Origin: Opitutaceae bacterium
Lineage (GTDB): Bacteria > Verrucomicrobiota > Verrucomicrobiia > Opitutales > Opitutaceae
Direction of reading: 5' to 3'
DNA: 64,000 nt
Assembly (NCBI GenBank): GCA_015075305.1
Contig: JABTUS010000003.1
Span: forward strand, 186,001-250,000
Position 1 is the stretch's first letter. The number at the start of each line of letters is the position of its first letter. Positions 1 to 64,000 of this stretch are shown piece after piece. The notes beneath the pieces were generated by a model, which saw nothing but the letters and a program-made list of their open reading frames with translations, made no database searches and was not told where the DNA came from. A program made the position numbers and the translations under genes.

Positions 1-585
1 GGTGCTGAGAATGCGGCTGCAGAGTTCGAGCGAGCGATCGTAGCTCGTCGAGAGCTCCCGATTCGCGACCGCAAGCGCCGCCTTCTGCTCCTCCAGATTC
101 CTGATCTGGCTGGAGAGCGCGGCGTTCGCGATGGTGAGCTGCTCATTGAGGCGGCTGGCTTCGGCGTGAAGCCGTTCATTTTCCGTGACGAGCTGGTGGC
201 GGGAGATGGCGTTCCTGACCGTGGCGGAAAGTTCCTCCCTGAGCCACGGTTTCGCCACAAAGCGGAAAATCTCACCCTTGTTGATCGCGTCGATGATCGT
301 CGGCAGCGACAGAACGGCCGTGATGAGAATGCGCGAGGCGAGAGGATTGAATTTCCGGGATTCGATCAGGAAATCGAGTCCGAGCATTTCCGGCATGCGC
401 TGGTCGGAAATGATGACGGCGAACTGCCGCGTGCGGAGAACCTCGAGCGCCTTCAGTGGATTGTCGCACGCGACCACCTGATACTTCTCGCGCTCGAGCG
501 TGTCCCGAAGCGCCGCGAGCACTATCGGCTCATCATCGACGATGAGCACGGAGCTGCCGACAGGCGTCGTGGATGGCGGGGTCAT
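1..585 (-). CDS. Response regulator receiver protein, C-terminus beyond window edge
   Basis: The 195 visible codons begin with a canonical receiver domain (residues about 8-125): the acidic DDE cluster in VLIVDDEP, the phospho-acceptor Asp in IISDQRMP, a TA at the switch position (ILITAV) and the conserved Lys in VAKPW. A coiled-coil linker follows (about 130-180, rich in E, Q, L and A), then a stretch (SLELCSRIL) that resembles the entry to an HD-GYP/HDOD-type output domain. That last point is only a guess because the gene runs off the left edge. Its ATG overlaps the stop of the upstream sensor kinase by 4 bases (ATGA), so the two are translationally coupled and probably partners. It is the last visible gene of the cheR-cheB-kinase operon. 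Confidence 0.85.
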   Translation of the reverse strand, partial: MTPPSTTPVGSSVLIVDDEPIVLAALRDTLEREKYQVVACDNPLKALEVLRTRQFAVIISDQRMPEMLGLDFLIESRKFNPLASRILITAVLSLPTIIDAINKGEIFRFVAKPWLREELSATVRNAISRHQLVTENERLHAEASRLNEQLTIANAALSSQIRNLEEQKAALAVANRELSTSYDRSLELCSRILST

Positions 586-2597
586 GGAATGCGAAGCAGT
601 TTTGCGAGCGCGTCCACAGCGTCCGGTTCCCTCGTGCCAGCCGGGAGAAACAGGTCAACCTGCGCCCGCAGGGCGCCCGTCTGCGCGCCGGCCTGGCTCG
701 AAAGGTGCAGCGCGAGCCGGAGTCCCGGGTGATCACGGCGCAGCTCGGCAAGGAAGACGCGCAGGGAGGTGTCCGGTTCATCCTGGCTCACGAAAACAAA
801 GTCCAGCCTGGCTCCCTCCTCGCGCAGGTGGCGCCGCGCGTGTTCGAGGGTCGCGATGGTGCGAATCGACCAGTCCCGTGAACGAAGCGCGTCCACCATC
901 GGGCCTTCGTCAGTCATGTCCCGCTCGAAATACAATCCGCGAATCGTGCGCGGGATGGCGGCCTCGCCTGGGATTGTCGGGGCGGAATGGTCGAGATCGA
1001 CCAGGGGAAGGACGAGCGCGATCTCGGTCCCGCGTCCGGCAGTGCTGCGGGCGGCAATCGTCCCCCCGCAGGATTCGGCAAAGAGCCGCGCGTGATAGAG
1101 TCCGAGTCCGGTGCCGCGCGCGGCATCCTTCGTGGTGAAGAAGGGATCGAAAATGCGCTCCAGGTGCGCCGGGAGGATCCCCATTCCATTGTCCGAAAAG
1201 GTGAGCATCACGGAATGGGTCTGAAGCGGCGGCACCGCGGGACTCGAACCCGGCGCGGGAGTCTGTCCGGCTGCAAGGGCGTGCAGCGCGATCCTGATGT
1301 CACCCGGACCGCGCAGCGCGTCGCGCGCATTCATCGCGAGATTCACCAGGGTCTGGCGGAACGCCGTCTCGTCGATGTAGACCGGCCATTCGCCGTCCTC
1401 CAGCGGACCGGCGAGCTGTGCGCCGCGTGGCAGGATGACCTTGAGCAGGTCGAGCTGCTCGCGCACGATTCGTCCGAGATTGACATACGTTTTTTCCCCG
1501 GAGGATTCACGGTTCAATTCGAGGATCTTCCGAAGCAGGCGCTGGGCCTGGCCGGCGTTCTCCTTGATGAGACCGAGGCCGTCCCGCAGGGGGTGACGGT
1601 TTGGCAGCGTGTTGTGATAGAGTTCACTCAGCGAAAAGATGCCGGTCATCACATTGCTGTAGTCCTGGAGCAGGCCGGTCGTGAGGGTTGAGAGTGACTC
1701 CTTCCATGCCCGGCTGTTCAGCCGGTGCTCGGCGATCTTCTGCCTCGTGATGTCGAGCCAGATGCCCTCGTGTCCCAGAAGGAGGCCGTCAGCGGTCCGC
1801 ACCGGGGTGCGGATGTCGAGCAGGTAGAGATAGGTTCCGGACTGGGGATTCAGGATGCGGTAGACCTGGGAAAAGGGTCGCTGCGCCGTGCGGTTGCGTT
1901 CGAGTTCGGCGTGAAAGGCGCGTTCGTCCGCCTCGTGGATCAGGCGCAGGAATGGCTGGCCGTTCTTCGCCAGAGGCTGTGGATGAATGCCGACGAGCGA
2001 TTCGAAACCGGGTCCGATTGACGCGAAGGAAAAGTCCGAGCGTTGGTGAAAAACCACGCCTGGAAGCAGGGTGAGCGTCTGGTCGAGGCGCGCCTCGACG
2101 GTGCGAAGCCGCAGGAAGATCCTGGCGAAGGACGACGGGTCGGGGGACAGATCGGCGAGGCCGAGATGCTTGAGTTCCGCCGGCGCTGCGAGCTCCGGGG
2201 TGAGGGTCACGGTCATCGCGTCTCCGAAACGCAGACGATGTAGGCCGAGCCCGATGCCCGGCTTGCCGGCGGTGAGTTCAGGCAGGAAGAGCGGAAGTTC
2301 GGATTCGAACAGGGAGCCGGGCAGCGCCCGCGCCCAGGCCGGCGAGACATCGGCGAGCGCCTGACGCAGGGAGCCGCCTTCCTCCGCCTTCGCAAAGAGC
2401 GAGTCGTCCCCGGAGATGCTCCTCGCCTGAATGCGATCCTGCGCGTCAATGATGAACTGGGCGCAGTTCAACGGTCCGCGCGGAGCGCCGCACACATCGG
2501 CGGCCCATGCCGGTGCCACGGATCGGTGCGCGGGAAGCGCGGGAGGCGAAGCGGGCGCTTCTGAAGGAATGGATGGCGCGAATTCAACCGTGGGCAT
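582..2597 (-). CDS. PAS sensor histidine kinase with Gln in place of the phospho-acceptor His, plus degenerate receiver-like C-terminus
   Basis: 671 residues from the ATG at 2597, which overlaps the cheB stop by 14 bases. A longer reading exists but its extra 60 residues are low-complexity shadow of cheB. The N-terminal 170 residues are unassigned. Residues about 175-290 look like a PAS/PAC sensor. A NtrB-type H-box region follows, but where families have HDFNN this protein has LQDYSN, so Gln311 (codon CAG at 1665-1667) occupies the phospho-acceptor site. The HATPase_c domain appears intact: N box LVNLAMNARDAL (417-428), G1 SDNGMGI, F box FDPFFTTK, G2 GTGLGL (495-500). Residues about 550-671 resemble a receiver fold whose Asp site is Ser604 (FVSQDEP). 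It could be a pseudokinase, an allosteric ATP-binding sensor, or rely on another phospho-acceptor. It is coupled to the response regulator downstream. Confidence 0.85.
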   Translation of the reverse strand: MPTVEFAPSIPSEAPASPPALPAHRSVAPAWAADVCGAPRGPLNCAQFIIDAQDRIQARSISGDDSLFAKAEEGGSLRQALADVSPAWARALPGSLFESELPLFLPELTAGKPGIGLGLHRLRFGDAMTVTLTPELAAPAELKHLGLADLSPDPSSFARIFLRLRTVEARLDQTLTLLPGVVFHQRSDFSFASIGPGFESLVGIHPQPLAKNGQPFLRLIHEADERAFHAELERNRTAQRPFSQVYRILNPQSGTYLYLLDIRTPVRTADGLLLGHEGIWLDITRQKIAEHRLNSRAWKESLSTLTTGLLQDYSNVMTGIFSLSELYHNTLPNRHPLRDGLGLIKENAGQAQRLLRKILELNRESSGEKTYVNLGRIVREQLDLLKVILPRGAQLAGPLEDGEWPVYIDETAFRQTLVNLAMNARDALRGPGDIRIALHALAAGQTPAPGSSPAVPPLQTHSVMLTFSDNGMGILPAHLERIFDPFFTTKDAARGTGLGLYHARLFAESCGGTIAARSTAGRGTEIALVLPLVDLDHSAPTIPGEAAIPRTIRGLYFERDMTDEGPMVDALRSRDWSIRTIATLEHARRHLREEGARLDFVFVSQDEPDTSLRVFLAELRRDHPGLRLALHLSSQAGAQTGALRAQVDLFLPAGTREPDAVDALAKLLRIP

Positions 2598-3297
2598 GTG
2601 CGGAAAGGGCTGGGCTACTGGTAGCCGGGGAGAAGGGATGCACGGCCGGTACCGTGCCGGCGCAGGAAATGAGGTGGGCGGCGATGCTTTCGAGCGGTAT
2701 GCGGTGCCGGGCTGCTCCGGTTTCCCATGCGGCGCGGGGCATGCCGTAGACCGCGGAGCTGGCTTCATCCTGGGCAAATGTCAGCGCACCCTTTTCGCGC
2801 AATCGCCGTAGTCCGTCGGCTCCGTCGCGGCCCATTCCCGTGAGCAATCCGGCGATGACGTGCGGGCCGGCTCTTTCGGCGGCTGATCTGAACAGGATGT
2901 CGACCGCGGGACGCTGGTGCCAGATGTGCGGCCCACCGACAACGCGGACGCAATAGCCTCCGGAGTCGCAGTCGACCAGCAGGTGATGGTTTCCGGGCGC
3001 AATGAGCGCAAGACCTGGAAGCAGCCGGTCGCCGTCAGCCGCCTCGCGCACGGCAATCCGGCACTGTGAGTCGAGCCGCTGGGCGAGGGCCCTGGAAAAC
3101 AGGGCGGGGATGTGCTGGACGATCGCGATCGGCGGGAAATCGGACGGCAGGCGGGGAAGGATTTTCTGCAGGGCATCGGTGCCGCCGGTTGACGCCCCGA
3201 GCAGGACCAGGCGGCGCGCCGCGTGCGGGAGCGGCGCTATGTTCCCGGCGGAAGCAAAGTTGGAGGCCTCTGTCACGCGAAGGTTGTGGTGCGCCAT
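2584..3297 (-). CDS. cheB: CheB-type protein-glutamate methylesterase, catalytic domain only
   Basis: 237 residues from ATG 3297 (a TTG two codons upstream is less likely). The catalytic triad of the CheB methylesterase family is visible: Ser36 in LGASTGGT, His62 in VQHIP, and Asp158 in GMGRDGADG. The usual N-terminal receiver domain is missing; only about 25 residues precede the esterase fold. The enzyme should therefore remove methyl groups from chemoreceptors without direct phosphorylation control, or be controlled by a partner such as the adjacent response regulator. It sits 15 bp after cheR and overlaps the kinase start, so cheR-cheB-kinase-regulator form one operon. Confidence 0.92.
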   Translation of the reverse strand: MAHHNLRVTEASNFASAGNIAPLPHAARRLVLLGASTGGTDALQKILPRLPSDFPPIAIVQHIPALFSRALAQRLDSQCRIAVREAADGDRLLPGLALIAPGNHHLLVDCDSGGYCVRVVGGPHIWHQRPAVDILFRSAAERAGPHVIAGLLTGMGRDGADGLRRLREKGALTFAQDEASSAVYGMPRAAWETGAARHRIPLESIAAHLISCAGTVPAVHPFSPATSSPALSAHAHG

Positions 3298-3312
3298 GGA
3301 CAATGAGCTTCG

Positions 3313-4140
3313 CTAGAGGGGGCTTCGGTAGACCGCGGACTCCACCTGCTCCAGATCGTGGCGGATTCCGGTGAGGCTTTCAGCATGCCCCACGATGAGA
3401 TAGCCTCCCGGCACGAGCAGATCGCCAAGTCGCCGCACGAGGTCCTGCCGGGTGGCCCGATCGAAATAGATCATGACGTTGCGGCAGAAGATCACGTGAA
3501 ACCGGTCCGAGAAGGGTGGCGGGCCTTCCAGCAGATTCATCTGCCGGAACGTGACGGATTCCTGGAAGCAGGATTTCACGCGAAAGTAGCCCTCCTGTGG
3601 TCCGAAGCCCTTCTGGAAACAGCTTCTCGCAAGCCGGGCCGGTACATTCTTCATGGACTCCTTCGAGTAGATGCCGACGCGAGCGCGCTGAAGAACGCGA
3701 TGGGAAATGTCCGTGGCCTCGATATGGACGGGCCAGGCGGGTTTGACATTCCCGAGCGCCCGCATCAGCGAAATGGCGATGGAGTAGGGTTCCTCACCCG
3801 TCGAGCAGGCCGCACACCAGACCTTGAATGCCGGCCACGCCTTTCCCTGGCGCAGGGCGATCATCTCAGGAACCACGGTCTCCGTGAGAAAGTCGAAATG
3901 CTTCGGTTCGCGGAAAAAGTAGGTGTGGTGAGTCGATATCGCGTCGATGAGATGCGACAACTCATCCCCTCCCGCCCTGCCCTGGAGGTAGCGGCAGTAC
4001 TCACCGATTGACGTCAGGTTCGTCGCCCTGAGCCGGTGTCCCAGCCGGGCGCTCACCAATTCCTTTTTTCGTGGCCCAAGATGGATGCGACTGTGCTGGT
4101 AAACCAGCTCCCGGATGTACTGATAATCGCGGTCGAGCAT
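3313..4140 (-). CDS. cheR: Chemoreceptor glutamate methyltransferase CheR
   Basis: 275 residues, normal for CheR. An all-alpha N-terminal domain (about 1-75) is followed by the SAM-dependent methyltransferase domain. Diagnostic blocks: THHTYFFREPKHF (70-82), the SAM-binding CAACSTGEEPYS (109-120), FCRNVMIYFD (218-227) and GHAESLTG (251-258). It methylates glutamates on methyl-accepting chemotaxis proteins and is antagonised by the CheB encoded immediately downstream. It starts at ATG 4140 and is transcribed divergently from the flgB operon, so chemotaxis and basal-body genes share an upstream region of about 240 bp. Confidence 0.96.
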   Translation of the reverse strand: MLDRDYQYIRELVYQHSRIHLGPRKKELVSARLGHRLRATNLTSIGEYCRYLQGRAGGDELSHLIDAISTHHTYFFREPKHFDFLTETVVPEMIALRQGKAWPAFKVWCAACSTGEEPYSIAISLMRALGNVKPAWPVHIEATDISHRVLQRARVGIYSKESMKNVPARLARSCFQKGFGPQEGYFRVKSCFQESVTFRQMNLLEGPPPFSDRFHVIFCRNVMIYFDRATRQDLVRRLGDLLVPGGYLIVGHAESLTGIRHDLEQVESAVYRSPL

Positions 4141-4351
4141 GAGTATCCTAACGCCTATCGGCGCTTTTGATCTCCAATAAAGGTTTCCCCCCGGAAAACA
4201 GGCGCATCACGCGGGGCGGTCCGTGGCCCGGCAAGTTTTGCCGCCGGCGGTCACGAGGCCGCTTCCGGCGTTTGATTTGCGGCCTCGAGTGAGGCCATTG
4301 AATGTTTTATCTAATTATTAGACAGTGTGTTGGAGTACACGTCGCCTCGCA
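4141..4351. promoter_or_regulatory. Divergent intergenic region between cheR and flgB
   Basis: About 240 bp separate the divergent cheR and flgB start codons. The right end holds the sigma-54 promoter listed separately. The remainder is AT-richer around 4300-4322 (ttttatctaattatt), a plausible place for an activator or IHF-type protein to act, but I see no recognisable operator. I found no convincing promoter for cheR. Confidence 0.4.
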
Positions 4352-4367
4352 TGGCACGCGCATTGCA
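4352..4367 (+). promoter_or_regulatory. Sigma-54 (-24/-12) promoter of the flgB operon
   Basis: TGGCACGCGCATTGCA matches the RpoN consensus TGGCACG-N4-TTGCA at every defined position, with GG and GC correctly spaced. The -12 C is at 4366, so transcription is expected near 4378, only about 4 bases before the flgB ATG at 4382. The purine-rich GGGGAGG next to the start would lie largely outside such a transcript. Confidence 0.85.
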
Positions 4368-4381
4368 AAGGCGGGGAGGTC

Positions 4382-4762
4382 ATGGTTGATCCGATCTTTC
4401 AGTCCGCCAACTACCAGCTTGCGCGCAAGTTGCTGGACGCGTCGGTCCTGAGGCAGAGTGCGATCGCATCGAACATAGCCAATGCGGAGACTCCCGGGTT
4501 CAGACGTCTCGATCTCTCGCCGGATTTTGCAGCCCAGCTGAAGTCGCGCCTGGCGGATGGGCGTCAGGATTTTTCAGGTGTGAACCCGGTGCTGGCCGAG
4601 GACGCGCAGGCTCGCGCGGTTCGCCCCGACGGAAACTCCGTCGAGGTTGAAAAGGAGCTGCTCGAGATGAATCGCAATACGGTCGAGTACGAATTCCTGA
4701 CAGACCTCGTGAGCAGAAACATCAAGCAACTGCGGCTGGCCATAACAGGCCGTGCGGTGTGA
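4382..4762 (+). CDS. flgB: Flagellar basal-body proximal rod protein FlgB
   Basis: 126 residues. Rod proteins polymerise between the MS ring and the hook in the periplasm. The N-terminal rod signature is clear: NYQLARKLLDA followed by SNIANAETPGFRR, and the C-terminal helix NTVEYEFLTDLVSRNIKQLR completes the D0 coiled coil. The ATG at 4382 is chosen because family members start with M-(I/V)-DPIF. A GTG 57 bases upstream would put non-homologous residues in front and would lie inside the promoter. It is the first gene of the large flagellar operon. Confidence 0.96.
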   Translation: MVDPIFQSANYQLARKLLDASVLRQSAIASNIANAETPGFRRLDLSPDFAAQLKSRLADGRQDFSGVNPVLAEDAQARAVRPDGNSVEVEKELLEMNRNTVEYEFLTDLVSRNIKQLRLAITGRAV

Positions 4763-4811
4763 TGAGGCATGCACCCCAGGAAATTTTGACCCCCGCCCCC
4801 TCCGCTTTCCC

Positions 4812-5231
4812 ATGAATCTCATCGGTGCGATTGATGTAACGTCCGGAGCCCTCAATGCGCAGCGCACGCGCCTTGATGTCGTGGCGCAGAACATCGCCAA
4901 TGCGCAGACAACCCATGGCATCGATGGCGCGCCCTACCAGCGCCGCATGGTGTCATTTGAAACCGAGCTGCTTCGCAAGCAGGGAACACCTGGCGCGGCG
5001 CTGCAGACGGTGCGCGTGGGTGAGATCACGACCGACAAGTCGCCGGGCCAGCGCGTCTACGATCCCCAGCATCCGGATGCCGGCGCGGATGGCATGGTGC
5101 AGCTACCCAATGTGAATCTCGCGTATGAAATGGTCGACTTGATCACGGCCACGCGTGCGTATGAGGCCAATCTCTCCGTGGCAAAGAACGCGCGCCAGAT
5201 GGCCATCAAGGCGCTTGAAATCGGCCGTTAA
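4812..5231 (+). CDS. flgC: Flagellar basal-body rod protein FlgC
   Basis: 139 residues from ATG 4812 (MNLIGAIDVTSGAL). The flg_bb_rod motif is QNIANAQTT at about residues 31-39, and the C-terminus has the conserved NVNLAYEMVDLITATRAYEAN. It is a proximal rod component assembled with FlgB, FlgF and FliE. It follows flgB after 49 bp and its leader is pyrimidine-rich with no Shine-Dalgarno motif. Confidence 0.96.
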   Translation: MNLIGAIDVTSGALNAQRTRLDVVAQNIANAQTTHGIDGAPYQRRMVSFETELLRKQGTPGAALQTVRVGEITTDKSPGQRVYDPQHPDAGADGMVQLPNVNLAYEMVDLITATRAYEANLSVAKNARQMAIKALEIGR

Positions 5232-5266
5232 TCCCTCCTCCCGCGACCCGCATCTTCCTGATCCCC

Positions 5267-5623
5267 ATGTCACTCATCGGTTCCATCAGTGGTGTCCAGC
5301 ACGCCGTCCCCCAGCGCCTCTCGGGCACAGGTTCTGTCGAGGGGCCATTCCCAGCGCTCTCCCCGAAGGGCGGCGGAGCCATTCCGCTGACGGACGCGCA
5401 GCCGGCGAGCTTCAGCTCGATCTTCGAGACCATGGTCGCCGCGGTGGATGCCAAACAGTCGGAGGCCCAGGCTTTGACGCGGCAGGTGCTGCTCGGCCAG
5501 AACGACCAGCTTCACTCCAGCGTCATCGCCATGCAGGAGGCCGGTGTTGCGTTTCAACTGATGGTCGAGGTCCGCAACAAACTCGTGGACTCCTATCAGG
5601 AACTGATGCGCATGCCGGTGTAG
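5267..5623 (+). CDS. fliE: Flagellar hook-basal body complex protein FliE
   Basis: 118 residues. FliE joins the MS ring to the rod. The family C-terminal block is present: QLHSSVIAMQEAGVAFQLMVEVRNKLVDSYQELMRMPV region, including the conserved AFQLMVEVRNKLV. The N-terminal 45 residues are Pro/Gly/Ser-rich and variable, as is normal. The leader is C-rich without a Shine-Dalgarno site. Confidence 0.94.
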   Translation: MSLIGSISGVQHAVPQRLSGTGSVEGPFPALSPKGGGAIPLTDAQPASFSSIFETMVAAVDAKQSEAQALTRQVLLGQNDQLHSSVIAMQEAGVAFQLMVEVRNKLVDSYQELMRMPV

Positions 5624-5678
5624 TTGAAAAACACCGACGCTCCCCGACCACTCTCCCTATCACCGCTGCGAACGGCGC

Positions 5679-7274
5679 ATGAAATCATTTGCCACCTCCC
5701 TCCTCGGACTCTGGAAACAACTCGGCCTCAATCAGCGCGTCACCCTCTCTGTCGCCACCGCCGCACTGGTGGCGGGTCTGATCGCGCTGGTCATGTGGTC
5801 GCGACAGCCCGACTACCAGCTTCTCTACGGCCGGCTTTCGGAAAAGGACGCCTCGCAGATCGTGAGCGCACTGCAGTCGCAAAACATCCCGCACCGCGTG
5901 ACCAATGGCGGGGGCACGATCTACGTGCCGGCGGACCAGGTGCATCGCCTGCGCATGGAACTCGCGGGCAAGGGCGTGCCCACCGGCGACGGCGTGGGCT
6001 TCGAGATCTTCGACAAGGGCCAGTTCGGTCTCTCGGATTTTGTGCAGCGGACAAACTATCTCCGCGCCCTGCAGGGGGAGCTCGGCCGAACCGTCAGCCA
6101 GCTCGACGGCGTTCGCAGCGCCCGGGTGATGATCGTCCAGCCTGAGAACCGCCTGCTGCTCACAGGCCAGGGGGTCAAACCCACGGCCTCGGTTTTCGTT
6201 GAACTCGCCGGCTCGCGTCTCGACGTGGAGGCGGTGAACAGCATCCGGCATCTCGTGGCCAATGCGGTCCAGGGCCTCGATCCGGACGAGGTGGCCGTGG
6301 TCGACCAGAAGGGCAGGGTGCTTTCCGAGGACCTGCGGCAGGACCCCCTGCTCAGCACCGCCTCTTCGCAGATGCGTTATCGCCAGCAGATCGAGGACTA
6401 CCTCGCGAAGAAGGTGGAAACGATGCTGGTCCCGGTGCTCGGAAATGGAAACGCCGTCGTGCGCGTCTCCGCCGAAATCGACACGGAATCCACGACGATG
6501 ATGCAGGAAAAATTTGACCCGGATGGTCAGGTCGTGCGCTCGCAGACGAGCACGGATGACATTTCCAACTCCACCGAACGGCACAATGTCGGCGTCGTCG
6601 GCGTCACCGCCAACACCCCTGACAAGCCGGGCACGACAACGGCCGAAGCGGCGCGCCCGACAAACGTGACCGAATCCAATCGCAAGAACCGCACGACTAG
6701 CTACGAGATCAACCGCTCCGTCACCAACACCACCCGTCAGCCGGGTTCGGTGAAGAACATCACGGCCTCCGTCTTTGTCGCGCAGCGGATGGTCGCCGCA
6801 CCTGCCGCCGCCGACGGAAAACCCGCTGCGCCCGTGCCGCAGCCCCGCACCCCGGAGGAACTCCAGGCCTTGCGGCAGATCGTCCTGAACGCGCTCGGCG
6901 TGAAACCGGCCGCTGGACAGCCGATCGAGTCCGTGGTGACGCTTCAGGAGGTTCCCTTCCAGTCGGAACCTGTCTCGGCCGGCATCGAACGCATTGAGTC
7001 CGCCACACGCGTCCAGGGATGGATCGAGGGCGCGAGCCGCTACATTGCCGTCGCTGTCGCGCTCGGCGTCCTGGCTGTCTTCTGGAGGATGCTCGGCCGC
7101 CAGAAGCCGGAGACCGTCCCGGTAGAGCTCCTGACGGTGGATCCGCGCAGCGCGCAGCACCAGATCCAGGGAGGCGCCGCGCTCACACCCGAGCTGCTCA
7201 ACGATCTCATCAGGCAGAAGCCGGCGAACATTGGAACGGCCCTGCGCGACTGGGTCGCCGTGAAGAAGACGTAG
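5679..7274 (+). CDS. fliF: Flagellar MS-ring protein FliF
   Basis: 531 residues, typical length. Two membrane segments bracket the periplasmic ring-building domains: about residues 22-42 (VTLSVATAALVAGLIALVMW) and about 448-466 (YIAVAVALGVLAVFW). The YscJ/FliF domain includes YGRLSEKDASQIVSALQ and ARVMIVQPE. The FliG-binding cytoplasmic tail is at the extreme C-terminus (about 500-531). It nucleates basal-body and C-ring assembly. The next gene, fliG, starts 28 bp downstream. Confidence 0.97.
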   Translation: MKSFATSLLGLWKQLGLNQRVTLSVATAALVAGLIALVMWSRQPDYQLLYGRLSEKDASQIVSALQSQNIPHRVTNGGGTIYVPADQVHRLRMELAGKGVPTGDGVGFEIFDKGQFGLSDFVQRTNYLRALQGELGRTVSQLDGVRSARVMIVQPENRLLLTGQGVKPTASVFVELAGSRLDVEAVNSIRHLVANAVQGLDPDEVAVVDQKGRVLSEDLRQDPLLSTASSQMRYRQQIEDYLAKKVETMLVPVLGNGNAVVRVSAEIDTESTTMMQEKFDPDGQVVRSQTSTDDISNSTERHNVGVVGVTANTPDKPGTTTAEAARPTNVTESNRKNRTTSYEINRSVTNTTRQPGSVKNITASVFVAQRMVAAPAAADGKPAAPVPQPRTPEELQALRQIVLNALGVKPAAGQPIESVVTLQEVPFQSEPVSAGIERIESATRVQGWIEGASRYIAVAVALGVLAVFWRMLGRQKPETVPVELLTVDPRSAQHQIQGGAALTPELLNDLIRQKPANIGTALRDWVAVKKT

Positions 7275-7302
7275 CCCGGCCTGACATCGAATCCCATTCT
7301 CC

Positions 7303-8358
7303 ATGGCAACAAGCACAGCGACTGAATCGTCCGCACCCGCGGCAATCGACTACGGCAAGCTGACCCGGCTGCAGAAGCTCGCGGTGTTTCTCATCGTCGT
7401 CGGCACGGACTCCGCCGCCCAGGTGCTGAAGATGTTCGACGATTCCGAGATCGAGCAGGTGTGTCGGGAAATGAGCCAGTTTCCGATGGTGCCCGACAGC
7501 CTGCGCAGGCAGGTGCTGGATGAATTCTCCCCGATCATCGGCGAAAGCATGGACTCATCCCTGGGAGGACTCGACTACGCGCGGCAGGCGATCGAACGCG
7601 TGAGGGGTGATTACAAGGCCAACTCCATCCTCAGCCGCGTCGGCATCGCGCAGGGTGGAACCTCGCTCGATGTGATCCAGGAGATCGCGGAGATGGAGGG
7701 CCGGCAGATTTACAACCTGATCAAGGACGAACAGCCGCAGACAGTCTCCTTCGTGCTTTCCTATCTCAACGTGGAGAAGGCCAGGGAGATTTTCATGCTG
7801 CTGTCTCCCGAGATTCGCGAGGACGTGGTCGAGAGACTCGGAACCATCGAAAGCACATCGCTCGACCTGGTCGGAAAAATAGTGCGCAGTCTGGGCAAGC
7901 ATTTCGACACGAAGGCGCGTCCGACCTTTCACCGCAGCGGAGGCGTGCGCGCTGTCGCCGACCTGCTCAACAGCATCGACAAGGAAACCTCCAAGGGCCT
8001 GCTCGCCCGCGTGGAGGAGCGCAACAGCGCGCTGGGATCGGCCATTCGCAAGAAGATGTTCAGCTTCGAGGATCTGATCCGGCTCCAGGCGGCGGATCTC
8101 CAGCGCGTGCTGCGCGAGGTGGACTCGCAGAATCTGGCCACGTCGATGAAGTCCGCCAGCGAGTCGCTGAAGGACAAGATCTACGGGGCGATTTCGAAGC
8201 GCGCCGCGGAAAGCCTGCGCGACGAGATTTCCATGCTCGGGCCGGTGCGTCTCAAGGACGTCGAAATGGCCCAGGAGGCCATCATCCAGGTCGTGCGCCG
8301 GCTCGAGGAGGAAGGCTCAATTTCGCTCGATGGCGCCGAGGCGGCCGTTGTCGCCTGA
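7303..8358 (+). CDS. fliG: Flagellar motor switch protein FliG
   Basis: 351 residues. Three FliG domains are recognisable. The N-terminal domain (LTRLQKLAVFLIVVG) binds FliF. The middle domain carries the EHPQ-like region, here DEQPQTVSFVLSYL. The C-terminal torque domain has FSFEDLIRLQAADLQRVLREVD and AISKRAAESLRDEISMLGPVR, retaining the charged residues that engage the stator. It forms the C-ring layer facing MotA and transmits CheY-dependent switching from FliM. Confidence 0.97.
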   Translation: MATSTATESSAPAAIDYGKLTRLQKLAVFLIVVGTDSAAQVLKMFDDSEIEQVCREMSQFPMVPDSLRRQVLDEFSPIIGESMDSSLGGLDYARQAIERVRGDYKANSILSRVGIAQGGTSLDVIQEIAEMEGRQIYNLIKDEQPQTVSFVLSYLNVEKAREIFMLLSPEIREDVVERLGTIESTSLDLVGKIVRSLGKHFDTKARPTFHRSGGVRAVADLLNSIDKETSKGLLARVEERNSALGSAIRKKMFSFEDLIRLQAADLQRVLREVDSQNLATSMKSASESLKDKIYGAISKRAAESLRDEISMLGPVRLKDVEMAQEAIIQVVRRLEEEGSISLDGAEAAVVA

Positions 8359-8378
8359 AGGAACGAGAATCGCATCCC

Positions 8379-8969
8379 ATGGCCTCCACTTTCCGAAAAC
8401 TCATCGCCTTCGACCGGCCGCTTTCCTCGGCGACCATTCCCGGGCTGTCGGGACGGCAGTTCAGCGAGAGCGAGGTCGCCGCTGCGCGTGTCGCCGGCTT
8501 CCAGGAGGGGGCGGATTCGGCGCGCGCCTTCGCGAGCCAGCAACTGGTTGATTTTCGAGCGGAGGTTCAGGCGCTTCAGGACGGGGTTTTCAGCAGGCTC
8601 GCCGATGTCGATGCCGCAGTTGTCCGGCAGGTGCACGCCCTGCTGCCGAATCTGGTCATGGATATTGTCCAGCGACTGCTTGCCGGATTCGAGCCGCCAG
8701 CGGAGGCGGTGGACCGGATATGCTCCGAGACGCTCAGCCAGCTCTACCCGGAGACCGAGAATCTCGAACTCATGGTCAGCCCGCAGGATGCCGCGGTGCT
8801 GGAAAAAATTTCCCCTGCATGGACAAGCCGCTATCCGGGGCTGCGGATAACCGCGGCTCCGTCGCTGTCCCCCGGAGACTGCCAGGTTCGCAGCCGGTTC
8901 GGCATCACCGATGCGCGGTTGAGCTCAAAACTGGACACCCTGGGGAGGGAGTTCCTCGCCGCCGGTTGA
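8379..8969 (+). CDS. fliH: Flagellar export regulator FliH
   Basis: 196 residues. Position between fliG and fliI is diagnostic. The N-terminal part is variable, a central helical stretch (about 40-90) is likely coiled coil, and the C-terminal FliH/V-ATPase E-subunit-like part includes LLPNLVMDIVQRLL and LELMVSPQDAAVLEK, ending with GDCQVRSRFGITDARLSSKLDTL. The family regulates the FliI ATPase and docks it at the export gate. A GAAGGAA sequence lies 15-21 bases before the ATG, rather far for a Shine-Dalgarno. Confidence 0.88.
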   Translation: MASTFRKLIAFDRPLSSATIPGLSGRQFSESEVAAARVAGFQEGADSARAFASQQLVDFRAEVQALQDGVFSRLADVDAAVVRQVHALLPNLVMDIVQRLLAGFEPPAEAVDRICSETLSQLYPETENLELMVSPQDAAVLEKISPAWTSRYPGLRITAAPSLSPGDCQVRSRFGITDARLSSKLDTLGREFLAAG

Positions 8970-8970
8970 A

Positions 8971-10302
8971 ATGAGAGCCATGCCCGCCGACATCACACCG
9001 ATCTTCGAGGATCTACGCGTGCAGCTCCGCACGATGCCGGCGGTGCGCCGTCTCGGCAGGGTCACAAGTGTCACCGGCCTGATCGTCGAGAGCGAAGGAC
9101 CGAACGTGGGGCTGGGCGAACTGTGCAAGCTGCGGTCCGACCGCGGTGAGTTTGATTTTCTGGCGGAGGTCGTCGGATTCCGCGGCCAGCATGTGCTGTT
9201 GATGCCGCTGGGTGAAATGACCGGCCTGCACGCGGGCGCCGAGGTGATGGCTTTTGATCTTCCTCCGCTGCCCGCGCGCGGACCGCAGCTGCTCGGCAGG
9301 GTGCTGGATGCGCTGGGCCGCCCGATCGACGGGCTGGGACCGATCCGCACGCAGCGGGGGGACGTCACCTCGTCGAAGCCCCCGCATCCGCTGAGACGCC
9401 GGCGCATACACGATGCCTTTGTCACGGGTGTCCGCGCGATCGACGCCTTTGTGCCGCTCGGACGCGGACAGCGCGTGGGGCTCTTCGCCGGATCCGGCGT
9501 GGGCAAGTCGACGCTGCTTTCCATGATCGCGAGAGGCGCCGACGCCGATGTCGTGGTTGTCGGCCTGATCGGTGAGCGCGGCCGCGAGCTCAGGGAGTTC
9601 ATCGAGAAGGACCTGGGTGACGACGGACTCGCCCGCTCCGTGATTGTCTGCTCAACCAGTGACACGCCCGCTCCTCTGCGCATGCGCGCGGCCTACACGG
9701 CCACGGCGATTGCGGAGTCCTATCGCGACGCCGGGGCCAACGTGCTGCTGCTCATGGACAGCGTGACCCGCTTTGCAATGGCCCAGCGCGAGATCGGGCT
9801 GGCGGTCGGTGAACCGCCCGCGACGCGTGGCTACACGCCCAGCGTCTTTGCGCTTCTGCCGCGACTGCTCGAACGCGCGGGAGCGGGGGAGACGGGCACC
9901 ATCACCGCGCTTTACACGGTCCTTGTTGAAGGCGACGACATGAATGAGCCGGTTGCCGATGCGGTTCGAGGCATCCTCGACGGCCACATCGTGCTTTCGC
10001 GATCCCTTGCGCAGGCGAACCACTACCCGGCGATCGACGTGCTTGAGAGTGTGTCCCGCCTCACCAACGACATCTGTTCCGCTGAGGAAATCTCCGCGAG
10101 CGGGCGAGGACGCGAGCATCTCGCCATTTATCGGAAGAACGAGGACCTGATCACAATCGGGGCGTACCAGAAGGGTGCGAATCCCGCGCTGGATCAGGCG
10201 GTCAGCCTGCATGAGCCGCTGCGCGGATTTCTCAGGCAGCCGGTCGACGATCGTTCGGAGCGCGCCGAGACGTTTGCCAGCTTGAAACGCATTGTCGGCT
10301 GA
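8971..10302 (+). CDS. fliI: Flagellum-specific export ATPase FliI
   Basis: 443 residues. It is an F1-beta-like ATPase that energises type III export of axial proteins. Walker A is GLFAGSGVGKSTLL (about 170-183), Walker B is NVLLLMDSVTRFA (about 258-270), and PVADAVRGILDGHIVLSR is the conserved catalytic/arginine-finger region. The first ATG (8971) follows the fliH stop by one base; an alternative ATG lies at 8980 (MPADITPIF). Confidence 0.97.
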   Translation: MRAMPADITPIFEDLRVQLRTMPAVRRLGRVTSVTGLIVESEGPNVGLGELCKLRSDRGEFDFLAEVVGFRGQHVLLMPLGEMTGLHAGAEVMAFDLPPLPARGPQLLGRVLDALGRPIDGLGPIRTQRGDVTSSKPPHPLRRRRIHDAFVTGVRAIDAFVPLGRGQRVGLFAGSGVGKSTLLSMIARGADADVVVVGLIGERGRELREFIEKDLGDDGLARSVIVCSTSDTPAPLRMRAAYTATAIAESYRDAGANVLLLMDSVTRFAMAQREIGLAVGEPPATRGYTPSVFALLPRLLERAGAGETGTITALYTVLVEGDDMNEPVADAVRGILDGHIVLSRSLAQANHYPAIDVLESVSRLTNDICSAEEISASGRGREHLAIYRKNEDLITIGAYQKGANPALDQAVSLHEPLRGFLRQPVDDRSERAETFASLKRIVG

Positions 10303-10314
10303 CAACTGCACGCC

Positions 10315-10791
10315 ATGAGACGCTTCAAGTTTCCACTCAAGTCTGTGATCGTTGTCCGCGAGGCCCGTGAAGCCCGGGCGCGGGATGCATTTCTTGCGGC
10401 GGTGCACGCGGCGATCGCCGCCGAGCGCGAGCTCGAGTGCCTGGTCGCCGAACGCGCGTCGATCGAAAGGGTCCTCATTGCTGAACGCCAGTCGTCCTTT
10501 CGGGCCGCTGAACAGGCCGGCTTTCTCCAATCGCTTCATCGTGTGGAATCCCGGGAGGCCCTGGCGCGCGACGCGGTACGCAAGGCGCAGGAATTCCGCG
10601 AATGGCAGAGGCAGGCGTGGCTGGAGGCCAGGCGGGATGTCCGCCTGATCGAGAAACTGAGGACGACGGCGCTCGAGAAGTTTCGCCGCGACTTTGAACG
10701 CGAGGCCCAGCGCATCCTCGACGACCACACCGGCGCCGCCGTTGCCCGGGAATCAAGCGCATTCGCCACCAACTCCGTGCTCCCGACATGA
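10315..10791 (+). CDS. fliJ: Flagellar export chaperone/ATPase stalk protein FliJ
   Basis: 158 residues, almost entirely charged alpha-helix (coiled-coil hairpin), starting MRRFKFPLKSVIVVREAREA. This FxFxL(x)3L pattern is typical of FliJ. FliJ inserts into the FliI hexamer like the gamma subunit of F1 and contacts FlhA. Assignment rests on position after fliI, length and coiled-coil character. The stop overlaps the next start by 4 bases (ATGA). Confidence 0.88.
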   Translation: MRRFKFPLKSVIVVREAREARARDAFLAAVHAAIAAERELECLVAERASIERVLIAERQSSFRAAEQAGFLQSLHRVESREALARDAVRKAQEFREWQRQAWLEARRDVRLIEKLRTTALEKFRRDFEREAQRILDDHTGAAVARESSAFATNSVLPT

Positions 10792-11408
10792 AACTACTGG
10801 CAAATCCCATCGTCGTTGTCCTGCTTGGCCTGCTCCTCGGCGTTGGCACAAGCACAGGCGTGGTCTGGACCACGGCCAGGCCGCTGGTGCGGCAGCTCGC
10901 GAGCTCCCTTGCATCTGAAAGCAAGCCCGCGCGGCCGGAGCCGCCGTGGGATTTCTGGACGATTGAAGTCGAATCCCTGGCCAGGGAGCTGAAGGAGCAG
11001 AAGGCCGCGTTGAAGACACGCGAGGAAGGCTTCGCGGTGCGGGAGACGCGCCTGCAGGCGGAGCAGCGGGAACTGGAGAAGACACGGAAGCAGGTCGAGG
11101 CGCTGCGCGACGAGATCGCATCGAAGATGATCGAGGTCCAGGCGGATGAGGCGAAGAACCTGAAGACTCTGGCGGCCACCTATCGCAATCTTTCCCCCAA
11201 GACCGCAGTCGCGATCCTTCGCGAGATGGACGAAATGACGGTCGTCAAGATCCTGTCCCTGATGAAGACGGATGAGCTGAGCGCGCTCTTTGAAGAGATG
11301 GGCAAGTCGGCCGATCCCGCGCTCATCAAGCGTGCCGCGCAACTCTCTGAACGCATCCGGCTCATCAAGGCGAGCCGCACCACCACCACGGCAAGCAATA
11401 TTCCGTAG
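10788..11408 (+). CDS. MotE/YlxF-like protein with MgtE-N domain in the flagellar operon
   Basis: 206 residues. There is one N-terminal membrane segment (about 5-27), then a long coiled coil (about 60-120, ELKEQKAALKTREEGF), then an MgtE intracellular N-like domain (about 125-195: LATTYRNLSPKTAVAILREMDEM region with TVVKILSLMKTDELSALFEEM). The same architecture occurs in B. subtilis YlxF at the same position between fliJ and fliK, and in the MotE chaperone family. No MotC partner is encoded in the window, so a stator-chaperone role is only an inference. It is translationally coupled to fliJ. Confidence 0.75.
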   Translation: MKLLANPIVVVLLGLLLGVGTSTGVVWTTARPLVRQLASSLASESKPARPEPPWDFWTIEVESLARELKEQKAALKTREEGFAVRETRLQAEQRELEKTRKQVEALRDEIASKMIEVQADEAKNLKTLAATYRNLSPKTAVAILREMDEMTVVKILSLMKTDELSALFEEMGKSADPALIKRAAQLSERIRLIKASRTTTTASNIP

Positions 11409-11477
11409 CGAAAATCTTTTCAGTCAGGCTGGCGCACCAGGGACGGGGCGCATCGTTTCCAAGGATGGAGCAAACTC

Positions 11478-13319
11478 ATGCCAATTACTCCATCCACACT
11501 TTCGATTGAACCCTCGGCGCCGAGCGCGCTCGCATCAACCGCTCCATCGACCGGGCAGCCGGTCGACGGCTGCGAAACGACGGCGGCGGATTTCGCCGAT
11601 GTCTTTGCGGACTCGGTGGACAGTTCGGCTGATGCGCCGGCGGTTCAAGGTGCTTCTGCGGGTTCCGGGCCGCCCGACGGTGAAAAACCCGCCCAACTGC
11701 AAGCTCGTGTGCCGACATTTCCGCATCTTGCCTCCCCGAAGGCATGGACGCTGGTCGAGGCAGCGGTCACAGCCGGCGCCGTGACGGTGGAGATGCTGGA
11801 AGCCGATCCGAATCTGCCTCGTGGGGATGCTGCGCAGGGTGAGCCGGACAAGTCCGAACAATCTGACGAATCTGAGGACCATGATCGGTTCGGCATGCGT
11901 GACCCGGGTGCTGTCTCTGTGGTCGGGAATCCCTGCTTGAGCATGGTTTTGCCGGCAGGCCTCACGAACCCGCTCGCGGCTCAACAGGAGGTGGTCGTCG
12001 ATTCCAAGGATGATGTTCCGGTCACCGGAGTCACCGCAATGCCTTGCGCGCTTGGATTCCGTTCATCTGCCGGAGCGGCGCAATCGCGGATCCCTGCGGA
12101 TCTCCCGGCTGGCCCTTCGCCGGCGATTCAGGCCAATGTCGCGGAGCCGGGACAGATGCATGAGAAGGCGCCGGGCGCGAGCCAGCAGTCCTTGCTCAAT
12201 GCAGAGATGGTCAGCCGTCCGACCAACAGGTCTTCCAGTGTGTCGATCGCCGGATCAGCGATCACTGTTTCGCAAGCCTTGTCAGGTCCTGAAAAACCAC
12301 CCGTGAATGCAGGTTCATCCGGTGATCTGTCGGAATTCTCGGGCAGCATTTCCTCAACTGGCGCGGAAAAAGGGGCTTCATCAATCGATGGATTCATGCG
12401 CCCGCTGGACGTTGGAAGAGCGCTTGGTGCGGAGGATGGAATCGCTGCCAGCGGCGATGCCCCCGGCAGAAATTCACCGGTGCAGATTTCCGACGAAAAG
12501 GCGGCGCCAGTCGGTATCCGATTTCTGACTACGCGGCGGGAAAAAGTTGCCGGTGAAGCCGGTCCACCGGCCGCGCCGCAAAAGGCCGGTGCGGTTTCCA
12601 GTCCTAAGGAAGACAAAATGCCTTCGTTACGCGTTGATGATTCATATGTTGCGCATGGCCGGCGCGACGTTGGCACTGAAGCTGCAACGCCGGTGGCTCC
12701 CATGATTCATGAAGGTCGCCATCCCCGGTTTTCTGCGATGCCTGGCGACGCATTGATATCGGGCCTCGAGAGCGCTTCGAGTTCCGGAAACGCACGCAGC
12801 GCCCCTTTGAATCCTCCTGGCACAGGCGGCAGGGCCGCCGTCGCAGCCGTGGAGACGATCCGGCAGATCACTGACGCAGCCGATGTTCTCTGGGCGACCG
12901 AGCGTTCCGGCGTGAATCTCAGACTGAAGCTCGACGATGTGGGCATCAATGTGAGCGTTGCCTATCGTGATGGAGAGATTCGGGCGACATTCCATGCCGA
13001 CTCCCCCGAGCTGCGCCAGGTGCTGACATCGGCGTGGGAGAAGCACATCGCGTCCATTTCCGATCAGAAGCCCTATCGTTTTGTCGAACCGGTCTTTTCC
13101 GGCTCGCATGCGTCCCCGACCAGCGACGGCGGTTCGTCAGCCAACTCCTGGTCAATGGGAGGAGACTTGTCGCGGCAGTCTTCACAGCAGACCCAGCGCG
13201 AAGACCACGGATCCGTTCGACGCCCCCGCCGCGCGAATTCCACCGTCGCAGTTTCCCACGCGGCTTCCGCAACCACCCGGCTTTCCGACAACGCAGGACG
13301 CCTGCGGGCCTTCGCCTGA
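11478..13319 (+). CDS. fliK: Flagellar hook-length control protein FliK
   Basis: 613 residues. The first about 450 are Ser/Ala/Pro-rich and of low complexity, fitting an exported molecular ruler. The C-terminal Flg_hook domain (about 470-535) is recognisable: VNLRLKLDDVGINVSVAYRDGEIRATFHADSPELRQVL region, the substrate-specificity switch core that acts on FlhB. The position just before flgD and flgE supports the call. Codon use in the long ruler part is less GC3-biased than in its neighbours. Confidence 0.87.
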   Translation: MPITPSTLSIEPSAPSALASTAPSTGQPVDGCETTAADFADVFADSVDSSADAPAVQGASAGSGPPDGEKPAQLQARVPTFPHLASPKAWTLVEAAVTAGAVTVEMLEADPNLPRGDAAQGEPDKSEQSDESEDHDRFGMRDPGAVSVVGNPCLSMVLPAGLTNPLAAQQEVVVDSKDDVPVTGVTAMPCALGFRSSAGAAQSRIPADLPAGPSPAIQANVAEPGQMHEKAPGASQQSLLNAEMVSRPTNRSSSVSIAGSAITVSQALSGPEKPPVNAGSSGDLSEFSGSISSTGAEKGASSIDGFMRPLDVGRALGAEDGIAASGDAPGRNSPVQISDEKAAPVGIRFLTTRREKVAGEAGPPAAPQKAGAVSSPKEDKMPSLRVDDSYVAHGRRDVGTEAATPVAPMIHEGRHPRFSAMPGDALISGLESASSSGNARSAPLNPPGTGGRAAVAAVETIRQITDAADVLWATERSGVNLRLKLDDVGINVSVAYRDGEIRATFHADSPELRQVLTSAWEKHIASISDQKPYRFVEPVFSGSHASPTSDGGSSANSWSMGGDLSRQSSQQTQREDHGSVRRPRRANSTVAVSHAASATTRLSDNAGRLRAFA

Positions 13320-13335
13320 AAACCTGATCACAGCC

Positions 13336-13789
13336 ATGCAGATTCAACCCAACACGACGACCGGCAACTTCGCCGACCAGGTGCTTGCCCGGACTCCGAA
13401 GCAGACGCTGGGGCAGGAGGATTTTCAAGCTCATCACGGTTCAACTGGCGCACCAGGATCCCATGAAGCCGATGGAGGACACCGCCTTCATTGCCCAGAT
13501 GGCCCAGTTCACCAGCCTTGAGCAGACCACGCAGCTCAACCGTGAATTCGCGGCGTTGCGGGCGTCGAGCGAGCTTAGCTCCGCCGGTGGACTGATCGGC
13601 CGCCAGGTCACGGTGCTGGACTCCGACAACCTGCCCGTCACCGGGATAGTTTCGGCAGTCGACCACACGACGAGCACGCCCCGGCTGGTGATCGACGATG
13701 TGCTCTACCCATACGCGAGCGTGCTCCGCGTCGAGGCTGCTCCCGTCGAATCCCAGCCCGCGCCGGACGCCGCGCCCCCCGCACCTTGA
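13336..13789 (+). pseudogene. flgD: Hook-capping protein FlgD, interrupted by a frameshift
   Basis: The ATG at 13336 starts MQIQPNTTTGNFADQVL and runs in frame through LGQEDF, then leaves the FlgD frame at the T-run of GATTTTCAAG (13420-13429). The rest of FlgD continues in the +1 frame to 13789: KLITVQLAHQDPMKPMED, FIAQMAQFTSLEQT, then a short beta domain (LIGRQVTVLDSDNLPVTG). Read through, it would be about 150 residues, a short FlgD as in Bacillus. One extra base (or two missing bases, restoring the usual DFLKL) explains the break. It could be an assembly error, since flanking genes are intact and FlgD is needed to build a hook. Confidence 0.85.
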
Positions 13790-13845
13790 TTTTTGAAAAC
13801 ATAACCAACCTCCCAACGACAACCTCAGTCAAATCTTAGATCATC

Positions 13846-14718
13846 ATGTCACTCATCGGAACACTCACCTCGGGCGTCAGCGCCATGAGAACCTTCACCA
13901 AGGGCCTCGAGGTCATTGGCAACAACATCGCCAACGTCAACACGATCGGCTACAAGAGCACGCGTGCCGTTTATGCGGACAGCTTCAGCGACACCTTGAA
14001 AGGCGCTGCTCCCTCCACGGCAACCACGTCCAATCAGTCCGCCCTGCAGATTGGCACGGGCGTAAAGCTCGCGGCCGTTGTGGCGCGTTACACCCAGGGG
14101 TCGCTCAACACGACGGGTGTCTCCACCGATCTCGGCATTTCGGGCAACGGCTATTTCCGGGTGCAGAATCCGGTCGACAGCCAGGAGTACGTCACGCGCG
14201 CCGGAGCGTTTCGCATCGACGACAGCGGTTATCTGGTGACTTCCCAGGGCTACCGCGTTCTCGGTCTGACCGGCGGTGTGGCCGGGACTCCGCCGGCGAC
14301 GCTGGGACCCATCCGTCTCGCCACGCTGGCGCCGACGGATCCGCAGCGGAAGGAGATCTCCATCGACCGCACGGGAAATCTCATCGAATTCTACGCCGAC
14401 GGCACGTCGGTCACGACGAACCAGGTCCTGCTCCAGAATTTTGCCGATCCATCCTCGCTCGTGCGTGAGGCGGACAACCTCTTCTCCGGCATGCTCACGG
14501 CGGGTCCGATCGGCGGGGCGACCATGACGGCCGCAAACAATACACCGAGTGGAAACGGGCTCGGTAGCATCGAAAGCGGTGCGCTCGAGCTGTCGAACGT
14601 CGATCTCACCGAAGAGTTTTCCAACCTGATCACGACCCAACGGTCCTTTCAGGCGAGCTCCCGTCTCGTGACGGTGTCGGACTCGGTTCTCGAGGACATC
14701 GTCAATCTGAAGCGCTGA
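13846..14718 (+). CDS. flgE: Flagellar hook protein FlgE
   Basis: 290 residues, short for a hook protein (many exceed 400), lacking the large surface D2 insertions. The N-terminus has the rod/hook signature IGNNIANVNTIGYKSTRAVYA (about 23-43), and the C-terminus ends with NVDLTEEFSNLITTQRSFQASSRLVTV, typical of FlgE/FlgG proteins. Position after fliK-flgD identifies it as the hook subunit rather than a distal rod protein; flgG is elsewhere in the window. The leader is A/C-rich with no Shine-Dalgarno. Confidence 0.9.
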   Translation: MSLIGTLTSGVSAMRTFTKGLEVIGNNIANVNTIGYKSTRAVYADSFSDTLKGAAPSTATTSNQSALQIGTGVKLAAVVARYTQGSLNTTGVSTDLGISGNGYFRVQNPVDSQEYVTRAGAFRIDDSGYLVTSQGYRVLGLTGGVAGTPPATLGPIRLATLAPTDPQRKEISIDRTGNLIEFYADGTSVTTNQVLLQNFADPSSLVREADNLFSGMLTAGPIGGATMTAANNTPSGNGLGSIESGALELSNVDLTEEFSNLITTQRSFQASSRLVTVSDSVLEDIVNLKR

Positions 14719-14739
14719 TTTTCCTGAATCCTTCGCCAC

Positions 14740-15339
14740 ATGGCTGCCAAGACAGAAGCTCCTCCTGCGGCAACACCTTCGGGTGAGGCAGACGCACCCG
14801 AAGCTAAAGCGCCGGGCATGCTCTCCAAGCTGGTTCCGATCATCGCTGTTGTTGTGCTGGCCCCCGTGGCATCGTGGGGTGTCGCGAAGTACGTGATCAT
14901 TCCACAGCTCAAGCACGAGCTCTCGTCGCTTTCGGCTGAAGGGTCCGCCCCTGCCGGTCATGGGGAGGCGCCTGCTGCCGCCAAGGCCGAGAAGGAGTCG
15001 GGGGGCCATGGCAAGAAGGCGGCTGCTTCAACCGGGGAGGGCAACAGCTACACCTTTGAGAACGTTGTCGTGAATCTTGCGGGCACGATGGGCACGCGCT
15101 ATCTCAAGGCGACCTTCATGGTTTCCGGCTCCGACGCGGGCCTGCGCTCCCAGTTCGAGTCGAACAAGCCGAAGATGGTGGACGTTGCGTTGAATGTCCT
15201 TTCGGCACTCACGCTCACCGATCTGGAGGAGCCCGGCTCCAAGAACATCATCCGTGAAAAGCTGATGGGTGCCTTCAACCAGGCGCTTGGCAGGAAGGTT
15301 GCCGAACAGATCTATTTCTCGGACTTCGTCGTGCAGTAA
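14740..15339 (+). CDS. fliL: Flagellar basal body-associated protein FliL
   Basis: 199 residues. A short Ala/Pro-rich cytoplasmic N-terminus is followed by one membrane segment (about 29-50: VPIIAVVVLAPVASWGVAKYV) and a periplasmic FliL domain (about 98-199), with NVVVNLAGTMGTRYLKATF and the C-terminal IYFSDFVVQ. FliL encircles the stator and influences torque. The gene lies 21 bp after flgE and 13 bp before fliM. Confidence 0.92.
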   Translation: MAAKTEAPPAATPSGEADAPEAKAPGMLSKLVPIIAVVVLAPVASWGVAKYVIIPQLKHELSSLSAEGSAPAGHGEAPAAAKAEKESGGHGKKAAASTGEGNSYTFENVVVNLAGTMGTRYLKATFMVSGSDAGLRSQFESNKPKMVDVALNVLSALTLTDLEEPGSKNIIREKLMGAFNQALGRKVAEQIYFSDFVVQ

Positions 15340-15352
15340 ATCAGCAATCACC

Positions 15353-16396
15353 ATGGCGGAAGAAAACAGCAACCCCGTGCCGGAGGTCCTGGACCAGGGC
15401 GAGATCGACCGCCTGCTGGCGACGTCGGTCGAGGCGCCGAAACCAGTGGTGTTCCGCTCCGATGGGCGGCGCCTGCAGGGCTCGGAAGTCTCCAAGATTG
15501 AAGTCTACGACTTTCGGAATCCGGTCTTCCTAGCCGAGGCGGAACTGCGGCGTCTGCGCATGCTGCACGAGGAGTTCATCCGCTATCTTTCCGCGCGGCT
15601 GTCGCTCTTTCTCCGCATGGAGCTCGGCCTGAAGATGGCGAAACTCACAACGGTGTCGTACGGCAAGTTCACCGAATCGCTGCCGAGTCCGACGCATATC
15701 TGCCTCTTCAAGACCGACCCTCTGCCCGGAGTCGGCATTCTCGACATTAATCCGCGCCTGGCGCTTTCGATCGTCGACCGGATGCTTGGCGGCAGCGGAA
15801 AGTCCGTGCCGCTGGAGCGCTACCTCACGGAAATCGAAGTCACGCTGCTCGAGGACATCCTTGTCATGATTCTCGAGGAATGGTGCGCGCAGTGGAAGGA
15901 CGTCCGGGAGCTGCATCCCTCACTCATAGGCCATGAAAGCAACGGCCGGTTCCTTCAGACCTCGACCAAGGACGCGGTTGTCCTAACCCTGACAATGGAG
16001 GCGACCTTCGGCGACTGTTCCGAGCAGATTCAGATCGGCATTCCGTACTTCACGATCGACCCGCTGGTGAAGCACCTGCAGGCCTCCAGGGAGAAGGAGG
16101 GCACGCCTGCGGCAAAGGCCCAGAAGGCGGAATGGAAGCCGGTCTATGAGCACATTTCGATTCCGGTGCGTGCGGAATGGGATGCCTTCGAGCTTTCCCT
16201 CCGTGAAATCGCGGAACTCCGGGTCGGGGACATCATCGAGCTTCCCTCCGAGATTGTCGACCGCACGACCGTCACCCTGAACGGTACACCAAAATTTACC
16301 GGCACCGTCGGACTCGATGGTGAGGCGGTTGTCGTGAAACTCAGCCAGAAGATTTCGCAGGAGCATGCTCCCAAGCCCAAGCACCATGGAAGATAA
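15353..16396 (+). CDS. fliM: Flagellar motor switch protein FliM
   Basis: 347 residues from ATG 15353; an upstream in-frame TTG region merely shadows fliL. The N-terminal CheY-P-binding peptide is conserved (VLDQGEIDRLLAT, about 12-24). The CheC-like middle domain includes FTESLPSPTHICLFKTDPLPG and the DRMLGGSGK loop. The C-terminal SpoA domain is about 265-340 and pairs with FliN. It forms the C-ring wall and transmits CheY-P binding to FliG. Confidence 0.96.
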   Translation: MAEENSNPVPEVLDQGEIDRLLATSVEAPKPVVFRSDGRRLQGSEVSKIEVYDFRNPVFLAEAELRRLRMLHEEFIRYLSARLSLFLRMELGLKMAKLTTVSYGKFTESLPSPTHICLFKTDPLPGVGILDINPRLALSIVDRMLGGSGKSVPLERYLTEIEVTLLEDILVMILEEWCAQWKDVRELHPSLIGHESNGRFLQTSTKDAVVLTLTMEATFGDCSEQIQIGIPYFTIDPLVKHLQASREKEGTPAAKAQKAEWKPVYEHISIPVRAEWDAFELSLREIAELRVGDIIELPSEIVDRTTVTLNGTPKFTGTVGLDGEAVVVKLSQKISQEHAPKPKHHGR

Positions 16397-16631
16397 AGCA
16401 CTCGACGTCGTGCTCGACGTCAAAGTCAAGGTCACCGTCCAACTCGGCTCCTGTCATCTGCCGATGCGCGAGGTTCTCGAACTCGCGCCGGGCACTGTCA
16501 TCCAGTTGAATCAGCAGGCCAGCGATCCCGTGGGGCTTTTCGTCAACGACAAGCTCGTCGCCTATGGCGAGGTCGTCGTGGTGGAGGACAGTTTCGGCAT
16601 AAAGATCACCGAGCTTGTCGGCGGGCGATAG
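16386..16631 (+). CDS. fliN: Flagellar motor switch protein FliN
   Basis: 81 residues from ATG 16386, which overlaps the fliM stop by 11 bases. It is essentially a bare SpoA domain: LDVKVKVTVQLGSCHLPMRE, LAPGTVIQLNQQASDPVGLF, NDKLVAYGEVVVVEDSFGI. It lacks the longer N-terminal extension of many FliN proteins and the CheC-like domain of FliY. It forms the base of the C-ring and a docking site for FliH. Confidence 0.95.
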   Translation: MEDKALDVVLDVKVKVTVQLGSCHLPMREVLELAPGTVIQLNQQASDPVGLFVNDKLVAYGEVVVVEDSFGIKITELVGGR

Positions 16632-16739
16632 GGTGTTGCTCAATGCAGCGTTCAATGCAGCGCTGCGATTGGACTCGCGTGGCAGTGGCAAGCACCGGCT
16701 TGTGTCCGCCCGCCCGGCGCGTTTGGATCCAAGCCGAGC

Positions 16740-17063
16740 ATGTTCACTCAAGCGCGCGATGCCATGACGAGCCGGGGGGCGCGGGTTTACCTGAACGGCC
16801 TGTTTGCGCCGTATGGCAGGCTTGTTGAACTCCGGATCGACTCCAGGCAGAGGACCATTGAGGCGTCCTGCCTGCTCCATGGCGAAAGCGCGCCGATCGT
16901 GGTCACTGTCGGCAGCTACGTTGTTGAGACGGACGGCTCGAAACGATTTCTCCGCGTGTGCGACTGCGCATGCACGCGTGCCTGGGCGCAGGCGTTGCTC
17001 AAGAACCTTGTCGAAGGCCGGCGGCTGGAATTGCCCGCCTGGGCCGCAGCCGCGCTAAGTTAG
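16740..17063 (+). CDS. Hypothetical protein between fliN and fliO
   Basis: 107 residues, not recognised. It begins MFTQARDAMTSRGARVYLNG and has an alternating beta-like centre (RLVELRIDSRQRTIEASCLL) plus a Cys pair in VCDCACTRAW. No signal peptide or membrane segment. The high-GC codon use resembles flagellar neighbours, and its position downstream of fliN suggests it is transcribed with the operon, but 108 bp separate it from fliN and no family was recognised. It might be a lineage-specific flagellar accessory gene or a spurious reading frame. Confidence 0.5.
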   Translation: MFTQARDAMTSRGARVYLNGLFAPYGRLVELRIDSRQRTIEASCLLHGESAPIVVTVGSYVVETDGSKRFLRVCDCACTRAWAQALLKNLVEGRRLELPAWAAAALS

Positions 17064-17075
17064 AATATCCGTCTC

Positions 17076-17771
17076 CTGGAGGGGCATGCTTTGTCGTGCC
17101 CAGGGGACGCGCGTCGCAAAACGCCGCCGGATGGTTTTCACGCGAAGCAGCAGAGCTGAGGAGGGAAAGAAGAGTGGCTGGGGCTTCCAGCCCGCAGTCA
17201 TCCTTGGGATCAATGGGAAGGTGGAATGCCGAGGTCGGAGATCGGAATGTTTTCACGCGGAGGCGCGCAGCACGCGGAGAAAGGAGCTCGCAAACAGGCG
17301 GACCATGGCAGCCCACGGCAATGCGCGAGGCGATCGCGCCAACGGATTCTCGGTCGGCTGAGCGCGCTTAAGGTGCACACCATGGCGGCATGGGTGAATG
17401 AATGCGCACCAACGGAACCTGGATCGAGCGCGCTGAAGGCGCAGGTCATGGCAGCCCATGGCAACGCCATGGGTTTCGCCGGCAGCAAGAATCTTGAGCC
17501 CTGAAGGGGCGATCCACGGTGCGGTTGTGACAGGCGTTGGGCCGCCCCTTCAGGGCTCGGGTTTGGTGTTTGGGAATGGAACCCCGGGCGGTGCCCGGGG
17601 CTGGTGTTGGTGCGCCCCTTTGGGGCTGGGGAAAAATTCAATCCGTCGAACCGGTCACGACGGAGCGTGCCCCTCCAAAACTATTTGCATCCGCCTTCCG
17701 AACTGGAGGGGCGCGCTTCGTCGTGACCAGGGGACGCGCGTCACGAAACGCCGCCGGAATGTTTTCACGCA
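17076..17771. repeat. Composite palindromic intergenic repeat, copy 1 (before fliO)
   Basis: About 0.7 kb, nearly identical to segments at 20491-21155, 24780-25456 and 56368-56997. It contains an ordered set of hairpins: GAGCCCTGAAGGGGCG facing CGCCCCTTCAGGGCTC; CCCCGGGC facing GCCCGGGG; CCCATGGC facing GCCATGGG; and the pair beginning GGTCACGACGGAGCGTGC and ending in its inverse complement near 17745. Short reading frames inside are interrupted and not conserved in frame between copies. I see no gene here; it fills most of the gap between the 107-residue ORF and fliO. Confidence 0.9.
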
Positions 17772-17907
17772 GACCTGTCGCTTTCACAAAACGCCCGAAT
17801 TCCCCACCCGGCTTTCAGGCGGGCAAATCCTGCCGGTCGCTGGTCGGGGTTCGCACGCACGCCGGTTTTCCACCGGTTGCGCGCCATTAGAGTCTCAGAA
17901 AGGATTG

Positions 17908-17913
17908 TATAAT
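17908..17913 (+). promoter_or_regulatory. Possible sigma-70 -10 box upstream of fliO
   Basis: TATAAT lies about 60 bases before the fliO start, just past repeat copy 1. No convincing TTGACA-like -35 is found at 15-18 bp spacing (the region reads CCATTAGAG), so this is weak. If real it would give fliO-fliP-fliQ-fliR a separate promoter after the repeat insertion. Confidence 0.3.
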
Positions 17914-17971
17914 AGCGACATCCATGATTCCTGTCGGCGCTGGCACGCATTTCGCTTAGCGGAGGCAGCGC

Positions 17972-18430
17972 ATGAGGATTTCCTCCCATCCCTTTACCAG
18001 CGTCACCCGCTGGCTGATAGTGGTAGTCGGCTGCGCCGTTTTGGAGACGGCGCAGCTGATGAGGGCCGAGGAACCGGCCGCTCCGGTTCCCGCTCGCGCA
18101 CCGGAGACGATCATTTTTCCGCAGGGTTCCTCAGAGAATCCGGGGGGACTGATTCCGGCGAAGGATCGTGGTGGTCGCTCCTGGGGCGTCCTGATTGCCG
18201 CGCTGCTTCTCGCCAGTGCAGGGGCCTGGTTTCTGATCAAACGGCGCTCGGCGGGGCCGCTCGGCGGCGCAAAGGGTGAGCGCCGCATCCAGATCGAGGA
18301 GACTCGTTCGCTCGGCAACCGCCAGTACCTCGTCGTCGCGGACTACGAAGGCAGCAAATTTTTGATCGGTGTCACGCCGGGGCAGATTCAGATGCTCGCA
18401 TCCTTGAAGTCCTCCCAGAAACCGTCGTGA
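17972..18430 (+). CDS. fliO: Flagellar export apparatus protein FliO
   Basis: 152 residues. An N-terminal hydrophobic segment (about 13-30) resembles a signal peptide, a second membrane segment is about 69-88 (WGVLIAALLLASAGAWFLI), and the cytoplasmic C-terminus has the FliO pattern IEETRSLGNRQYLVVADYEG-KFLIGVT. FliO assists FliP ring assembly in the export gate. Its stop overlaps the fliP GTG start by 4 bases (GTGA). Confidence 0.9.
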   Translation: MRISSHPFTSVTRWLIVVVGCAVLETAQLMRAEEPAAPVPARAPETIIFPQGSSENPGGLIPAKDRGGRSWGVLIAALLLASAGAWFLIKRRSAGPLGGAKGERRIQIEETRSLGNRQYLVVADYEGSKFLIGVTPGQIQMLASLKSSQKPS

Positions 18431-19335
18431 AACCACAGCCCTTCGGTCAGTTTGCGCTCTTGAATTTCAGGTCTGGGCTCCTCGCCTGCCTCGTCGCGCT
18501 GATTTTCCTGGGCGCTCCGCTGCGGGGTCAGGCGCCAGCACCGGCACCCGCACCTCCGCCGGCCACCGAGTCCACGTCTCCCTCCGCAGGCACGTCGGCA
18601 GCACAGCCTCCGTCCGGTGCCTCGATAGCTCTGCCGCCACCGGGTGCGGGAGGAACGGCGAGCCCGCTGCGGCTGAACATCGGCCTCGAAGGCACGGGAA
18701 AGCCGGGCGACGTCGGAGTCGCGATCCAGCTCGTGGTCGTGATGACCCTGCTGACGCTCGCGCCGTCGCTGATCATTCTGATGACGAGCTTCACGCGCAT
18801 TGTCATTGTGCTGGGTTTCGTGCGCACCGCGCTGGGAGTGCCCTCGGCGCCATCGAATCAGATTGTGATCGGGCTCTCGCTTTTTCTGACGTTTTTTCTG
18901 ATGGGACCGGTTTTCGAACAAATCAACAGCGACGCCCTGCAGCCGTACCTGGCGGGTCAGGCGACGTCCGGTGATGCCTTTGAGAAGGCGACCGTGCCCC
19001 TGCGTGCCTTCATGCTCAAGCAGACACGCACGCGCGATCTCGAATTTTTTCTGCAGCTCGGGCGCTTTCCTCCGACACGCGTGGATGAACTGCCGATGCG
19101 TGTGGTCATTCCCGCCTTCGTGGTCAGCGAACTGCAGACCGCCTTCCAAATGGGGTTCATGCTGTTCCTCCCCTTCCTGGTTGTGGATTTCCTGGTTTCC
19201 TCGGTGCTGATGGCGCTCGGCATGATGATGATGCCGCCGGCGATCGTCTCACTGCCGTTCAAGCTGCTGCTCTTCGTCCTTGTCGATGGCTGGCACCTCG
19301 TGGTGAAGAGCCTCGTGGACAGCTTTCACACATAG
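18427..19335 (+). CDS. fliP: Flagellar export gate protein FliP
   Basis: 302 residues from GTG 18427. It has a cleavable-type signal peptide (about 1-36), a Pro/Ala-rich linker (36-80), then the FliP core with membrane helices VVVMTLLTLAPSLIILMTSF, QIVIGLSLFLTFFLM and MGFMLFLPFLVVDFLVSSVL; RIVIVLGFVRTALG is a hallmark block. FliP, FliQ and FliR form the export gate within the MS ring. Confidence 0.97.
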   Translation: MKPQPFGQFALLNFRSGLLACLVALIFLGAPLRGQAPAPAPAPPPATESTSPSAGTSAAQPPSGASIALPPPGAGGTASPLRLNIGLEGTGKPGDVGVAIQLVVVMTLLTLAPSLIILMTSFTRIVIVLGFVRTALGVPSAPSNQIVIGLSLFLTFFLMGPVFEQINSDALQPYLAGQATSGDAFEKATVPLRAFMLKQTRTRDLEFFLQLGRFPPTRVDELPMRVVIPAFVVSELQTAFQMGFMLFLPFLVVDFLVSSVLMALGMMMMPPAIVSLPFKLLLFVLVDGWHLVVKSLVDSFHT

Positions 19336-19369
19336 GCCATTTCCAACCCGATCCCAAACCCTCTCCCCT

Positions 19370-19639
19370 GTGAACCCGGAACTTGCCATCGATATCTTCA
19401 AGAACGTGATCACGTTCTCAATCTACACGGTCGCCCCTTTTCTCGGGGTGATGCTGATCATCGGATTCGCCATGAGTCTCTTTCAGTCAGTGACCAGCAT
19501 CCAGGAGCAGACGCTGACCTTTGCCCCCAAGCTTGTGGCGCTTGCGGGCCTGCTGATTCTGCTGGCTCCCTGGCTGCTGAGATCCATTTCGGAATTTGCG
19601 ACGATGATGATCACGCGAATGGCGACATTGGGCAACTGA
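19370..19639 (+). CDS. fliQ: Flagellar export gate protein FliQ
   Basis: 89 residues from GTG 19370. There are two membrane helices (about 13-35 and 52-72) around the conserved FQSVTSIQEQTLTFAPKL loop. The start codon follows a C/T tract (ctctcccct) rather than a Shine-Dalgarno site. It assembles four copies around the FliP5-FliR1 core. Confidence 0.96.
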   Translation: MNPELAIDIFKNVITFSIYTVAPFLGVMLIIGFAMSLFQSVTSIQEQTLTFAPKLVALAGLLILLAPWLLRSISEFATMMITRMATLGN

Positions 19640-19662
19640 ACAGCGGAGGGAGGGATGTTTCC

Positions 19663-20412
19663 ATGCCGATCGACCTGGTGTTCGCCTGGTTGATGGTTTT
19701 TCTCCGGAGCCTCGGAGTAGTCCTGCTTTTTCCGACGCTGGCGGGGCGTCCGCTGCCGGTCATGCTGCGTGTGGCCATGGCGGCGTGCCTGGCCTCGATC
19801 CTCTACGGCATTGTCCGCGGAAGTCAGTTTCCGGCTGGGATTGGCGGACTGATATATGCCGCGGGAGGCGAGGTGATTCTCGGGCTTGTTTTCGGATTCA
19901 TTGCACGGCTTGCCTTCGCCGCGGTTGAGCTGGCGGGACGGCTGATTGCAAACGAGATCGGCCTGATGGCGGCGCCGGGATTTGACGTGCCGCAGCCGGC
20001 ACAGGAACCCCTGCCGTCGTTTCTGTCGATATTTGCGGGAGTGCTGTTCTTTCTTTTTGGCGCGCACCTGAGCGCGCTCACGGCGTTTCTGCGCAGCTTC
20101 GAACTCGCCCCCGCGGGCGCTCCCGCATTCAGCGACGGCACGATACTCTCGCTGATCGTGCAAACGGCGCATGTCATCGATCTCGGATTCCGCATCGCCG
20201 CGCCGTTCATCGCGTTGAACTTTCTCGTCAACCTGGCGTTTTCCGTGCTTGGCCGGGCGGTGCCGAAGATGGGAGTTTTTGTCCTGAGTTATCCGCTGCG
20301 CATACTGGCTGGGTTCACCCTGCTTGCGGGTGCGGGCGGATTGATTGCGCGGTACCTCTGGACGGAATTTGACGCGATGCCCTTCAGGATCCTGGAGATC
20401 CTGCCGCATTGA
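19663..20412 (+). CDS. fliR: Flagellar export gate protein FliR
   Basis: 249 residues, polytopic with about six membrane segments. Typical blocks: RSLGVVLLFPTLAGRPLPVMLRVAMA near the N-terminus, EVILGLVFGFIARLAFAAVELAG, and PKMGVFVLSYPLRILAGF near the C-terminus. It has one of the few Shine-Dalgarno-like leaders here (GGAGGGAGGGATG upstream). The gene ends directly before repeat copy 2. Confidence 0.95.
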   Translation: MPIDLVFAWLMVFLRSLGVVLLFPTLAGRPLPVMLRVAMAACLASILYGIVRGSQFPAGIGGLIYAAGGEVILGLVFGFIARLAFAAVELAGRLIANEIGLMAAPGFDVPQPAQEPLPSFLSIFAGVLFFLFGAHLSALTAFLRSFELAPAGAPAFSDGTILSLIVQTAHVIDLGFRIAAPFIALNFLVNLAFSVLGRAVPKMGVFVLSYPLRILAGFTLLAGAGGLIARYLWTEFDAMPFRILEILPH

Positions 20413-20490
20413 ACCACGGATCTGCCGGCGAGCAGGCGGAGGCGCGGAGCACGCGGAGGGGAGAATCGGAGGGCGAAGCCCAATTTGTGA

Positions 20491-21155
20491 ACTGGAGGGG
20501 CATGCTTTGTCATGCCCTGGGGACGCCCCTCGCAAAACGCCGCCGGATGGTTTTCACGCGAAGCAGCAGAGCAGAGGAGGGAAAGAAGAGTGGCTCGGGC
20601 TTCCAGACCGCAGTCATCCTTGGGATCAATTTGAAGGTAAAATGCAGAGGTCGGAGATCGGATGGTTTTCACGCGGAGACGCGGAGCACGCGGAGAAAGG
20701 AGCCCGCAAACGGTCGGACCACGGCAGCCCATGGCAATGCGCGAGGCGATCGCGCCAATGGATTCTCGGTCGAGCGCCCTTAAGGCGCACACCATGTCGG
20801 CATGGGTGAATGAATGCGCACCAACGGAACCTGGATCGAGCGCGCTGAAGGCGCAGGTCATGGCAGCCCATGGCAACGCCATGGGTTTCGACGGCAGCAA
20901 GAATCTTGAGCCCTGAAGGGGCGATCCACGGTGCGATTGTGACAGGCGTTGGGCCGCCCCTTCAGGGCTCGGGTTTGGTGTTTGGGAATGGAACCCCGGG
21001 CGATGCCCGGGGCTGGTGCTGGTACGCCCCGTTGGGGCTGGGGAAAATTCAATCCGTTGAACCGGTCACGACAAAGCGTGCCCCTCCAAAATTGTTTGCA
21101 TCCACCTTCCGAACTGGAGGGGCATGCTTTGTCATGCCCAGGGGACGCGCGTCGA
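20491..21155. repeat. Composite palindromic intergenic repeat, copy 2 (between fliR and flhB)
   Basis: This copy is in the same orientation and order as copy 1, with most differences being single substitutions. It again carries the GAGCCCTGAAGGGGCG hairpin, the CCCCGGGCGATGCCCGGGG hairpin and the GGTCACGAC...GTGACC-type inverted arms. It is preceded by a G/A/C-rich segment (20430-20470) resembling the GCGGAGCACGCGGAG block inside the repeat. 21156-21365 is unique sequence leading into the flhB promoter; I see no gene in 20413-21398. Confidence 0.9.
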
Positions 21156-21365
21156 GCTGCCCCGACTGGATGACACCAAACCGCCATTCCGAGACGCCTT
21201 CATCCGGTTCGAATCCGGATTGATCCGTGGTTGAAACTTCCGAGGTTTTCGTTCGGTCCATCCGTGGTTGCTCCCACTGCAAATTTTGCCGCTCCAGCAA
21301 CCGTGCGCCGGAGACAATTTCGTAACAATCACACCAACAGAACTATCCAGGAGCCCAACGCATGC

Positions 21366-21381
21366 TGGCACTGTCCTTGCA
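21366..21381 (+). promoter_or_regulatory. Sigma-54 (-24/-12) promoter of flhB-flhA
   Basis: TGGCACTGTCCTTGCA has the RpoN TGGCAC and TTGCA boxes at exact spacing. The -12 C is at 21380, so transcription should begin near 21392, about 7 bases before the flhB ATG at 21399. GGGAGG sits at the predicted transcript start. This allows flhBA expression independently of the upstream operon, which repeat copy 2 separates. Confidence 0.85.
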
Positions 21382-21398
21382 TTGCCTGACGGGAGGCC

Positions 21399-22523
21399 AT
21401 GGCTGACCACAACGACGACTCAAAAACCGAGCTGCCGACAGACAAGCGGAAGACGGAGGCCATGGATCGTGGTCAGTTCGCGAAGACGCCTGAACTTCAG
21501 GTCGTCGCCATGCTTGTCGCGGCATTGGGCGTCTTTTCCATGAGCCTTGCCGGTGGCACGCGCGAAGTCGCGGCGCTGGCCACGCTTTTCTGGCGGGATC
21601 TCGGTGCCGCGCGACTGGAGATTTCAACCCTGCCGGATCAGCTCGACGATGTCGGACTCGTCCTCGCCCGAGTCCTGATTCCCGTGATCGTTGCCACCAC
21701 GGCCGCGACTCTGCTGGCGGGTGGGTTCCAGACGGGCTTCCGGATTTCCCCGAAGGCGCTGGGCGTCAAGTTCGAGCGGCTCGACATTGTGCAGGGATGC
21801 CAGCGGCTGTTTTCGAAAACCACGATGATGCATGGGCTGATCGATTTTCTGAAAATGCTCGGCATCGGGCTGGTCCTCTGGATGGCGGCGAAGAATCTGC
21901 TTTCGGATCCGCTGTTCAGTGCGCCCGTCGAAAGCGCCTATCTCGGAGGATTTCTCCACCGCGCCACGATGGAGTTCTTTGCGAAGCTGCTGCTCGCCCT
22001 CGGCATCATCGCCGCCCTGAGCTACGCGTATGAGCGCTTCAAGACGCTGAGCGAGATGCGCATGACGCGGCAGGAGGTGAAGGACGAGCACAAGCAATCC
22101 GAGGGCGACGCCAACACCAAGAGCGCCATGCGGCGCATGGGTCGCCGCCTCCTCCAGAAGCAGATGCTTGGTGCTGTCGCGACGGCCGACGTCGTCGTCA
22201 CCAACCCGACCCACTTTGCTGTCGCGCTGAAATACGAACGCGGCAAGGACAACGCCCCTGTCGTGCTGGCGAAGGGCGACAACCGCTTTGCGCTGCGCAT
22301 CAAGGCGCTGGCGGCGGAGCACGGCGTGCCCATGGTGGAGAATCGCCCCGTTGCGCGCATGCTTTTCAGCGTGGGCAGGGTGGGCGAGCCGATTCCGAGT
22401 GAACTCTACCAGGCCGTAGCCGGCATTCTCGCCTTCGTCTACAAGACCCACCGCCTGTACTTCCACGAATTGAAGATGCGCCGCACCGTCGCGGAAAGCG
22501 CGGAACTGCGGGGCGTTGCCTGA
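21399..22523 (+). CDS. flhB: Flagellar export switch protein FlhB
   Basis: 374 residues. A hydrophilic N-terminus (KTELPTDKRKTEAMDRGQFAKTPEL) is followed by four membrane helices (about 32-215) and the cytoplasmic FlhBC domain carrying the autocleavage motif NPTH (in VVTNPTHFAVALKYE, about 267-281). FlhB cleaves between Asn and Pro and, with FliK, switches export from rod/hook to filament substrates. The first gene of the flhB-flhA unit. Confidence 0.97.
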   Translation: MADHNDDSKTELPTDKRKTEAMDRGQFAKTPELQVVAMLVAALGVFSMSLAGGTREVAALATLFWRDLGAARLEISTLPDQLDDVGLVLARVLIPVIVATTAATLLAGGFQTGFRISPKALGVKFERLDIVQGCQRLFSKTTMMHGLIDFLKMLGIGLVLWMAAKNLLSDPLFSAPVESAYLGGFLHRATMEFFAKLLLALGIIAALSYAYERFKTLSEMRMTRQEVKDEHKQSEGDANTKSAMRRMGRRLLQKQMLGAVATADVVVTNPTHFAVALKYERGKDNAPVVLAKGDNRFALRIKALAAEHGVPMVENRPVARMLFSVGRVGEPIPSELYQAVAGILAFVYKTHRLYFHELKMRRTVAESAELRGVA

Positions 22524-22559
22524 CCGTGATCCCATCCCGTTTTCATCACTGACACTTTC

Positions 22560-24773
22560 ATGGCCTCCGCCGCTGCCACCAGTCCTGCAATCGTACCCGC
22601 AACATCGCCTTCGAAGGGAGCCGGTGTCGACCTGTTGAAACGCGCCGATTTGATTTTCACGGGTGCGCTTTTCATGACCGTGCTCATGCTGCTGGTGCCA
22701 TTGCCCGCACTGGCGCTCGATGTCATGCTCGCGCTGCAGATGGGTGTCTCCCTGCTGATGCTGCTCATCGTGATCTATGTGAAGGATCCGCCCGAGTTTG
22801 CCGGATTTCCCACGCTGCTGCTCGCACTCACACTCTTTCGTCTGGCGCTCAACATCTGCTCCACACGGCTGATTCTCACCAAGGGCGAGGCCGGCCACGT
22901 GATCGAGTCCTTCGGCCACTTTGTCATCCAGGGCAACTACATCGTCGGCTTCGTCGTCTTCCTGATCCTCGTCGTGATCAACTTCGTGGTCATCACCAAG
23001 GGTGCCGGCCGCATCGCGGAAGTGAGCGCGCGGTTCACCCTCGACGCCCTGCCCGGCAAGCAGATGGCCATCGATGCCGAGCTGAACGCGGGCATCATCG
23101 ACGAGGCGACCGCCACAGCGCGCCGGCAGAAGGTGCAGAAGGAGGCGGATTTCTACGGTGCGATGGACGGTGCGTCCAAGTTCGTGCGCGGCGACGCCAT
23201 CGCCGGCATCCTCATCACGCTCGTCAACGTCATCGGCGGTTTTGCCATCGGCGTGCTGCAGATGGACATGACGCTTTCCGAAGCGGCGACGAAGTTCACG
23301 CTGCTGTCGATCGGTGACGGCCTCGTCTCGCAGATTCCCGCGCTGATCGTTTCGGTCGGAGCCGGCATTCTGGTTACGCGTGCGGCGGGGACCGGAAATC
23401 TTGGCCAGCAGATCGGCGGGCAGTTGGTACGCTACCCGCGCGCGATCGGCATCTCTGCGGCGATGCTCGCCGTATTCGGCCTCATGCCCGGCATGCCTGC
23501 GCTTCCATTTTTGAGTCTCGCAATCGTCGGCGGTTACATCGCCCGCATTCTCAAGCAGCAGCAGCGCGTCGATGATGCATCGGCGGAGATTGCCGCGGCG
23601 ACAACCAAGGCCGCGGGCTCGGGCAAGGCACCGGCCACCGGCAAGGACGGTGCGTCCGCCGCGGGAAAATCGGCCATCTCCGAGGATCTGCGCAGACTTG
23701 TCGATCTCGACGTGTTTGCGATCGAGATTGGTTACGGGTTGCTGCCCCTTGCGGATGCCAAGCAGGGAGGCGATCTGCTGGCGCGGGTCACGGGAGTTCG
23801 CAAGACACTCGCACGCGAGAAGGGCATCCTGGTACCGCCGGTCTCCGTGCGCGACAATCTCGAACTCGAGGCAAACGAGTACCGCTTCCTGCTCCGCGGA
23901 AAGACGGTTGCCAAGGGCCAGGTGCAGCCGGGCCGCAGCATGGCCATGAATGTTTCGAACAGCACGGTCGCGCTTCGCGGCCTGCCGACGCGCGAGCCGG
24001 TGTTCGGGCTCGAGGCGGTGTGGATCGACGAGGCGGAACGCAAGACAGCGGAACTCAATGGCTACACGGTGGTGGATCCGTCGTCCGTGATGATCACGCA
24101 TGTTTCCGAGACGCTCAAGAATGTCGCGCACCTGCTGCTCGGCCGCCAGGACGTGCAGACGCTGATCGATCACCTGAAGGAGTCGCACCCCGCGCTCATC
24201 TCCGAGCTGATTCCCGACCTCGTCAATCTCGGCATCATTCAGCGAGTCCTGCAGAACCTCCTGCGGGAAAATCTGTCGATTCTCAATCTGCCGCTTGTAC
24301 TTGAGTGCATTGGCGACTTTGCGGGTGTCACGAAGAACCCCGACGATCTCAGCGAGCTCGCACGCCGGCGACTGGGACTTTATTTCGTGCCAGAGCTCGA
24401 GTGTCGCCCGGGAATGCTGAAGGCGGCGACGTTTGATCCAAGGCTCGAGCAGGTGCTGGTTGCGCGCATTCATCGCACGCCGAGCGAAGTGGGGCTGGCG
24501 CTTGACCCGATGCTGGGGCGTCACCTGCTGACGGAAATCAACGCGCGCGTGGCGGAGTTCACGAAGGAGAATCTCACGCCGGTGCTTGTGGTCAGCACCG
24601 AGTTGAGGCTCGCGCTGAAACGCTTTTTTGAGCCATCGTTCCCGAGGCTGGTGGTCCTGGCCTTCCAGGAGCTTCCGGCGACGACGGAAATCGAGAACAC
24701 CGCGATCATCACGATCCCGCCGCAGATCGCAGCCCGCCTGGAGTCGCCCGCGCCCGCGCTGCGGGCGGCGTAA
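22560..24773 (+). CDS. flhA: Flagellar export gate protein FlhA
   Basis: 737 residues. The N-terminal half holds about eight membrane helices and the FHIPEP block (KDPPEFAGFPTLLLALTLFRLALN, with GRIAEVSARFTLDALPGKQMAIDAELNAG). The C-terminal half (about 370-737) is the cytoplasmic ring domain that binds chaperone-substrate complexes. A low-complexity Ala/Lys/Gly linker lies at about 340-370. It forms the nonameric gate under FliPQR. It is 36 bp after flhB, with a C/T-rich leader. Confidence 0.97.
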   Translation: MASAAATSPAIVPATSPSKGAGVDLLKRADLIFTGALFMTVLMLLVPLPALALDVMLALQMGVSLLMLLIVIYVKDPPEFAGFPTLLLALTLFRLALNICSTRLILTKGEAGHVIESFGHFVIQGNYIVGFVVFLILVVINFVVITKGAGRIAEVSARFTLDALPGKQMAIDAELNAGIIDEATATARRQKVQKEADFYGAMDGASKFVRGDAIAGILITLVNVIGGFAIGVLQMDMTLSEAATKFTLLSIGDGLVSQIPALIVSVGAGILVTRAAGTGNLGQQIGGQLVRYPRAIGISAAMLAVFGLMPGMPALPFLSLAIVGGYIARILKQQQRVDDASAEIAAATTKAAGSGKAPATGKDGASAAGKSAISEDLRRLVDLDVFAIEIGYGLLPLADAKQGGDLLARVTGVRKTLAREKGILVPPVSVRDNLELEANEYRFLLRGKTVAKGQVQPGRSMAMNVSNSTVALRGLPTREPVFGLEAVWIDEAERKTAELNGYTVVDPSSVMITHVSETLKNVAHLLLGRQDVQTLIDHLKESHPALISELIPDLVNLGIIQRVLQNLLRENLSILNLPLVLECIGDFAGVTKNPDDLSELARRRLGLYFVPELECRPGMLKAATFDPRLEQVLVARIHRTPSEVGLALDPMLGRHLLTEINARVAEFTKENLTPVLVVSTELRLALKRFFEPSFPRLVVLAFQELPATTEIENTAIITIPPQIAARLESPAPALRAA

Positions 24774-24779
24774 CGGGCG

Positions 24780-25456
24780 TGGTGGATCGAGCGCGCTGAA
24801 GGCGCAGGCCATGGCAACGCCATGGGTTTCGACGGAAGGAACAATTTTGAGCCCTGAAGGGGCGATCCACGGTGCGATTGTGACAGGCGTTGGGCCGCCC
24901 CTTCAGGGCTTGAGTTTGGTGTTTGGGAATGGAACCCCGGGCGATGCCCGGGGCTGGTGCTGGTGCGCCCCTTTGGGGCTGGGGAAAAATTCAATCCGTC
25001 GAACCGGTCACGACGGAGCGTGCCTCTCCAAAATTGCTTGCATCCGCCTTCCGGCCTGGAGGGGCATGCTTTGTCATGCCCTGGGGACGCGCCTCGCAAA
25101 ACGCCGCCGGAATGTTTTCACGCGGAGGCTCGAAGCAGAGGAGGGAAAGAAAAGTGGCTCGGGCTTCCAGCCCGCAGTCATTTCGAGGATCAATTTGAAG
25201 GAGGCATGCAGAGGTCGGAGATCGGAATGGTTTCACGCGGAGACGCAGAGCACGCGGAGAAAGGACAGTGCAAACGGGCGGACCACGGCAGCCCATGGTA
25301 ATGCGGGAGGTGATCGCATCAACCGATCCTGGATCGAGCGCGCTGAAGGCGCAGGCCACGGCAGCCCATGGCAACGCCATGGGTTTCGACGGGAGCAATA
25401 ATTTTGAGCCCTGAAGGGGCGATCCACGGTGCGATTGTGACAGGCGTTGGGCAGGA
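24780..25456. repeat. Composite palindromic intergenic repeat, copy 3, permuted (between flhA and flhF)
   Basis: It contains the same modules as copies 1 and 2 but in circularly permuted order: it starts with the GGATCGAGCGCGCTGAAGG module, runs through the hairpins and the GGTCACGAC arm, continues with the GTTTTCACGCGGAG module, and then repeats the GGATCGAGCGCGCTGAAGG and GAGCCCTGAAGGGGCG modules. This is what recombination between tandem units would leave. No gene is seen in 24774-25580. Confidence 0.88.
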
Positions 25457-25580
25457 TTCGGCAAATTCTGCCGATGGCTCGCGCTTCCGCTTTTCGACAT
25501 CGGCTCGTCTAGGCAATCAACCCTAGATAGAATCTCGTAAGTATCGTTGTGATAAAACGATAAGGTTCAGTCTTTGAGAT

Positions 25581-25596
25581 TGGCATGAATATGGCA
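25581..25596 (+). promoter_or_regulatory. Sigma-54-like promoter of flhF
   Basis: TGGCATGAATATGGCA keeps the invariant GG and GC at exact -24/-12 spacing with two mismatches to TGGCACG-N4-TTGCA. The predicted start is about 25607, 4 bases before the flhF ATG (25611), the same tight layout seen at flgB, flhB and flgF. Confidence 0.65.
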
Positions 25597-25610
25597 TCAG
25601 GCGGTGCCGA

Positions 25611-26717
25611 ATGTCCCCTTCCGCTGCTGCCATTGCTGAAAATCGTTCCCCGGCCAATGCGATCTACAAGCTCGTCGTGCGGTCTGCGGATGAGGCGGTT
25701 CAGGCGATTCGGACGCAGCTCGGCGAAAACGCCAAGGTCCTGTCCGTAAGGCAGCTTCCCGGCCAGGGACTCTCGGGACTCTTCGGTCGCCCGCGGCTCG
25801 AGGTGATTGCTCAGATCGATTCGGGTGAAACCGCTGAGTCTGCGCAGCCCTCGAAAGACCCGGCCGCGTCGTCGCCGACACCAAACGCGGCGGAACAGCT
25901 TCAGGATGACGCAAAGGCATCCGGCAGAGCGACCGTTTCGGCTTCTGCGGCGCGGGCAGCGTCGCCGGCCCTGCAGCTTCCCGATCTGCTTCGACGTTCC
26001 GGATTTTCCGAGACATTGGTCGCGCGACTGCAGACTGCTCCAGCGGGTGCGTCTCCCGCTCCGCTGCATCGTGCGCTCGCGGATTTCGGTCAGACGTTGC
26101 GCACTTCGTCCACCTCCCAAGCCTCTCGGCCGCTGCCATCGCGCGTGGCATTCATGGGCACGGCCGGATCGGGTCGAACGACGGCTCTTTCGAAGTGGCT
26201 GTCACAGTGCGTTTTTGTTCAGGGGCGCAAGGGCCGGGTGATAAAGGCCGAGTTCGATCGTCCCAACCTTGCGGAAGGGCTTTCCGTTTTCTGCGAGGCG
26301 CTCGGACTTTCGCTGGATCACCATGTTCCCGGCGAACCCGGTGAGCGCACGATCCCTGATGTCGCGGCGAAGGAATTTGTTTTCGTCGATCTTCCGGCGC
26401 TCTCCCTGCAGCCGTCGGAAAACGCCGGCATGGTTCGTTTTCTCGACACCGAGCGCATCGACGGCCGCGTGCTGGTCCTCAATGCGCTGCATGATCTTTC
26501 AAGCCTGCGCGCGGCCTACAACGCGGGCCGGGCGGCCGGTGCCACGCACCTGGTTTTCACGCATCTCGACGAGCTCGGTCAGTGGGGAAAGCTCCTCGAT
26601 TTCCTGATCGATGCCGACGTGGCGCCGCTCTTCCTCGCCACCGGACCGAGTCTGACGGGCGACCTCGAGGTGGATGCCGTGGGCGCCGTCCTTCGAAAAA
26701 CGCTCCCGGGCTCCTGA
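25611..26717 (+). CDS. flhF: FlhF-like SRP-GTPase homologue with degenerate nucleotide-binding motifs
   Basis: 368 residues. The N-terminal B domain (VRSADEAVQAIRTQLGENAKVLSVRQL, about 23-49) is typical of FlhF. An Ala/Ser-rich linker (70-120) and an N-domain-like helix bundle follow, then the G domain from about 176. The P-loop is GTAGSGRT (183-190): Arg189 (codon CGA at 26175) replaces the Lys that contacts nucleotide phosphates. The DTAG motif is replaced by VDLPAL (259-264) and the TKxD motif by THLD (317-320). GTP binding or hydrolysis is therefore doubtful. FlhF normally sets flagellar position and number together with FlhG; no flhG follows. Confidence 0.85.
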   Translation: MSPSAAAIAENRSPANAIYKLVVRSADEAVQAIRTQLGENAKVLSVRQLPGQGLSGLFGRPRLEVIAQIDSGETAESAQPSKDPAASSPTPNAAEQLQDDAKASGRATVSASAARAASPALQLPDLLRRSGFSETLVARLQTAPAGASPAPLHRALADFGQTLRTSSTSQASRPLPSRVAFMGTAGSGRTTALSKWLSQCVFVQGRKGRVIKAEFDRPNLAEGLSVFCEALGLSLDHHVPGEPGERTIPDVAAKEFVFVDLPALSLQPSENAGMVRFLDTERIDGRVLVLNALHDLSSLRAAYNAGRAAGATHLVFTHLDELGQWGKLLDFLIDADVAPLFLATGPSLTGDLEVDAVGAVLRKTLPGS

Positions 26718-26729
26718 GAACCGACCGCC

Positions 26730-27005
26730 ATGAAGTTCATCTTTCTCACCGGCGGATTTGCCGGATTCGTCATCACCGCCGCCACCGGATTCCTGGCTGA
26801 CCGCGCACCGGACCTGGTGCTCAGGGACGCCGCCATCGGGTGTCTCGCGGGCGCATTGCTCTTCCGCTGGTTCTGGTCGGTCGTGATCAAGGTTTTTGGC
26901 GAGACGATGGAATTGAAACGTCTTGCCGCCGCCGCCGAAGCCGAGGCCCAGGCCGCCGAAAAGGCGGTGCCGGTCAGCGCCGCCGCACCGGCAAAGACGC
27001 GCTGA
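26730..27005 (+). CDS. Small two-helix membrane protein between flhF and fliA
   Basis: 91 residues, family not recognised. Two membrane segments are evident (about 4-22 FIFLTGGFAGFVITAATGF; about 32-55 with AAIGCLAGALLFRWFWSVVI), followed by an Ala/Glu-rich amphipathic C-terminus (about 60-91). It starts 12 bp after flhF and ends 46 bp before fliA, exactly where flhG is encoded in comparable operons. It may be a lineage-specific partner of the degenerate FlhF, but this rests on position alone. Confidence 0.75.
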   Translation: MKFIFLTGGFAGFVITAATGFLADRAPDLVLRDAAIGCLAGALLFRWFWSVVIKVFGETMELKRLAAAAEAEAQAAEKAVPVSAAAPAKTR

Positions 27006-27051
27006 TTCCCTATTTTTCCACCACAACTCCACATCCTGAACGTCAGTCCCC

Positions 27052-27840
27052 ATGAAACACGCCGCAGTCGCCTATGCCCAGCCCGCAGCCGCCGCCAACG
27101 CCTGGCGCGCCTATCAAACCTCCAGCGGTTCCGTCGATGAGAAGGAACTCATCGAACGCTACCTGCCGCTGGTCAGAAATGTCGTCGATCGAATCAAAAT
27201 CAACCTGCCGGCGCATGTCGACGTCGACGATCTCTACAGCGTCGGCGTCACCGGCCTGATCGCCGCCGTCCGCAAGTACGATCCCGAGCAGGGCCACACC
27301 TTCGCGGGTTACGCCAGCACGCGCATCCGCGGCGCCGTGCTCGATGAGCTGAGACGCCTCGACTGGTGTCCGCGCCGCGCGCGTGCGAAGGCAAAGAAGC
27401 TCAAGGAGTCGATCAACGAGCTCGAGCAGAAGCTCGGGCGCGCCGCGAGCGAGGAGGAGGTGCGCGAGTATCTCGGTCTCACGCCGAAGGAATATGCCAA
27501 GTGGATGGAGGAGGCCCGTCCCGTGTGTTTCGTGGCGATCGATCAGACGACCGAAAACGAGGAAAGCGACGGCACTTCACTGCATGAATTGATCGCCGAC
27601 GAGAGCGACGTCTCCATCCGCGACCGCATGGAGAAGGAGGAGCTGATGCAGCTCATGGCCCAGCGCATCGCCGAACTTCCGGAGATTCCCAAGAAGATCA
27701 TTGCGATGTACTATCACCAGAACATGCGGCTCGCGGAAATCGCGGCGGTCTTCAACCTGACCGAGTCCCGCATCTGCCAGATTCACGCTCAGACGGTTAT
27801 TGGGCTGCGAGCCTACCTCAAGCGCGTGCGCGACAAGTGA
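27052..27840 (+). CDS. fliA: Flagellar sigma factor FliA (sigma-28 / SigD)
   Basis: 262 residues. Region 2 is LIERYLPLVRNVVDRIKINLP with DVDDLYSVGVTGLIAAVRKYD and FAGYASTRIRGAVLDELRRLDW; region 3 includes RARAKAKKLKESINELEQKLGR; region 4 is LPEIPKKIIAMYYHQNMRLAE with an HTH (FNLTESRICQIHAQTVIGLR). It directs late flagellar transcription. No FlgM anti-sigma factor is seen in the window. It lies at the end of the operon as sigD does in B. subtilis. Confidence 0.97.
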   Translation: MKHAAVAYAQPAAAANAWRAYQTSSGSVDEKELIERYLPLVRNVVDRIKINLPAHVDVDDLYSVGVTGLIAAVRKYDPEQGHTFAGYASTRIRGAVLDELRRLDWCPRRARAKAKKLKESINELEQKLGRAASEEEVREYLGLTPKEYAKWMEEARPVCFVAIDQTTENEESDGTSLHELIADESDVSIRDRMEKEELMQLMAQRIAELPEIPKKIIAMYYHQNMRLAEIAAVFNLTESRICQIHAQTVIGLRAYLKRVRDK

Positions 27841-28302
27841 GCCGCTGGCGGACCGCAAGTTCGGGATCCAATCAGCGCCTTTTGCTATCGAACGGGAATG
27901 TGCGGACCAGGAGCACACGCACGCGCTCCAAATTGGTTCTTCACGTTTGGTAGTGGGTACCCGAGTGATCTTCCATCCCTCGCGACTCCCCCGATCAACG
28001 ATTTTTGGGGTGGAACAAGGATTTTGAGCAGCCTTTGGGGCGATTTCGACCGAATCCATGCATACCGCTCTGTCACCCTCTGGGTGATTTTTCGTGCGCC
28101 GGGAAGGTCTTAAAGAGGAATACCTTGGCCTGGGCGCCCATTTGCTGGCGAAGCCGGCAGGGAGTCCTGATTGACTCTGGAGGACCGGCCGAATCAATGG
28201 CTTCGCGCACATGAGATTCGGACTTCATTTAGGTGAATTGGATGGTAAATTTGGCCAAACTTTGGAAGATTTCCCCTTGAAGCGCCAAGCGCGTTGCCTG
28301 AC
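27841..28302. other. Intergenic region at the left edge of the inserted island
   Basis: 462 bases without a supported gene. It includes the left 25-bp direct repeat (27935-27959). Base composition drops (for example catttaggtgaattggatggtaaatttgg near 28226-28255) relative to the flagellar genes, consistent with foreign sequence. No transposase or integrase frame is recognisable. Confidence 0.6.
27935..27959 (+). repeat. 25-bp direct repeat, left copy
   Basis: The sequence starts GGTTCTTCACGTTTGGT and ends GTGGGTA. It matches the copy at 30092-30116 in 24 of 25 positions, same orientation (the single difference is A versus T at the 18th base). It flanks the foreign segment between fliA and motA. 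It could be a target-site/attachment duplication or paired ends of two elements. Confidence 0.85.
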
Positions 28303-28499
28303 ATGAACCAAGCTGAAAATCCTCACGCTGGATGAAGTGGCGGACTACCTCAAGGCGGGGAATAAGACCGTGTACCGACTGGCCCAGCAGGGGGAGATAC
28401 CGGGATTCAAGCTGGGCGGCACCTGGCGGTTTCGTCGCAGCGAGTTGCGAGCGCTGGATTGCCGAACAGATAGGCGAGAAAACGCAAGACAAGACATGA
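28303..28499 (+). pseudogene. Excisionase/MerR-like helix-turn-helix DNA-binding protein, frameshifted remnant
   Basis: The middle reads TLDEVADYLKAGNKTVYRLA then GEIPGFKLGGTWRFRRSEL, a classic excisionase-family HTH (residues bind DNA through the YRLA helix and RFRRSEL wing). The ATG at 28303 (MNQ) is separated from this frame by one extra base, and near 28450 a second extra base hides the family C-terminus RWIAEQIGEKTQDKT, which ends at TGA 28497-28499. Both breaks are single-base insertions relative to a sensible ancestor. The intact parent would be about 65 residues. Confidence 0.75.
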
Positions 28500-28557
28500 G
28501 CGCACCGCAGAACAGCAGCGGCCAGGCAGCCTTGCCCAGAGGGATGTCCGCTAGCCC

Positions 28558-29694
28558 ATGAACGCCGTAGAAATCGAACAGGCCATCACCGACCTCGCGG
28601 AGCAGCCCTTCGACCGCGCGGAGTTCCCCTACGCCTACGCCGACTGGCTGGCCGAGCTGAAAGCGCAGATCCATGACGCTCAGCAACGCGCAGCGCAAGC
28701 GCTCAATCTTGAGTTGGTGGTGCTGTATTGGAGAATCGGCAATGCCATCCTGGAGCGACAAGACCGGCAGGGGTGGGGCGCAAAGGTCGTCGACCGTTTG
28801 TCGCAGGACTTGCGCTCGGCCTTTCCGGAGATGCAGGGGTTTTCGGTTCGCAACCTGAAGTACATGCGGGCTTTCGCCCTGGGTTGGCCGGATCTGCCAT
28901 TTGTGCAGCAGGTGTTGCACAAATTGCCCTGGGGTCACAACCTGGTTTTGCTGGACAAGCTGCCCGGCCCGCAAACCCGCAAGTGGTACGCCGCCCAGGC
29001 CATCGAGCACAACTGGTCGCGCAATGTGCTGGTGATGCAGATTGAGGCCCGCTTGCTGGAGCGCAGTGGCAAGGCTGCCACCAACTTCGAGCTGACCTTG
29101 CCGAAGCCGCAGTCCGATCTGGCGCGCGAATCGCTGAAAGACCCGTACCGCTTCGACTTTCTCGGCCTGACCGAACAGGCGCAGGAGCGCGCGGTGGAGG
29201 GTGCGCTGGTCAAACACGTCACCGAATTCCTGCTGGAGCTGGGCGCCGGCTTCGCCTTCGTGGGGCGGCAGGTGTTGCTGGACGTGGGCGGCGATGAATT
29301 CTTCATCGATCTGCTGTTCTATCACCTGAAACTGCGCTGCTATGTGGTCGTCGAGCTGAAGGGCGGGAAGTTCCAGCCCGAGCACCTGGGCCAACTGAGC
29401 TTCTACCTGACGGCGGTGGATGAGCAGGTCAGGCACCCGCAGGACAACCCGACCATCGGCCTGCTGTTGTGCAAGAGCAAGAACAAGGTGGTGGCCGAAT
29501 ACGCACTGCGCCAGAACACGCATCCTCCACATCCCGAACGTCAATTCGCGCGAGAGCACGAAGGACAAGATGCGCGAGGTGGAACACATCATCGAGGCGC
29601 TGGGAGAGTGGCAGGGGATCGATGTGGCCACGGGCTTCCAGCTCGTCAAGCGACCGGATGGTCGCGTGCTGCGCATCGCCGATCTGGTCGATGA
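28558..29694 (+). CDS. Chimeric DUF1016 (YhcG/PDDEXK-type) nuclease protein
   Basis: 378 residues by open frame, of three origins. Residues 1 to about 26 (MNAVEIEQAITDLAEQPFDR) look like the start of a class I DNA methyltransferase found in restriction operons. Residues about 27-318 are a DUF1016 protein: an N-terminal domain (LELVVLYWRIGNAILERQD, QGFSVRNLKYMRAFA) and a C-terminal PDDEXK-like nuclease region (FVGRQVLLDVGGDEFFIDLLFYH, LRCYVVVELKGGKFQPEHLGQL). After Arg318 the frame runs out of register into helicase-coding DNA, giving a junk tail to residue 378. The natural DUF1016 C-terminus is missing. The catalytic-type residues remain, so partial activity is conceivable. Confidence 0.8.
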   Translation: MNAVEIEQAITDLAEQPFDRAEFPYAYADWLAELKAQIHDAQQRAAQALNLELVVLYWRIGNAILERQDRQGWGAKVVDRLSQDLRSAFPEMQGFSVRNLKYMRAFALGWPDLPFVQQVLHKLPWGHNLVLLDKLPGPQTRKWYAAQAIEHNWSRNVLVMQIEARLLERSGKAATNFELTLPKPQSDLARESLKDPYRFDFLGLTEQAQERAVEGALVKHVTEFLLELGAGFAFVGRQVLLDVGGDEFFIDLLFYHLKLRCYVVVELKGGKFQPEHLGQLSFYLTAVDEQVRHPQDNPTIGLLLCKSKNKVVAEYALRQNTHPPHPERQFAREHEGQDARGGTHHRGAGRVAGDRCGHGLPARQATGWSRAAHRRSGR

Positions 29695-30079
29695 CGATGA
29701 CTCGAAGCGGGACCGTGTGTCCGCCGCGCTCAAGGACCCGGCGCAGAAGAACAACCGCGACCATGTGGACATCATCATCGCGCTGGGCATGGCGAAAGAG
29801 GGCTTCGACTGGATCTGGTGCGAACACGCCCTGACCGTGGGCTATCGCGCGAGCCTGACCGAGATCGTGCAGATCATCGGCCGGGCCACCCGTGATGCGC
29901 CCGGCAAGACCCGGGCGCGGTTCACCAACCTGATCGCCGAGCCGGACGCGGCCGAGGAAGCCGTCACCGAGGCCGTCAACGATACCTTGAAGGCCATCGC
30001 GGCGAGCCTGCTGATGGAGCAGGTGCTTACTGGGTACATCTACGATCCCAAAGCTGCAAAGCTTGTGACGGTGAGATAG
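29519..30079 (+). pseudogene. C-terminal remnant of a DEAD/DEAH-type (type III R-like) helicase
   Basis: In a frame +1 to the DUF1016 gene, the DNA reads ILHIPNVNSRESTKDKMREV and continues without a stop to 30079. Helicase C-domain features include HVDIIIALGMAKEGFDW, HALTVGYRASLTEIVQIIG and the motif VI arginine segment QIIGRATRDAPGKTRARF. The N-terminal ATPase half is missing. The join to DUF1016 sequence at about 29510-29521 looks like a deletion that fused two genes of one operon. It has no start codon of its own. Confidence 0.75.
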
Positions 30080-30091
30080 CTTGGAAAAATG

Positions 30092-30116
30092 GGTTCTTCA
30101 CGTTTGGTTGTGGGTA
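30092..30116 (+). repeat. 25-bp direct repeat, right copy
   Basis: It begins GGTTCTTCACGTTTGGT and ends GTGGGTA, 24/25 identical and in the same orientation as 27935-27959. It lies 13 bases after the helicase remnant stop and marks the right edge of the island. Confidence 0.85.
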
Positions 30117-30208
30117 AGGGTCTGGGCGGTTAGCCCCATGCCCCCCACCTTCTACCGCGCAATCATCGTGATTGTCGCTAAATGAACAGTATTGGGGTTA
30201 GGGTGGCT

Positions 30209-30224
30209 GGGAACGCTTTTTGCC
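30209..30224 (+). promoter_or_regulatory. Weak sigma-54-like site upstream of motA
   Basis: GGGAACGCTTTTTGCC keeps GG/GC spacing with mismatches at three of the twelve defined positions of TGGCACG-N4-TTGCA. The predicted start (about 30235) leaves a leader of about 108 bases before motA, unlike the tight layout of the other four sites, so this may be chance. Confidence 0.3.
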
Positions 30225-30342
30225 GAAACTTGAGGGGAAACTTCAGCGATTTATGGGGTATGCCATAGACATGAAACGAGGGATCGTCCCGGTGCCGGAT
30301 TAAAGAGTCCACCCCATCGGGCCGTTAACGTCACCCAGAAAC

Positions 30343-31206
30343 ATGCTCATTCTGATCGGCAGTTTTATCGTTGTCGCCTCGACACTCGGCGGCTTCATGC
30401 TCGCTGGCGGCAACCCGCTGGTGTTGCTGCATGTATCGGAGTTCGTGGTGATTCTGGGAGTGGCGGCCGGCATTCTGGTGATCGCGAGTCCGGCCACCGT
30501 GATGAAGGAGATGGTCCACAAGGTCCAGCTGGCCGCCTTCGGCAAGGGCGTGGGCAGGGCGGAGTATTTCGATCTGCTGAAGATGCTCTACGAGATCTTC
30601 ATGGTGGGTCGCCGAAACGGCCTGATCGCCCTCGAGGAGCATGTGATGAATCCGTCACAGAGCGCGATTTTCAAGAAGTACCCGGGAATCACAGCCAACA
30701 AGGAGAGGATGGATTTCCTCATCAATGGCATCAAGCCGGTGATCGACGGAAAAATAAAGCCCGACCAGCTCGAGGAGCTCATGTCCGCCGAGATGAATGC
30801 GAAGGCCGAGGAGAGCGATCATCCGGTGCATCTGCTGCAGATGGTCGGTGATTCACTGCCCGCGATCGGAATTGTCGCGGCGGTGCTGGGCATCATCAAC
30901 ACCATGAGCGCGATTGCCGAGGGCCCCGAGGCTGTCGGCGAGAAGGTCGCCGCGGCGCTCACGGGCACGCTGCTCGGCATCTTCGTCGCCTACGGATTCG
31001 TGCTCCCGCTCTCGAACCGCATCCGGTTCATGAATCAGACGGACGGCCAGTACCTGCGCTGCATTCTGGTGGCGGTCGCAAGTTTTGCGAAGGGCCTCGC
31101 GCCGCTGACCGCGGTGGAGATTGCGCGCCGCTCGCTCGACAGCGCGGTTCAGCCGGGTGGCGAGGAACTCGAATCAACCCTCAAGGGAATGCCCGCGGGC
31201 CGATAG
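30343..31206 (+). CDS. motA: Flagellar stator protein MotA
   Basis: 287 residues with four membrane segments: about 2-20, 28-50, 165-190 (LPAIGIVAAVLGIINTM) and 200-222 (AALTGTLLGIFVAYGFVLPL). The cytoplasmic loop (about 55-160) holds the charged region that meets FliG; the conserved RRNGLIALEEHV and the Pro-containing DSLPAIGIVAAVLG block of proton-type MotA are present. Forms the ion channel with MotB encoded 29 bp downstream. The leader lacks a Shine-Dalgarno. Confidence 0.96.
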   Translation: MLILIGSFIVVASTLGGFMLAGGNPLVLLHVSEFVVILGVAAGILVIASPATVMKEMVHKVQLAAFGKGVGRAEYFDLLKMLYEIFMVGRRNGLIALEEHVMNPSQSAIFKKYPGITANKERMDFLINGIKPVIDGKIKPDQLEELMSAEMNAKAEESDHPVHLLQMVGDSLPAIGIVAAVLGIINTMSAIAEGPEAVGEKVAAALTGTLLGIFVAYGFVLPLSNRIRFMNQTDGQYLRCILVAVASFAKGLAPLTAVEIARRSLDSAVQPGGEELESTLKGMPAGR

Positions 31207-31235
31207 GCCGCCTGCGAAACACAGCTCGCACGATC

Positions 31236-32021
31236 ATGGCAAAAGGAGGTGCATGGAAGGTGGCCTATGCGGACTTCGTCACCGCGATGATGGCCTTGTT
31301 CATGGTCCTGTGGATCTCGTCCCAGGACAAGGAGGTGCTCGTCGCCACCTCGCGCTATTTCCAGCAGCCGTTCAAGTCGCCGCTCACGGCAAACGCCGGC
31401 GTTCTCAATCTCGATGGGAAGAGCGCATCGGAGCCCTCCTCGAGCTCGAGCAAGGCCGACAGTTCCCAGAAGGGCGGGGAACCCCAGACCGATCCGAAGG
31501 CCGTCAACCTCCAGTTTCTCAATTCGCTCGCGAAGGACTTCTACCGCCTGCTTCACATGGATCAGGATTTGAAGGACAAACCCATCGACATCCAGGTGAC
31601 GAGCGACGGCCTGCGCATCTCGCTTTTCGATCGCGCGCGCAAACCGCTCTTTGTTGAAAACACGGCGGAGTTCACGGAATGGGGGCGCTTCGTCATGCAG
31701 AACCTCGCGTGGATGATCGATCGCCACAAGTTTTCCGTCGTTATCGAAGGCCATACCCGCACGGGACTGGAGCTCAAGAAGCCCGACTACACGGCTTGGG
31801 AGCTTTCGGCCGATCGGGCGAACTCCGCGCGGCGAAGCCTCACGTACTATGCGGTTGATCCGAGTCTGATCGCGAGGGTGACCGGCTATTCGGACACCCG
31901 CCCCATGCCGCTTGAACCGCCGGAGTCGGAAACCAACCAGCGCGTCACCATCAGTTTGTCCCTGGCCAAGCGCGAGGCCCGGCCACAAGGAGCTGCTCCC
32001 GTCGCAACACTGCACCCATGA
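31236..32021 (+). CDS. motB: Flagellar stator protein MotB
   Basis: 261 residues. The single membrane helix is at the very N-terminus (WKVAYADFVTAMMALFMVLWI, about 7-27) and includes the ion-binding Asp13. A Ser-rich linker (about 62-85) follows, then an OmpA-like peptidoglycan-binding domain (about 120-250: FSVVIEGHTRTG, LSADRANSARRSL, and NQRVTISLSL). It anchors the stator to peptidoglycan. The cytoplasmic N-terminus is shorter than in E. coli MotB. The stop overlaps the next start (ATGA). Confidence 0.96.
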   Translation: MAKGGAWKVAYADFVTAMMALFMVLWISSQDKEVLVATSRYFQQPFKSPLTANAGVLNLDGKSASEPSSSSSKADSSQKGGEPQTDPKAVNLQFLNSLAKDFYRLLHMDQDLKDKPIDIQVTSDGLRISLFDRARKPLFVENTAEFTEWGRFVMQNLAWMIDRHKFSVVIEGHTRTGLELKKPDYTAWELSADRANSARRSLTYYAVDPSLIARVTGYSDTRPMPLEPPESETNQRVTISLSLAKREARPQGAAPVATLHP

Positions 32022-32272
32022 AACCCTTTCTAAGCGGAAGAACTTCAACCGGCACACCGGCCCTGCGTCCGACCGCGGACGGAAGTGATGCCGGGCTCGC
32101 CGGCATTCCGTCGCTCGCTGCTCAGCCCGGACTCAAATCCGGGGCGGCCGCGCATCAGCACGGTCCGAGCATCGAGTGCGTGAAGCAAGGGGACAAGGTG
32201 GTTCGCATGATCATCACCTGCTCCTGCGGGGAAAAGATCGAGGTGGAGTGCCTCTACCCAGCCGCCGGTTGA
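32018..32272 (+). CDS. Small Cys-motif protein coupled to motB
   Basis: 84 residues, not recognised. The first 50 residues are Pro/Gly/Ser-rich; the C-terminal 35 form a compact motif with four Cys/near-Cys positions, IECVKQGDKVVRMIITCSCGEKIEVECLYP (read in two parts: IECVKQ and CSCGEKIEVEC), which looks like a small zinc-ribbon or metal-binding knuckle. Its ATG overlaps the motB TGA by 4 bases, so it is made with the stator. Function unknown. Confidence 0.7.
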   Translation: MKPFLSGRTSTGTPALRPTADGSDAGLAGIPSLAAQPGLKSGAAAHQHGPSIECVKQGDKVVRMIITCSCGEKIEVECLYPAAG

Positions 32273-32326
32273 CCAACGGGTGAGACCGGTGTGAAGGGAG
32301 ACTTTCACGCGGGTGCGTAAAGGCAT

Positions 32327-32353
32327 GGAAATCCGCAGACGGCGCGGATTTCC
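32327..32353 (+). terminator. Hairpin after the motAB operon
   Basis: A perfect 10-bp inverted repeat, GGAAATCCGC (32327-32336) and GCGGATTTCC (32344-32353), with a 7-base loop, lies 55 bases after the small ORF stop. No U-tract follows, so intrinsic termination is uncertain. It may be part of a degenerate ATCCGCAGA-type repeat that continues to about 32415. No gene is seen in 32273-32553. Confidence 0.4.
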
Positions 32354-32553
32354 GCAGATTGAGATGGCAGGTCTGCGTCCGAGAACCTGCGTTAATCGGT
32401 GTAATCTGCGGATGCGCTTCGCGGGAACAGGAACGTACTTTCCCATCAACCTTTCGGCAGGGTCACCGGCAAAACCTGCCGCATGCTGCCAAACTGCGGT
32501 TTTGCCCGGATCGAGGATTGGTCAATCAGTTGTCAGACCGTCAGTTACGCATC

Positions 32554-32569
32554 TGGCATTCCAGCTGCT
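32554..32569 (+). promoter_or_regulatory. Sigma-54-like promoter of the flgF operon
   Basis: TGGCATTCCAGCTGCT has the invariant GG and GC at -24/-12 spacing, with mismatches in the flanking bases. The predicted start is about 32580, 5 bases upstream of the flgF ATG at 32585. It shares the near-leaderless geometry of the flgB, flhB and flhF sites. Confidence 0.65.
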
Positions 32570-32584
32570 TGTTGTGTGCCACCC

Positions 32585-33328
32585 ATGAATGTAGGCATGT
32601 ATCAAAGCGCTGCGTCACTATCCGCTCTCGAGCGCTGGCAGGACGCGGTTACCCAGAACATTACCTCGAATCAGGTCGCCGGGTTCAAGAAGCGCACGGT
32701 CAACTTTTCAACCGTCTCTGCGGGTGAACTGGAGATGGGTGACGGCAAGGTCGGGGACAGTCGTGGGCAGCCGATGTACTTTCCGCGGGCCTCCTATGGG
32801 ATCAACTTCTCAATGGGCGAGACGCAGCCGACGCGCCGCGAACTCGACGTTGCGCTTCAGAGCGACGGCTTTTTCGAAGTGCAGCTTGAGGATGGACAGC
32901 GCGGATACACGCGGGCGGGCGAGCTGCGCATCCGTCCCGATCGCACCCTGGTCACAGCGCAGGACACGCCCATTCTCAGCGATGCGGGTGCGCCGATCCA
33001 GTTGCTCCCGGGTGGAGGGCCCGTTGTGATCAACGCCGATGGCACCATAGTCCAGAACAACACCCAGCTTGGCCGGTTGAGCGTCGTGAAATTTGCGGAC
33101 AACAGCCGGCTGCGTCCGATGTCCGCGGGAGTCTTCCTCAGCGGGGGCATGAACTCCCAGCCGGTTGAGCGTCCGGAAATCCTCCAGGGATACCTCGAGG
33201 GAGCCAACACGGCGCCGCTCCGCGAGATGGTGGACCTCGTCAACATCGCCCGCGCCTACGAGGCCAACCAGAAGCTGATCCAGGCCCGCGATGATGCGCT
33301 CGCCAAGACGATCCAGAGCCTGGGCTGA
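32585..33328 (+). CDS. flgF: Flagellar rod protein FlgF
   Basis: 247 residues from ATG 32585 (MNVGMYQSAASLSALERWQD); upstream in-frame sequence contains the promoter and is not homologous. The rod signature reads VTQNITSNQVAGFKKRTVNF. The middle domain has DVALQSDGFFEVQ and the C-terminus LREMVDLVNIARAYEANQKLIQ. Proximal rod subunit acting with FlgB, FlgC and FlgG. First gene of the L/P-ring/rod and filament-junction cluster. Confidence 0.93.
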   Translation: MNVGMYQSAASLSALERWQDAVTQNITSNQVAGFKKRTVNFSTVSAGELEMGDGKVGDSRGQPMYFPRASYGINFSMGETQPTRRELDVALQSDGFFEVQLEDGQRGYTRAGELRIRPDRTLVTAQDTPILSDAGAPIQLLPGGGPVVINADGTIVQNNTQLGRLSVVKFADNSRLRPMSAGVFLSGGMNSQPVERPEILQGYLEGANTAPLREMVDLVNIARAYEANQKLIQARDDALAKTIQSLG

Positions 33329-33381
33329 AGCCGCGTATCCAACTTTTAACCACACCGTCCATCCCGACCTGATTCCCCGTC

Positions 33382-34164
33382 ATGAACCTTTCCCTCTACA
33401 GCGCCGCAACCGGAATGGAGGCGCAGCAGCTCAACCTCAACACGATCGCCAACAATCTCGCGAACGTGAACACGCCGGGTTTCAAGCGCAGCAAGATCGA
33501 GTTCCAGGACCTGCTCTACCAGCGCCCGCGCGGCGTCGGCAGCGAGAGCGGCGGCGGCAACCTGGTCCCGACCGGCGTCGAGGTGGGCAACGGCTCGCGC
33601 GTCGCGGCCACCGCAAAGGTCTTCACCCAGGGCCAGGTCAACGCGACGGGCGAGAAGCTCGACGTCGCGATCCAGGGTGACGGCTTCTTCGAGGTGCAGC
33701 GTCCCGACGGCACGATCGCCTACACGCGCGACGGGTCGTTCAAACTCTCCCCGACCGGCCAGGTCACCAACAACGACGGCCTTCCCATCCTCAGCGGATT
33801 CCAGCCGATCCCGGCCGGGGCGACGTCGGTGAACATCTCCGAGGGCGGCGAGGTCACCGTGCAAAGCGCGACGGGCAGCCAGACGTTCCGCCTCACGCTC
33901 ACGCGGTTCGCGAATCCTTCGGGCCTTCGCAGTCTGGGCGGCAATATTTTCGAGGAGACAAGCGCGAGCGGCACTCCGGAAACCGGCCAGCCGGGCGAGC
34001 AGGGCTTCGGCCATGTGCTCCAAGGCTACATCGAGATGTCGAACGTCAACATCGTCGAGGAAATGGTGAACCTCATCGTCGCCCAGCGCGCCTATGAGAT
34101 CAACAGCAAGTCCATCCAGACTTCCGACGAGATGCTCCAGAGCGTCGCGCAGATGAAGCGCTGA
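33382..34164 (+). CDS. flgG: Flagellar distal rod protein FlgG
   Basis: 260 residues, standard length. Signatures: LYSAATGMEAQQLNLNTIAN then NLANVNTPGFKRSKIEFQDL, LDVAIQGDGFFEVQ, and the C-terminal NVNIVEEMVNLIVAQRAYEIN. FlgG makes the distal rod that passes through the P and L rings. Its leader is C/T-rich with no Shine-Dalgarno. Confidence 0.97.
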   Translation: MNLSLYSAATGMEAQQLNLNTIANNLANVNTPGFKRSKIEFQDLLYQRPRGVGSESGGGNLVPTGVEVGNGSRVAATAKVFTQGQVNATGEKLDVAIQGDGFFEVQRPDGTIAYTRDGSFKLSPTGQVTNNDGLPILSGFQPIPAGATSVNISEGGEVTVQSATGSQTFRLTLTRFANPSGLRSLGGNIFEETSASGTPETGQPGEQGFGHVLQGYIEMSNVNIVEEMVNLIVAQRAYEINSKSIQTSDEMLQSVAQMKR

Positions 34165-34194
34165 TTTCCCCCTCACCTTGTTGTCCATGGGCGC

Positions 34195-34956
34195 ATGCGC
34201 ACTCCCGATTTCATGAAGTCTCCTCGCTCCGCATTCACAGCCACCCTCCTTGCCATCGTCACCCTGCTTCTCCCTGTGCGCACGTTCGCCGAGGCGGCGC
34301 CCGAGTCTGGTGCCGCGGACGAATTGCGCGCGCGGTTGCTTTCCGAAATCGCACAGGAACTCTCCGCCCATTTCAACGCCGAGGGGGAATTGCAGCTCGA
34401 GGTGATGCGTCCGTGGCTGCCGGTCAAGGGACCGGCCGAAGCTGCGTCAGGGGTGACGGCCAGGCTGGCGGAATTTCCCACTGCGCTCGCTTCCACGCTC
34501 CTGCTGCGCGTGCGGGTGATCGAGGCATCTCAGGAACCCCGTGAGGAAACGGTCCTCTGCCGGGCCCAACTCTGGCGCGATGCCTGGGTCGTGCAGACCC
34601 CGGCCGATCGCGGCGCGGCCTTCGACCCAACCCAGTGCGACGCGCGCCGCATCGATGCGTTGCGCGAGCGCGATGCCATTCCGGCCTCCTTTGTCAATTC
34701 GAGCGACTGGTCCTACCTGCGTCCCGTTCCCGCCGGCAGACTGCTGACCTGGCGCGACCTTTCCCGCCGTGCGCTGGTCCGCAAGGGGCAGGTGATCGAC
34801 GTGAGCGCGCTCGACGGCTCGCTGCATGTCAGCCTGAAGGCGCTCGCCATGCAGGACGGCGGAAAGGGCGAAACCGTTCGTGTGCGCAACCTCGAGTCGC
34901 GCCGTGAATTTGCCGCGCTTGTTGTTGGTGAAAACCGCGCACAGGTCCGCTTCTAG
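34195..34956 (+). CDS. flgA: Flagellar P-ring assembly chaperone FlgA
   Basis: 253 residues from ATG 34195, though ATG 34213 (MKSPRSAFTATLLAIVTLLL) gives a cleaner signal peptide (cleavage near TFAEA). The C-terminal SAF/chaperone domain (about 170-253) has WSYLRPVPAGRLLTWRDLSRR, VRKGQVIDVSALDGSLHVS and VRVRNLESRREFAALV. It is exported to the periplasm to assist FlgI assembly around the rod. Confidence 0.92.
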   Translation: MRTPDFMKSPRSAFTATLLAIVTLLLPVRTFAEAAPESGAADELRARLLSEIAQELSAHFNAEGELQLEVMRPWLPVKGPAEAASGVTARLAEFPTALASTLLLRVRVIEASQEPREETVLCRAQLWRDAWVVQTPADRGAAFDPTQCDARRIDALRERDAIPASFVNSSDWSYLRPVPAGRLLTWRDLSRRALVRKGQVIDVSALDGSLHVSLKALAMQDGGKGETVRVRNLESRREFAALVVGENRAQVRF

Positions 34957-34967
34957 GAGCCATCCTC

Positions 34968-35585
34968 ATGCTTCACTTCCTTCTCACCCTCTTGCTTCTC
35001 GCAGCGACCGCCCTGACCGCCGCGGCGGACTCCCTCTGGACCGCCGCAGGCAGCGGCGAACGGTCGATGTACTCCGACCGCAAGGCGTCCCGCGTGGGCG
35101 ACATTCTCACCGTCATAGTCCAGGAGTCGGCGGCGACCCAGTCTTCGCAGAGCAAGAAGACCAATTCCTCCGCGAGCGTGGATGCCAGCGTCGACCAGTT
35201 CCTCTTTCCGGCGAACATCAGCCGCTTCGGCACGCACAAGGGTGCGCTTCCGGCGATCAAGCTCGGGGGCGGCAATGACTTCAAAGGGGGGGGCGAGGTC
35301 AACAATACGCAGAGCCTCAATGCGCGCGCGGCCGTCATGGTCACGGACGTGCTTCCCAATGGGAACCTCGTCATCGAGGGTGTTCGCCGGGTCGTTTCAG
35401 CCGGCGAGACCCAGCACGTGGTGCTTCACGGAGTCGTTCGCGTCGACGATGTCTCCAGCATGAACACCGTGTTCTCCAGCAATATTGCGGATGCGAAGGT
35501 GGAGTTCATCAATGAGGGCAGCCTGACCGATGCGCAGAAGAAGGGATGGCTGGCGAAACTGTACGAGAAGCTGCGTCCGTATTGA
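34968..35585 (+). CDS. flgH: Flagellar L-ring protein FlgH without lipobox cysteine
   Basis: 205 residues. FlgH family blocks are SLWTAAGSGERSMYSDRKAS, RVGDILTVIVQESAATQSS, and the C-terminal GVVRVDDVSSMNTVFSSNIADAKVEF (split as VVRVDDVSS and NTVFSSNIADAKV). FlgH normally is an outer-membrane lipoprotein with an L-A-G-C lipobox. Here the N-terminal signal (LLTLLLLAATALTAAA) ends in an Ala-X-Ala-type site and has no Cys, so the protein cannot be lipidated at that place. Its start lies 11 bp after flgA. Confidence 0.93.
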   Translation: MLHFLLTLLLLAATALTAAADSLWTAAGSGERSMYSDRKASRVGDILTVIVQESAATQSSQSKKTNSSASVDASVDQFLFPANISRFGTHKGALPAIKLGGGNDFKGGGEVNNTQSLNARAAVMVTDVLPNGNLVIEGVRRVVSAGETQHVVLHGVVRVDDVSSMNTVFSSNIADAKVEFINEGSLTDAQKKGWLAKLYEKLRPY

Positions 35586-35668
35586 AAACGCCCGTTCTGA
35601 AAATCCTTTCCATGCCGCGCCTGACTACACTTTCCTGCCGCATCATCCGGATGACACCGCGCAAATCT

Positions 35669-35693
35669 GGTCACGACGAAGCGTGCCCCTCCA
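35669..35693 (+). repeat. Fragment of the composite repeat in the flgH-flgI junction
   Basis: 25 bases starting GGTCACGACGAAGCGTGC and ending CCCTCCA equal one arm of the inverted pair present in the four large repeats. It lies in the short gap after flgH, within the region some annotators would read as the flgI N-terminus. Confidence 0.85.
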
Positions 35694-35722
35694 TTTGGTA
35701 TTTGGCGGGCAAGTTGCGTTCG

Positions 35723-36835
35723 GTGGTCAGTTGGCGGTTCGCGGCCGGGTGGCTTGCGGTGCTTGTATTGGCGACGGCTGCCGCTCCGCTTCACGCGTCG
35801 CGCGTCAAGGACCTGACGCTGGTCAATGGCGGACGCGAAAACCAGCTCGTCGGCTACGGACTCGTCGTCGGCCTTGCGGGCGACGGCGATTCCAACTCGC
35901 AGGCCACGCTTCGGGCGATCGGGAACTCGATGCAGCGGTTTGGAATCACCGTGGATTCAAACCAGATCAAGGCGAAGAATGTTGCCGCGGTCATGGTCAC
36001 CGCTGACATCAGCGCCTTCCTGAAAAACGGATCGCGCATCGATGTGACGGTGGCGTCCATGGGCGATGCCAAGACTCTCCAGGGAGGCGTGCTTCTCCAG
36101 ACACCGCTGCTTGGCGCCGACGGGCGCGCCTACGCCGTTGCCCAGGGCGCTGTTGCCATCGGAGGTTTTCTCGGAGGCTCCGGCGGGGCCGGCGGAGCGA
36201 CGGTTCAGAAGAACCACCCCACGGTCGGACTCATCAGCAACGGTGCGATCGTCGAACGGGAGATTCCCGCGAAATTTGTCACGGATGGATCCGTTTCCCT
36301 GCAACTGCACAATCCCGACTTCACCTCGGCGGCCCGCATGGCCGACGCGATCAACGAAGTTTTCCGGGGCGCAGCCTCCGCGGTCGATGCCGCCAGCGTT
36401 TCCGTTCAGCTTCCTGAAATCTACCGCGGCCGTGAGGTCGCCTTTCTCGCCGATCTCGGCCAGATCCAGGTCGTGCCTGACACAATGGCCCGCGTCGTGA
36501 TCAACGAACGCACCGGCACGATCGTCGCGACGTCCTCCGTCCGCATTTCGCAGGTCGCGATCAGCCTGGGCTCACTCACCATCACCGTCGCCTCGAATCT
36601 CGGCGTGTCGCAGCCGAATTCATTCAACAACTCGGGGGAGACCGTGGTCGTCCCGAGCACCCAGACCGATGTCGACGAGCACAAGGGCAGCTTCACCATC
36701 GTGAACGAGGCGCCCTCCATCGAGCGCCTCGCCTCCGCCTTGAACGCCCTCGGTGTTTCCACCCGTGAGATGATGGCGATTTTCCAGACACTCAAGCGCT
36801 CCGGCGCGCTGCAGGCGGAACTCGTGATCAACTGA
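35723..36835 (+). CDS. flgI: Flagellar P-ring protein FlgI
   Basis: 370 residues from GTG 35723, which yields a typical signal peptide (WRFAAGWLAVLVLATAAAPLHA) and the usual FlgI length. In-frame ATGs at 35612 and 35651 would add residues translated from a repeat fragment, so they are less likely; TTG 35714 is also possible. FlgI blocks: RVKDLTLVNGGRENQLVGYG then LVVGLAGDGD, KNVAAVMVTADI, and the C-terminal PSIERLASALNALGVSTREM. It is secreted to the periplasm and forms the P ring around the rod. Confidence 0.93.
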   Translation: MVSWRFAAGWLAVLVLATAAAPLHASRVKDLTLVNGGRENQLVGYGLVVGLAGDGDSNSQATLRAIGNSMQRFGITVDSNQIKAKNVAAVMVTADISAFLKNGSRIDVTVASMGDAKTLQGGVLLQTPLLGADGRAYAVAQGAVAIGGFLGGSGGAGGATVQKNHPTVGLISNGAIVEREIPAKFVTDGSVSLQLHNPDFTSAARMADAINEVFRGAASAVDAASVSVQLPEIYRGREVAFLADLGQIQVVPDTMARVVINERTGTIVATSSVRISQVAISLGSLTITVASNLGVSQPNSFNNSGETVVVPSTQTDVDEHKGSFTIVNEAPSIERLASALNALGVSTREMMAIFQTLKRSGALQAELVIN

Positions 36836-36857
36836 CCACAGGGCCCGCGCGAAAACC

Positions 36858-37286
36858 ATGAGCATTTCTCCGATCTCCCCTCTTGCCAGCGGCGCCTGGA
36901 ACAAGGTTCTCGATGCCACGGGACCGGATTCCACCGCGGCGGCGAAAGAGAAGCCGGCGGGATCCGCGGCATCCGCGAAGGACGTCAAGCACGCGGCCTC
37001 GCAGTTTGAAGCCATCATCCTCCGGCAACTGCTTGCGCCGACAATCGAGCCGCTGATGAGCGGCGGACTTGGCGGATCGAGCGCCGGTGGCGGTGGTGGC
37101 GGAGTCTATGGCTACATGCTCACCGACGTCCTGGCGGATTCGCTCAGCAAGGGCGGCGGCCTGGGACTTTCGCAGATGCTTGTGCGTCAATTCACCCCCC
37201 GGGGAAAACCCGTGCAGGAAATCTCCACTCAATCGGCGGCCACGGTCCCGTCTGCGGACAAGAACAATCCACCTTCCGTTTCCTAA
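36858..37286 (+). CDS. flgJ: Rod-binding protein FlgJ, N-terminal domain only
   Basis: 142 residues. The rod-capping domain is recognisable at about 40-115: VKHAASQFEAIILRQLLAPT, then a Gly-rich insert (SSAGGGGGGVYGYMLTDVLAD) and GGGLGLSQMLVRQF. The C-terminal muramidase domain of enterobacterial FlgJ is absent, as in many phyla, so another hydrolase must open the peptidoglycan. It follows flgI by 22 bp. Confidence 0.88.
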   Translation: MSISPISPLASGAWNKVLDATGPDSTAAAKEKPAGSAASAKDVKHAASQFEAIILRQLLAPTIEPLMSGGLGGSSAGGGGGGVYGYMLTDVLADSLSKGGGLGLSQMLVRQFTPRGKPVQEISTQSAATVPSADKNNPPSVS

Positions 37287-37298
37287 ACTTTGCTCACC

Positions 37299-37790
37299 AT
37301 GTCTTCTTCCTGGCAACCCATCGCCGAACACCTGCGGAACGAACTGCAGGGCTATGGCGGACTGCTCGCACTTTTCGATGAGCAGCAGGCGCAGCTTCTC
37401 CGGCGCAATCCGGACGCCGTGCTCGAACTCTCCGGCACGATCGAGGCGCAGGCCCGCGCCACCGCGGAGCAGCGGCTGCAGCGAGAGATGGCCGTCCGCG
37501 AACTCGCGGAAAGCCGCGGCTATCCCTCGGACACGCCGCTGCGCGAACTGCTTCCCCTCTTTCCCGCCGACGTGCAGCCGATGCTCGACGCCCTGGCTGA
37601 TGAGATCAACCACCTGATCCACCGCGTGCGTCGTGGAGCGCGTCAGAACCAGCTTCTTCTCGCGAAAGCGGTGGAGATGCGGCAGCAGATGCTCTCGACA
37701 CTGCGGCCGGCGGCCTTCGTGAAGACGTATTCCCCGCGAGGGGAGGTCAGCATTTCAACGAGCGACGCCGCCTGGCAGGCCGCCGGCTAA
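37299..37790 (+). CDS. flgN: FlgN-type export chaperone for FlgK/FlgL
   Basis: 163 residues from ATG 37299. It is almost fully helical with heptad-like Leu spacing (HLRNELQGYGGLLALFDEQQ, LIHRVRRGARQNQLLLAKAV) and a C-terminal segment ending in TYSPRGE, as in FlgN proteins. Position directly before flgK and flgL is diagnostic. It is a cytoplasmic chaperone that holds hook-associated proteins for export. Confidence 0.83.
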   Translation: MSSSWQPIAEHLRNELQGYGGLLALFDEQQAQLLRRNPDAVLELSGTIEAQARATAEQRLQREMAVRELAESRGYPSDTPLRELLPLFPADVQPMLDALADEINHLIHRVRRGARQNQLLLAKAVEMRQQMLSTLRPAAFVKTYSPRGEVSISTSDAAWQAAG

Positions 37791-37859
37791 ACTCGTAGAT
37801 TCAGGGACGACTCCTCCCTGCGATTTCGCGCGCAAACAGCAACCCACGATCCAATCCTC

Positions 37860-39284
37860 ATGTCCGGACTCCTCGGCAGCCTGCAGATCAGCGTCAAAGC
37901 CCTCAATGCGCATTCGCGCGCCATTGACACGGCGGGCCGGAATCTGGCGAACGTCAACAATCCCAACTATGCGCGCCAGCGCGTGGTGATGGGGGACCGT
38001 GGGACCGTTATGACCCCGATGGGACCGCAGTCGCTGGGCATCGAGGCCCGCTACCTCGAACACCTCCGCGACCGCCTGCTCGACCAGCAGACCGCGCGCG
38101 AGATTTCGATGACATCCCTGCTCAAGGCGCAGCAGTCGGGATACGAACGCGCCCAGGCCTCCCTCGGCCAGTCAATCAGCCGCGCGCAGGATTCCGCCTC
38201 CGTCAATTCATCGAGCGGCGGACATGGCATCTCGGAGTCGATCACCGATTTCTTCAATGCATTCCAGAGTTTCGCCGCGCGTCCGACAGACATGGGCGAG
38301 CGCCAGACGCTGGTCCAAAAGGCGGGCATTCTGGCGGAGCGTTTTCAGGTGACGGATGAGCGCCTCGCACAACTGCAGGGCGACCTGACGAGCCAGATCG
38401 ACGAGGATGTTGCCGGCGTCAACAGGATCCTGGCATCAATCGCCCAGTTGAACGGCGAGATTGGCAGCCTGGAGATCAATCATCCGGCTGCGGCGGTGGA
38501 CCTGCGCGACAAGCGCCAGGCGCTGCTGGAGGAACTCGCAACCAAGATGTCGTTCGAGACCCGTCCGTCGGCCAACTCACCCGGCCAGATCGAAGTTTAC
38601 ACGAAGGACGGCGTGGGCGGGGACATCCAACTGGTGAATCGCGCAGTTGTCTACGGCACCGTGACGTTCTCCGGATCGACGCTGACCGCCGGAGCCACAC
38701 CGACGGCGGTGGCGCTGACCGGCGGCTCGATCATGGGTGCGCGCGATGTGCGCGACGTTGCGGTTCAGGATCTGCGCAACCAGATCGATGCGCTCGCCAA
38801 CCAGTTCGTGACTTCGGTCAACGCGGCGTACAATCCGACGAACTCCACCGGCAACTTCTTTCTGGCGAGCGGCACGACGGCCGGGACCATGGCGGTCGAT
38901 CCGGGCGTGACGGCGGTGACGCTCAAGGCGTCGGACGGCGGTGCGGCTGGCGACAATTCGATCGCGCTGGCGGTTGCCGCGCTGGCGAGCCGCTCGTTTT
39001 CGGTGTCGGGTGGCGATGCCATCGATGGCACGTTCACGCAGTATTTTGCCAAATCCGTGACGAGCCTCGGGCAGGGGCTCTCCGGGATCAATTCGCGCCT
39101 CGAGGACCAGCAGAACGTCGAGGCGATGGTGCGCAGCCAGCGCGACGCGATAAGCGGCGTTTCGATGGATGAGGAGATGGCGGATCTGTTGAAGTACCAG
39201 CGCTCCTACCAGGCGTCGTCGCGCGTGATCACCGTGATTGACGATCTGCTCGACACCCTGATCAACCGCACCGGCCTGACCTGA
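37860..39284 (+). CDS. flgK: Hook-associated protein 1 FlgK
   Basis: 474 residues. The N-terminal D0 part has LNAHSRAIDTAGRNLANVNN then PNYARQRVVM; FlgK-specific regions include YLEHLRDRLLDQQ and ISESITDFFNAFQSFAARP. The C-terminus ends MDEEMADLLKYQRSYQASSR, the D0 partner helix. It forms the hook-filament junction with FlgL. Confidence 0.95.
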   Translation: MSGLLGSLQISVKALNAHSRAIDTAGRNLANVNNPNYARQRVVMGDRGTVMTPMGPQSLGIEARYLEHLRDRLLDQQTAREISMTSLLKAQQSGYERAQASLGQSISRAQDSASVNSSSGGHGISESITDFFNAFQSFAARPTDMGERQTLVQKAGILAERFQVTDERLAQLQGDLTSQIDEDVAGVNRILASIAQLNGEIGSLEINHPAAAVDLRDKRQALLEELATKMSFETRPSANSPGQIEVYTKDGVGGDIQLVNRAVVYGTVTFSGSTLTAGATPTAVALTGGSIMGARDVRDVAVQDLRNQIDALANQFVTSVNAAYNPTNSTGNFFLASGTTAGTMAVDPGVTAVTLKASDGGAAGDNSIALAVAALASRSFSVSGGDAIDGTFTQYFAKSVTSLGQGLSGINSRLEDQQNVEAMVRSQRDAISGVSMDEEMADLLKYQRSYQASSRVITVIDDLLDTLINRTGLT

Positions 39285-39317
39285 TTTTCCAACTGACTTC
39301 GCTTCAACTTTCATCCC

Positions 39318-40214
39318 ATGCGCGTGCCCACCAACAGTTCCGCCGAGGCGGTCATTGCCCAGATTCAAAAGCTGTCGGCCAGACAGTCGCATCTTCAGAC
39401 GCAACTGGCCACGAATCAGCGCATCTTTCTGCCCAGTGACGACGCGCCGGCTGCGGGACGCGTGCTGAACATGGAGCATGAGCGCGGCCAGCTCACGCAG
39501 TTCACGAAGAATGCGGGCACGGCGCTGGAGATTTCCCAGGCGTCGTTCGCGGGGCTCAAGGGGCTGAAGAACATTTCCGACCGCGCCGGAGAAATCGCCA
39601 CGCTCGGCACCGGCACGGCCAGTCCGGACGCGCTGCGCGCCTACGCGGCGGAGGTTGACCAGCTCATTGAGCAGACCCTTCAGACCGGCAATTCCAGATT
39701 CCGAAACGACTACCTTTTCGCCGGCACGGCTGTCGACACCGAGCCCTTCACGGTGACGCGCAATGGCGCCGGTCAGATCACGGCGGCGGCCTATGCGGGA
39801 AACACCGGCCAGATGTCGGTGCCGTTGTCCGAGACAACCACGGTCCAGCCCGGCACGGATTCCACGGCCAATCTTGGCATACGCGACATGATCAACCGCC
39901 TGGTCACGCTGCGCGACGCGCTGGCGAGTGGAAACACGGCGGCGGTGACCGCGGCGCGGCCGGCGCTTGAGCAGACCGAGGATGTGCTGGTCAATTCCCT
40001 GAGCGGGCATGGTGCGGTTGAACTTCGCATTGAGATCAGTCAGGCGCAGCAGAAGGCGCGCCTCGACAACCTTGAAGGCCTGGTTTCGGACGAGGTGGAC
40101 GCGGACATTCCTGAGACGGTTGTCCGCCTGAGCCAGGCGTCGACCGCCTATGAGGCGGCGTTGTCATCGGCGACAAAGATCCTCCAGATGTCGCTGCTCG
40201 ATTATCTCCGTTAG
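39318..40214 (+). CDS. flgL: Hook-associated protein 3 FlgL
   Basis: 298 residues, flagellin-like. The N-terminal coil is IQKLSARQSHLQTQLATNQR with FLPSDDAPAAGRVL, and the C-terminal coil is VVRLSQASTAYEAALSSATK then ILQMSLLDYL. The central domain is short. It connects FlgK to the filament. The leader is C/T-rich (cttcaactttcatccc). Confidence 0.94.
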   Translation: MRVPTNSSAEAVIAQIQKLSARQSHLQTQLATNQRIFLPSDDAPAAGRVLNMEHERGQLTQFTKNAGTALEISQASFAGLKGLKNISDRAGEIATLGTGTASPDALRAYAAEVDQLIEQTLQTGNSRFRNDYLFAGTAVDTEPFTVTRNGAGQITAAAYAGNTGQMSVPLSETTTVQPGTDSTANLGIRDMINRLVTLRDALASGNTAAVTAARPALEQTEDVLVNSLSGHGAVELRIEISQAQQKARLDNLEGLVSDEVDADIPETVVRLSQASTAYEAALSSATKILQMSLLDYLR

Positions 40215-40269
40215 AATCCTCCATTCTCCCACTCGACCAAACGACCGATATCGTTTCTTCTCACGAATC

Positions 40270-40698
40270 ATGAAAGTCAGCACCGAAGCACCCCCGCTTC
40301 CTGAATCACCCCCGCAGCAGGTCCGGCTCCCGGAAGGGCTGGTGGGATTTCCTGATCACACGGGATTTGAGCTGCTCTACAATCCCGAGCAACTGCCGTT
40401 CCGCTGGATGCGTCTGCTGGGAGGGGCGTCGGTTGACTTTGTGGTGATCGAGCCGGTGGGAGTGATCGCTGACTATGAGATCGAATTGTTCGATGAGGAC
40501 GCGTCTTTCCTGGGCATCACCAACGCGTCGGATGCGCTCATTCTCAACATCGTCACGGTCAGCCGCTCCACACCGCCGACCGCGACCGTGAATCTTGTCG
40601 GCCCGGTCGTCGTCAACCGCCGCACGGGTGTCGCCAAGCAGGTCGTGATCGCCAATCACGGCCGCTACAGTGCGCGCCACCCGCTCGTAACCGCCTGA
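40270..40698 (+). CDS. fliW: Flagellar assembly factor FliW
   Basis: 142 residues from ATG 40270. FliW fold features: [54 protein letters not shown] and [15 protein letters not shown]. FliW binds CsrA allosterically and is titrated by flagellin, giving a homeostatic loop. The adjacent csrA and flagellin genes fit that three-node switch. Confidence 0.96.
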
Positions 40699-40714
40699 TC
40701 AACGCCGTTCACCC

Positions 40715-40975
40715 ATGCTAGTCCTGACACGTCGAGTGAACGAAGCCATCGTGATCGGTGGCAACATTGAGATCCGCATCACCCGGATCGATGGCGACAC
40801 CGTGAAGATCGGCATCGACGCTCCGCGCGAGGTGCCGATTTTCCGCAAGGAAGTCCTGACGGAAATCGCGGCGACGAACAAGGCCGCGGCCGTTGCGTCC
40901 GCGGCGTCCTCGCTGCCGAAACTTGCCCTGCCCAAGCTGCCGCCAATTGCGCCGAAGCCCCCGACAACGGCCTGA
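40715..40975 (+). CDS. csrA: Carbon storage/translation regulator CsrA with extended tail
   Basis: 86 residues. The canonical core is [20 protein letters not shown] then [19 protein letters not shown], with RNA-binding residues in the first strand and the VPIFRKEV helix start. About 25 extra residues form an Ala/Pro-rich C-terminal tail ([18 protein letters not shown]), longer than usual. It presumably represses flagellin translation and is sequestered by FliW. It is 16 bp after fliW. Confidence 0.96.
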
Positions 40976-41050
40976 GCCGAAGCACTGGAAGCCCCGGAAC
41001 AACGGTTCACCAACCCTTCATTCTCTCTCCCCTTTTTCTCCAACCCATCG

Positions 41051-41926
41051 ATGAGCAGCACCTCGTTCAGCATCACGTCGAATGTCCTGGCCCAGGGTCT
41101 TGGCCGCACCCAGGAATTTCTCGGCAGGTCCATTTCACGGCTCGGATCCGGAAGCCGCATCCTGAACCCGTCCGACGATCCGCCGGGCGTGGGTATTGTG
41201 GCGAAGCTGGACGGGCAGACGCGGCGCAATGGCGCGGCGCTGACGAATGTGCAGAACGCCATTTCCCACGTGCAGACGGCGGACGGCATGCTGGCGAAGA
41301 TCGGCTCGTCGCTGACCCGACTTTCTGAACTGGCGACGCGTGCGCGGGACCCGATACAGAGTCCGGCCGACATCGCGCTTTACCAGGAGGAATTCAAGAC
41401 GCTGCTTCAGCAGGTGCGCGACACCGTTGGCGGCACGACGGCGCAGATTGGCGGCACGGCGGATGTCACCGATCCCATCGGAGTTTTTAATGGCCGCCAG
41501 TTGTTTGGTCCCGATGGCGGCATGAGCCTGCATGTCGGCGCGCATGCGGACGAAGTGGTCGCAATGGCGCCGAACAATCTCCGCGTTGGATCGCTGGCCT
41601 CTGTGATCACGCAGGATGGCTCCGGAAACTTCCTTTTGTCGGTCAGCGACCCCAATGCGGCGGCGTCACTGGACAGCGCGCTCGACGCGGTGTCCGCGGA
41701 GCGCGCCAAGATCGGAGCGGTGCAGAGCCGTCTTGAGATTCTCGGTCAGACTCTGACGGTTGAAGGGGAGAACCTCGGCGCGGCGGTGTCGCGCATCCGC
41801 GATGCGGATGTGGCGAGTGAGACGACGCAGATGACCAAGTTGAAGCTCCTCAACGAAACCTCTACCGCCATGCTCACCCAGGCCAACCAGTCCCCGCGCA
41901 GCGTGCTGCGGCTGCTGGAGGAGTGA
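41051..41926 (+). CDS. fliC: Flagellin
   Basis: 291 residues, a minimal flagellin. N-terminal D0/D1: RTQEFLGRSISRLGSGSRIL then NPSDDPPGVGIVAKL and NVQNAISHVQTADGMLAKIG. C-terminal D1/D0: EILGQTLTVEGENLGAAVSR then IRDADVASETTQMTKL and SPRSVLRLLEE. The central variable domain is only about 60-90 residues. The 5' region after csrA carries two GGA triplets (40987-40989, 40996-40998) that CsrA could bind, though they are 50-60 bases before the ATG. No sigma-28 consensus promoter was recognised and no Shine-Dalgarno precedes the start. Confidence 0.95.
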   Translation: MSSTSFSITSNVLAQGLGRTQEFLGRSISRLGSGSRILNPSDDPPGVGIVAKLDGQTRRNGAALTNVQNAISHVQTADGMLAKIGSSLTRLSELATRARDPIQSPADIALYQEEFKTLLQQVRDTVGGTTAQIGGTADVTDPIGVFNGRQLFGPDGGMSLHVGAHADEVVAMAPNNLRVGSLASVITQDGSGNFLLSVSDPNAAASLDSALDAVSAERAKIGAVQSRLEILGQTLTVEGENLGAAVSRIRDADVASETTQMTKLKLLNETSTAMLTQANQSPRSVLRLLEE

Positions 41927-42012
41927 GTGGGGTGGGGACGGGTATCCGCGAGAGTAGGTTGGGCTGAATTAACCCGCTTGCGGCGGTTACTCCCTTGAAT
42001 CATTGTCCTCCC

Positions 42013-42210
42013 ATGCAAGTCGAAGTCGAAAAAGAGGCCGATGGACGATGGATTGCCGAAGTCCCGTCGCTGCCGGGAGCGATGGCCTATGGGGTGACGA
42101 AGCAGGAAGCGGTTGCGAAGGTCACGGCCCTTGTGCTTCGAGTTCTTGCCGACAAGATTGAGCACGGGGAAGAAGCTCCGGAACTCGACCGCGTTTTCAC
42201 TGTCGCGTGA
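42013..42210 (+). CDS. hicB: HicB-family antitoxin
   Basis: 65 residues from ATG 42013. It is a short HicB partial-RNase-H-like fold: MQVEVEKEADGRWIAEVPSL then PGAMAYGVTKQEAVAKVTAL. It lacks the C-terminal HTH/RHH of long HicB proteins. It precedes the toxin with overlapping codons (TGATG), the less common antitoxin-first order. It sits between flagellin and the glycan operon. Confidence 0.88.
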   Translation: MQVEVEKEADGRWIAEVPSLPGAMAYGVTKQEAVAKVTALVLRVLADKIEHGEEAPELDRVFTVA

Positions 42211-42422
42211 TGAGTGCCTGGGGCGCTCGAAAGGCTAGAGTTGTCCTCGTGGCGCTTTTCCGCATCGGGTGGCGACTCAAGCGGCAGAGTGGTTCGCATC
42301 GAGTCCTGGAAAGACTCGGCTGGGCGGATGTGATTTTCGCATTTCACGACGGTGAAGAGATCGGCCCGCGGATGCTTGCACGGATCGCACGCAATACTGG
42401 ATTGCGGCCCGATGATCTCTGA
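42210..42422 (+). CDS. hicA: HicA-family mRNA interferase toxin
   Basis: 70 residues. A dsRBD-like fold with the catalytic His in RQSGSHRVLER. The C-terminal part (EIGPRMLARIARNTGLRPDD) is typical of HicA. HicA cleaves mRNA when HicB is lost. The A of the ATG is the last base of the hicB stop codon, so the pair is co-translated. Confidence 0.88.
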   Translation: MSAWGARKARVVLVALFRIGWRLKRQSGSHRVLERLGWADVIFAFHDGEEIGPRMLARIARNTGLRPDDL

Positions 42423-42464
42423 AACGCACATCGCGGAGCATTTCAACACGGCCAAACTGTCTGC

Positions 42465-44381
42465 CTAGCGGACGGGTTTGAGAAGCCGCTTCAGCGAACG
42501 AATGGCGCGAGAGCATCGTTGCAGACCGATCCAGACGCAGCGGTCGACCTGCATTTTCCAAACCAGCAACTCAAGAAGTACGCCTGGCGCACGCGGACAG
42601 GAGGCCCGCAGCGAGGCGGTTGGCCAGGGCCAGAGGTCCACTCGTCGCCACGGGCTCAGCATGCGCTTGAGAAGTTGCGGCAGATGAAAAACCGGAATCA
42701 ATGAAGGCGGAGTTGTCGTCGGCGGTTCCGGCCAGGTCCAGAAGTTGAATTGCTTCCAACGTTCGACCTGGGCCGCGGCAGGGTGAACGAGGAATGTGCG
42801 CAACGCGTGATCAAAACGCGGTGGCGGAGCGCCCAGGCGAATGGCCAGGTCGACGTAGGCAAGAGCGCCCGCATGCAAGTCAGCGCTGTCCCTGGGAGGA
42901 GCAACGCAATCACTGGCAAGAACCGGTTCGAAGCCTGTCTGATCGCACGCATACCCGATGGTCTGGCCGTGGTCGGCGGGAACCAGCATTTCGACAACCG
43001 AGGGAAAGGCTCCCACTGGTCCGAGCCACAAACCTGGTCTGATGTGGAAGAAGAGGCGATCCTCGGAAACATTCCGGTGCAGGCCAAAAAAGTATCCGAT
43101 CGTTCTTCCAGGTGGACGCGGCCCCTGGGCAAGCAGGCGGACAAATGCCTCGTGCATGGTCCCTGACCAACCGATGTCGACCAATGCAATTCGATCGTGG
43201 GCAAAGGCTCCTTGTTCCTGCAAGTAGCCCAGGGCCAGCGCAAGTCGCCTTTGACGGTGGCGGGCAAAGTAGTCGGATGCCTGCGGATCTTGCGACAGTA
43301 ACTCCAGCAGCCGCGCGCGCACGCGTGGAGCAAGCGGCGCGCTCCAATTTGATCGCGGGAAGCCGAGGGCGTTCAGATTGCTTTCGAGGTCGGAAGGATC
43401 GAGATTGAGATTTCTGAACAGCCCGTTGATCGAGGGGTCCTCGATGAAATGCAGCCAGCGGCGATGATCGGGGATGGCGGGATCAAAGGCAGCCAGGTAC
43501 CAGGCGAAGCGTGAGCCGAACAGATAGCGGGTTTCGGGCAGCGTGGGATCGGCAGCACGCAGTTTGCAGGCAATTTTTTCCGGCAACTGACCGTCGCGGG
43601 AGAGAAAAAAAACGCGGGTGATGCCGCGTTTCCGCGCATCCTGGAGCAGCCAGGTCGCGTAGGCATGAAAGACCGGGCCGGAGATGTTCGCGCCATCGTC
43701 CCAGAACGCGTTTGCGCCGGCAGGGCGTGCCAGCCGGGCGAAACGTGGCAAACCGGCGGCCAGAGGTTGTGCGGGATTGTCGCGAAGGTAGGCGTGTTCC
43801 AGTCGGTTGGGATGCGCGCGAGTCCAATGCTCGGTTTCGATGCCGTATCGGGCGGGATTGACAACGTCGCTGCGAGGATTGTCCCCGATGTGAAGCCAGG
43901 GTTTGGCATATGCCTTGGAGAGTGTTGCCCACCAGGTGCGGCCCTTGGAGTCGCCCGCCTCATGGGAGAACAGCAGGGTGTCATCCGCAATCCAGATGGG
44001 TGCGAGCCGTGCGAGCAGGAAATCGCGCGGCAGATACATGTCCGTGATGTAGAGGATGCGCGCACCCTGGGCGCGCGCGGCGGTGACGCGTTCGACCGCG
44101 GCAGAGTCGAGGCACATCGTCTCCTCCCACTCGAGCTCCCTGGCGCGGAAACGCTCGAGCTCTGCACGCCAGGGATTGAGCGGTGCGGCGCTGTAGATTT
44201 CGTCGAGATTGACCTCGCGGGACAGTTTGTCAGCACGGGCGGCGCGTTCAGCCTGAATCCTCGCCAAGGCCCATCCGGGCGCTGCGAGATCCCTTTCGAC
44301 GAGGCGAAAAACATCGTGGGGATCGGCGAGCGGCCGCACGAGCAGGGTGTCAAAGAGATCAAAGCTGGCGGTGGCGAACAT
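42465..44381 (-). CDS. HAD-superfamily protein of the surface-glycan operon
   Basis: 638 residues. The first about 200 are a haloacid dehalogenase-like hydrolase: motif I FDLFDTLLVR (residues 7-16), motif II YITDMYLPRD, and acidic motif IV HIGDNPRSDV. The large remainder starts with a second Rossmann-like segment (RVFFLSRDGQLPEKIA) and continues through a region with no recognised family. Similar long HAD proteins occur in capsule and O-antigen clusters with unknown substrates. The start overlaps the upstream glycosyltransferase by 23 bases. It ends the minus-strand operon close to hicA. Confidence 0.78.
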   Translation of the reverse strand: MFATASFDLFDTLLVRPLADPHDVFRLVERDLAAPGWALARIQAERAARADKLSREVNLDEIYSAAPLNPWRAELERFRARELEWEETMCLDSAAVERVTAARAQGARILYITDMYLPRDFLLARLAPIWIADDTLLFSHEAGDSKGRTWWATLSKAYAKPWLHIGDNPRSDVVNPARYGIETEHWTRAHPNRLEHAYLRDNPAQPLAAGLPRFARLARPAGANAFWDDGANISGPVFHAYATWLLQDARKRGITRVFFLSRDGQLPEKIACKLRAADPTLPETRYLFGSRFAWYLAAFDPAIPDHRRWLHFIEDPSINGLFRNLNLDPSDLESNLNALGFPRSNWSAPLAPRVRARLLELLSQDPQASDYFARHRQRRLALALGYLQEQGAFAHDRIALVDIGWSGTMHEAFVRLLAQGPRPPGRTIGYFFGLHRNVSEDRLFFHIRPGLWLGPVGAFPSVVEMLVPADHGQTIGYACDQTGFEPVLASDCVAPPRDSADLHAGALAYVDLAIRLGAPPPRFDHALRTFLVHPAAAQVERWKQFNFWTWPEPPTTTPPSLIPVFHLPQLLKRMLSPWRRVDLWPWPTASLRASCPRAPGVLLELLVWKMQVDRCVWIGLQRCSRAIRSLKRLLKPVR

Positions 44382-45582
44382 GCATCAACTCTGCGTAGAA
44401 GGATTCGAGGTCCGCCCCGTGCGTTTCCAGGGAGAAGCGATCTTTTGCGGACTGCGCCGCGGCAGCGCTCATATGGAGAAGCAGGGAGGGGTTGCCAAAC
44501 AGCGTGCGCATCGCCGACGCAAGGGCTTCGGGAATGGCGTCGGAGACCAGCCAGCCTGTGCTGCCATGCTCGATGAGCTCGGGGGTGCCCGCTCGTTCGA
44601 GGGCGAGGACCGGCGTGCCGACGGCGAGGCTCTCGATGACACTGAGCGGACAGTTGTCCGCCAGCGATGGGAAGAGATAGAGGTCAGCGGCGGCGTAGGC
44701 GAGGGCGATGGATTGATCATCGACAAGATGCCCGGTTCGAATGACTCGCCCGGGAAGGCCTCTTCCGAAATCGGACTTGTCGGCTCCGACGAGCATGCTG
44801 ACAACCTCGTTGTCTCCCAGAATTCGGATGGCCTCGCGCGCCATCGCCGCGCCCTTGCGTGGATCGTCAAGCGAATGGGCTGCGATCAGCACAACTCGCT
44901 GGGCGGGGTGAAGGCCGTGGCGCTGCCTCGCCTCGTCGCGGATCCCGGAATTGAAGACGGCCAGATCAGCCGGGTTGTAGATGACCCGTGGCTTGGGATC
45001 GAAGAAACCGGAGCCGGCTGCCTGGCTGGCCATCCATTTGGACGGCGCGATGGCGGCGAAGTTGGAGACCGGGCGGGCATGCCGCTTGATGATTTGAGCC
45101 TGGCGGGTCAGATCGAGCGGCATCCGCAGGGATCGTTTTTGCGGACACTTTCCGCAGTTTTTTCTGAACCGTTCGCAGCCGAAGGGATACAGGCAGCCAC
45201 CGGTGAAAAACGAGGCGTCATGAAGCGTCAGGGCAACGGGCGCATGGCGTGTCATCCATTTCACTGACCATGGCGAAACGGCGCTCCAGTGATCGCTGAA
45301 GTGCACGAGATCGTAGTTGTGGCGAAGGCTTCGCAGTCGGGGCCATTCAAGAGGCAGGAATTCACCCCCGAGGCAGCGCCGTGACAAAGCATGTGTGAGT
45401 CGAAGCACACGGGCGAACGGGCGGCGGAACAGGGGGCGATTTTGGTTGCCGGCGGAAGTGGGATGGATGGTCAAGAGATCCACCTCATGGCCACGAAGAC
45501 GCATGGCTGTCTGCAGAAGCTCCGAATACTTCGAAGCCCCTCCTCCGGTTCGGTTGCTCCTGCTGACGACAGCGATCTTCAT
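44359..45582 (-). CDS. GT4-family glycosyltransferase
   Basis: 407 residues with a GT-B fold. The N-terminal Gly loop is SNRTGGGASKYSELLQTAMR and the C-terminal donor-binding block is LFPSLADNCPLSVIESLAVG then TPVLALERAGTPELI, with the E-x7-E pattern of retaining GT4 enzymes. A Cys cluster (GGCLYPFGCERFRKNCGKCP) is typical of a subgroup that acts in exopolysaccharide synthesis. Acts on the cytoplasmic face, probably adding a sugar to the lipid-linked glycan. Start overlaps the upstream GT2 stop by 4 bases. Confidence 0.88.
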   Translation of the reverse strand: MKIAVVSRSNRTGGGASKYSELLQTAMRLRGHEVDLLTIHPTSAGNQNRPLFRRPFARVLRLTHALSRRCLGGEFLPLEWPRLRSLRHNYDLVHFSDHWSAVSPWSVKWMTRHAPVALTLHDASFFTGGCLYPFGCERFRKNCGKCPQKRSLRMPLDLTRQAQIIKRHARPVSNFAAIAPSKWMASQAAGSGFFDPKPRVIYNPADLAVFNSGIRDEARQRHGLHPAQRVVLIAAHSLDDPRKGAAMAREAIRILGDNEVVSMLVGADKSDFGRGLPGRVIRTGHLVDDQSIALAYAAADLYLFPSLADNCPLSVIESLAVGTPVLALERAGTPELIEHGSTGWLVSDAIPEALASAMRTLFGNPSLLLHMSAAAAQSAKDRFSLETHGADLESFYAELMHVRHRQL

Positions 45583-46517
45583 GGGCCGGGATGCCCTGGG
45601 TTCGTTCCGGGCGATTCAAAAAGCGCGGTTGCCTTGAGCCGGCCTCTGGCGACGGCGCCTTCAAAGCCAAGAGAACCCGTTCCCCCAGTGAGGCGGCCGA
45701 TCAGGGCTTTGAGTCGGAGCTTCATGCGTGCGTATCCCTTGGCATCCGGAAGTCCCTGAGCGAGGTCCAGCCAGTGATGTGAGGCGGTGATGTCTTCAAC
45801 CAAACGCGTGAGATAGCGTTCTTGAAGCCGTGATGCCGGGATGAGATGGGTGACGCGCAATGCCGTCATGCAGCCGCAGCCAAGGCCGAGTGAGCAGGCG
45901 GCCAGGCCGATGTCGGTGTCGCCGCCCGCGAGCAGGGACTGACCGTCGCGATCGAGGCGAAGCCGTCGAGGATCATCGAGCAGGCTTGCCCGATAGGCGG
46001 TCATGACCTCGCGCCTGACCACCATGCCGGCGCCGACCGGCAGCGTTTGTCCCCGCGGATGGTTCGACCATCGATCATGGGAGAACTCCGTGAGCGCCAG
46101 GTATGGCAGATAAGGTTTCATCCACGCCTCTGGGGGCGTCTCGAATTCACCATGAATGCTGGCCGACCATACTCCGAGGAACGGCATGCCGTCGGCCAGG
46201 TGAACCGCAGTCGCAAGGTAATTGGAGTCGAGGACATTGTCGTCGTCCACAAAGATGAACAGAGAGGATGAAGCCTCGGAACAACCGCGCAGGCGCGCGT
46301 GAGTGAGCCCGGGAGTCTCCTCGCGAACGACGCGTGCGAGTGGATGCCAGGAAAGATCGTATGAGGGTGCAAGGGGCGGGTCGGATTGATTGTCCACGAC
46401 AATCAATTCCCATTCGCCCGCAGAAAATGTTTGCTGCCGCAATGCACCAAGCACGCGCCCGAAATATTGAGGCCGTGGATTCCGGGTGCAAATGACGACA
46501 GAAAGGCGCGGTGACAT
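45579..46517 (-). CDS. GT2-family glycosyltransferase
   Basis: 312 residues with a GT-A fold: LSVVICTRNPRPQYFGRVLG at the start, the nucleotide-binding LIVVDNQS, and the metal-binding DDD in LFIFVDDDNVLDS. Inverting GT2 enzymes transfer sugars from nucleotide donors. It lies 9 bp after the GT4 at 46527 and overlaps the next gene by 4 bases, so it is part of the glycan operon. Acceptor unknown. Confidence 0.88.
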   Translation of the reverse strand: MSPRLSVVICTRNPRPQYFGRVLGALRQQTFSAGEWELIVVDNQSDPPLAPSYDLSWHPLARVVREETPGLTHARLRGCSEASSSLFIFVDDDNVLDSNYLATAVHLADGMPFLGVWSASIHGEFETPPEAWMKPYLPYLALTEFSHDRWSNHPRGQTLPVGAGMVVRREVMTAYRASLLDDPRRLRLDRDGQSLLAGGDTDIGLAACSLGLGCGCMTALRVTHLIPASRLQERYLTRLVEDITASHHWLDLAQGLPDAKGYARMKLRLKALIGRLTGGTGSLGFEGAVARGRLKATALFESPGTNPGHPGP

Positions 46518-46526
46518 GGGGCAAGT

Positions 46527-47672
46527 CTATCTTTGCGCAGCGAGTTCGAGCAGGCGCTTCGAGAAAGTTCCGATGGGGTCAGCGGCGATGAGGCTGATGG
46601 CGCGCTCTCGCGCAGCCAGTCCCATTGCGGACCATTCGCCACGGCGAACCCACGCGTGTTCAAGCGCCTCATCAAGGCATGCTGCGGTCGGAGCAGCGGC
46701 AACGAAACCGGAAACGCCGTCCGTGATTAGTTCGGCATTGCCGCCCACGTCCGTGACAATCGCCGGGCGCCCGCACAATGCTGCCTCAACAAGTGCAAGC
46801 GGGAGGCCTTCATGACGCGAAGGCAGAACAAGGGCGTGATGAGAGCGCCAGATGTCCTCGATTGAGTCGACGTGACCTTGAAACACGACCTGATCGTTGA
46901 GATTCAGGCGATCGACCATCTGATGAATCAGGAAGGTGCGGTCGCCGGTACCGAAGAGCGACAGACGGACGGGGCGATTGCGCCACTTGGCCTGAGCCAA
47001 TACCTCAAGGAGCAGGTCCTGCCCCTTGCAAACAGGATCGTGGCGCGCGACGCAGGCGAGGCGGACAATGCTGATGTCTGATGGCCAAGCCAAAGCGCTC
47101 GTGACGTTCACTTTGAATGGATTGCGGACAATTTCCGCACGCTCGAGGCGAATGCCCCACTGGGTTTCAAAAAGCCGGCGATTTCGCTCTGCGACAAAAA
47201 ACCAGTGGGCATTTGTCATGAATAGCCTTCTGGCTCGTGCAGCCTGGCTGTCAGTGGGCCAGAGCCATTCGATTCCGCACTGGGAGATGTTGCACCAAGG
47301 GACACCGGATGCGGCAATGAGCTCGAGACCTTCAAGCATGTCGATGCCTGCTCCATTGGATACGCAAATGAAGTCGGGACGCTGGGCTCGCATCCAAAGG
47401 GAGAGATCAATGAGTTCGGCCTCGGGTGCAATCCTGCCACGAAGGCGATGTTGGATTCGACGTAGGATGGTGGGGCGTCCTCGATTTCTTTGTTGGACAA
47501 GAATCCCCTTCCGATGAAGCGCCTCGATGGCACGAGCGGACTTTGGGTAGCGATACACACTCGCGGCAATCTCATGGCCGAGGCTGCGCAATTTCAGGGC
47601 TGTCTGGCACCAGAGCTCCTCGGAACCGCCCCAGGATCCTCCGCCCATGAAACTGACAAAGAGAAATCTCAT
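46527..47672 (-). CDS. GT4-family glycosyltransferase
   Basis: 381 residues, GT-B. N-terminal SFMGGGSWGGSEELWCQTAL resembles the acceptor-domain Gly motif; C-terminal LVLPSRHEGLPLALVEAALC then GRPAIVTDVGGNAELI is the donor-binding block with conserved Glu residues. Middle FGTGDRTFLIHQMVDRLNLN matches the linker of the family. Member of the glycan operon, following a 324-bp segment of doubtful coding status. Confidence 0.88.
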   Translation of the reverse strand: MRFLFVSFMGGGSWGGSEELWCQTALKLRSLGHEIAASVYRYPKSARAIEALHRKGILVQQRNRGRPTILRRIQHRLRGRIAPEAELIDLSLWMRAQRPDFICVSNGAGIDMLEGLELIAASGVPWCNISQCGIEWLWPTDSQAARARRLFMTNAHWFFVAERNRRLFETQWGIRLERAEIVRNPFKVNVTSALAWPSDISIVRLACVARHDPVCKGQDLLLEVLAQAKWRNRPVRLSLFGTGDRTFLIHQMVDRLNLNDQVVFQGHVDSIEDIWRSHHALVLPSRHEGLPLALVEAALCGRPAIVTDVGGNAELITDGVSGFVAAAPTAACLDEALEHAWVRRGEWSAMGLAARERAISLIAADPIGTFSKRLLELAAQR

Positions 47673-47684
47673 GTTTGTGAAGCG

Positions 47685-47978
47685 TCAGGCAACGAGGCAC
47701 CGGCATCGGGGATGACGCGCCGCTTCTTTCAGCATCGGAGCATGGTTCGCATGGGTGGAATGCGGAGCATCTGGAACAAGCGGCGCCTCGCAAAAAGGCA
47801 TGGGAGACAGAGTGGCTCCATCGCAAGTCAAGTTATCTGCAGACCCGGAATCGCGTCGGGAAAAGCATCCAATTGCTTGCGGGCATTGGATGCCAATGTG
47901 GCCTCCCCTCACTATGCGCGGAAAATAGTTCGATTTGGCATCGCGGGTACAATAGTCGACGTATTGGGGCGGAGCCAT
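47685..47978 (-). CDS. Doubtful 97-residue ORF in the glycan operon
   Basis: An ATG-initiated frame fits tightly between its neighbours (18 bp after one stop, 12 bp before the next start), which is why it is listed. The translation (MAPPQYVDYCTRDAKSNYFP at the start, HPRCRCLVA at the end) is rich in Cys, His and Pro and matches no family I know. It may instead be a degraded gene remnant or intergenic sequence. No other gene is seen in 47673-47996. Confidence 0.2.
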   Translation of the reverse strand: MAPPQYVDYCTRDAKSNYFPRIVRGGHIGIQCPQAIGCFSRRDSGSADNLTCDGATLSPMPFCEAPLVPDAPHSTHANHAPMLKEAARHPRCRCLVA

Positions 47979-47996
47979 GAGAGGTGAGGCCGACGC

Positions 47997-49268
47997 CTAT
48001 TCAGGTTGTCGTGACTGCTGTTCGCTGTCGTCAGAAACGCTTGCAGCGATGAATCGCGTGGTGGTGGATGACTTTTTGCGCAAGAAGGGAACGATCCCAG
48101 TCATCCAGTCGGAGAATCGAACCAAACGTCGTCGCTTGTAACCTTCGAGTTCTCGGAGGCATTCCCGTTGATGCAGCAGCCGAGTCTGAAGCGTTGCGAC
48201 ATTGGTTATGGCAAGTTCCGGAATCATTGGATAAAGGCTTGGCAGGTCGAACTCCCGCACACCTTCAGGATAAGCGGAGCGACGGGGCAGAAGCGTTCCG
48301 GAGGGATTGAGGCTGGCGGCAGGATCTTCGGCCATGAGCTTGATCAGACGAACTACGCGGTCGGTGGCGGATCCGGGCTCCATCTGCAAACGGGAGAGGA
48401 AGTCCTGATAAACCAGACGGCGACGATGCTCCAGGTCATCTGGGCGCAACAGGCTCTCTAGTTCTCGCGCGAGAGTATCGGGACAGGTGGCGCGCCAGGC
48501 CGACAGGAGGTAGGCTGGGGAATTGGTGAAATCCACGATGAGGGTTGGAATGCGCAGGCGCATCGCTTCAAGCGCTAGCGTGGATGGCGTGGTTATGACT
48601 GCCGAGACCGATGCGAGGATACGTTCCAGGGGCTCCTGATTGTTTGTGACAGCCGCACTGCCCAGCCTAGCATGAGCCTGAAGACTTGGGGCAATGCGCC
48701 AACGCGGCGTCAGGAGCGGATATCGTCGCATGCATACTTCGGTAGCCTGAATTGCTGTGGCGACCTGCTGGGTTTCCTTGGTGGTGAAACCGGGAGTGTT
48801 TGCGCTTGCGATAAGGACTGACTTGTCAGGCTGCCGCACAATTGAATTGAGGTAATCGAGTCTTGGTGAACCGGTGATCTCGCAGCGGAACGGGTGATTG
48901 CCAAAGGACTCGAGGAGAAGCGCCTGCCAGAGTCCGAGACAAGCGATCCGTGACGACAGAACTGGTTGGAAGAGAGGCCGTCCGTCAGGCGTATTGGAGC
49001 GGGGATTGGTCCAGACATTGCGCCATTCGATGATTCCGTCCACTAGGTGAAGCACTGGTATGCGGCGCGCATGGAGTTCTGTAATGGCAGGAAACATTGC
49101 CCGGTTGAACTCATCACCAAGCAAGGCTAGATCACAATTGATTGAACTCGGGTCGGTCGAGAGCGGGACTGATTGCAGGTCAAACTCCGGCAGGCACTTC
49201 AACCATTCGAAGTAATGCGGCCGGAAATATGCATCAAGCAGCGCAATACGATAGGTTCGAGATGGCAT
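47997..49268 (-). CDS. Putative GT-B-like glycan biosynthesis protein
   Basis: 423 residues, family uncertain. The N-terminal MPSRTYRIALLDAYFRPHYF and a C-terminal half block ILASVSAVITTPSTLALEAM then RLRIPTLIVDFTNSPAYLLS recall GT-B or CDP-glycerol-transferase-type enzymes, where a Ser/Thr loop and a conserved Glu bind the nucleotide. Central IASANTPGFTTKETQQVATA agrees with a Rossmann strand-turn. GC content is lower than in the flagellar region, in keeping with the variable nature of O-antigen loci. Function is inferred from fold hints and neighbours. Confidence 0.6.
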   Translation of the reverse strand: MPSRTYRIALLDAYFRPHYFEWLKCLPEFDLQSVPLSTDPSSINCDLALLGDEFNRAMFPAITELHARRIPVLHLVDGIIEWRNVWTNPRSNTPDGRPLFQPVLSSRIACLGLWQALLLESFGNHPFRCEITGSPRLDYLNSIVRQPDKSVLIASANTPGFTTKETQQVATAIQATEVCMRRYPLLTPRWRIAPSLQAHARLGSAAVTNNQEPLERILASVSAVITTPSTLALEAMRLRIPTLIVDFTNSPAYLLSAWRATCPDTLARELESLLRPDDLEHRRRLVYQDFLSRLQMEPGSATDRVVRLIKLMAEDPAASLNPSGTLLPRRSAYPEGVREFDLPSLYPMIPELAITNVATLQTRLLHQRECLRELEGYKRRRLVRFSDWMTGIVPFLRKKSSTTTRFIAASVSDDSEQQSRQPE

Positions 49269-49461
49269 GTCGTGAAGGCTCTTGAGGGTGTGCGTGGAAA
49301 ACCAATGGGTTGGCTGCGCGGAGATTTTCGGCGAAGGTACAAGCGTTCATGCGAAACGAAACAGAACAGGATCTAGCAGCAAATGGCGAACTTTCGAGTG
49401 GCTGCGAAGAGTTGACACGATCTCATCAATTCTTGTTCGGGCCGATGATCAGGAAGCCGCG

Positions 49462-50175
49462 CTAATGCGAGTTCGGAGGGAGAGCGGAACCCGCCGGCTC
49501 GAATATGAAATACCACGGTTCAAGTTCACCTCCGAAACTGTAGGGAGGATGAGTGAGAAAGCCCTCGATTTCTCCGATGAGACCGGATGCGGGGCCGCGC
49601 AGGATGACCTCGCGGTTGTCAAACGGTCCGCGCTGTTGAAATCGCGCGACCAGGTCGGACACGGGTTGGGCGCCCGCTTCAATGAAACGCTGCTCCCACC
49701 AGTTCCGTGAGCGCAGAGTGCAATGGAATGCATTGTTCTGGCTGCTGGGGCGAAGGCTTATCGTAAGGAAGAGTCGTCTCCCGCATACACGCACCAGCTC
49801 CCGCGCTACTTTGGGAATTTGATCCGCCGGTATGTGCTCCAACACTTCGGAGGAAAAAACGAGATCGAAGTGACGGTCCGGGAAGGGCAGACTGGCCAGG
49901 TCGCCCTGCAGCACCTCCCCAGTGACCACTTCGCCATTCTGCACGGCGAATTGCGACACTTCGACGCCGCGCGCCTCATAGCCCTTTCGGAGCAGGTGTG
50001 CAACGACATCGCCGCGACCGCATCCGGCGTCGAGCACGGTGCGATAGCTTCCGGTGGAGAGAGCTTGATCGATGATGTTGATGCCGTAGCTCCACTGGGC
50101 GGGACGGGTTCTCCAGTAGCGGTCGTAGCGCAAGCGATGAAGTTGTCCGCGCAATCGTTGCAGGAATTTTCTCAT
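49462..50175 (-). CDS. Class I SAM-dependent methyltransferase
   Basis: 237 residues from ATG 50175 (MRKFLQRLRGQLHRL); a GTG at 50229 overlapping the wzt stop is an alternative. Motif I is VLDAGCGRGDVVAHLLRKGY, and the post-motif region is LPFPDRHFDLVFSSEVLEHI. Enzymes of this type next to wzm/wzt can cap the O-polysaccharide chain or methylate a sugar, and the Wzt carbohydrate-binding domain then recognises the cap. That role is an inference from context. The gene is followed by about 190 bp without features. Confidence 0.83.
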   Translation of the reverse strand: MRKFLQRLRGQLHRLRYDRYWRTRPAQWSYGINIIDQALSTGSYRTVLDAGCGRGDVVAHLLRKGYEARGVEVSQFAVQNGEVVTGEVLQGDLASLPFPDRHFDLVFSSEVLEHIPADQIPKVARELVRVCGRRLFLTISLRPSSQNNAFHCTLRSRNWWEQRFIEAGAQPVSDLVARFQQRGPFDNREVILRGPASGLIGEIEGFLTHPPYSFGGELEPWYFIFEPAGSALPPNSH

Positions 50176-50224
50176 TGGCACATGCGGATGCGTGGAGAGG
50201 TGAGCAGGCGGACCATGAATCTTC

Positions 50225-51445
50225 TCAATCACATTCCATTGTCTCCCACTTGTGCGAGAAGGCAAAAGTGTGACATGGACCGAATCCGAAGCCGTCGATT
50301 GGCGGCCCGGTGACCTGGAAACGGACTGCGTGCGGCAGATCGTGGAGATACTCCTGTCTTCCCTCGCCGTAGAGGCTTGTCGTGATCGAATATGCCCCCA
50401 CAAGAAGCGGAAGCGCGGGAAGAGTGATCCTCACGGTCGCCCTTCTCTGGAGTGACCAGACAAGACCGTCGGCTGGAGATGCGAATGAACCGAGCACGCC
50501 CAGCGATGAGGAGTGGACATGGACAATCAATCTCAGGTTGCGCCGGGGATGTCTGCATGCGATGCGGACATCGAACGATAGCGTGTCACCTGTGAACAGC
50601 GCGCCAGGCGGACGTCCCGGGACTGGGTGAAGCGCTGCGCTCTCAAGCCAGACATCACGGTTCGAGGACTGTGTTGGTTCGGTTGCAAGGCCGATTTCCT
50701 GATAGAGTGCGATGCCCGCCTCAACCGAAGGGGCGATCTCGCCGCGCCCATGTTTCAAGACCAGGGCCGCAGAACAAATACGCGTGATGTCGATCACATT
50801 GTGCGATACAAGAATAGGGCTGGTGCCCTCACGCATGAGCTTTTCAATGCGCTGAAAGCACTTCATGCGGAAGCTGACATCACCGACAGCCAGCACCTCG
50901 TCAACAAGCAGCAGATCCGGCTCCAGATGCGCCGCGACCGCGAAGCCGAGGCGTACACGCATGCCGGAGCTGTAGCTTTGCACCGGGGCGTCGATGAATT
51001 CGCCAAGGTCGGCAAAGGCGATGATCTCATCCAGTTTGGCGGCGAGTTCGCGCTGCGTAAGCCCGAGAACCGCCGCGTTGACCCTGATGTTCTCGCGTCC
51101 GCTCAGGAGCGGATGCATGCCGGCGCCGAGTTCGATAAGCGCACCGACGCGGCCCCTCACTATCACCTGGCCGCGATCGGGCTTGATCAGACCTGCGATT
51201 ATCTTGAGCAGGGTGCTCTTTCCCGCGCCGTTCGCGCCGAGCAGTCCGACGCTCTCGCCTCGCCGCAGGGTGAACGATACGTCGTCAAGCGCCCAGAACT
51301 CCTCCTTTCCAAGCCCCTGCCTGGGACGAAATCCTGTCATGTCGCGCAGGGCGTCGACCACACCGTAGCGCAGCGACGTTTGAAGGCGGCGGGCGAAGCG
51401 CTTGGAGACGTTGCGGACTTCCAGAATGGGTGTGTCGTCACTCAT
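50225..51445 (-). CDS. wzt: O-polysaccharide ABC exporter ATPase Wzt with C-terminal carbohydrate-binding domain
   Basis: 406 residues from ATG 51445, whose ATGA overlaps the permease stop. The ATPase has Walker A VGLLGANGAGKSTLLKI, signature SYSSGMRVRLGFA, Walker B DLLLVDEVLAVGD and the H-loop VSHN. The long N-terminal lead (FARRLQTSLRYGVVDALRD) is typical of polysaccharide exporters (TagH/Wzt). Residues about 265-406 form a beta-rich domain (VRIACRHPRRNLRLIVHVHS and later YLHDLPHAVRFQVTG) that in Wzt binds the chain terminus. Works with Wzm at the inner membrane. Confidence 0.92.
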   Translation of the reverse strand: MSDDTPILEVRNVSKRFARRLQTSLRYGVVDALRDMTGFRPRQGLGKEEFWALDDVSFTLRRGESVGLLGANGAGKSTLLKIIAGLIKPDRGQVIVRGRVGALIELGAGMHPLLSGRENIRVNAAVLGLTQRELAAKLDEIIAFADLGEFIDAPVQSYSSGMRVRLGFAVAAHLEPDLLLVDEVLAVGDVSFRMKCFQRIEKLMREGTSPILVSHNVIDITRICSAALVLKHGRGEIAPSVEAGIALYQEIGLATEPTQSSNRDVWLESAALHPVPGRPPGALFTGDTLSFDVRIACRHPRRNLRLIVHVHSSSLGVLGSFASPADGLVWSLQRRATVRITLPALPLLVGAYSITTSLYGEGRQEYLHDLPHAVRFQVTGPPIDGFGFGPCHTFAFSHKWETMECD

Positions 51446-52290
51446 GATCCGAAGCGGGCGATGAGGTGGGGAAAGGCAATGCGGGCGGCCAGCCAGGCCA
51501 GTATTCCGACCGTGATTCCTCCGAGGCTTATCGCCACGAATCCCCCTCCATGCAGCACGGGTGTGCCAATCCAGCCGGCGCGCGCGGTTTCGATGAGGAT
51601 CGCCGCCGGATTCCATTGATTTATCGCCGACATGAGGCCGGATGACGTCGGCCCATGAGCGACAGGTGTGAGCAGCAGCCAGAAGCCGCCCGCCAAGGCG
51701 GCGGCGGGCGCGACGTCCTGGTACAAGAGACTGAGTGGAAGCAGTACGATGCCGATGCAGGTGCCGGCCCCAAGGATCCCCACGAGCAGACCGGGCAGAA
51801 GCCACCAATTGTGGGCGGAGGCACCAGGATAGAGAAGCCATCCGGCAACCAGCAGAGGAAGTCGGATCAGAAACTGCAGTCCAACATCGAGCAGCCCGGC
51901 TGCGACGAGCGATTCACGAGGAAACTTCAGCTTGCCAAGCATGCTGCGCGCCTCGGAGAAGGTGCGCATGGGTGTTTGCACGGCTTCAATGAACACCTGC
52001 CAGAAGACGAGGCCAACCATCACGTGAGCGACATACCCCGTTTGACCATCTGATCGGGAGGAATCCTGGAGCCGCAGGATGGCGAACAGGCCGGTCCAGG
52101 CGAGCGGTGGGATGAAGGCCCAGATGTAGCCGGTGATGGACTGTCGGTAGCGACTCTTCAGATTGCGCAGGAAGAGCTGCCAGGCCAGTTCGCGGCAGCT
52201 TCCCAGATCACGCACAAACTCGGCAAGAAAACGCCCCGGATCGCGCCAGACGCTCTCACTGCCGTACTGTTGTTCGGGCGCAATCTTCAT
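51442..52290 (-). CDS. wzm: O-polysaccharide ABC exporter permease Wzm
   Basis: 282 residues, ABC-2 type permease with about six membrane helices. The N-terminal block LAWQLFLRNLKSRYRQSITG then YIWAFIPPLAWTGLFAIL is diagnostic of polysaccharide exporters. SEARSMLGKLKFPRESLVAA is the conserved cytoplasmic coupling region. First gene of the minus-strand glycan operon. The 178 bp to the divergent GT2 gene is the likely promoter region, but no clear promoter was recognised. Confidence 0.93.
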   Translation of the reverse strand: MKIAPEQQYGSESVWRDPGRFLAEFVRDLGSCRELAWQLFLRNLKSRYRQSITGYIWAFIPPLAWTGLFAILRLQDSSRSDGQTGYVAHVMVGLVFWQVFIEAVQTPMRTFSEARSMLGKLKFPRESLVAAGLLDVGLQFLIRLPLLVAGWLLYPGASAHNWWLLPGLLVGILGAGTCIGIVLLPLSLLYQDVAPAAALAGGFWLLLTPVAHGPTSSGLMSAINQWNPAAILIETARAGWIGTPVLHGGGFVAISLGGITVGILAWLAARIAFPHLIARFGS

Positions 52291-52468
52291 GACTTGGTTT
52301 TAGGCATTGAGCGATGGGATACCCAAGGATAGTCAGGCTTTAAACCCGAATGCCGCACAAGCCAGCCCAAATGTGTCATAGGTCTTTGTTGAGTCGAGAT
52401 TACGGGCCTTTTACGTTGATGTCTAATCGGGTTTGGACGCCGACACTTGAGGCTGGAGCTGAATTGGG

Positions 52469-53461
52469 GTGAGCGACACGAGCCAACCTCCGGGGGCGGT
52501 CCAGAAAAAGCCACGCATCGGCGTCGTCGTTGTGACCCACCGGCCGGCCGGCGGGCTGGAAGGACGTCTCAGCCGTATGAGCGCCCAAGGGGATGCAATG
52601 GTCGTGGTGGACAATGCTTCGGGGCCGGAGGCTCGCGTCAGTTTGGAAGAGACCTGTACCCGCCACGGATGGGAATTGATTGCGAATCCGGAAAACCGGG
52701 GCATTGGCGTGGCGTTGAACCAGGGAGTGGCGCGTTTGGCGGAGAAGGAATTTGAGTGGGTCATCCTCTTCGACCAGGACAGCAAGCCCGAGCCCGGCAT
52801 GAGCGGGCGCATGGCGGCCTCGCTGCAAAGTCATCCGAAGTCTGACCGGGTTGGGGTAGTGGGTGCCGCATTTCAGGAACGAGCAACCGCGAGGCAGCAT
52901 CGTTTTTTGCGGCCCCACCCACTATTCCCATGCCTCTTTCAGAAGATCGAACCGATGGGTAAGGATTTGTTGGGGGTTACCAGTGTGATCACATCGGGTT
53001 CGCTGGTGAGGGTTGCCGCGATGGAAAATGCGGGCCGATTCGACGAAGCTTTCTTCATCGACTACGTTGATACCGATTTCTGTCTGCGCTGTCGCCGGCA
53101 GGGCTGGCTCACCATGGTGAGCGCGGCCGCGCATTTCACCCATGAGCTCGGGCGGCGTGAACGGCGGTGGTGGGGCGGCATGGAAATGGAACCCACCCAT
53201 CATTCCCCGGTGAGACACTATTACATGGCGCGCAACCGCATCGCGATGTGGCGCCGTCACGCCGCGGCAGTTCCGCATTGGGCGCTCTATGATTTCTGTT
53301 TCGCGCTCTACAACTATTTCCGCGTCGCGGTTTTTGAGACAGGGCGATGGAGAAAGTTTCGGGCGGTGTGCCTTGGGACGTGGGATGGTTTGCGTGGCAG
53401 GAGCGGTCCTTGCCCGGAATCGAGGCAGAGGGCGTTGCTGGAGGGGCACGCTCCGTCGTGA
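52469..53461 (+). CDS. GT2-family (rhamnosyltransferase-like) glycosyltransferase
   Basis: 330 residues from GTG 52469. GT-A motifs: RIGVVVVTHRPAGGLEGRLS, AMVVVDNASGPEARV, GIGVALNQGVARL, metal-binding WVILFDQDSKPEPGM and DEAFFIDYVDTDFCLRC. These match the rhamnosyltransferase-type GT2 branch. The final six residues (EGHAPS) and the stop codon are read from a copy of the dispersed repeat that begins at 53439, so the native C-terminus may have been replaced. Divergent from wzm and probably part of the same glycan locus. Confidence 0.87.
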   Translation: MSDTSQPPGAVQKKPRIGVVVVTHRPAGGLEGRLSRMSAQGDAMVVVDNASGPEARVSLEETCTRHGWELIANPENRGIGVALNQGVARLAEKEFEWVILFDQDSKPEPGMSGRMAASLQSHPKSDRVGVVGAAFQERATARQHRFLRPHPLFPCLFQKIEPMGKDLLGVTSVITSGSLVRVAAMENAGRFDEAFFIDYVDTDFCLRCRRQGWLTMVSAAAHFTHELGRRERRWWGGMEMEPTHHSPVRHYYMARNRIAMWRRHAAAVPHWALYDFCFALYNYFRVAVFETGRWRKFRAVCLGTWDGLRGRSGPCPESRQRALLEGHAPS

Positions 53462-53495
53462 CCTAGGGACGTTTGTCGCGAAACATCGCCGGAGC
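53439..53495. repeat. Composite-repeat fragment overlapping a GT2 gene end
   Basis: TGGAGGGGCACGCTCCGTCG is followed by the GGGACG and CGAAACATCGCCGGA modules of the large repeats. A matching inverse-oriented arm (TCACGACGGAGCGTGCCCCG) is at 53691-53710, so the two may bracket a stem-loop or be two halves of a degraded copy. Confidence 0.8.
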
Positions 53496-54053
53496 GTCTC
53501 GCGCGGAACGTCGATGACTGAACTCGGAGAGATCAGTGGTCGGGCACGCTGATCCCGTACATTTCGATCTGGTCCATACCCCCACCTCTCCGCGTCCTCC
53601 GCGACTCCGCGTGAAACCCTCCGGTATGCGAATTCTGGTACCTGCCAGCTGGGAATCATCTGGCACCTTCGCACAATGCTCGTGCCCAAGTCACGACGGA
53701 GCGTGCCCCGCCATTTGATGAAGAATTGAGCAACCCAAACTGACCTCCGACATTCCGCGTTTCATCCCCCCCCACAGCATTTCCATGCCTTCATGCTTCG
53801 CATGAACCCTGCTGTCCCCGCCCGACCTTCGCGTGCTTCGCGCCTTCGCGTGAAACCATGCCGATGTCGCCGTCCATCGGGCGGGCTTGCCATTGTGGCG
53901 ATAGTCGGAGCATTGTGGATCATGAGATCGTCCAAGCCAATCGTCTCGAGTTCGGAGGGGGCGGGGCGGAGAATTGTGTCCAGGGCATTGCTTGTGCGGG
54001 CTGTGTGGGAATGCTTTTTCAGCCCCAGCGGAGAAGCATCTTGAGGTAGTTCA
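53496..54053. other. Repeat-derived intergenic sequence
   Basis: No gene is supported. The region includes C/T-rich inverse versions of the GCGGAGACGCGGAG module (for example ctccgcgtcctccgcgactc at 53588-53607 and cttcgcgtgcttcgcgcctt at 53828-53847), the arm at 53691-53713, and short unconserved frames. It looks like decayed, inverted copies of the composite repeat. Confidence 0.65.
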
Positions 54054-54584
54054 ATGCCTTTACTTGCGACGAGATTGGGAGAAACCCGCCATGTGTCCTC
54101 GCTCATGCGCAAGGCACGTTCGCTTGGACTGGCTGGACCGTCAGAGCTTCTGACTCTGGCCGTTCAGCGTGGTTGCGATCACTACTCCGGATCGGCTGGG
54201 GATCAGCCGGTAAATGATCCCGGAATTGAGCGATTGAGCACTGAGGAACTTGCCGTGCTGCTTATGCTGGGTGAGCACCCTTTCGACGCGACCGCGCTGC
54301 GATGCGCTGCGCAGCTCATGAGTGGTCCTCAAGTTGATCCCAGGCGACTGGCTGCATTGGCTCGCAGGGAACGATGCGGGCGTGTCCTTGCTCATATCGC
54401 AAGGGCAGGGTGCGAACACTATGAAGCCGGCAGGGATTTTTGGGTTCAGCTGCTTTCCCTGATACCATCGCATCGTCCGGTTGATGAAGGCATACTTCCC
54501 CATTGGACACGGTTTGTTGCGCTCACGGGCGCACGGCGGTACGCGAGGGAAATCAAGAGTGTCTGGCTGCGGCCGCGCCCGTGA
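54054..54584 (+). CDS. Hypothetical protein
   Basis: 176 residues, not recognised. It appears helical and hydrophilic, with STEELAVLLMLGEHPFDATA and CAAQLMSGPQVDPRRLAALA in the middle and HWTRFVALTGARRYAREIKS near the end. No membrane segments or signal. Coding is supported by consistent composition and an uninterrupted frame, but it lies between repeat-derived DNA and the DUF6883 gene, and no function can be given. Confidence 0.55.
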   Translation: MPLLATRLGETRHVSSLMRKARSLGLAGPSELLTLAVQRGCDHYSGSAGDQPVNDPGIERLSTEELAVLLMLGEHPFDATALRCAAQLMSGPQVDPRRLAALARRERCGRVLAHIARAGCEHYEAGRDFWVQLLSLIPSHRPVDEGILPHWTRFVALTGARRYAREIKSVWLRPRP

Positions 54585-54705
54585 ATTGACTGACTTTGAC
54601 TGTGGCTCCTGATTGCGGGTATCAACCCAGGAAAGTAGTCGTAGCTCGCGCAGCATCTACACGGCACCGTATACACCGATTTCCAAGAACTTCATTGGAC
54701 TTGAA

Positions 54706-55041
54706 ATGAGACTACCTGCCAATGCCGCAATTGCGCGCGAGAAGGTGACGAACTATCTGTTGGTTCGACGGGATCGAAATGACAAATCGACATTTCTCAA
54801 ACTTGGCGGCTTTGGGAACCACAATCCGGATGTGCTGATCGCCGCAATTAGTGGCCTTTTACGGCAAAACGATGCGACGCAGATCGATGAAAACAAGTTT
54901 GGTCGGTACTATGAAGTCATAGGTGTGTTGCGTGGGCAGCTTGGAGTCGGATTGCGTGTGCGTTCCATCTGGATGACTGAACACTTGTCAGGCGTAACAA
55001 AGTTCATCACTTTGATTCCCATCGAGGTCGTGCACCCATGA
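54706..55041 (+). CDS. DUF6883-family protein
   Basis: 111 residues from ATG 54706. The start MRLPANAAIAREKVTNYLLV then RRDRNDKSTFLKLGGF matches the DUF6883 pattern (a Leu-Pro-x-Ala beginning, K-x-x-YLL, then K-x-x-F-x-x-x-GF). Proteins of this family occur beside DUF4926 proteins, and some are toxin modules in polymorphic systems. Its stop overlaps the next start by 4 bases (ATGA), so the two are made together. Activity unknown. Confidence 0.65.
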   Translation: MRLPANAAIAREKVTNYLLVRRDRNDKSTFLKLGGFGNHNPDVLIAAISGLLRQNDATQIDENKFGRYYEVIGVLRGQLGVGLRVRSIWMTEHLSGVTKFITLIPIEVVHP

Positions 55042-55277
55042 CGTTTCCACTCTACACGGATGTTGCGCTCGCCTGTGACCTGCCGGAATACCGGCTTCGC
55101 CGCGGTGACTTGGTGCGCTTGGTTGAACATCATGTGGCACCGGATGGAACTGAGGGCTATTCGGCTGAGGTGATGGGGGCAAAAGGTCAGACCGTTGCAG
55201 TCATCGCGGTACCGTCCACAGCCATCGAGGCACTCCGGGACAATGAGATCCTGAGTGTTCGCACGATCTCTGTCTGA
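55038..55277 (+). CDS. DUF4926-family protein
   Basis: 79 residues, a small beta-barrel-like protein: DVALACDLPEYRLRRGDLVR then LVEHHV and YSAEVMGAKGQTVAVIAVP. This matches DUF4926, whose members are often the second gene of two-gene modules with DUF6883 and are proposed antitoxin or immunity proteins. The coupled start supports a pair. Not shown experimentally as far as I know. Confidence 0.7.
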   Translation: MTFPLYTDVALACDLPEYRLRRGDLVRLVEHHVAPDGTEGYSAEVMGAKGQTVAVIAVPSTAIEALRDNEILSVRTISV

Positions 55278-55391
55278 AGTTTGTTCGATCATGGGGGGTT
55301 CTGGCCTGAATTGACCTTCTCAACTGAGGCTCGCATTGAATGATTCAAATGCGCCGGGAAGTTGTTCGAGTGGCGCGAAATTTTGAAGTCC

Positions 55392-56306
55392 ATGGCTGAA
55401 TCCGCCCACAGGGAGTCGGAGGTTCCTGTCCTGTCGGTCATCATCGTCGCCTACAAATCGCGCGATGAGATCGGGCCCTGCCTTGATTCGATTCCCGCGC
55501 GGCTCCTGGGGGGAATTGTCGAGATCATCGTCGTCGACAACTCGGCGGGCGACGGCACCGGCGAGTTGGTGAAAAGCCGCTTTCCCGCGGTGACCTACCT
55601 GGATCCGGGAGGCAATCTTGGGTTCGGGCGGGCGAACAACCTGGGTTTCGCCCGCAGCCGGGGAGAGCATGTCCTGTATCTCAATCCCGACACCGTCTGC
55701 AACGCGGCGGCGCTGGAGCATTGCCTGCGCCGGCTGAAGGCGGAGCCGGACATCGGACTCATCTCGCCGCGGCTCGAACTGGCCGACGGTTCGATGGACC
55801 TGGCGTGCCGCCGGTCGATTCCGACGGTGTGGGACGGCTTCTGCCGGGCGTCGGGGCTGGCGGCGGCGTTTCCGGGGGTGAAGTTGTTTTCTGGATACAA
55901 CCTCACCCATCTTCCCAGGGAGGGTGCCTACGACGTGGACGCCATCAATGGCGCCTTCATGATGGGGCGTCGCGCCGTGCTCGAGGGAACCGGCGGATTC
56001 GACGAGGCGTTCTTCATGTATGGCGACGATCTTGATCTGTGCATCGGCGTGCGTGCTGCGGGAAAGCGGATCGTGTATGACGGGAGTCAGTCCATCGTGC
56101 ATCTCAAGGGGCTGAGCGTCGGAAAGGATTTCGACCGCATGTCGACGGCGATCTTTGACGCCAATCGCGACGTCTACCTCAAGCATTTCAATCCGAAGGG
56201 CTCGCGCTGGATCGAATGGAAATACCGATTCGCTTTCGGCACCTGGAAACGCGTCTCCCGCCTGAGAGCGCGCCTGCGTGGTTCAACCCGCGTTCGCCCG
56301 GGGTGA
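55392..56306 (+). CDS. GT2-family glycosyltransferase
   Basis: 304 residues from ATG 55392 (an upstream TTG is less likely). GT-A motifs: LSVIIVAYKSRDEIGPCLDS, EIIVVDNSAGDGTGELV, GNLGFGRANNLGFARS, YLNPDT as the metal site and GFDEAFFMYGDDLDLCIGVR. It belongs to the same rhamnosyl/N-glycan GT2 branch as 52469-53461. It is separated from the main glycan operon by repeat DNA and the orphan genes. Confidence 0.9.
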   Translation: MAESAHRESEVPVLSVIIVAYKSRDEIGPCLDSIPARLLGGIVEIIVVDNSAGDGTGELVKSRFPAVTYLDPGGNLGFGRANNLGFARSRGEHVLYLNPDTVCNAAALEHCLRRLKAEPDIGLISPRLELADGSMDLACRRSIPTVWDGFCRASGLAAAFPGVKLFSGYNLTHLPREGAYDVDAINGAFMMGRRAVLEGTGGFDEAFFMYGDDLDLCIGVRAAGKRIVYDGSQSIVHLKGLSVGKDFDRMSTAIFDANRDVYLKHFNPKGSRWIEWKYRFAFGTWKRVSRLRARLRGSTRVRPG

Positions 56307-56367
56307 TGGGGCGGAAGCAGGAGGTCGGAAGTGTCTCAGGTCGGATGTCAGATTGCTGACCGCTGAT

Positions 56368-56997
56368 TCGATCCGTCAAGCCGGTCACGACGGAGCGTGC
56401 CCCTCGTGCTTGCATCACCCCTTCCGACCTGGAGGGGCACGCTTCGTCGTGCCCTGGGGACGTGCGTCGCGAAACATCGCCGGAACATTTTCACGCGAAG
56501 CCGCGGAGCACGCGGAGAAAGGAGCCCGCAAACGGGCGGACCACGGCAGCCCATGGCAATGCGTGAGGCGATCGCGCCAACTGATTCTCGGTCGGTCGAG
56601 CGCGCCTAAGGCGCACACCATGGCGGCATGGGTGAATGAATGCGCATCAACGGATCCTGGATCGAGCGCGCTGAAGGCGCAGGTCATGGGAGCCCATGGC
56701 GACGCCATGGGTTTCGACGGGAGCAACAATTTTGAGCCCTGAAGGGGCGACCCACGGTGTGATTGTGACAGGCGTTGGGCCGCCCCTTCAGGGCTCGGGT
56801 TTGGTGTGTGGGATTGGAACCCCGGGCGATGCCCGGGGCTGGTGCTGGTGCGCCCCTTTGGGGCTGGGAAAAATTCGATCCGTCGAACCGGTCACGACAA
56901 AGCGTGCCCCTCCAAAACTATTTGCATCCACCTTCCGGCCTGGAGGGGCATGCTTTGTCATGCCCTGGGGACGCGGCTCGCAAAACCTCGCCGGTGG
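56368..56997. repeat. Composite palindromic intergenic repeat, copy 4 (right side)
   Basis: About 0.63 kb with the module order of copies 1 and 2, bounded at both ends by GGTCACGAC arms. It has the same hairpins: GAGCCCTGAAGGGGCG and its complement, CCCCGGGCGATGCCCGGGG, CCCATGGCGACGCCATGGG. It lies 30 kb from the flagellar copies, showing that the element is not tied to motility genes. No gene is seen in 56307-57032. Confidence 0.9.
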
Positions 56998-57032
56998 GAT
57001 TGCTCCATCCCATGGCCCGACCCAAAAGCTCC

Positions 57033-57266
57033 CTACCGCTGCCGATTCTGCCTCACGTAGAGCGCGATGACGGCGGCTGCGAGGAGGTCGCTGCCGGCGA
57101 TGAGTGCGCGCAGCGCGAGCGGAATCTTCAAGGGCAGCACGACGATCAGGATCGCGCCAAGAACCAATGCGAAAACCACGACGCGGAGCGCGCTCTTGCT
57201 GCATTGCGGAGCGGAACTGGCCGGTCGGCCATTGCTGGATGCGGGTGAATCAGAGGGAAGGGGCAT
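57033..57266 (-). CDS. Small membrane protein downstream of the kinase side
   Basis: 77 residues from ATG 57266. A Ser/Pro-rich N-terminus is followed by two hydrophobic segments (about 30-48 VVVFALVLGAILIVVLPLK and about 54-70 ALIAGSDLLAAAVIALYV) and a basic tail. It is not recognised; it resembles small hydrophobic PsiE/DUF-type membrane proteins only in layout. It is 75 bp downstream of the kinase gene and reads in the same direction. Confidence 0.5.
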   Translation of the reverse strand: MPLPSDSPASSNGRPASSAPQCSKSALRVVVFALVLGAILIVVLPLKIPLALRALIAGSDLLAAAVIALYVRQNRQR

Positions 57267-57341
57267 GGCGGCAAGGGAGAAGGATTGTTGTGATCTTATC
57301 AAACGGGATGAGTTGCATGACAACCGGGCCTTCTCGCTGGT

Positions 57342-59069
57342 TCAAGTCGCCGCCAGCGGCAGCGTGATCCGCATGCCCGTCCCCGACGGACTGGTGCGCA
57401 CGAGCGAGATGTCGCCGTGATGCGACACAAGAATGCGTTTGGCGATCGCCAGCCCGAGGCCCGTGCCGTCGGGACGCCCGGAGAGGAAACTGTCGAAGAT
57501 GCGGGGGCGAATCTCCTCGGGTATTCCGGAACCGGTGTCCTCGACATCGAGGTGCACGACGGCTGGGCCGTCGCCCCGCTCCTCGATGTGCGCCCGCAGC
57601 CGGATTGTGCCGCCCTCCGGCATCGCCTGCGTCGCGTTGATCAGCAGATTCAGCAGGACCTGCTGGAGCTGCCCCTTGTGCACCTCCACGACCATCGGCT
57701 CGGCGGGCAGGTCCAGTCGAAGCTGGATCTTTCCCTGGGCCAGCTTGAGGCGGATGAGCACCAGGGTGTCGTCCAGGATGTCGCGCATGCTCCATTTCGC
57801 GTGGAGGCTCGCCGGCGCCTTGGCGAACTGCAGCACGCGCGTGACGATCGCCTCCAACTGGTCCAGCTTCTCCCCGATCACGCGCACGTCCGTCTGGCGG
57901 GGATCGGCGTCGGGAAACTCGAGGTTGAGGTTGCCGAAGAGGAGCTTGATCACCGTGAGCGGATTGCGGATCTCGTGCGCTATCTCCGCGGCGAGCAGTC
58001 CGAGCGTCGTCAACTGCTCGTTCTTCCGCAGGGTCTCCTCGCTACGAAAAACCCGCGCATAGAGCCGCGCGTTCTGAAGGGCGACCGCGGCGAGCGAGGC
58101 CAGCGCCGCGCAGAGGCGCTTCTCCTCGTTGTTGAATCGGTGTATCTGTTCTGTGAATACAGCGAGCACCCCCAGCACGCCGCCTTCATAGAGCAGGGGC
58201 GTCGCCAGCATGGAGCGCAGCCGGTCGTCCGACGGAAGATCGATGACGTCGATGTATTCGGGCGACTGCACATTCGCCAGTTCGAGCTGCTTGCGCGTGT
58301 GGCACACGGAGCCGACCGCACTGGAGTCAACCGGCAGGTCCTGGTCGAGCGTGGGCGTGGGACTGTCGGCCGCCCCGGGGATCGTCAGGGCGGCCAGCCG
58401 GAGAACGGCGCGCGGCTCGTCGAAAAGATAGAGCCCGCAGGCGCGCGAGCGCGTGATCTGCCGGGCGTCTCGGGCGATGCTCTCGCAGAGTTCGCGCTCG
58501 TCGACCTGGCTGACGAGCGCCTGGCCGATTCCGATGAGCGACTCCAGTTGACGCGCCTTGTCGCGCAACTGCTCCAGCTGCCACAACCGCCGCATCACGG
58601 CGGTGACTTCCTCGGTAAACCGCACCAGCAGCGCCAGATCATCCTCGTCGAAGGCGCCCGCGGTGTCGCTGTCGAGATTGATGACGCCGAGCACCTGTCC
58701 GTTCTCGTCCATGGGCGCGGCCATTTCCGCGAGGACCGACGGCCTGATGCGCACGTAGCGCGTGTCCCTGGTGACGTCAGCCACGAGTTGCGCGCGTCCG
58801 TGGAAGGCGACCCAGCCCGTGATGCCCTGTCCCAGGCGGAGGACAACATCATGGTAGTCGGCGGGCAGTCCGCGCTGCGCCTCGATCTCGAGTCGGCCGG
58901 TGTCCGGATTGAGCAGAGCGATGGAGCCCGACGAGGCTTGGAAGTGCCCGATGATCACATCAAGGATCTGTCCGAGCGCGACCGCAGGATCCGCCTCCCT
59001 CGCGCAAAGCGTGGCGATGCGATGGAGCGAGCCATCGATGGAGGGGCGGGAAGGCGCGGGGTCAGGCAT
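57342..59069 (-). CDS. GAF-GAF sensor histidine kinase (NtrB-like)
   Basis: 575 residues from ATG 59069. Two GAF domains (about 12-160 and 178-330) are followed by a HisKA domain with an intact H box AAEIAHEIRNPLTVIKLLFG and a HATPase_c domain: N box LLNLLINATQAMPEGG, G1 DTGSGIPEE, G2 GTGLGLAI. It appears cytoplasmic, having no membrane segment. The domain arrangement is common among kinases that activate NtrC-type sigma-54 regulators, which would suit the sigma-54 promoters here, but no cognate regulator is adjacent. Confidence 0.92.
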   Translation of the reverse strand: MPDPAPSRPSIDGSLHRIATLCAREADPAVALGQILDVIIGHFQASSGSIALLNPDTGRLEIEAQRGLPADYHDVVLRLGQGITGWVAFHGRAQLVADVTRDTRYVRIRPSVLAEMAAPMDENGQVLGVINLDSDTAGAFDEDDLALLVRFTEEVTAVMRRLWQLEQLRDKARQLESLIGIGQALVSQVDERELCESIARDARQITRSRACGLYLFDEPRAVLRLAALTIPGAADSPTPTLDQDLPVDSSAVGSVCHTRKQLELANVQSPEYIDVIDLPSDDRLRSMLATPLLYEGGVLGVLAVFTEQIHRFNNEEKRLCAALASLAAVALQNARLYARVFRSEETLRKNEQLTTLGLLAAEIAHEIRNPLTVIKLLFGNLNLEFPDADPRQTDVRVIGEKLDQLEAIVTRVLQFAKAPASLHAKWSMRDILDDTLVLIRLKLAQGKIQLRLDLPAEPMVVEVHKGQLQQVLLNLLINATQAMPEGGTIRLRAHIEERGDGPAVVHLDVEDTGSGIPEEIRPRIFDSFLSGRPDGTGLGLAIAKRILVSHHGDISLVRTSPSGTGMRITLPLAAT

Positions 59070-59141
59070 CAATGGTAGGGATGACGCCAGCGGAGGGATG
59101 AATTGGCGAGGGCCAGGGCCGCGACCGCTGCCAGTAGATCC

Positions 59142-59208
59142 TGGAGGGGCGCGCCTCGTCGTGACCGGGGACCTGCGTGGAAGAACGGCGCCGGGAGAAT
59201 TTCACGAG
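59142..59208. repeat. Composite-repeat fragment
   Basis: TGGAGGGGCGCGCCTCGTCG and the following GTGACC, GGGGAC and TTTCACGAG modules match the GGAGGGGC arm and its downstream segment in the large repeats, with several substitutions. It lies in the 281-bp gap between the kinase start and the haem-binding protein stop; nothing else is seen in that gap. Confidence 0.75.
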
Positions 59209-59350
59209 AAAACGTGGAGGATGCCTGGGGGAGTTTGACATCAGGAGCGGCTGACCATCATCGCTCAGACCGCCAGGGAAGTCCATCCTTGCCGATGGAT
59301 TGACATGGCGGGAGACGGCCAACGAATCTGAAGGCAGGAGGTGGACCCTA

Positions 59351-59821
59351 CTACAGTTGCTCGGAAAGTTTGTCGCGCAGATCCTCCGCCCAGGCGACAA
59401 TCGCTGCGATATCGGCGTCGGTGAAGGCGGCGTCGCGGTGCGTCCAGGTGTATGACCTGAGCGGCATTTTGCGCTCATTCAACTCGTCAATGATGGAGTC
59501 GAGTTTGTCCGCCTGCCGTTTCAGGGAGTAGCTGCCGAAGTTCGAGAGATTGAGTTCGTGCTTTCCGTCGCGCACATGCCAGTCGAGCCACCAGGCGACG
59601 GGCTGGATTTCCGCGTACCACGGGTAGCGCGTGTTGTTGGAATGGCAGTCATAACAAGCAACCTCGAGACGCCTGCGAATCGCCTCGGGCATGGGATGCG
59701 CCGCGCGCAGGTCCTCGGGCGGCATGGGGCCGGGGCTCAGGTTCTTCGTGGGGCGCACAAATTGAATGGCCACGAGTCCAAGACAGAGGGCGATCGCAGC
59801 CCGGCGGAAATATCGACGCAT
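59351..59821 (-). CDS. Haem-binding domain protein (cytochrome-like)
   Basis: 156 residues. An N-terminal signal/anchor (RAAIALCLGLVAIQFV, about 7-22) precedes the haem-binding motif CYDCHSNNTRYPWY (about 56-69; C-x-x-C-H). The downstream PVAWWLDWHVRDGKHELNLS and the C-terminal FTDADIAAIVAWAEDLRDKL are typical of the Haem_bd family. Probably a periplasmic mono-haem protein. Reads away from the kinase region. Confidence 0.88.
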   Translation of the reverse strand: MRRYFRRAAIALCLGLVAIQFVRPTKNLSPGPMPPEDLRAAHPMPEAIRRRLEVACYDCHSNNTRYPWYAEIQPVAWWLDWHVRDGKHELNLSNFGSYSLKRQADKLDSIIDELNERKMPLRSYTWTHRDAAFTDADIAAIVAWAEDLRDKLSEQL

Positions 59822-59921
59822 GACCGGGATCGCTAGCCGATGTCGGTGGATTCGTCCATTCCGGGTTTCTGCGATTGGAAAACGCGGTCTGATTCCGAAT
59901 TCCGTCTCGAGGCGCCGTGAG

Positions 59922-60830
59922 CTACAGATCGAGGATCGGGCCGAGCGGCACGATCCGTGTCGGATTGATGTCGTCGTGGGTCATGTAGTAGTGCCGCTTG
60001 ATGTGATCGAAATTCACGGTATCGGCGATCCCCGGGGTCGAATAGAGATCCTTGAGGTAGCGCTGCAGATGCGGATAATCGACAATGCGGCGCAGGTTGC
60101 ACTTGAAGTGCCCATGGTACACCGCATCGAAGCGCACGAGCGTGCAGAAGAGCCGCCAGTCCGTCTCAATGCAGCGATCGCCGAAAAGGAAGCGTCGGCC
60201 GGCGAGCCGGCGCTCGAGGGAGTCGAGGCAGTTGAACACGTCGCGCACCGCCGTCTCGTAGGCCGATTGCGCCGTGGCAAATCCCGCGCGGTAAACGCCA
60301 TTGTTGACCGCTTCGTAAATCGTGCCGCTGAGTTCAGCCTGCTCGCGTTCGAGATCCCTGGGAAAAAGATCGGGTGAAGCCGCGGCCTGGGGGAACTCAT
60401 CGTTGAACATGCGGCAGATGTCGTCCTCGGAGTTGTTGACGATGCGCCGGGTCTGCCGGTCCCAGAGCACAGGCACGGTCCATCGTCCCCGATAATCCGG
60501 CTCGCTGGCGAAATAGGCTTCCTTGAGCAGGGAGAAGCCATTGACCGGATCGCGGGAAAAGCCCGGGCCCTCGCGGAACGCCCAGCCTTCCTCCTCGGTG
60601 CGGATGGGGTCCAGGACCGAACAGCTCACGACGGTTTCAAGCCGCTTGAGGTTGCGCACGATCAGCGTCCGGCTGGCCCAGGGACAGGCCAGTGAAATGT
60701 AGAGATGGTAGCGATTCGCCACAGGCGAATACGGCGTTGATCCATCGCGGCGTATCCAATCGCGAAAGGCGTCCTCCTGGCGCTTGAAGGCGCCGCTCTC
60801 GCGATTGGCGCCTGAAGTGAAGGGTGTCAT
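59922..60830 (-). CDS. Glutathionyl-hydroquinone reductase (Omega/Xi-type glutathione S-transferase)
   Basis: 302 residues. The catalytic cysteine motif is CPWASRTLIVRNLKRLE (Cys about 49), characteristic of YqjG/PcpF enzymes that reduce glutathionyl-hydroquinones. The thioredoxin-like N-domain continues with VPVLWDRQTRRIVNNSEDDI and the helical C-domain contains FLFGDRCIETDWRLFCTLVR. Cytoplasmic. It has its own transcription direction shared with the neighbours but no tight operon spacing. Confidence 0.9.
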   Translation of the reverse strand: MTPFTSGANRESGAFKRQEDAFRDWIRRDGSTPYSPVANRYHLYISLACPWASRTLIVRNLKRLETVVSCSVLDPIRTEEEGWAFREGPGFSRDPVNGFSLLKEAYFASEPDYRGRWTVPVLWDRQTRRIVNNSEDDICRMFNDEFPQAAASPDLFPRDLEREQAELSGTIYEAVNNGVYRAGFATAQSAYETAVRDVFNCLDSLERRLAGRRFLFGDRCIETDWRLFCTLVRFDAVYHGHFKCNLRRIVDYPHLQRYLKDLYSTPGIADTVNFDHIKRHYYMTHDDINPTRIVPLGPILDL

Positions 60831-60863
60831 GAGTTGGATTGAATGGCTTGCCCGGGCTTCCGG

Positions 60864-61316
60864 CTATAATTTCGGCGTGGGGATGCCGAGAGCGTCGGCA
60901 AGATCGGTGAGGTGCTCCTGCTCCTGCATGATAATTTCGCGAAGCGCCTCGCTGAGCGCGAACTCCCCCATGGCCTCGGCCTGCCCGATGCGCTCGCGGT
61001 AGGCGAGGATGGTTTCGTGTTCGTTTTCGAGGTCGTACCGGAGCATGTCATCCGGCTTGTCCGAAATCTTCACCTTGCGCGGTTGGGTGACAGGGGTGCC
61101 GTTTAAGTAGTCGATCTGCTTCGCGATGATGAGAGCGTGGTTCAGCTCCTCGGCCGCGTGCAGCTTCAGTTCATTCGCGATGTGCTGGTACTTCGCACCT
61201 TTCATCGTCTGGCTGTAGACCGTGTAGGCGATGATCGCCTGAAACTCACGGGCAAGATCCTCGTTCAGTAAGCGCACCATTTCATGGCGGCTGATGGCGG
61301 TGGATTTCTTTTTCAT
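60864..61316 (-). CDS. Ferritin-like/bacterioferritin-type protein
   Basis: 150 residues from ATG 61316. A four-helix di-iron protein: LLNEDLAREFQAIIAYTVYS supplies the first Glu, HAAEELNHALIIAKQIDYL the E-x-x-H pair, NEHETILAYRERIGQAE the third helix and EIIMQEQEHLTDLADALGI the last E-x-x-H. Likely iron storage or DNA protection from oxidative stress. It lacks the haem-binding Met context of classical Bfr, so 'ferritin-like' is safer. Confidence 0.88.
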   Translation of the reverse strand: MKKKSTAISRHEMVRLLNEDLAREFQAIIAYTVYSQTMKGAKYQHIANELKLHAAEELNHALIIAKQIDYLNGTPVTQPRKVKISDKPDDMLRYDLENEHETILAYRERIGQAEAMGEFALSEALREIIMQEQEHLTDLADALGIPTPKL

Positions 61317-61435
61317 CACCACAACCTAGCACAGCACGGCCGATTTCTCACCTGCGTTCGAGGTGAAACATTCCACTGAAACTTGTGTATTTTCGACTGG
61401 CCGCGCGGCATTCCCCGCGCCGGGGCGCGCTGCGC

Positions 61436-61789
61436 TCAGTACTTTGCCGGGCGGGCCGGTCCGATAGGGCGACCCTGCGCGTCGACCTCGGTCTCGTAGG
61501 GGACGCGGATCGTGCGGCCGTCCGGCGTGGTCTCCGTCCGCCATTCGCGAATGATGCGGCGCTCTCCATTGAACGGCACCTTTGCCGCGGCGGAGGCGCT
61601 TTCTCCAGCTGCAACAACGGCGCCGGCAACATTGCCGACGACGGCGCCCGTGGCGGTGCCGATCGCCGTGCCCACGGCCGGGCCGGGCTGGCGGGCATTG
61701 GTGTCGCGTCCGTCGGTCGTGTAGCAACCGGAAATCGCGAGGGCGCCGAGTGAAACGATCAGTGAAAGGGAGAGGGAGGTCGCGGCCAT
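61436..61789 (-). CDS. Glycine-zipper lipoprotein
   Basis: 117 residues from ATG 61789. A lipobox (LGALAISGC, Cys about 22) marks an outer-membrane or inner-membrane lipoprotein. A Gly-zipper helix follows (GTAIGTATGAVVGNVAGAVV, about 39-58), then a soluble tail (RRIIREWRTETTPDGRTIRV). Small proteins of this kind (OsmB/SlyB-like) are tied to envelope stress. The start at 61789 gives the signal peptide; an upstream GTG adds 13 residues. Confidence 0.83.
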   Translation of the reverse strand: MAATSLSLSLIVSLGALAISGCYTTDGRDTNARQPGPAVGTAIGTATGAVVGNVAGAVVAAGESASAAAKVPFNGERRIIREWRTETTPDGRTIRVPYETEVDAQGRPIGPARPAKY

Positions 61790-61941
61790 GGCTTGGATGG
61801 TGGGTTTGTCACAAGTGCTGGACCGCACTTGGGTGAATTCGTGCCAAGAATGTCACGCTGATTGCGGACGTCAATGCAGCCGCCAGCGGTGATGCAGGTG
61901 AAATGCGTTCGGCGGAAGGAGGCGTCCGTCGCAGAATGCCG

Positions 61942-63846
61942 CTATTTGATTTCCAGATGCGTTGGACTCGCAGTAATTCCTTGTGTTTCGAGCACTGCAT
62001 TCTCCCGCTCCGCACGGAACTGGCTCGTATAGAGCTCGTGGTAGTGGCCCCGCTGCTTGAGGAGTTCGGCGTGCGTGCCGGACTCCTCGATGCGCCCGCT
62101 GGCGATTACGAGGATGCGTGAGGCGCTGCGAATCGTGCTGAGACGGTGGGCGATGACGAAACTTATCCGGCCGGCGAAGACGGTCTGGAGGCCGCGCTGG
62201 ATGAGCTGCTCGGTTTCGGTGTCGATCGAGGATGTCGCCTCATCCATCACAAAGATCCGCGGATCCGCCAGAAGCGCGCGGGCAAAGGAGAGCAGCTGGC
62301 GCTGGCCGGTGGAGAGGCGGTTGCCACCTTCGCCGACCTGCGAATCGTAGCCGTTGTCCAGCGCCTGGATGAAGTCGTGCGCATTGACCCGCCGGGCCAC
62401 CTCCTCGATCTCGGCGTCGGTCGCGTCGAGCCTGCCGTAGCGGATGTTCTCGCGGACCGTCCCCTTGAAGAGGTGCGGTGTCTGCAGGACGATGCCGAGT
62501 TGCGACTGCAGCCAGGACAGGGAGCGCTCGCGATAGTCGGTGCCGTCGATGAGGATCTGTCCGGTGGTGGGTTCGTAGAAGCGGCTCACCAGCGAGACGA
62601 TCGTGCTCTTGCCGCCGCCGGAAGGACCGACCAGCGCGATTGTTTCCCCCGCTTGAACGCGGAGGTTGAAGTCATGCAGGACCTGCGGGCCGGTGTCGTA
62701 GCGGAATCCAACATTCCGAAACTCAACCTCGCCGATGCGGTCGGGGTGTCCGTCGTGGGCGAGGGTATCGCCCGCGGCCGCGCCGCTCCGGGGGGATGCC
62801 GCATGGGCTGCCATGCGCGCCCTGACCTCGGGCGAGTCCCGGATTGCGGGCTCCGTGTCAAGCAGTCCGAGGACGCGCTCCCCGGCCGCCTGGGCACCCT
62901 GCATCTCCGTCAGCTTGTTCGCGAGCTGGTTTATCGGGAAGAAGAACTGCCCCGAGAAATTGATGAAGGCGACGAGCGTTCCGAGCGTCATTTCGTCGTC
63001 GATGACAAGGATGCCGCCGCGCCAGAGTGCCACACCCGCGCCGATGCTGCCGATGGTCAGGATCAGCGGATAGTAGAACGCGCTCTGCCTCGCATTGGTC
63101 ACGGCCGCCAGAAACATCTGGGTCGAGATTCCCTGGAACTCGCGCAGGTTTTCCTTCTCGCGCACGAGGGTCCGGGTCGTGCGCACGCCCTGGATGGCCT
63201 CGTTGAAGGAGGCTGTGATCTGCGAGTTGTATTTCCGAATTTCCCGCGCGCTGAGCAGGATCCGCTTCTGGAACACCTTGCTGACGATCGCGAGGGGCGG
63301 GACGACGGCGACAACGATCAGGCCGAGCCGCCAGTTCATCACCAGCAGGCTGAGCGCGATCATGAAGACATAACTCACGCCCCAGACGATATCGAGAAAG
63401 CCCCAGGCAACGACGCGGGAGAGGCGGTCGCAGTCGCTCGTCAGCCGCGTGATCAGCCAGCCGACCGGCCGCGTGTCGTAGAAGGCGAACTCGAGTTGCT
63501 GGAGGCGGTCGAAGGCTGCGCCGCGGATGTCGTGGCCGAGGTGATTCGCGATCGCTCCGGCGCAGTCGATGAACACCCAGACCGCGACACAGAAGACCAG
63601 GACGACACCGGCGTAGGCGAGCATCCAGGGGGTCAGTCGCGCCGAGGCGCCACCCGCCATTGCGGCGTCGATTGTCCAGCGCGTGATCTGGGCGAAGGCG
63701 GCGTCGCAGACCGCTATGGCGACGGCGCAGAGGAAGAGCGGCACGAGAAACCGCTTGAGACCCAGGGCGCGCTGGAAGAGTTTCCACCACAACCGGGCGT
63801 CGAGCCTGGCCTTGAATTCATCTTCCTGATGAAATGCGGATGACAT
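61942..63846 (-). CDS. ABC exporter with fused membrane and ATPase domains
   Basis: 634 residues. The membrane domain with six helices is residues about 30-335. The ATPase (about 385-620) has Walker A ALVGPSGGGKSTIVSLVSRF, a Q-loop region QLGIVLQTPHLFKGTVREN, signature LSTGQRQLLSFARALLADPR and Walker B IFVMDEATSSIDTETEQ. This is an MsbA/lipid- or drug-type half exporter. The preceding gene at the window edge is a second half exporter, so the pair probably forms a heterodimer. Confidence 0.93.
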   Translation of the reverse strand: MSSAFHQEDEFKARLDARLWWKLFQRALGLKRFLVPLFLCAVAIAVCDAAFAQITRWTIDAAMAGGASARLTPWMLAYAGVVLVFCVAVWVFIDCAGAIANHLGHDIRGAAFDRLQQLEFAFYDTRPVGWLITRLTSDCDRLSRVVAWGFLDIVWGVSYVFMIALSLLVMNWRLGLIVVAVVPPLAIVSKVFQKRILLSAREIRKYNSQITASFNEAIQGVRTTRTLVREKENLREFQGISTQMFLAAVTNARQSAFYYPLILTIGSIGAGVALWRGGILVIDDEMTLGTLVAFINFSGQFFFPINQLANKLTEMQGAQAAGERVLGLLDTEPAIRDSPEVRARMAAHAASPRSGAAAGDTLAHDGHPDRIGEVEFRNVGFRYDTGPQVLHDFNLRVQAGETIALVGPSGGGKSTIVSLVSRFYEPTTGQILIDGTDYRERSLSWLQSQLGIVLQTPHLFKGTVRENIRYGRLDATDAEIEEVARRVNAHDFIQALDNGYDSQVGEGGNRLSTGQRQLLSFARALLADPRIFVMDEATSSIDTETEQLIQRGLQTVFAGRISFVIAHRLSTIRSASRILVIASGRIEESGTHAELLKQRGHYHELYTSQFRAERENAVLETQGITASPTHLEIK

Positions 63847-63863
63847 CGGTGGAATGCGGCTGG

Positions 63864-64000
63864 CTAGGTTTCGAGCAGCTCGCGCTGGAACTCGGCCTCC
63901 ACGGTCGACTGGATCCGCCAGAGACGGCGGTACAGGCCCTCCACGCTGGAGAGCTCCGCGTGGGCGCCCGTTTGAATGATCCGCCCCCTGTCCATCACGA
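63864..64000 (-). CDS. ABC exporter ATP-binding subunit, C-terminal end only
   Basis: 44 codons are visible before the TAG at 63864-63866: VMDRGRIIQTGAHAELSSVE and LYRRLWRIQSTVEAEFQREL. The D-R-G-R-I-(x)3-G-x-H-x-E-L pattern is the end of an ABC ATPase after its H-loop. The stop is 17 bases before the next ABC gene start, which suits a heterodimeric exporter operon. The rest is beyond the right edge. Confidence 0.85.
   Translation of the reverse strand, partial: VMDRGRIIQTGAHAELSSVEGLYRRLWRIQSTVEAEFQRELLET

What the first reader, a model, noticed from the sequence alone, without database searches (positions are those of the whole stretch)
582..2597. Histidine kinase lacking its phospho-acceptor His, with a receiver-like tail lacking its Asp
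Where NtrB-type kinases have HDFNN, this protein has QDYSN; the codon at 1665-1667 is CAG (Gln311). All ATP-binding boxes (N, G1, F, G2) look intact. The C-terminal receiver-like segment has Ser604 at the phospho-Asp place. The gene is locked between cheB and a response regulator with an intact Asp. A conserved ATP-binding pseudokinase in a chemotaxis operon could act as an allosteric sensor or a phosphatase instead of a kinase.
Basis: partly seen in the sequence, partly recalled or inferred. Interest (0 to 1): 0.62.

Follow-up and report, generated by a model that had tools for sequence, protein, structure and literature searches.

The report
Flagellar-locus kinase missing its histidine
A sensor kinase beside the flagellar and chemotaxis genes of an Opitutaceae-like bacterium has lost the one amino acid it needs to phosphorylate itself, a loss its closest relatives seem to have suffered three separate times while the rest of the protein and its partner regulator stayed intact, so it probably now controls that partner by a route that is not phosphate donation.

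Summary
Gln311 replaces the acceptor His in a PAS-HisKA-HATPase protein (minus strand, 582-2597). Of 76 orthologues across the class, 69 keep His. Six have Gln and one Asp, all inside one ten-member clade, on three branches. Codon models give His at the ancestors (posterior 0.87-0.99) and relaxed constraint at this site only in that clade. It is therefore neither an error nor an ancient pseudokinase, but a recent, probably threefold, loss. Everything else is kept: ATP boxes, the acidic +1 residue, Asn at +4 (the HisKA phosphatase residue) in this genome's subclade, and a helix-pair domain with dN/dS 0.01-0.05 after the loss. The partner, a receiver fused to a degenerate HD-GYP domain, is adjacent in most members and keeps its full phospho-acceptor site. 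A second hybrid kinase in the same locus also lacks His (and the +4 Asn). The Asp-less receiver tail is ancestral, hence unrelated. Best reading: a pseudo-histidine kinase that binds and probably dephosphorylates the partner under PAS and nucleotide control. No activity was measured. Pseudo-histidine kinases are known (DivL), so this is a new member; its value is near-identical His and Gln orthologues for a direct test.

The parts
582..2597 (-). HK1: His-less PAS-HisKA-HATPase-pseudoreceiver protein, 671 aa
   Evidence: ORF; Pfam PAS_3 and HATPase_c; AlphaFold model, pLDDT mostly over 90 in PAS, CA and tail domains; closest folds are sensor histidine kinases
1752..2060 (-). PAS domain (residues 180-282)
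1512..1748 (-). DHp (HisKA) helix pair, residues 284-362; 91% identical to His-bearing orthologues G123 and G105
1665..1667 (-). Gln311 codon (CAG) at the phospho-acceptor position
1662..1664 (-). Asp312 (+1), invariant in 79 of 79 rows
1653..1655 (-). Asn315 (+4), equivalent of CrdS N375, the HisKA phosphatase residue
   Evidence: PMC3510030
1005..1490 (-). HATPase (CA) domain, residues 370-531, all boxes intact
585..941 (-). Receiver-like tail (residues 553-671), alternating beta-alpha receiver fold without the Asp (Ser604)
1..585 (-). Partner response regulator (RRHD), N-terminal part; full gene 424 aa in L038:9311-10585:-; intact receiver plus degenerate HD-GYP
2584..3303 (-). cheB (methylesterase domain)
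3313..4140 (-). cheR
   Evidence: named from sequence and synteny, not scanned against Pfam

Best explanation
HK1 descends from a bifunctional NtrB-like sensor kinase that served the adjacent receiver/HD-GYP regulator (RRHD) of the flagellar-chemotaxis locus. In the clade of this genome the His became dispensable and was lost, so HK1 cannot autophosphorylate there. It still dimerises, binds nucleotide, senses through PAS and docks RRHD. The most likely activity is a signal- and nucleotide-gated phosphatase of RRHD~P that uses Asn315, with the phosphoryl group supplied by another donor (another kinase, CheA where present, or a small-molecule donor). Shown: Gln at the site, intact boxes, constraint, pairing, recurrence. 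Inferred: no autophosphorylation, dimerisation and docking, phosphatase activity, identity of the donor.
For: Only the acceptor is lost: D+1, +4 N/T/S and the ATP boxes are kept in all His-less members. DHp dN/dS is 0.009-0.054 in pairs wholly inside His-less clades. Own DHp is 91% identical to His-bearing G123. RRHD is adjacent in most loci across the class; its receiver D, T and K are invariant in 56 sequences and the acid pocket in all but one. In CrdS, an NtrB-like HisKA kinase, H371A keeps phosphatase activity (RR~P half-life 2.6 min against 0.7 wild type and 53.5 without kinase) while N375A (+4) loses it; N375T keeps part (PMC3510030). The +4 residue is N in this subclade and T in the Asp lineage. 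The other His-less kinase of the locus, HK2, lost +4 as well, so +4 is not simply carried along.
Against: G140 and G007 have Ser at +4, not a documented phosphatase residue in what I read. Asp at +1, needed in CrdS for kinase but not phosphatase activity, is still invariant. His-to-Ala abolished phosphatase activity in PleC (PMC3510030), so the outcome of losing His varies. DivL, the best-studied case, has neither activity (PMC4211667). No biochemical data exist for this family, and the donor for RRHD is unknown.
Confidence: 0.47

Rival explanations
1. DivL-like or NifL-like sensor: HK1 neither phosphorylates nor dephosphorylates, but binds RRHD (perhaps RRHD~P) and passes on the result by protein contact, with PAS and nucleotide setting affinity.
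For: DivL has Tyr at the site with all other boxes intact and no kinase or phosphatase activity, and binds DivK~P (PMC4211667). NifL-NifA is among the structural matches. Ser at +4 in G140/G007 fits loss of the phosphatase.
Against: +4 is N or T in the other five His-less members; the DHp domain around the site is the most constrained or among the most constrained parts.
Confidence: 0.25
2. Heterodimer partner: HK1 pairs with a His-bearing kinase and either trans-phosphorylates it or modulates it, as proposed for ChrS-HrrS.
For: Intact CA domain and invariant +1 acid; precedent of a ChrS pseudokinase with HrrS (PMC9491836).
Against: No close paralogue in the genome; the best other kinases are about 28-31% identical, and HK2 also lacks His.
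Confidence: 0.13
3. Phosphorylation elsewhere: Gln311 HK1 still autophosphorylates on another residue (for example His328, 17 residues further along helix 1, or the Asp in G034).
For: His328 is present in g1, G034, g10 and G033 members and the CA domain is intact.
Against: His328 is absent from several distant members that carry the normal His; it is far down the helix from the site the CA domain reaches in known kinases (inference from family knowledge).
Confidence: 0.06
4. Decay: the kinase is on its way out, and the loss has no function.
For: Several losses in one clade; locus shrunk in G140/G007; HK2 lost His too.
Against: dN/dS 0.03-0.10 for the compared region inside His-less clades, open frames, all boxes kept, place beside RRHD kept.
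Confidence: 0.05

Closest known systems
DivL (Caulobacter and relatives), PMC4211667
   Same: PAS plus HisKA-HATPase with only the acceptor His replaced; works with a receiver protein; kinase activity not needed
   Different: DivL's Tyr is conserved throughout its orthologues (Ala in one), its partner is stand-alone DivK and it signals through CckA; here Gln is recent, a minority state, and the partner gene is adjacent
CrdS/CrdA (Myxococcus), NtrB-like HisKA kinase, PMC3510030
   Same: Same HisKA motif order (acceptor, acid at +1, Asn at +4); its H371A mutant is a laboratory version of this loss and keeps phosphatase activity
   Different: Native CrdS has His and is a working kinase
NifL (Azotobacter/Klebsiella)
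   Same: Nucleotide-binding histidine-kinase relative that works by protein contact (from general knowledge; structural match)
   Different: Partner is an AAA+ activator, not a receiver protein; no sequence test done here
Receiver/HD-GYP regulators (RpfG type), for the partner RRHD
   Same: RRHD has a receiver and an HD-GYP-like domain
   Different: First His of the HD motif is Cys and the Lys is missing in this clade, so phosphodiesterase activity is doubtful

Membership tests
HisKA (NtrB-like) histidine kinase | Phospho-acceptor His in the DHp helix | tested here: not met
   Gln311, CAG
HisKA (NtrB-like) histidine kinase | DHp helix pair followed by HATPase_c with N, G1, F, G2 boxes | tested here: met
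Pseudo-histidine kinase (DivL sense) | Acceptor His replaced while the HK fold is retained | tested here: met
Pseudo-histidine kinase (DivL sense) | Maintained by purifying selection after the loss | tested here: met
   dN/dS 0.009-0.054 in DHp, 0.03-0.10 overall
Pseudo-histidine kinase (DivL sense) | No autokinase activity | not testable with these tools
   needs biochemistry
Pseudo-histidine kinase (DivL sense) | Non-His residue fixed across orthologues, as in DivL | tested here: not met
   69 of 76 orthologues have His
HisKA phosphatase | Asn or Thr at +4 from the acceptor | tested here: met
   Asn315; N in 4, T in 1, S in 2 of the seven His-less members
HisKA phosphatase | Dephosphorylates its partner receiver | not testable with these tools
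   needs purified RRHD~P
Active HD-GYP phosphodiesterase (partner RRHD) | HD metal-ligand pair and following Lys | tested here: not met
   CDLGL in place of HDxGK; HHExxDGxGYP is kept

The most novel reading that the evidence does not exclude
A sensor kinase turned, on three branches of one clade, into a dedicated phosphatase (or reader) of its own cis-encoded regulator, next to a second kinase in the same locus that lost both kinase and phosphatase residues, so that the flagellar regulator is run by two pseudo-kinases and a phosphodonor from outside the pair.
Probability: 0.3. Interest if true: 0.7.

Novelty: new member of a known kind. Interest (0 to 1): 0.46.

Why it matters
What a histidine kinase does after losing its His is known from very few cases. 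Here nature offers matched pairs: orthologues with His and with Gln whose DHp domains are 91% identical, with the same partner regulator next door. Comparing them (and the single-residue swaps) would show directly whether loss of the kinase leaves a phosphatase, a sensor or neither, and why the residue became dispensable in one clade.

Tried and rejected
Sequencing error: rejected (seven genomes, several codons). Ancient conserved pseudokinase: rejected (69 of 76 keep His). CheA take-over as the general reason for the loss: not supported, since CheA was not found in two Gln genomes (G007, G140) nor in two His genomes (G033, G048), and is present in other Gln and His genomes. Single loss plus regains: a two-state model with free reversal prefers it (lnL -10.3 against -13.9), but that model ignores that the Asp codon GAC is two steps from the Gln codons; codon models favour three losses. 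A regular expression mislabelled two His rows (G317, G289) as Gln in the labels, and masked the wrong residue in them, in the tree; one search shows His, and read the codons afresh on the same tree. NifL literature: titles listed, none read. Searches for a paper on this locus in Opitutaceae or Verrucomicrobia found none on it.

Full report
WHAT IS THERE. The gene runs on the minus strand from 2597 to 582 (671 aa). It overlaps cheB by 14 bp and the next gene by 4 bp. Pfam finds PAS and HATPase_c. The HisKA model is not listed for this protein but is, weakly, for the His-bearing orthologue G123 (E 0.0009). AlphaFold, with an alignment of 67 sequences, gives PAS 180-282, two long helices 284-330 and 338-362, a CA domain 370-531 and an alternating beta-alpha tail 553-667 of receiver type, mostly at pLDDT over 90; the first 160 residues are poorly modelled. 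The best solved folds are sensor histidine kinases. Gln311 lies in the first helix.

IS THE SUBSTITUTION REAL AND RARE. The genus (ten genomes held) has nine with an orthologue: this genome, G082, G055 and G169 have QD[YF]SN; G140 and G007 have QDFGS; G123, G105 and G183 have HDFSN. The nearest other genus, G034, has DDFDT. Searches of 252 genomes of the family, 372 of the order and 384 of the class (these sets overlap) gave 76 distinct sequences that were read: 69 His, 6 Gln, 1 Asp (three duplicate rows removed). A published survey puts missing His at 0.9% of HisKA domains (PMC12632262).

HOW OFTEN WAS IT LOST. On the protein tree the Gln rows of the genus fall in two separate clades, with His-bearing G183 and G105/G123 between them at 98/88 and 90/78 support (two rows mislabelled there, see Tried and rejected). 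Codon models at the site give His at the ancestors with posterior 0.87-0.90 (clade-specific rate) or 0.99 (single rate), that is, three losses: two to Gln, one to Asp. A clade-specific rate fits better by 7.5 log units, meaning the site is relaxed in this clade and all but frozen elsewhere. The clade was chosen after seeing the data, so this is descriptive. A two-state model with free reversal prefers one loss and regains, so the count is likely but not certain. If losses fell in proportion to branch length, all three in this clade would have probability about 0.001 (same caveat).

IS THE PROTEIN STILL UNDER SELECTION. Pairs that lie wholly inside His-less clades (G140-G007, G082-G055, G082-G169, own-G082, own-G169) give dN/dS 0.03-0.10 over residues 165-671 and 0.009-0.054 in DHp (simple counting method, some dS near saturation; the script stopped before the later pairs). 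The CA domain is no looser than in the His-bearing pair G123-G105, apart from own-G169. Own and G123 DHp domains are 91% identical over 79 residues. +1 Asp is invariant; +4 is Asn in 76 of the 79 rows, Thr in G034, Ser in G140 and G007; N, G1, F and G2 residues are as in His-bearing relatives.

THE PARTNER. The gene after HK1 encodes a receiver and an HD-GYP-like domain. It follows HK1 in most loci of the family and class, often with flgB-flgC-fliE-fliF in the opposite direction and cheR or cheB upstream where the stretch fetched is long enough; one group in the order has HK1 beside flgB without it. Its phospho-acceptor Asp, Thr and Lys are invariant in 56 sequences, and the acid-pocket residue in all but one. 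The HD-GYP core is degenerate: Cys-Asp for His-Asp in this clade, and Leu at the Lys position of HDxGK. The regulator is thus kept as a phosphate-controlled switch whose output is probably not phosphodiesterase activity.

THE SECOND KINASE. The same locus, outside the window, carries a hybrid kinase, HK2 (L038:6493-8556:-), with PAS, HATPase and an intact receiver. Its acceptor is Gln in this genome, G082, G055, G169 and G183 and Glu in G123, and its +4 residue is His or Ala instead of Asn. The homologues outside the genus that were read all have His. HK2 therefore lacks both kinase and phosphatase residues, whereas HK1 lost only the kinase residue. Other kinases lacking His occur in this genome too, so the loss is not confined to this locus.

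CHEMOTAXIS. CheA lies in the locus here but is not found in G007 and G140, which keep Gln-HK1 and its regulator beside the flagellar genes; it is also not found in the His-bearing G033 and G048. Most of these are draft genomes. So HK1 does not seem to depend on CheA in general.

MECHANISM. His cannot be bypassed for phosphotransfer (PMC12632262), so Gln311 HK1 should not be a phosphate donor. In CrdS the His is largely dispensable for phosphatase activity and +4 Asn essential (PMC3510030); in PleC the His was needed; DivL has neither activity. Retained +4 Asn/Thr, CA domain and regulator favour a phosphatase; Ser at +4 in G140 and G007, and the kept +1 acid, are against a simple version. I give about 0.47 to the phosphatase reading, 0.25 to a DivL-like or NifL-like reader, and less to a heterodimer, another phosphosite or decay. 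Nothing was measured.

NOVELTY. Pseudo-histidine kinases are an established category, so this is a new member. What is unusual is the recent, repeated loss beside a fully preserved cognate regulator, and two His-less kinases in one locus.

Noticed in passing
L038:6493-8556:- (own genome C3:182496-184556, just outside the window): Hybrid kinase HK2 in the same che locus lacks its acceptor His (QELNH) and the +4 Asn, with an intact C-terminal receiver; Gln or Glu in all readable members of the genus, His in the homologues read outside it.
   Followed up: yes
L316:364-2307:+ (own genome C5:304731-305696): Another NtrB-like hybrid kinase with Ser at the acceptor position (GIASDYNNLL), +4 Asn and receiver Asp intact.
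   Followed up: partly
L318:1468-3054:- (own genome C14, near 13085): Kinase-like protein whose acceptor helix reads LTEAAALELKSAL, with no His in the expected place.
   Followed up: no
L338:190-2121:+ (own genome C11, near 130430): Kinase-like protein that keeps His (GIAHDLQRIL) but has broken F and G2 boxes: the reverse kind of pseudokinase.
   Followed up: no
window 1-585 minus strand, continuing in L038:9311-10585:-: Response regulator with an intact receiver and a degenerate HD-GYP domain (CDLGL), degenerate in different ways across the class.
   Followed up: yes
L045 and L044 (G007, G140): Small-genome members keep flgB-flgC-fliE-fliF, a diverged cheR, Gln-HK1 and its regulator, but cheB, cheD and HK2 were not found beside them in the stretches read, and no CheA was found in the genomes.
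   Followed up: partly
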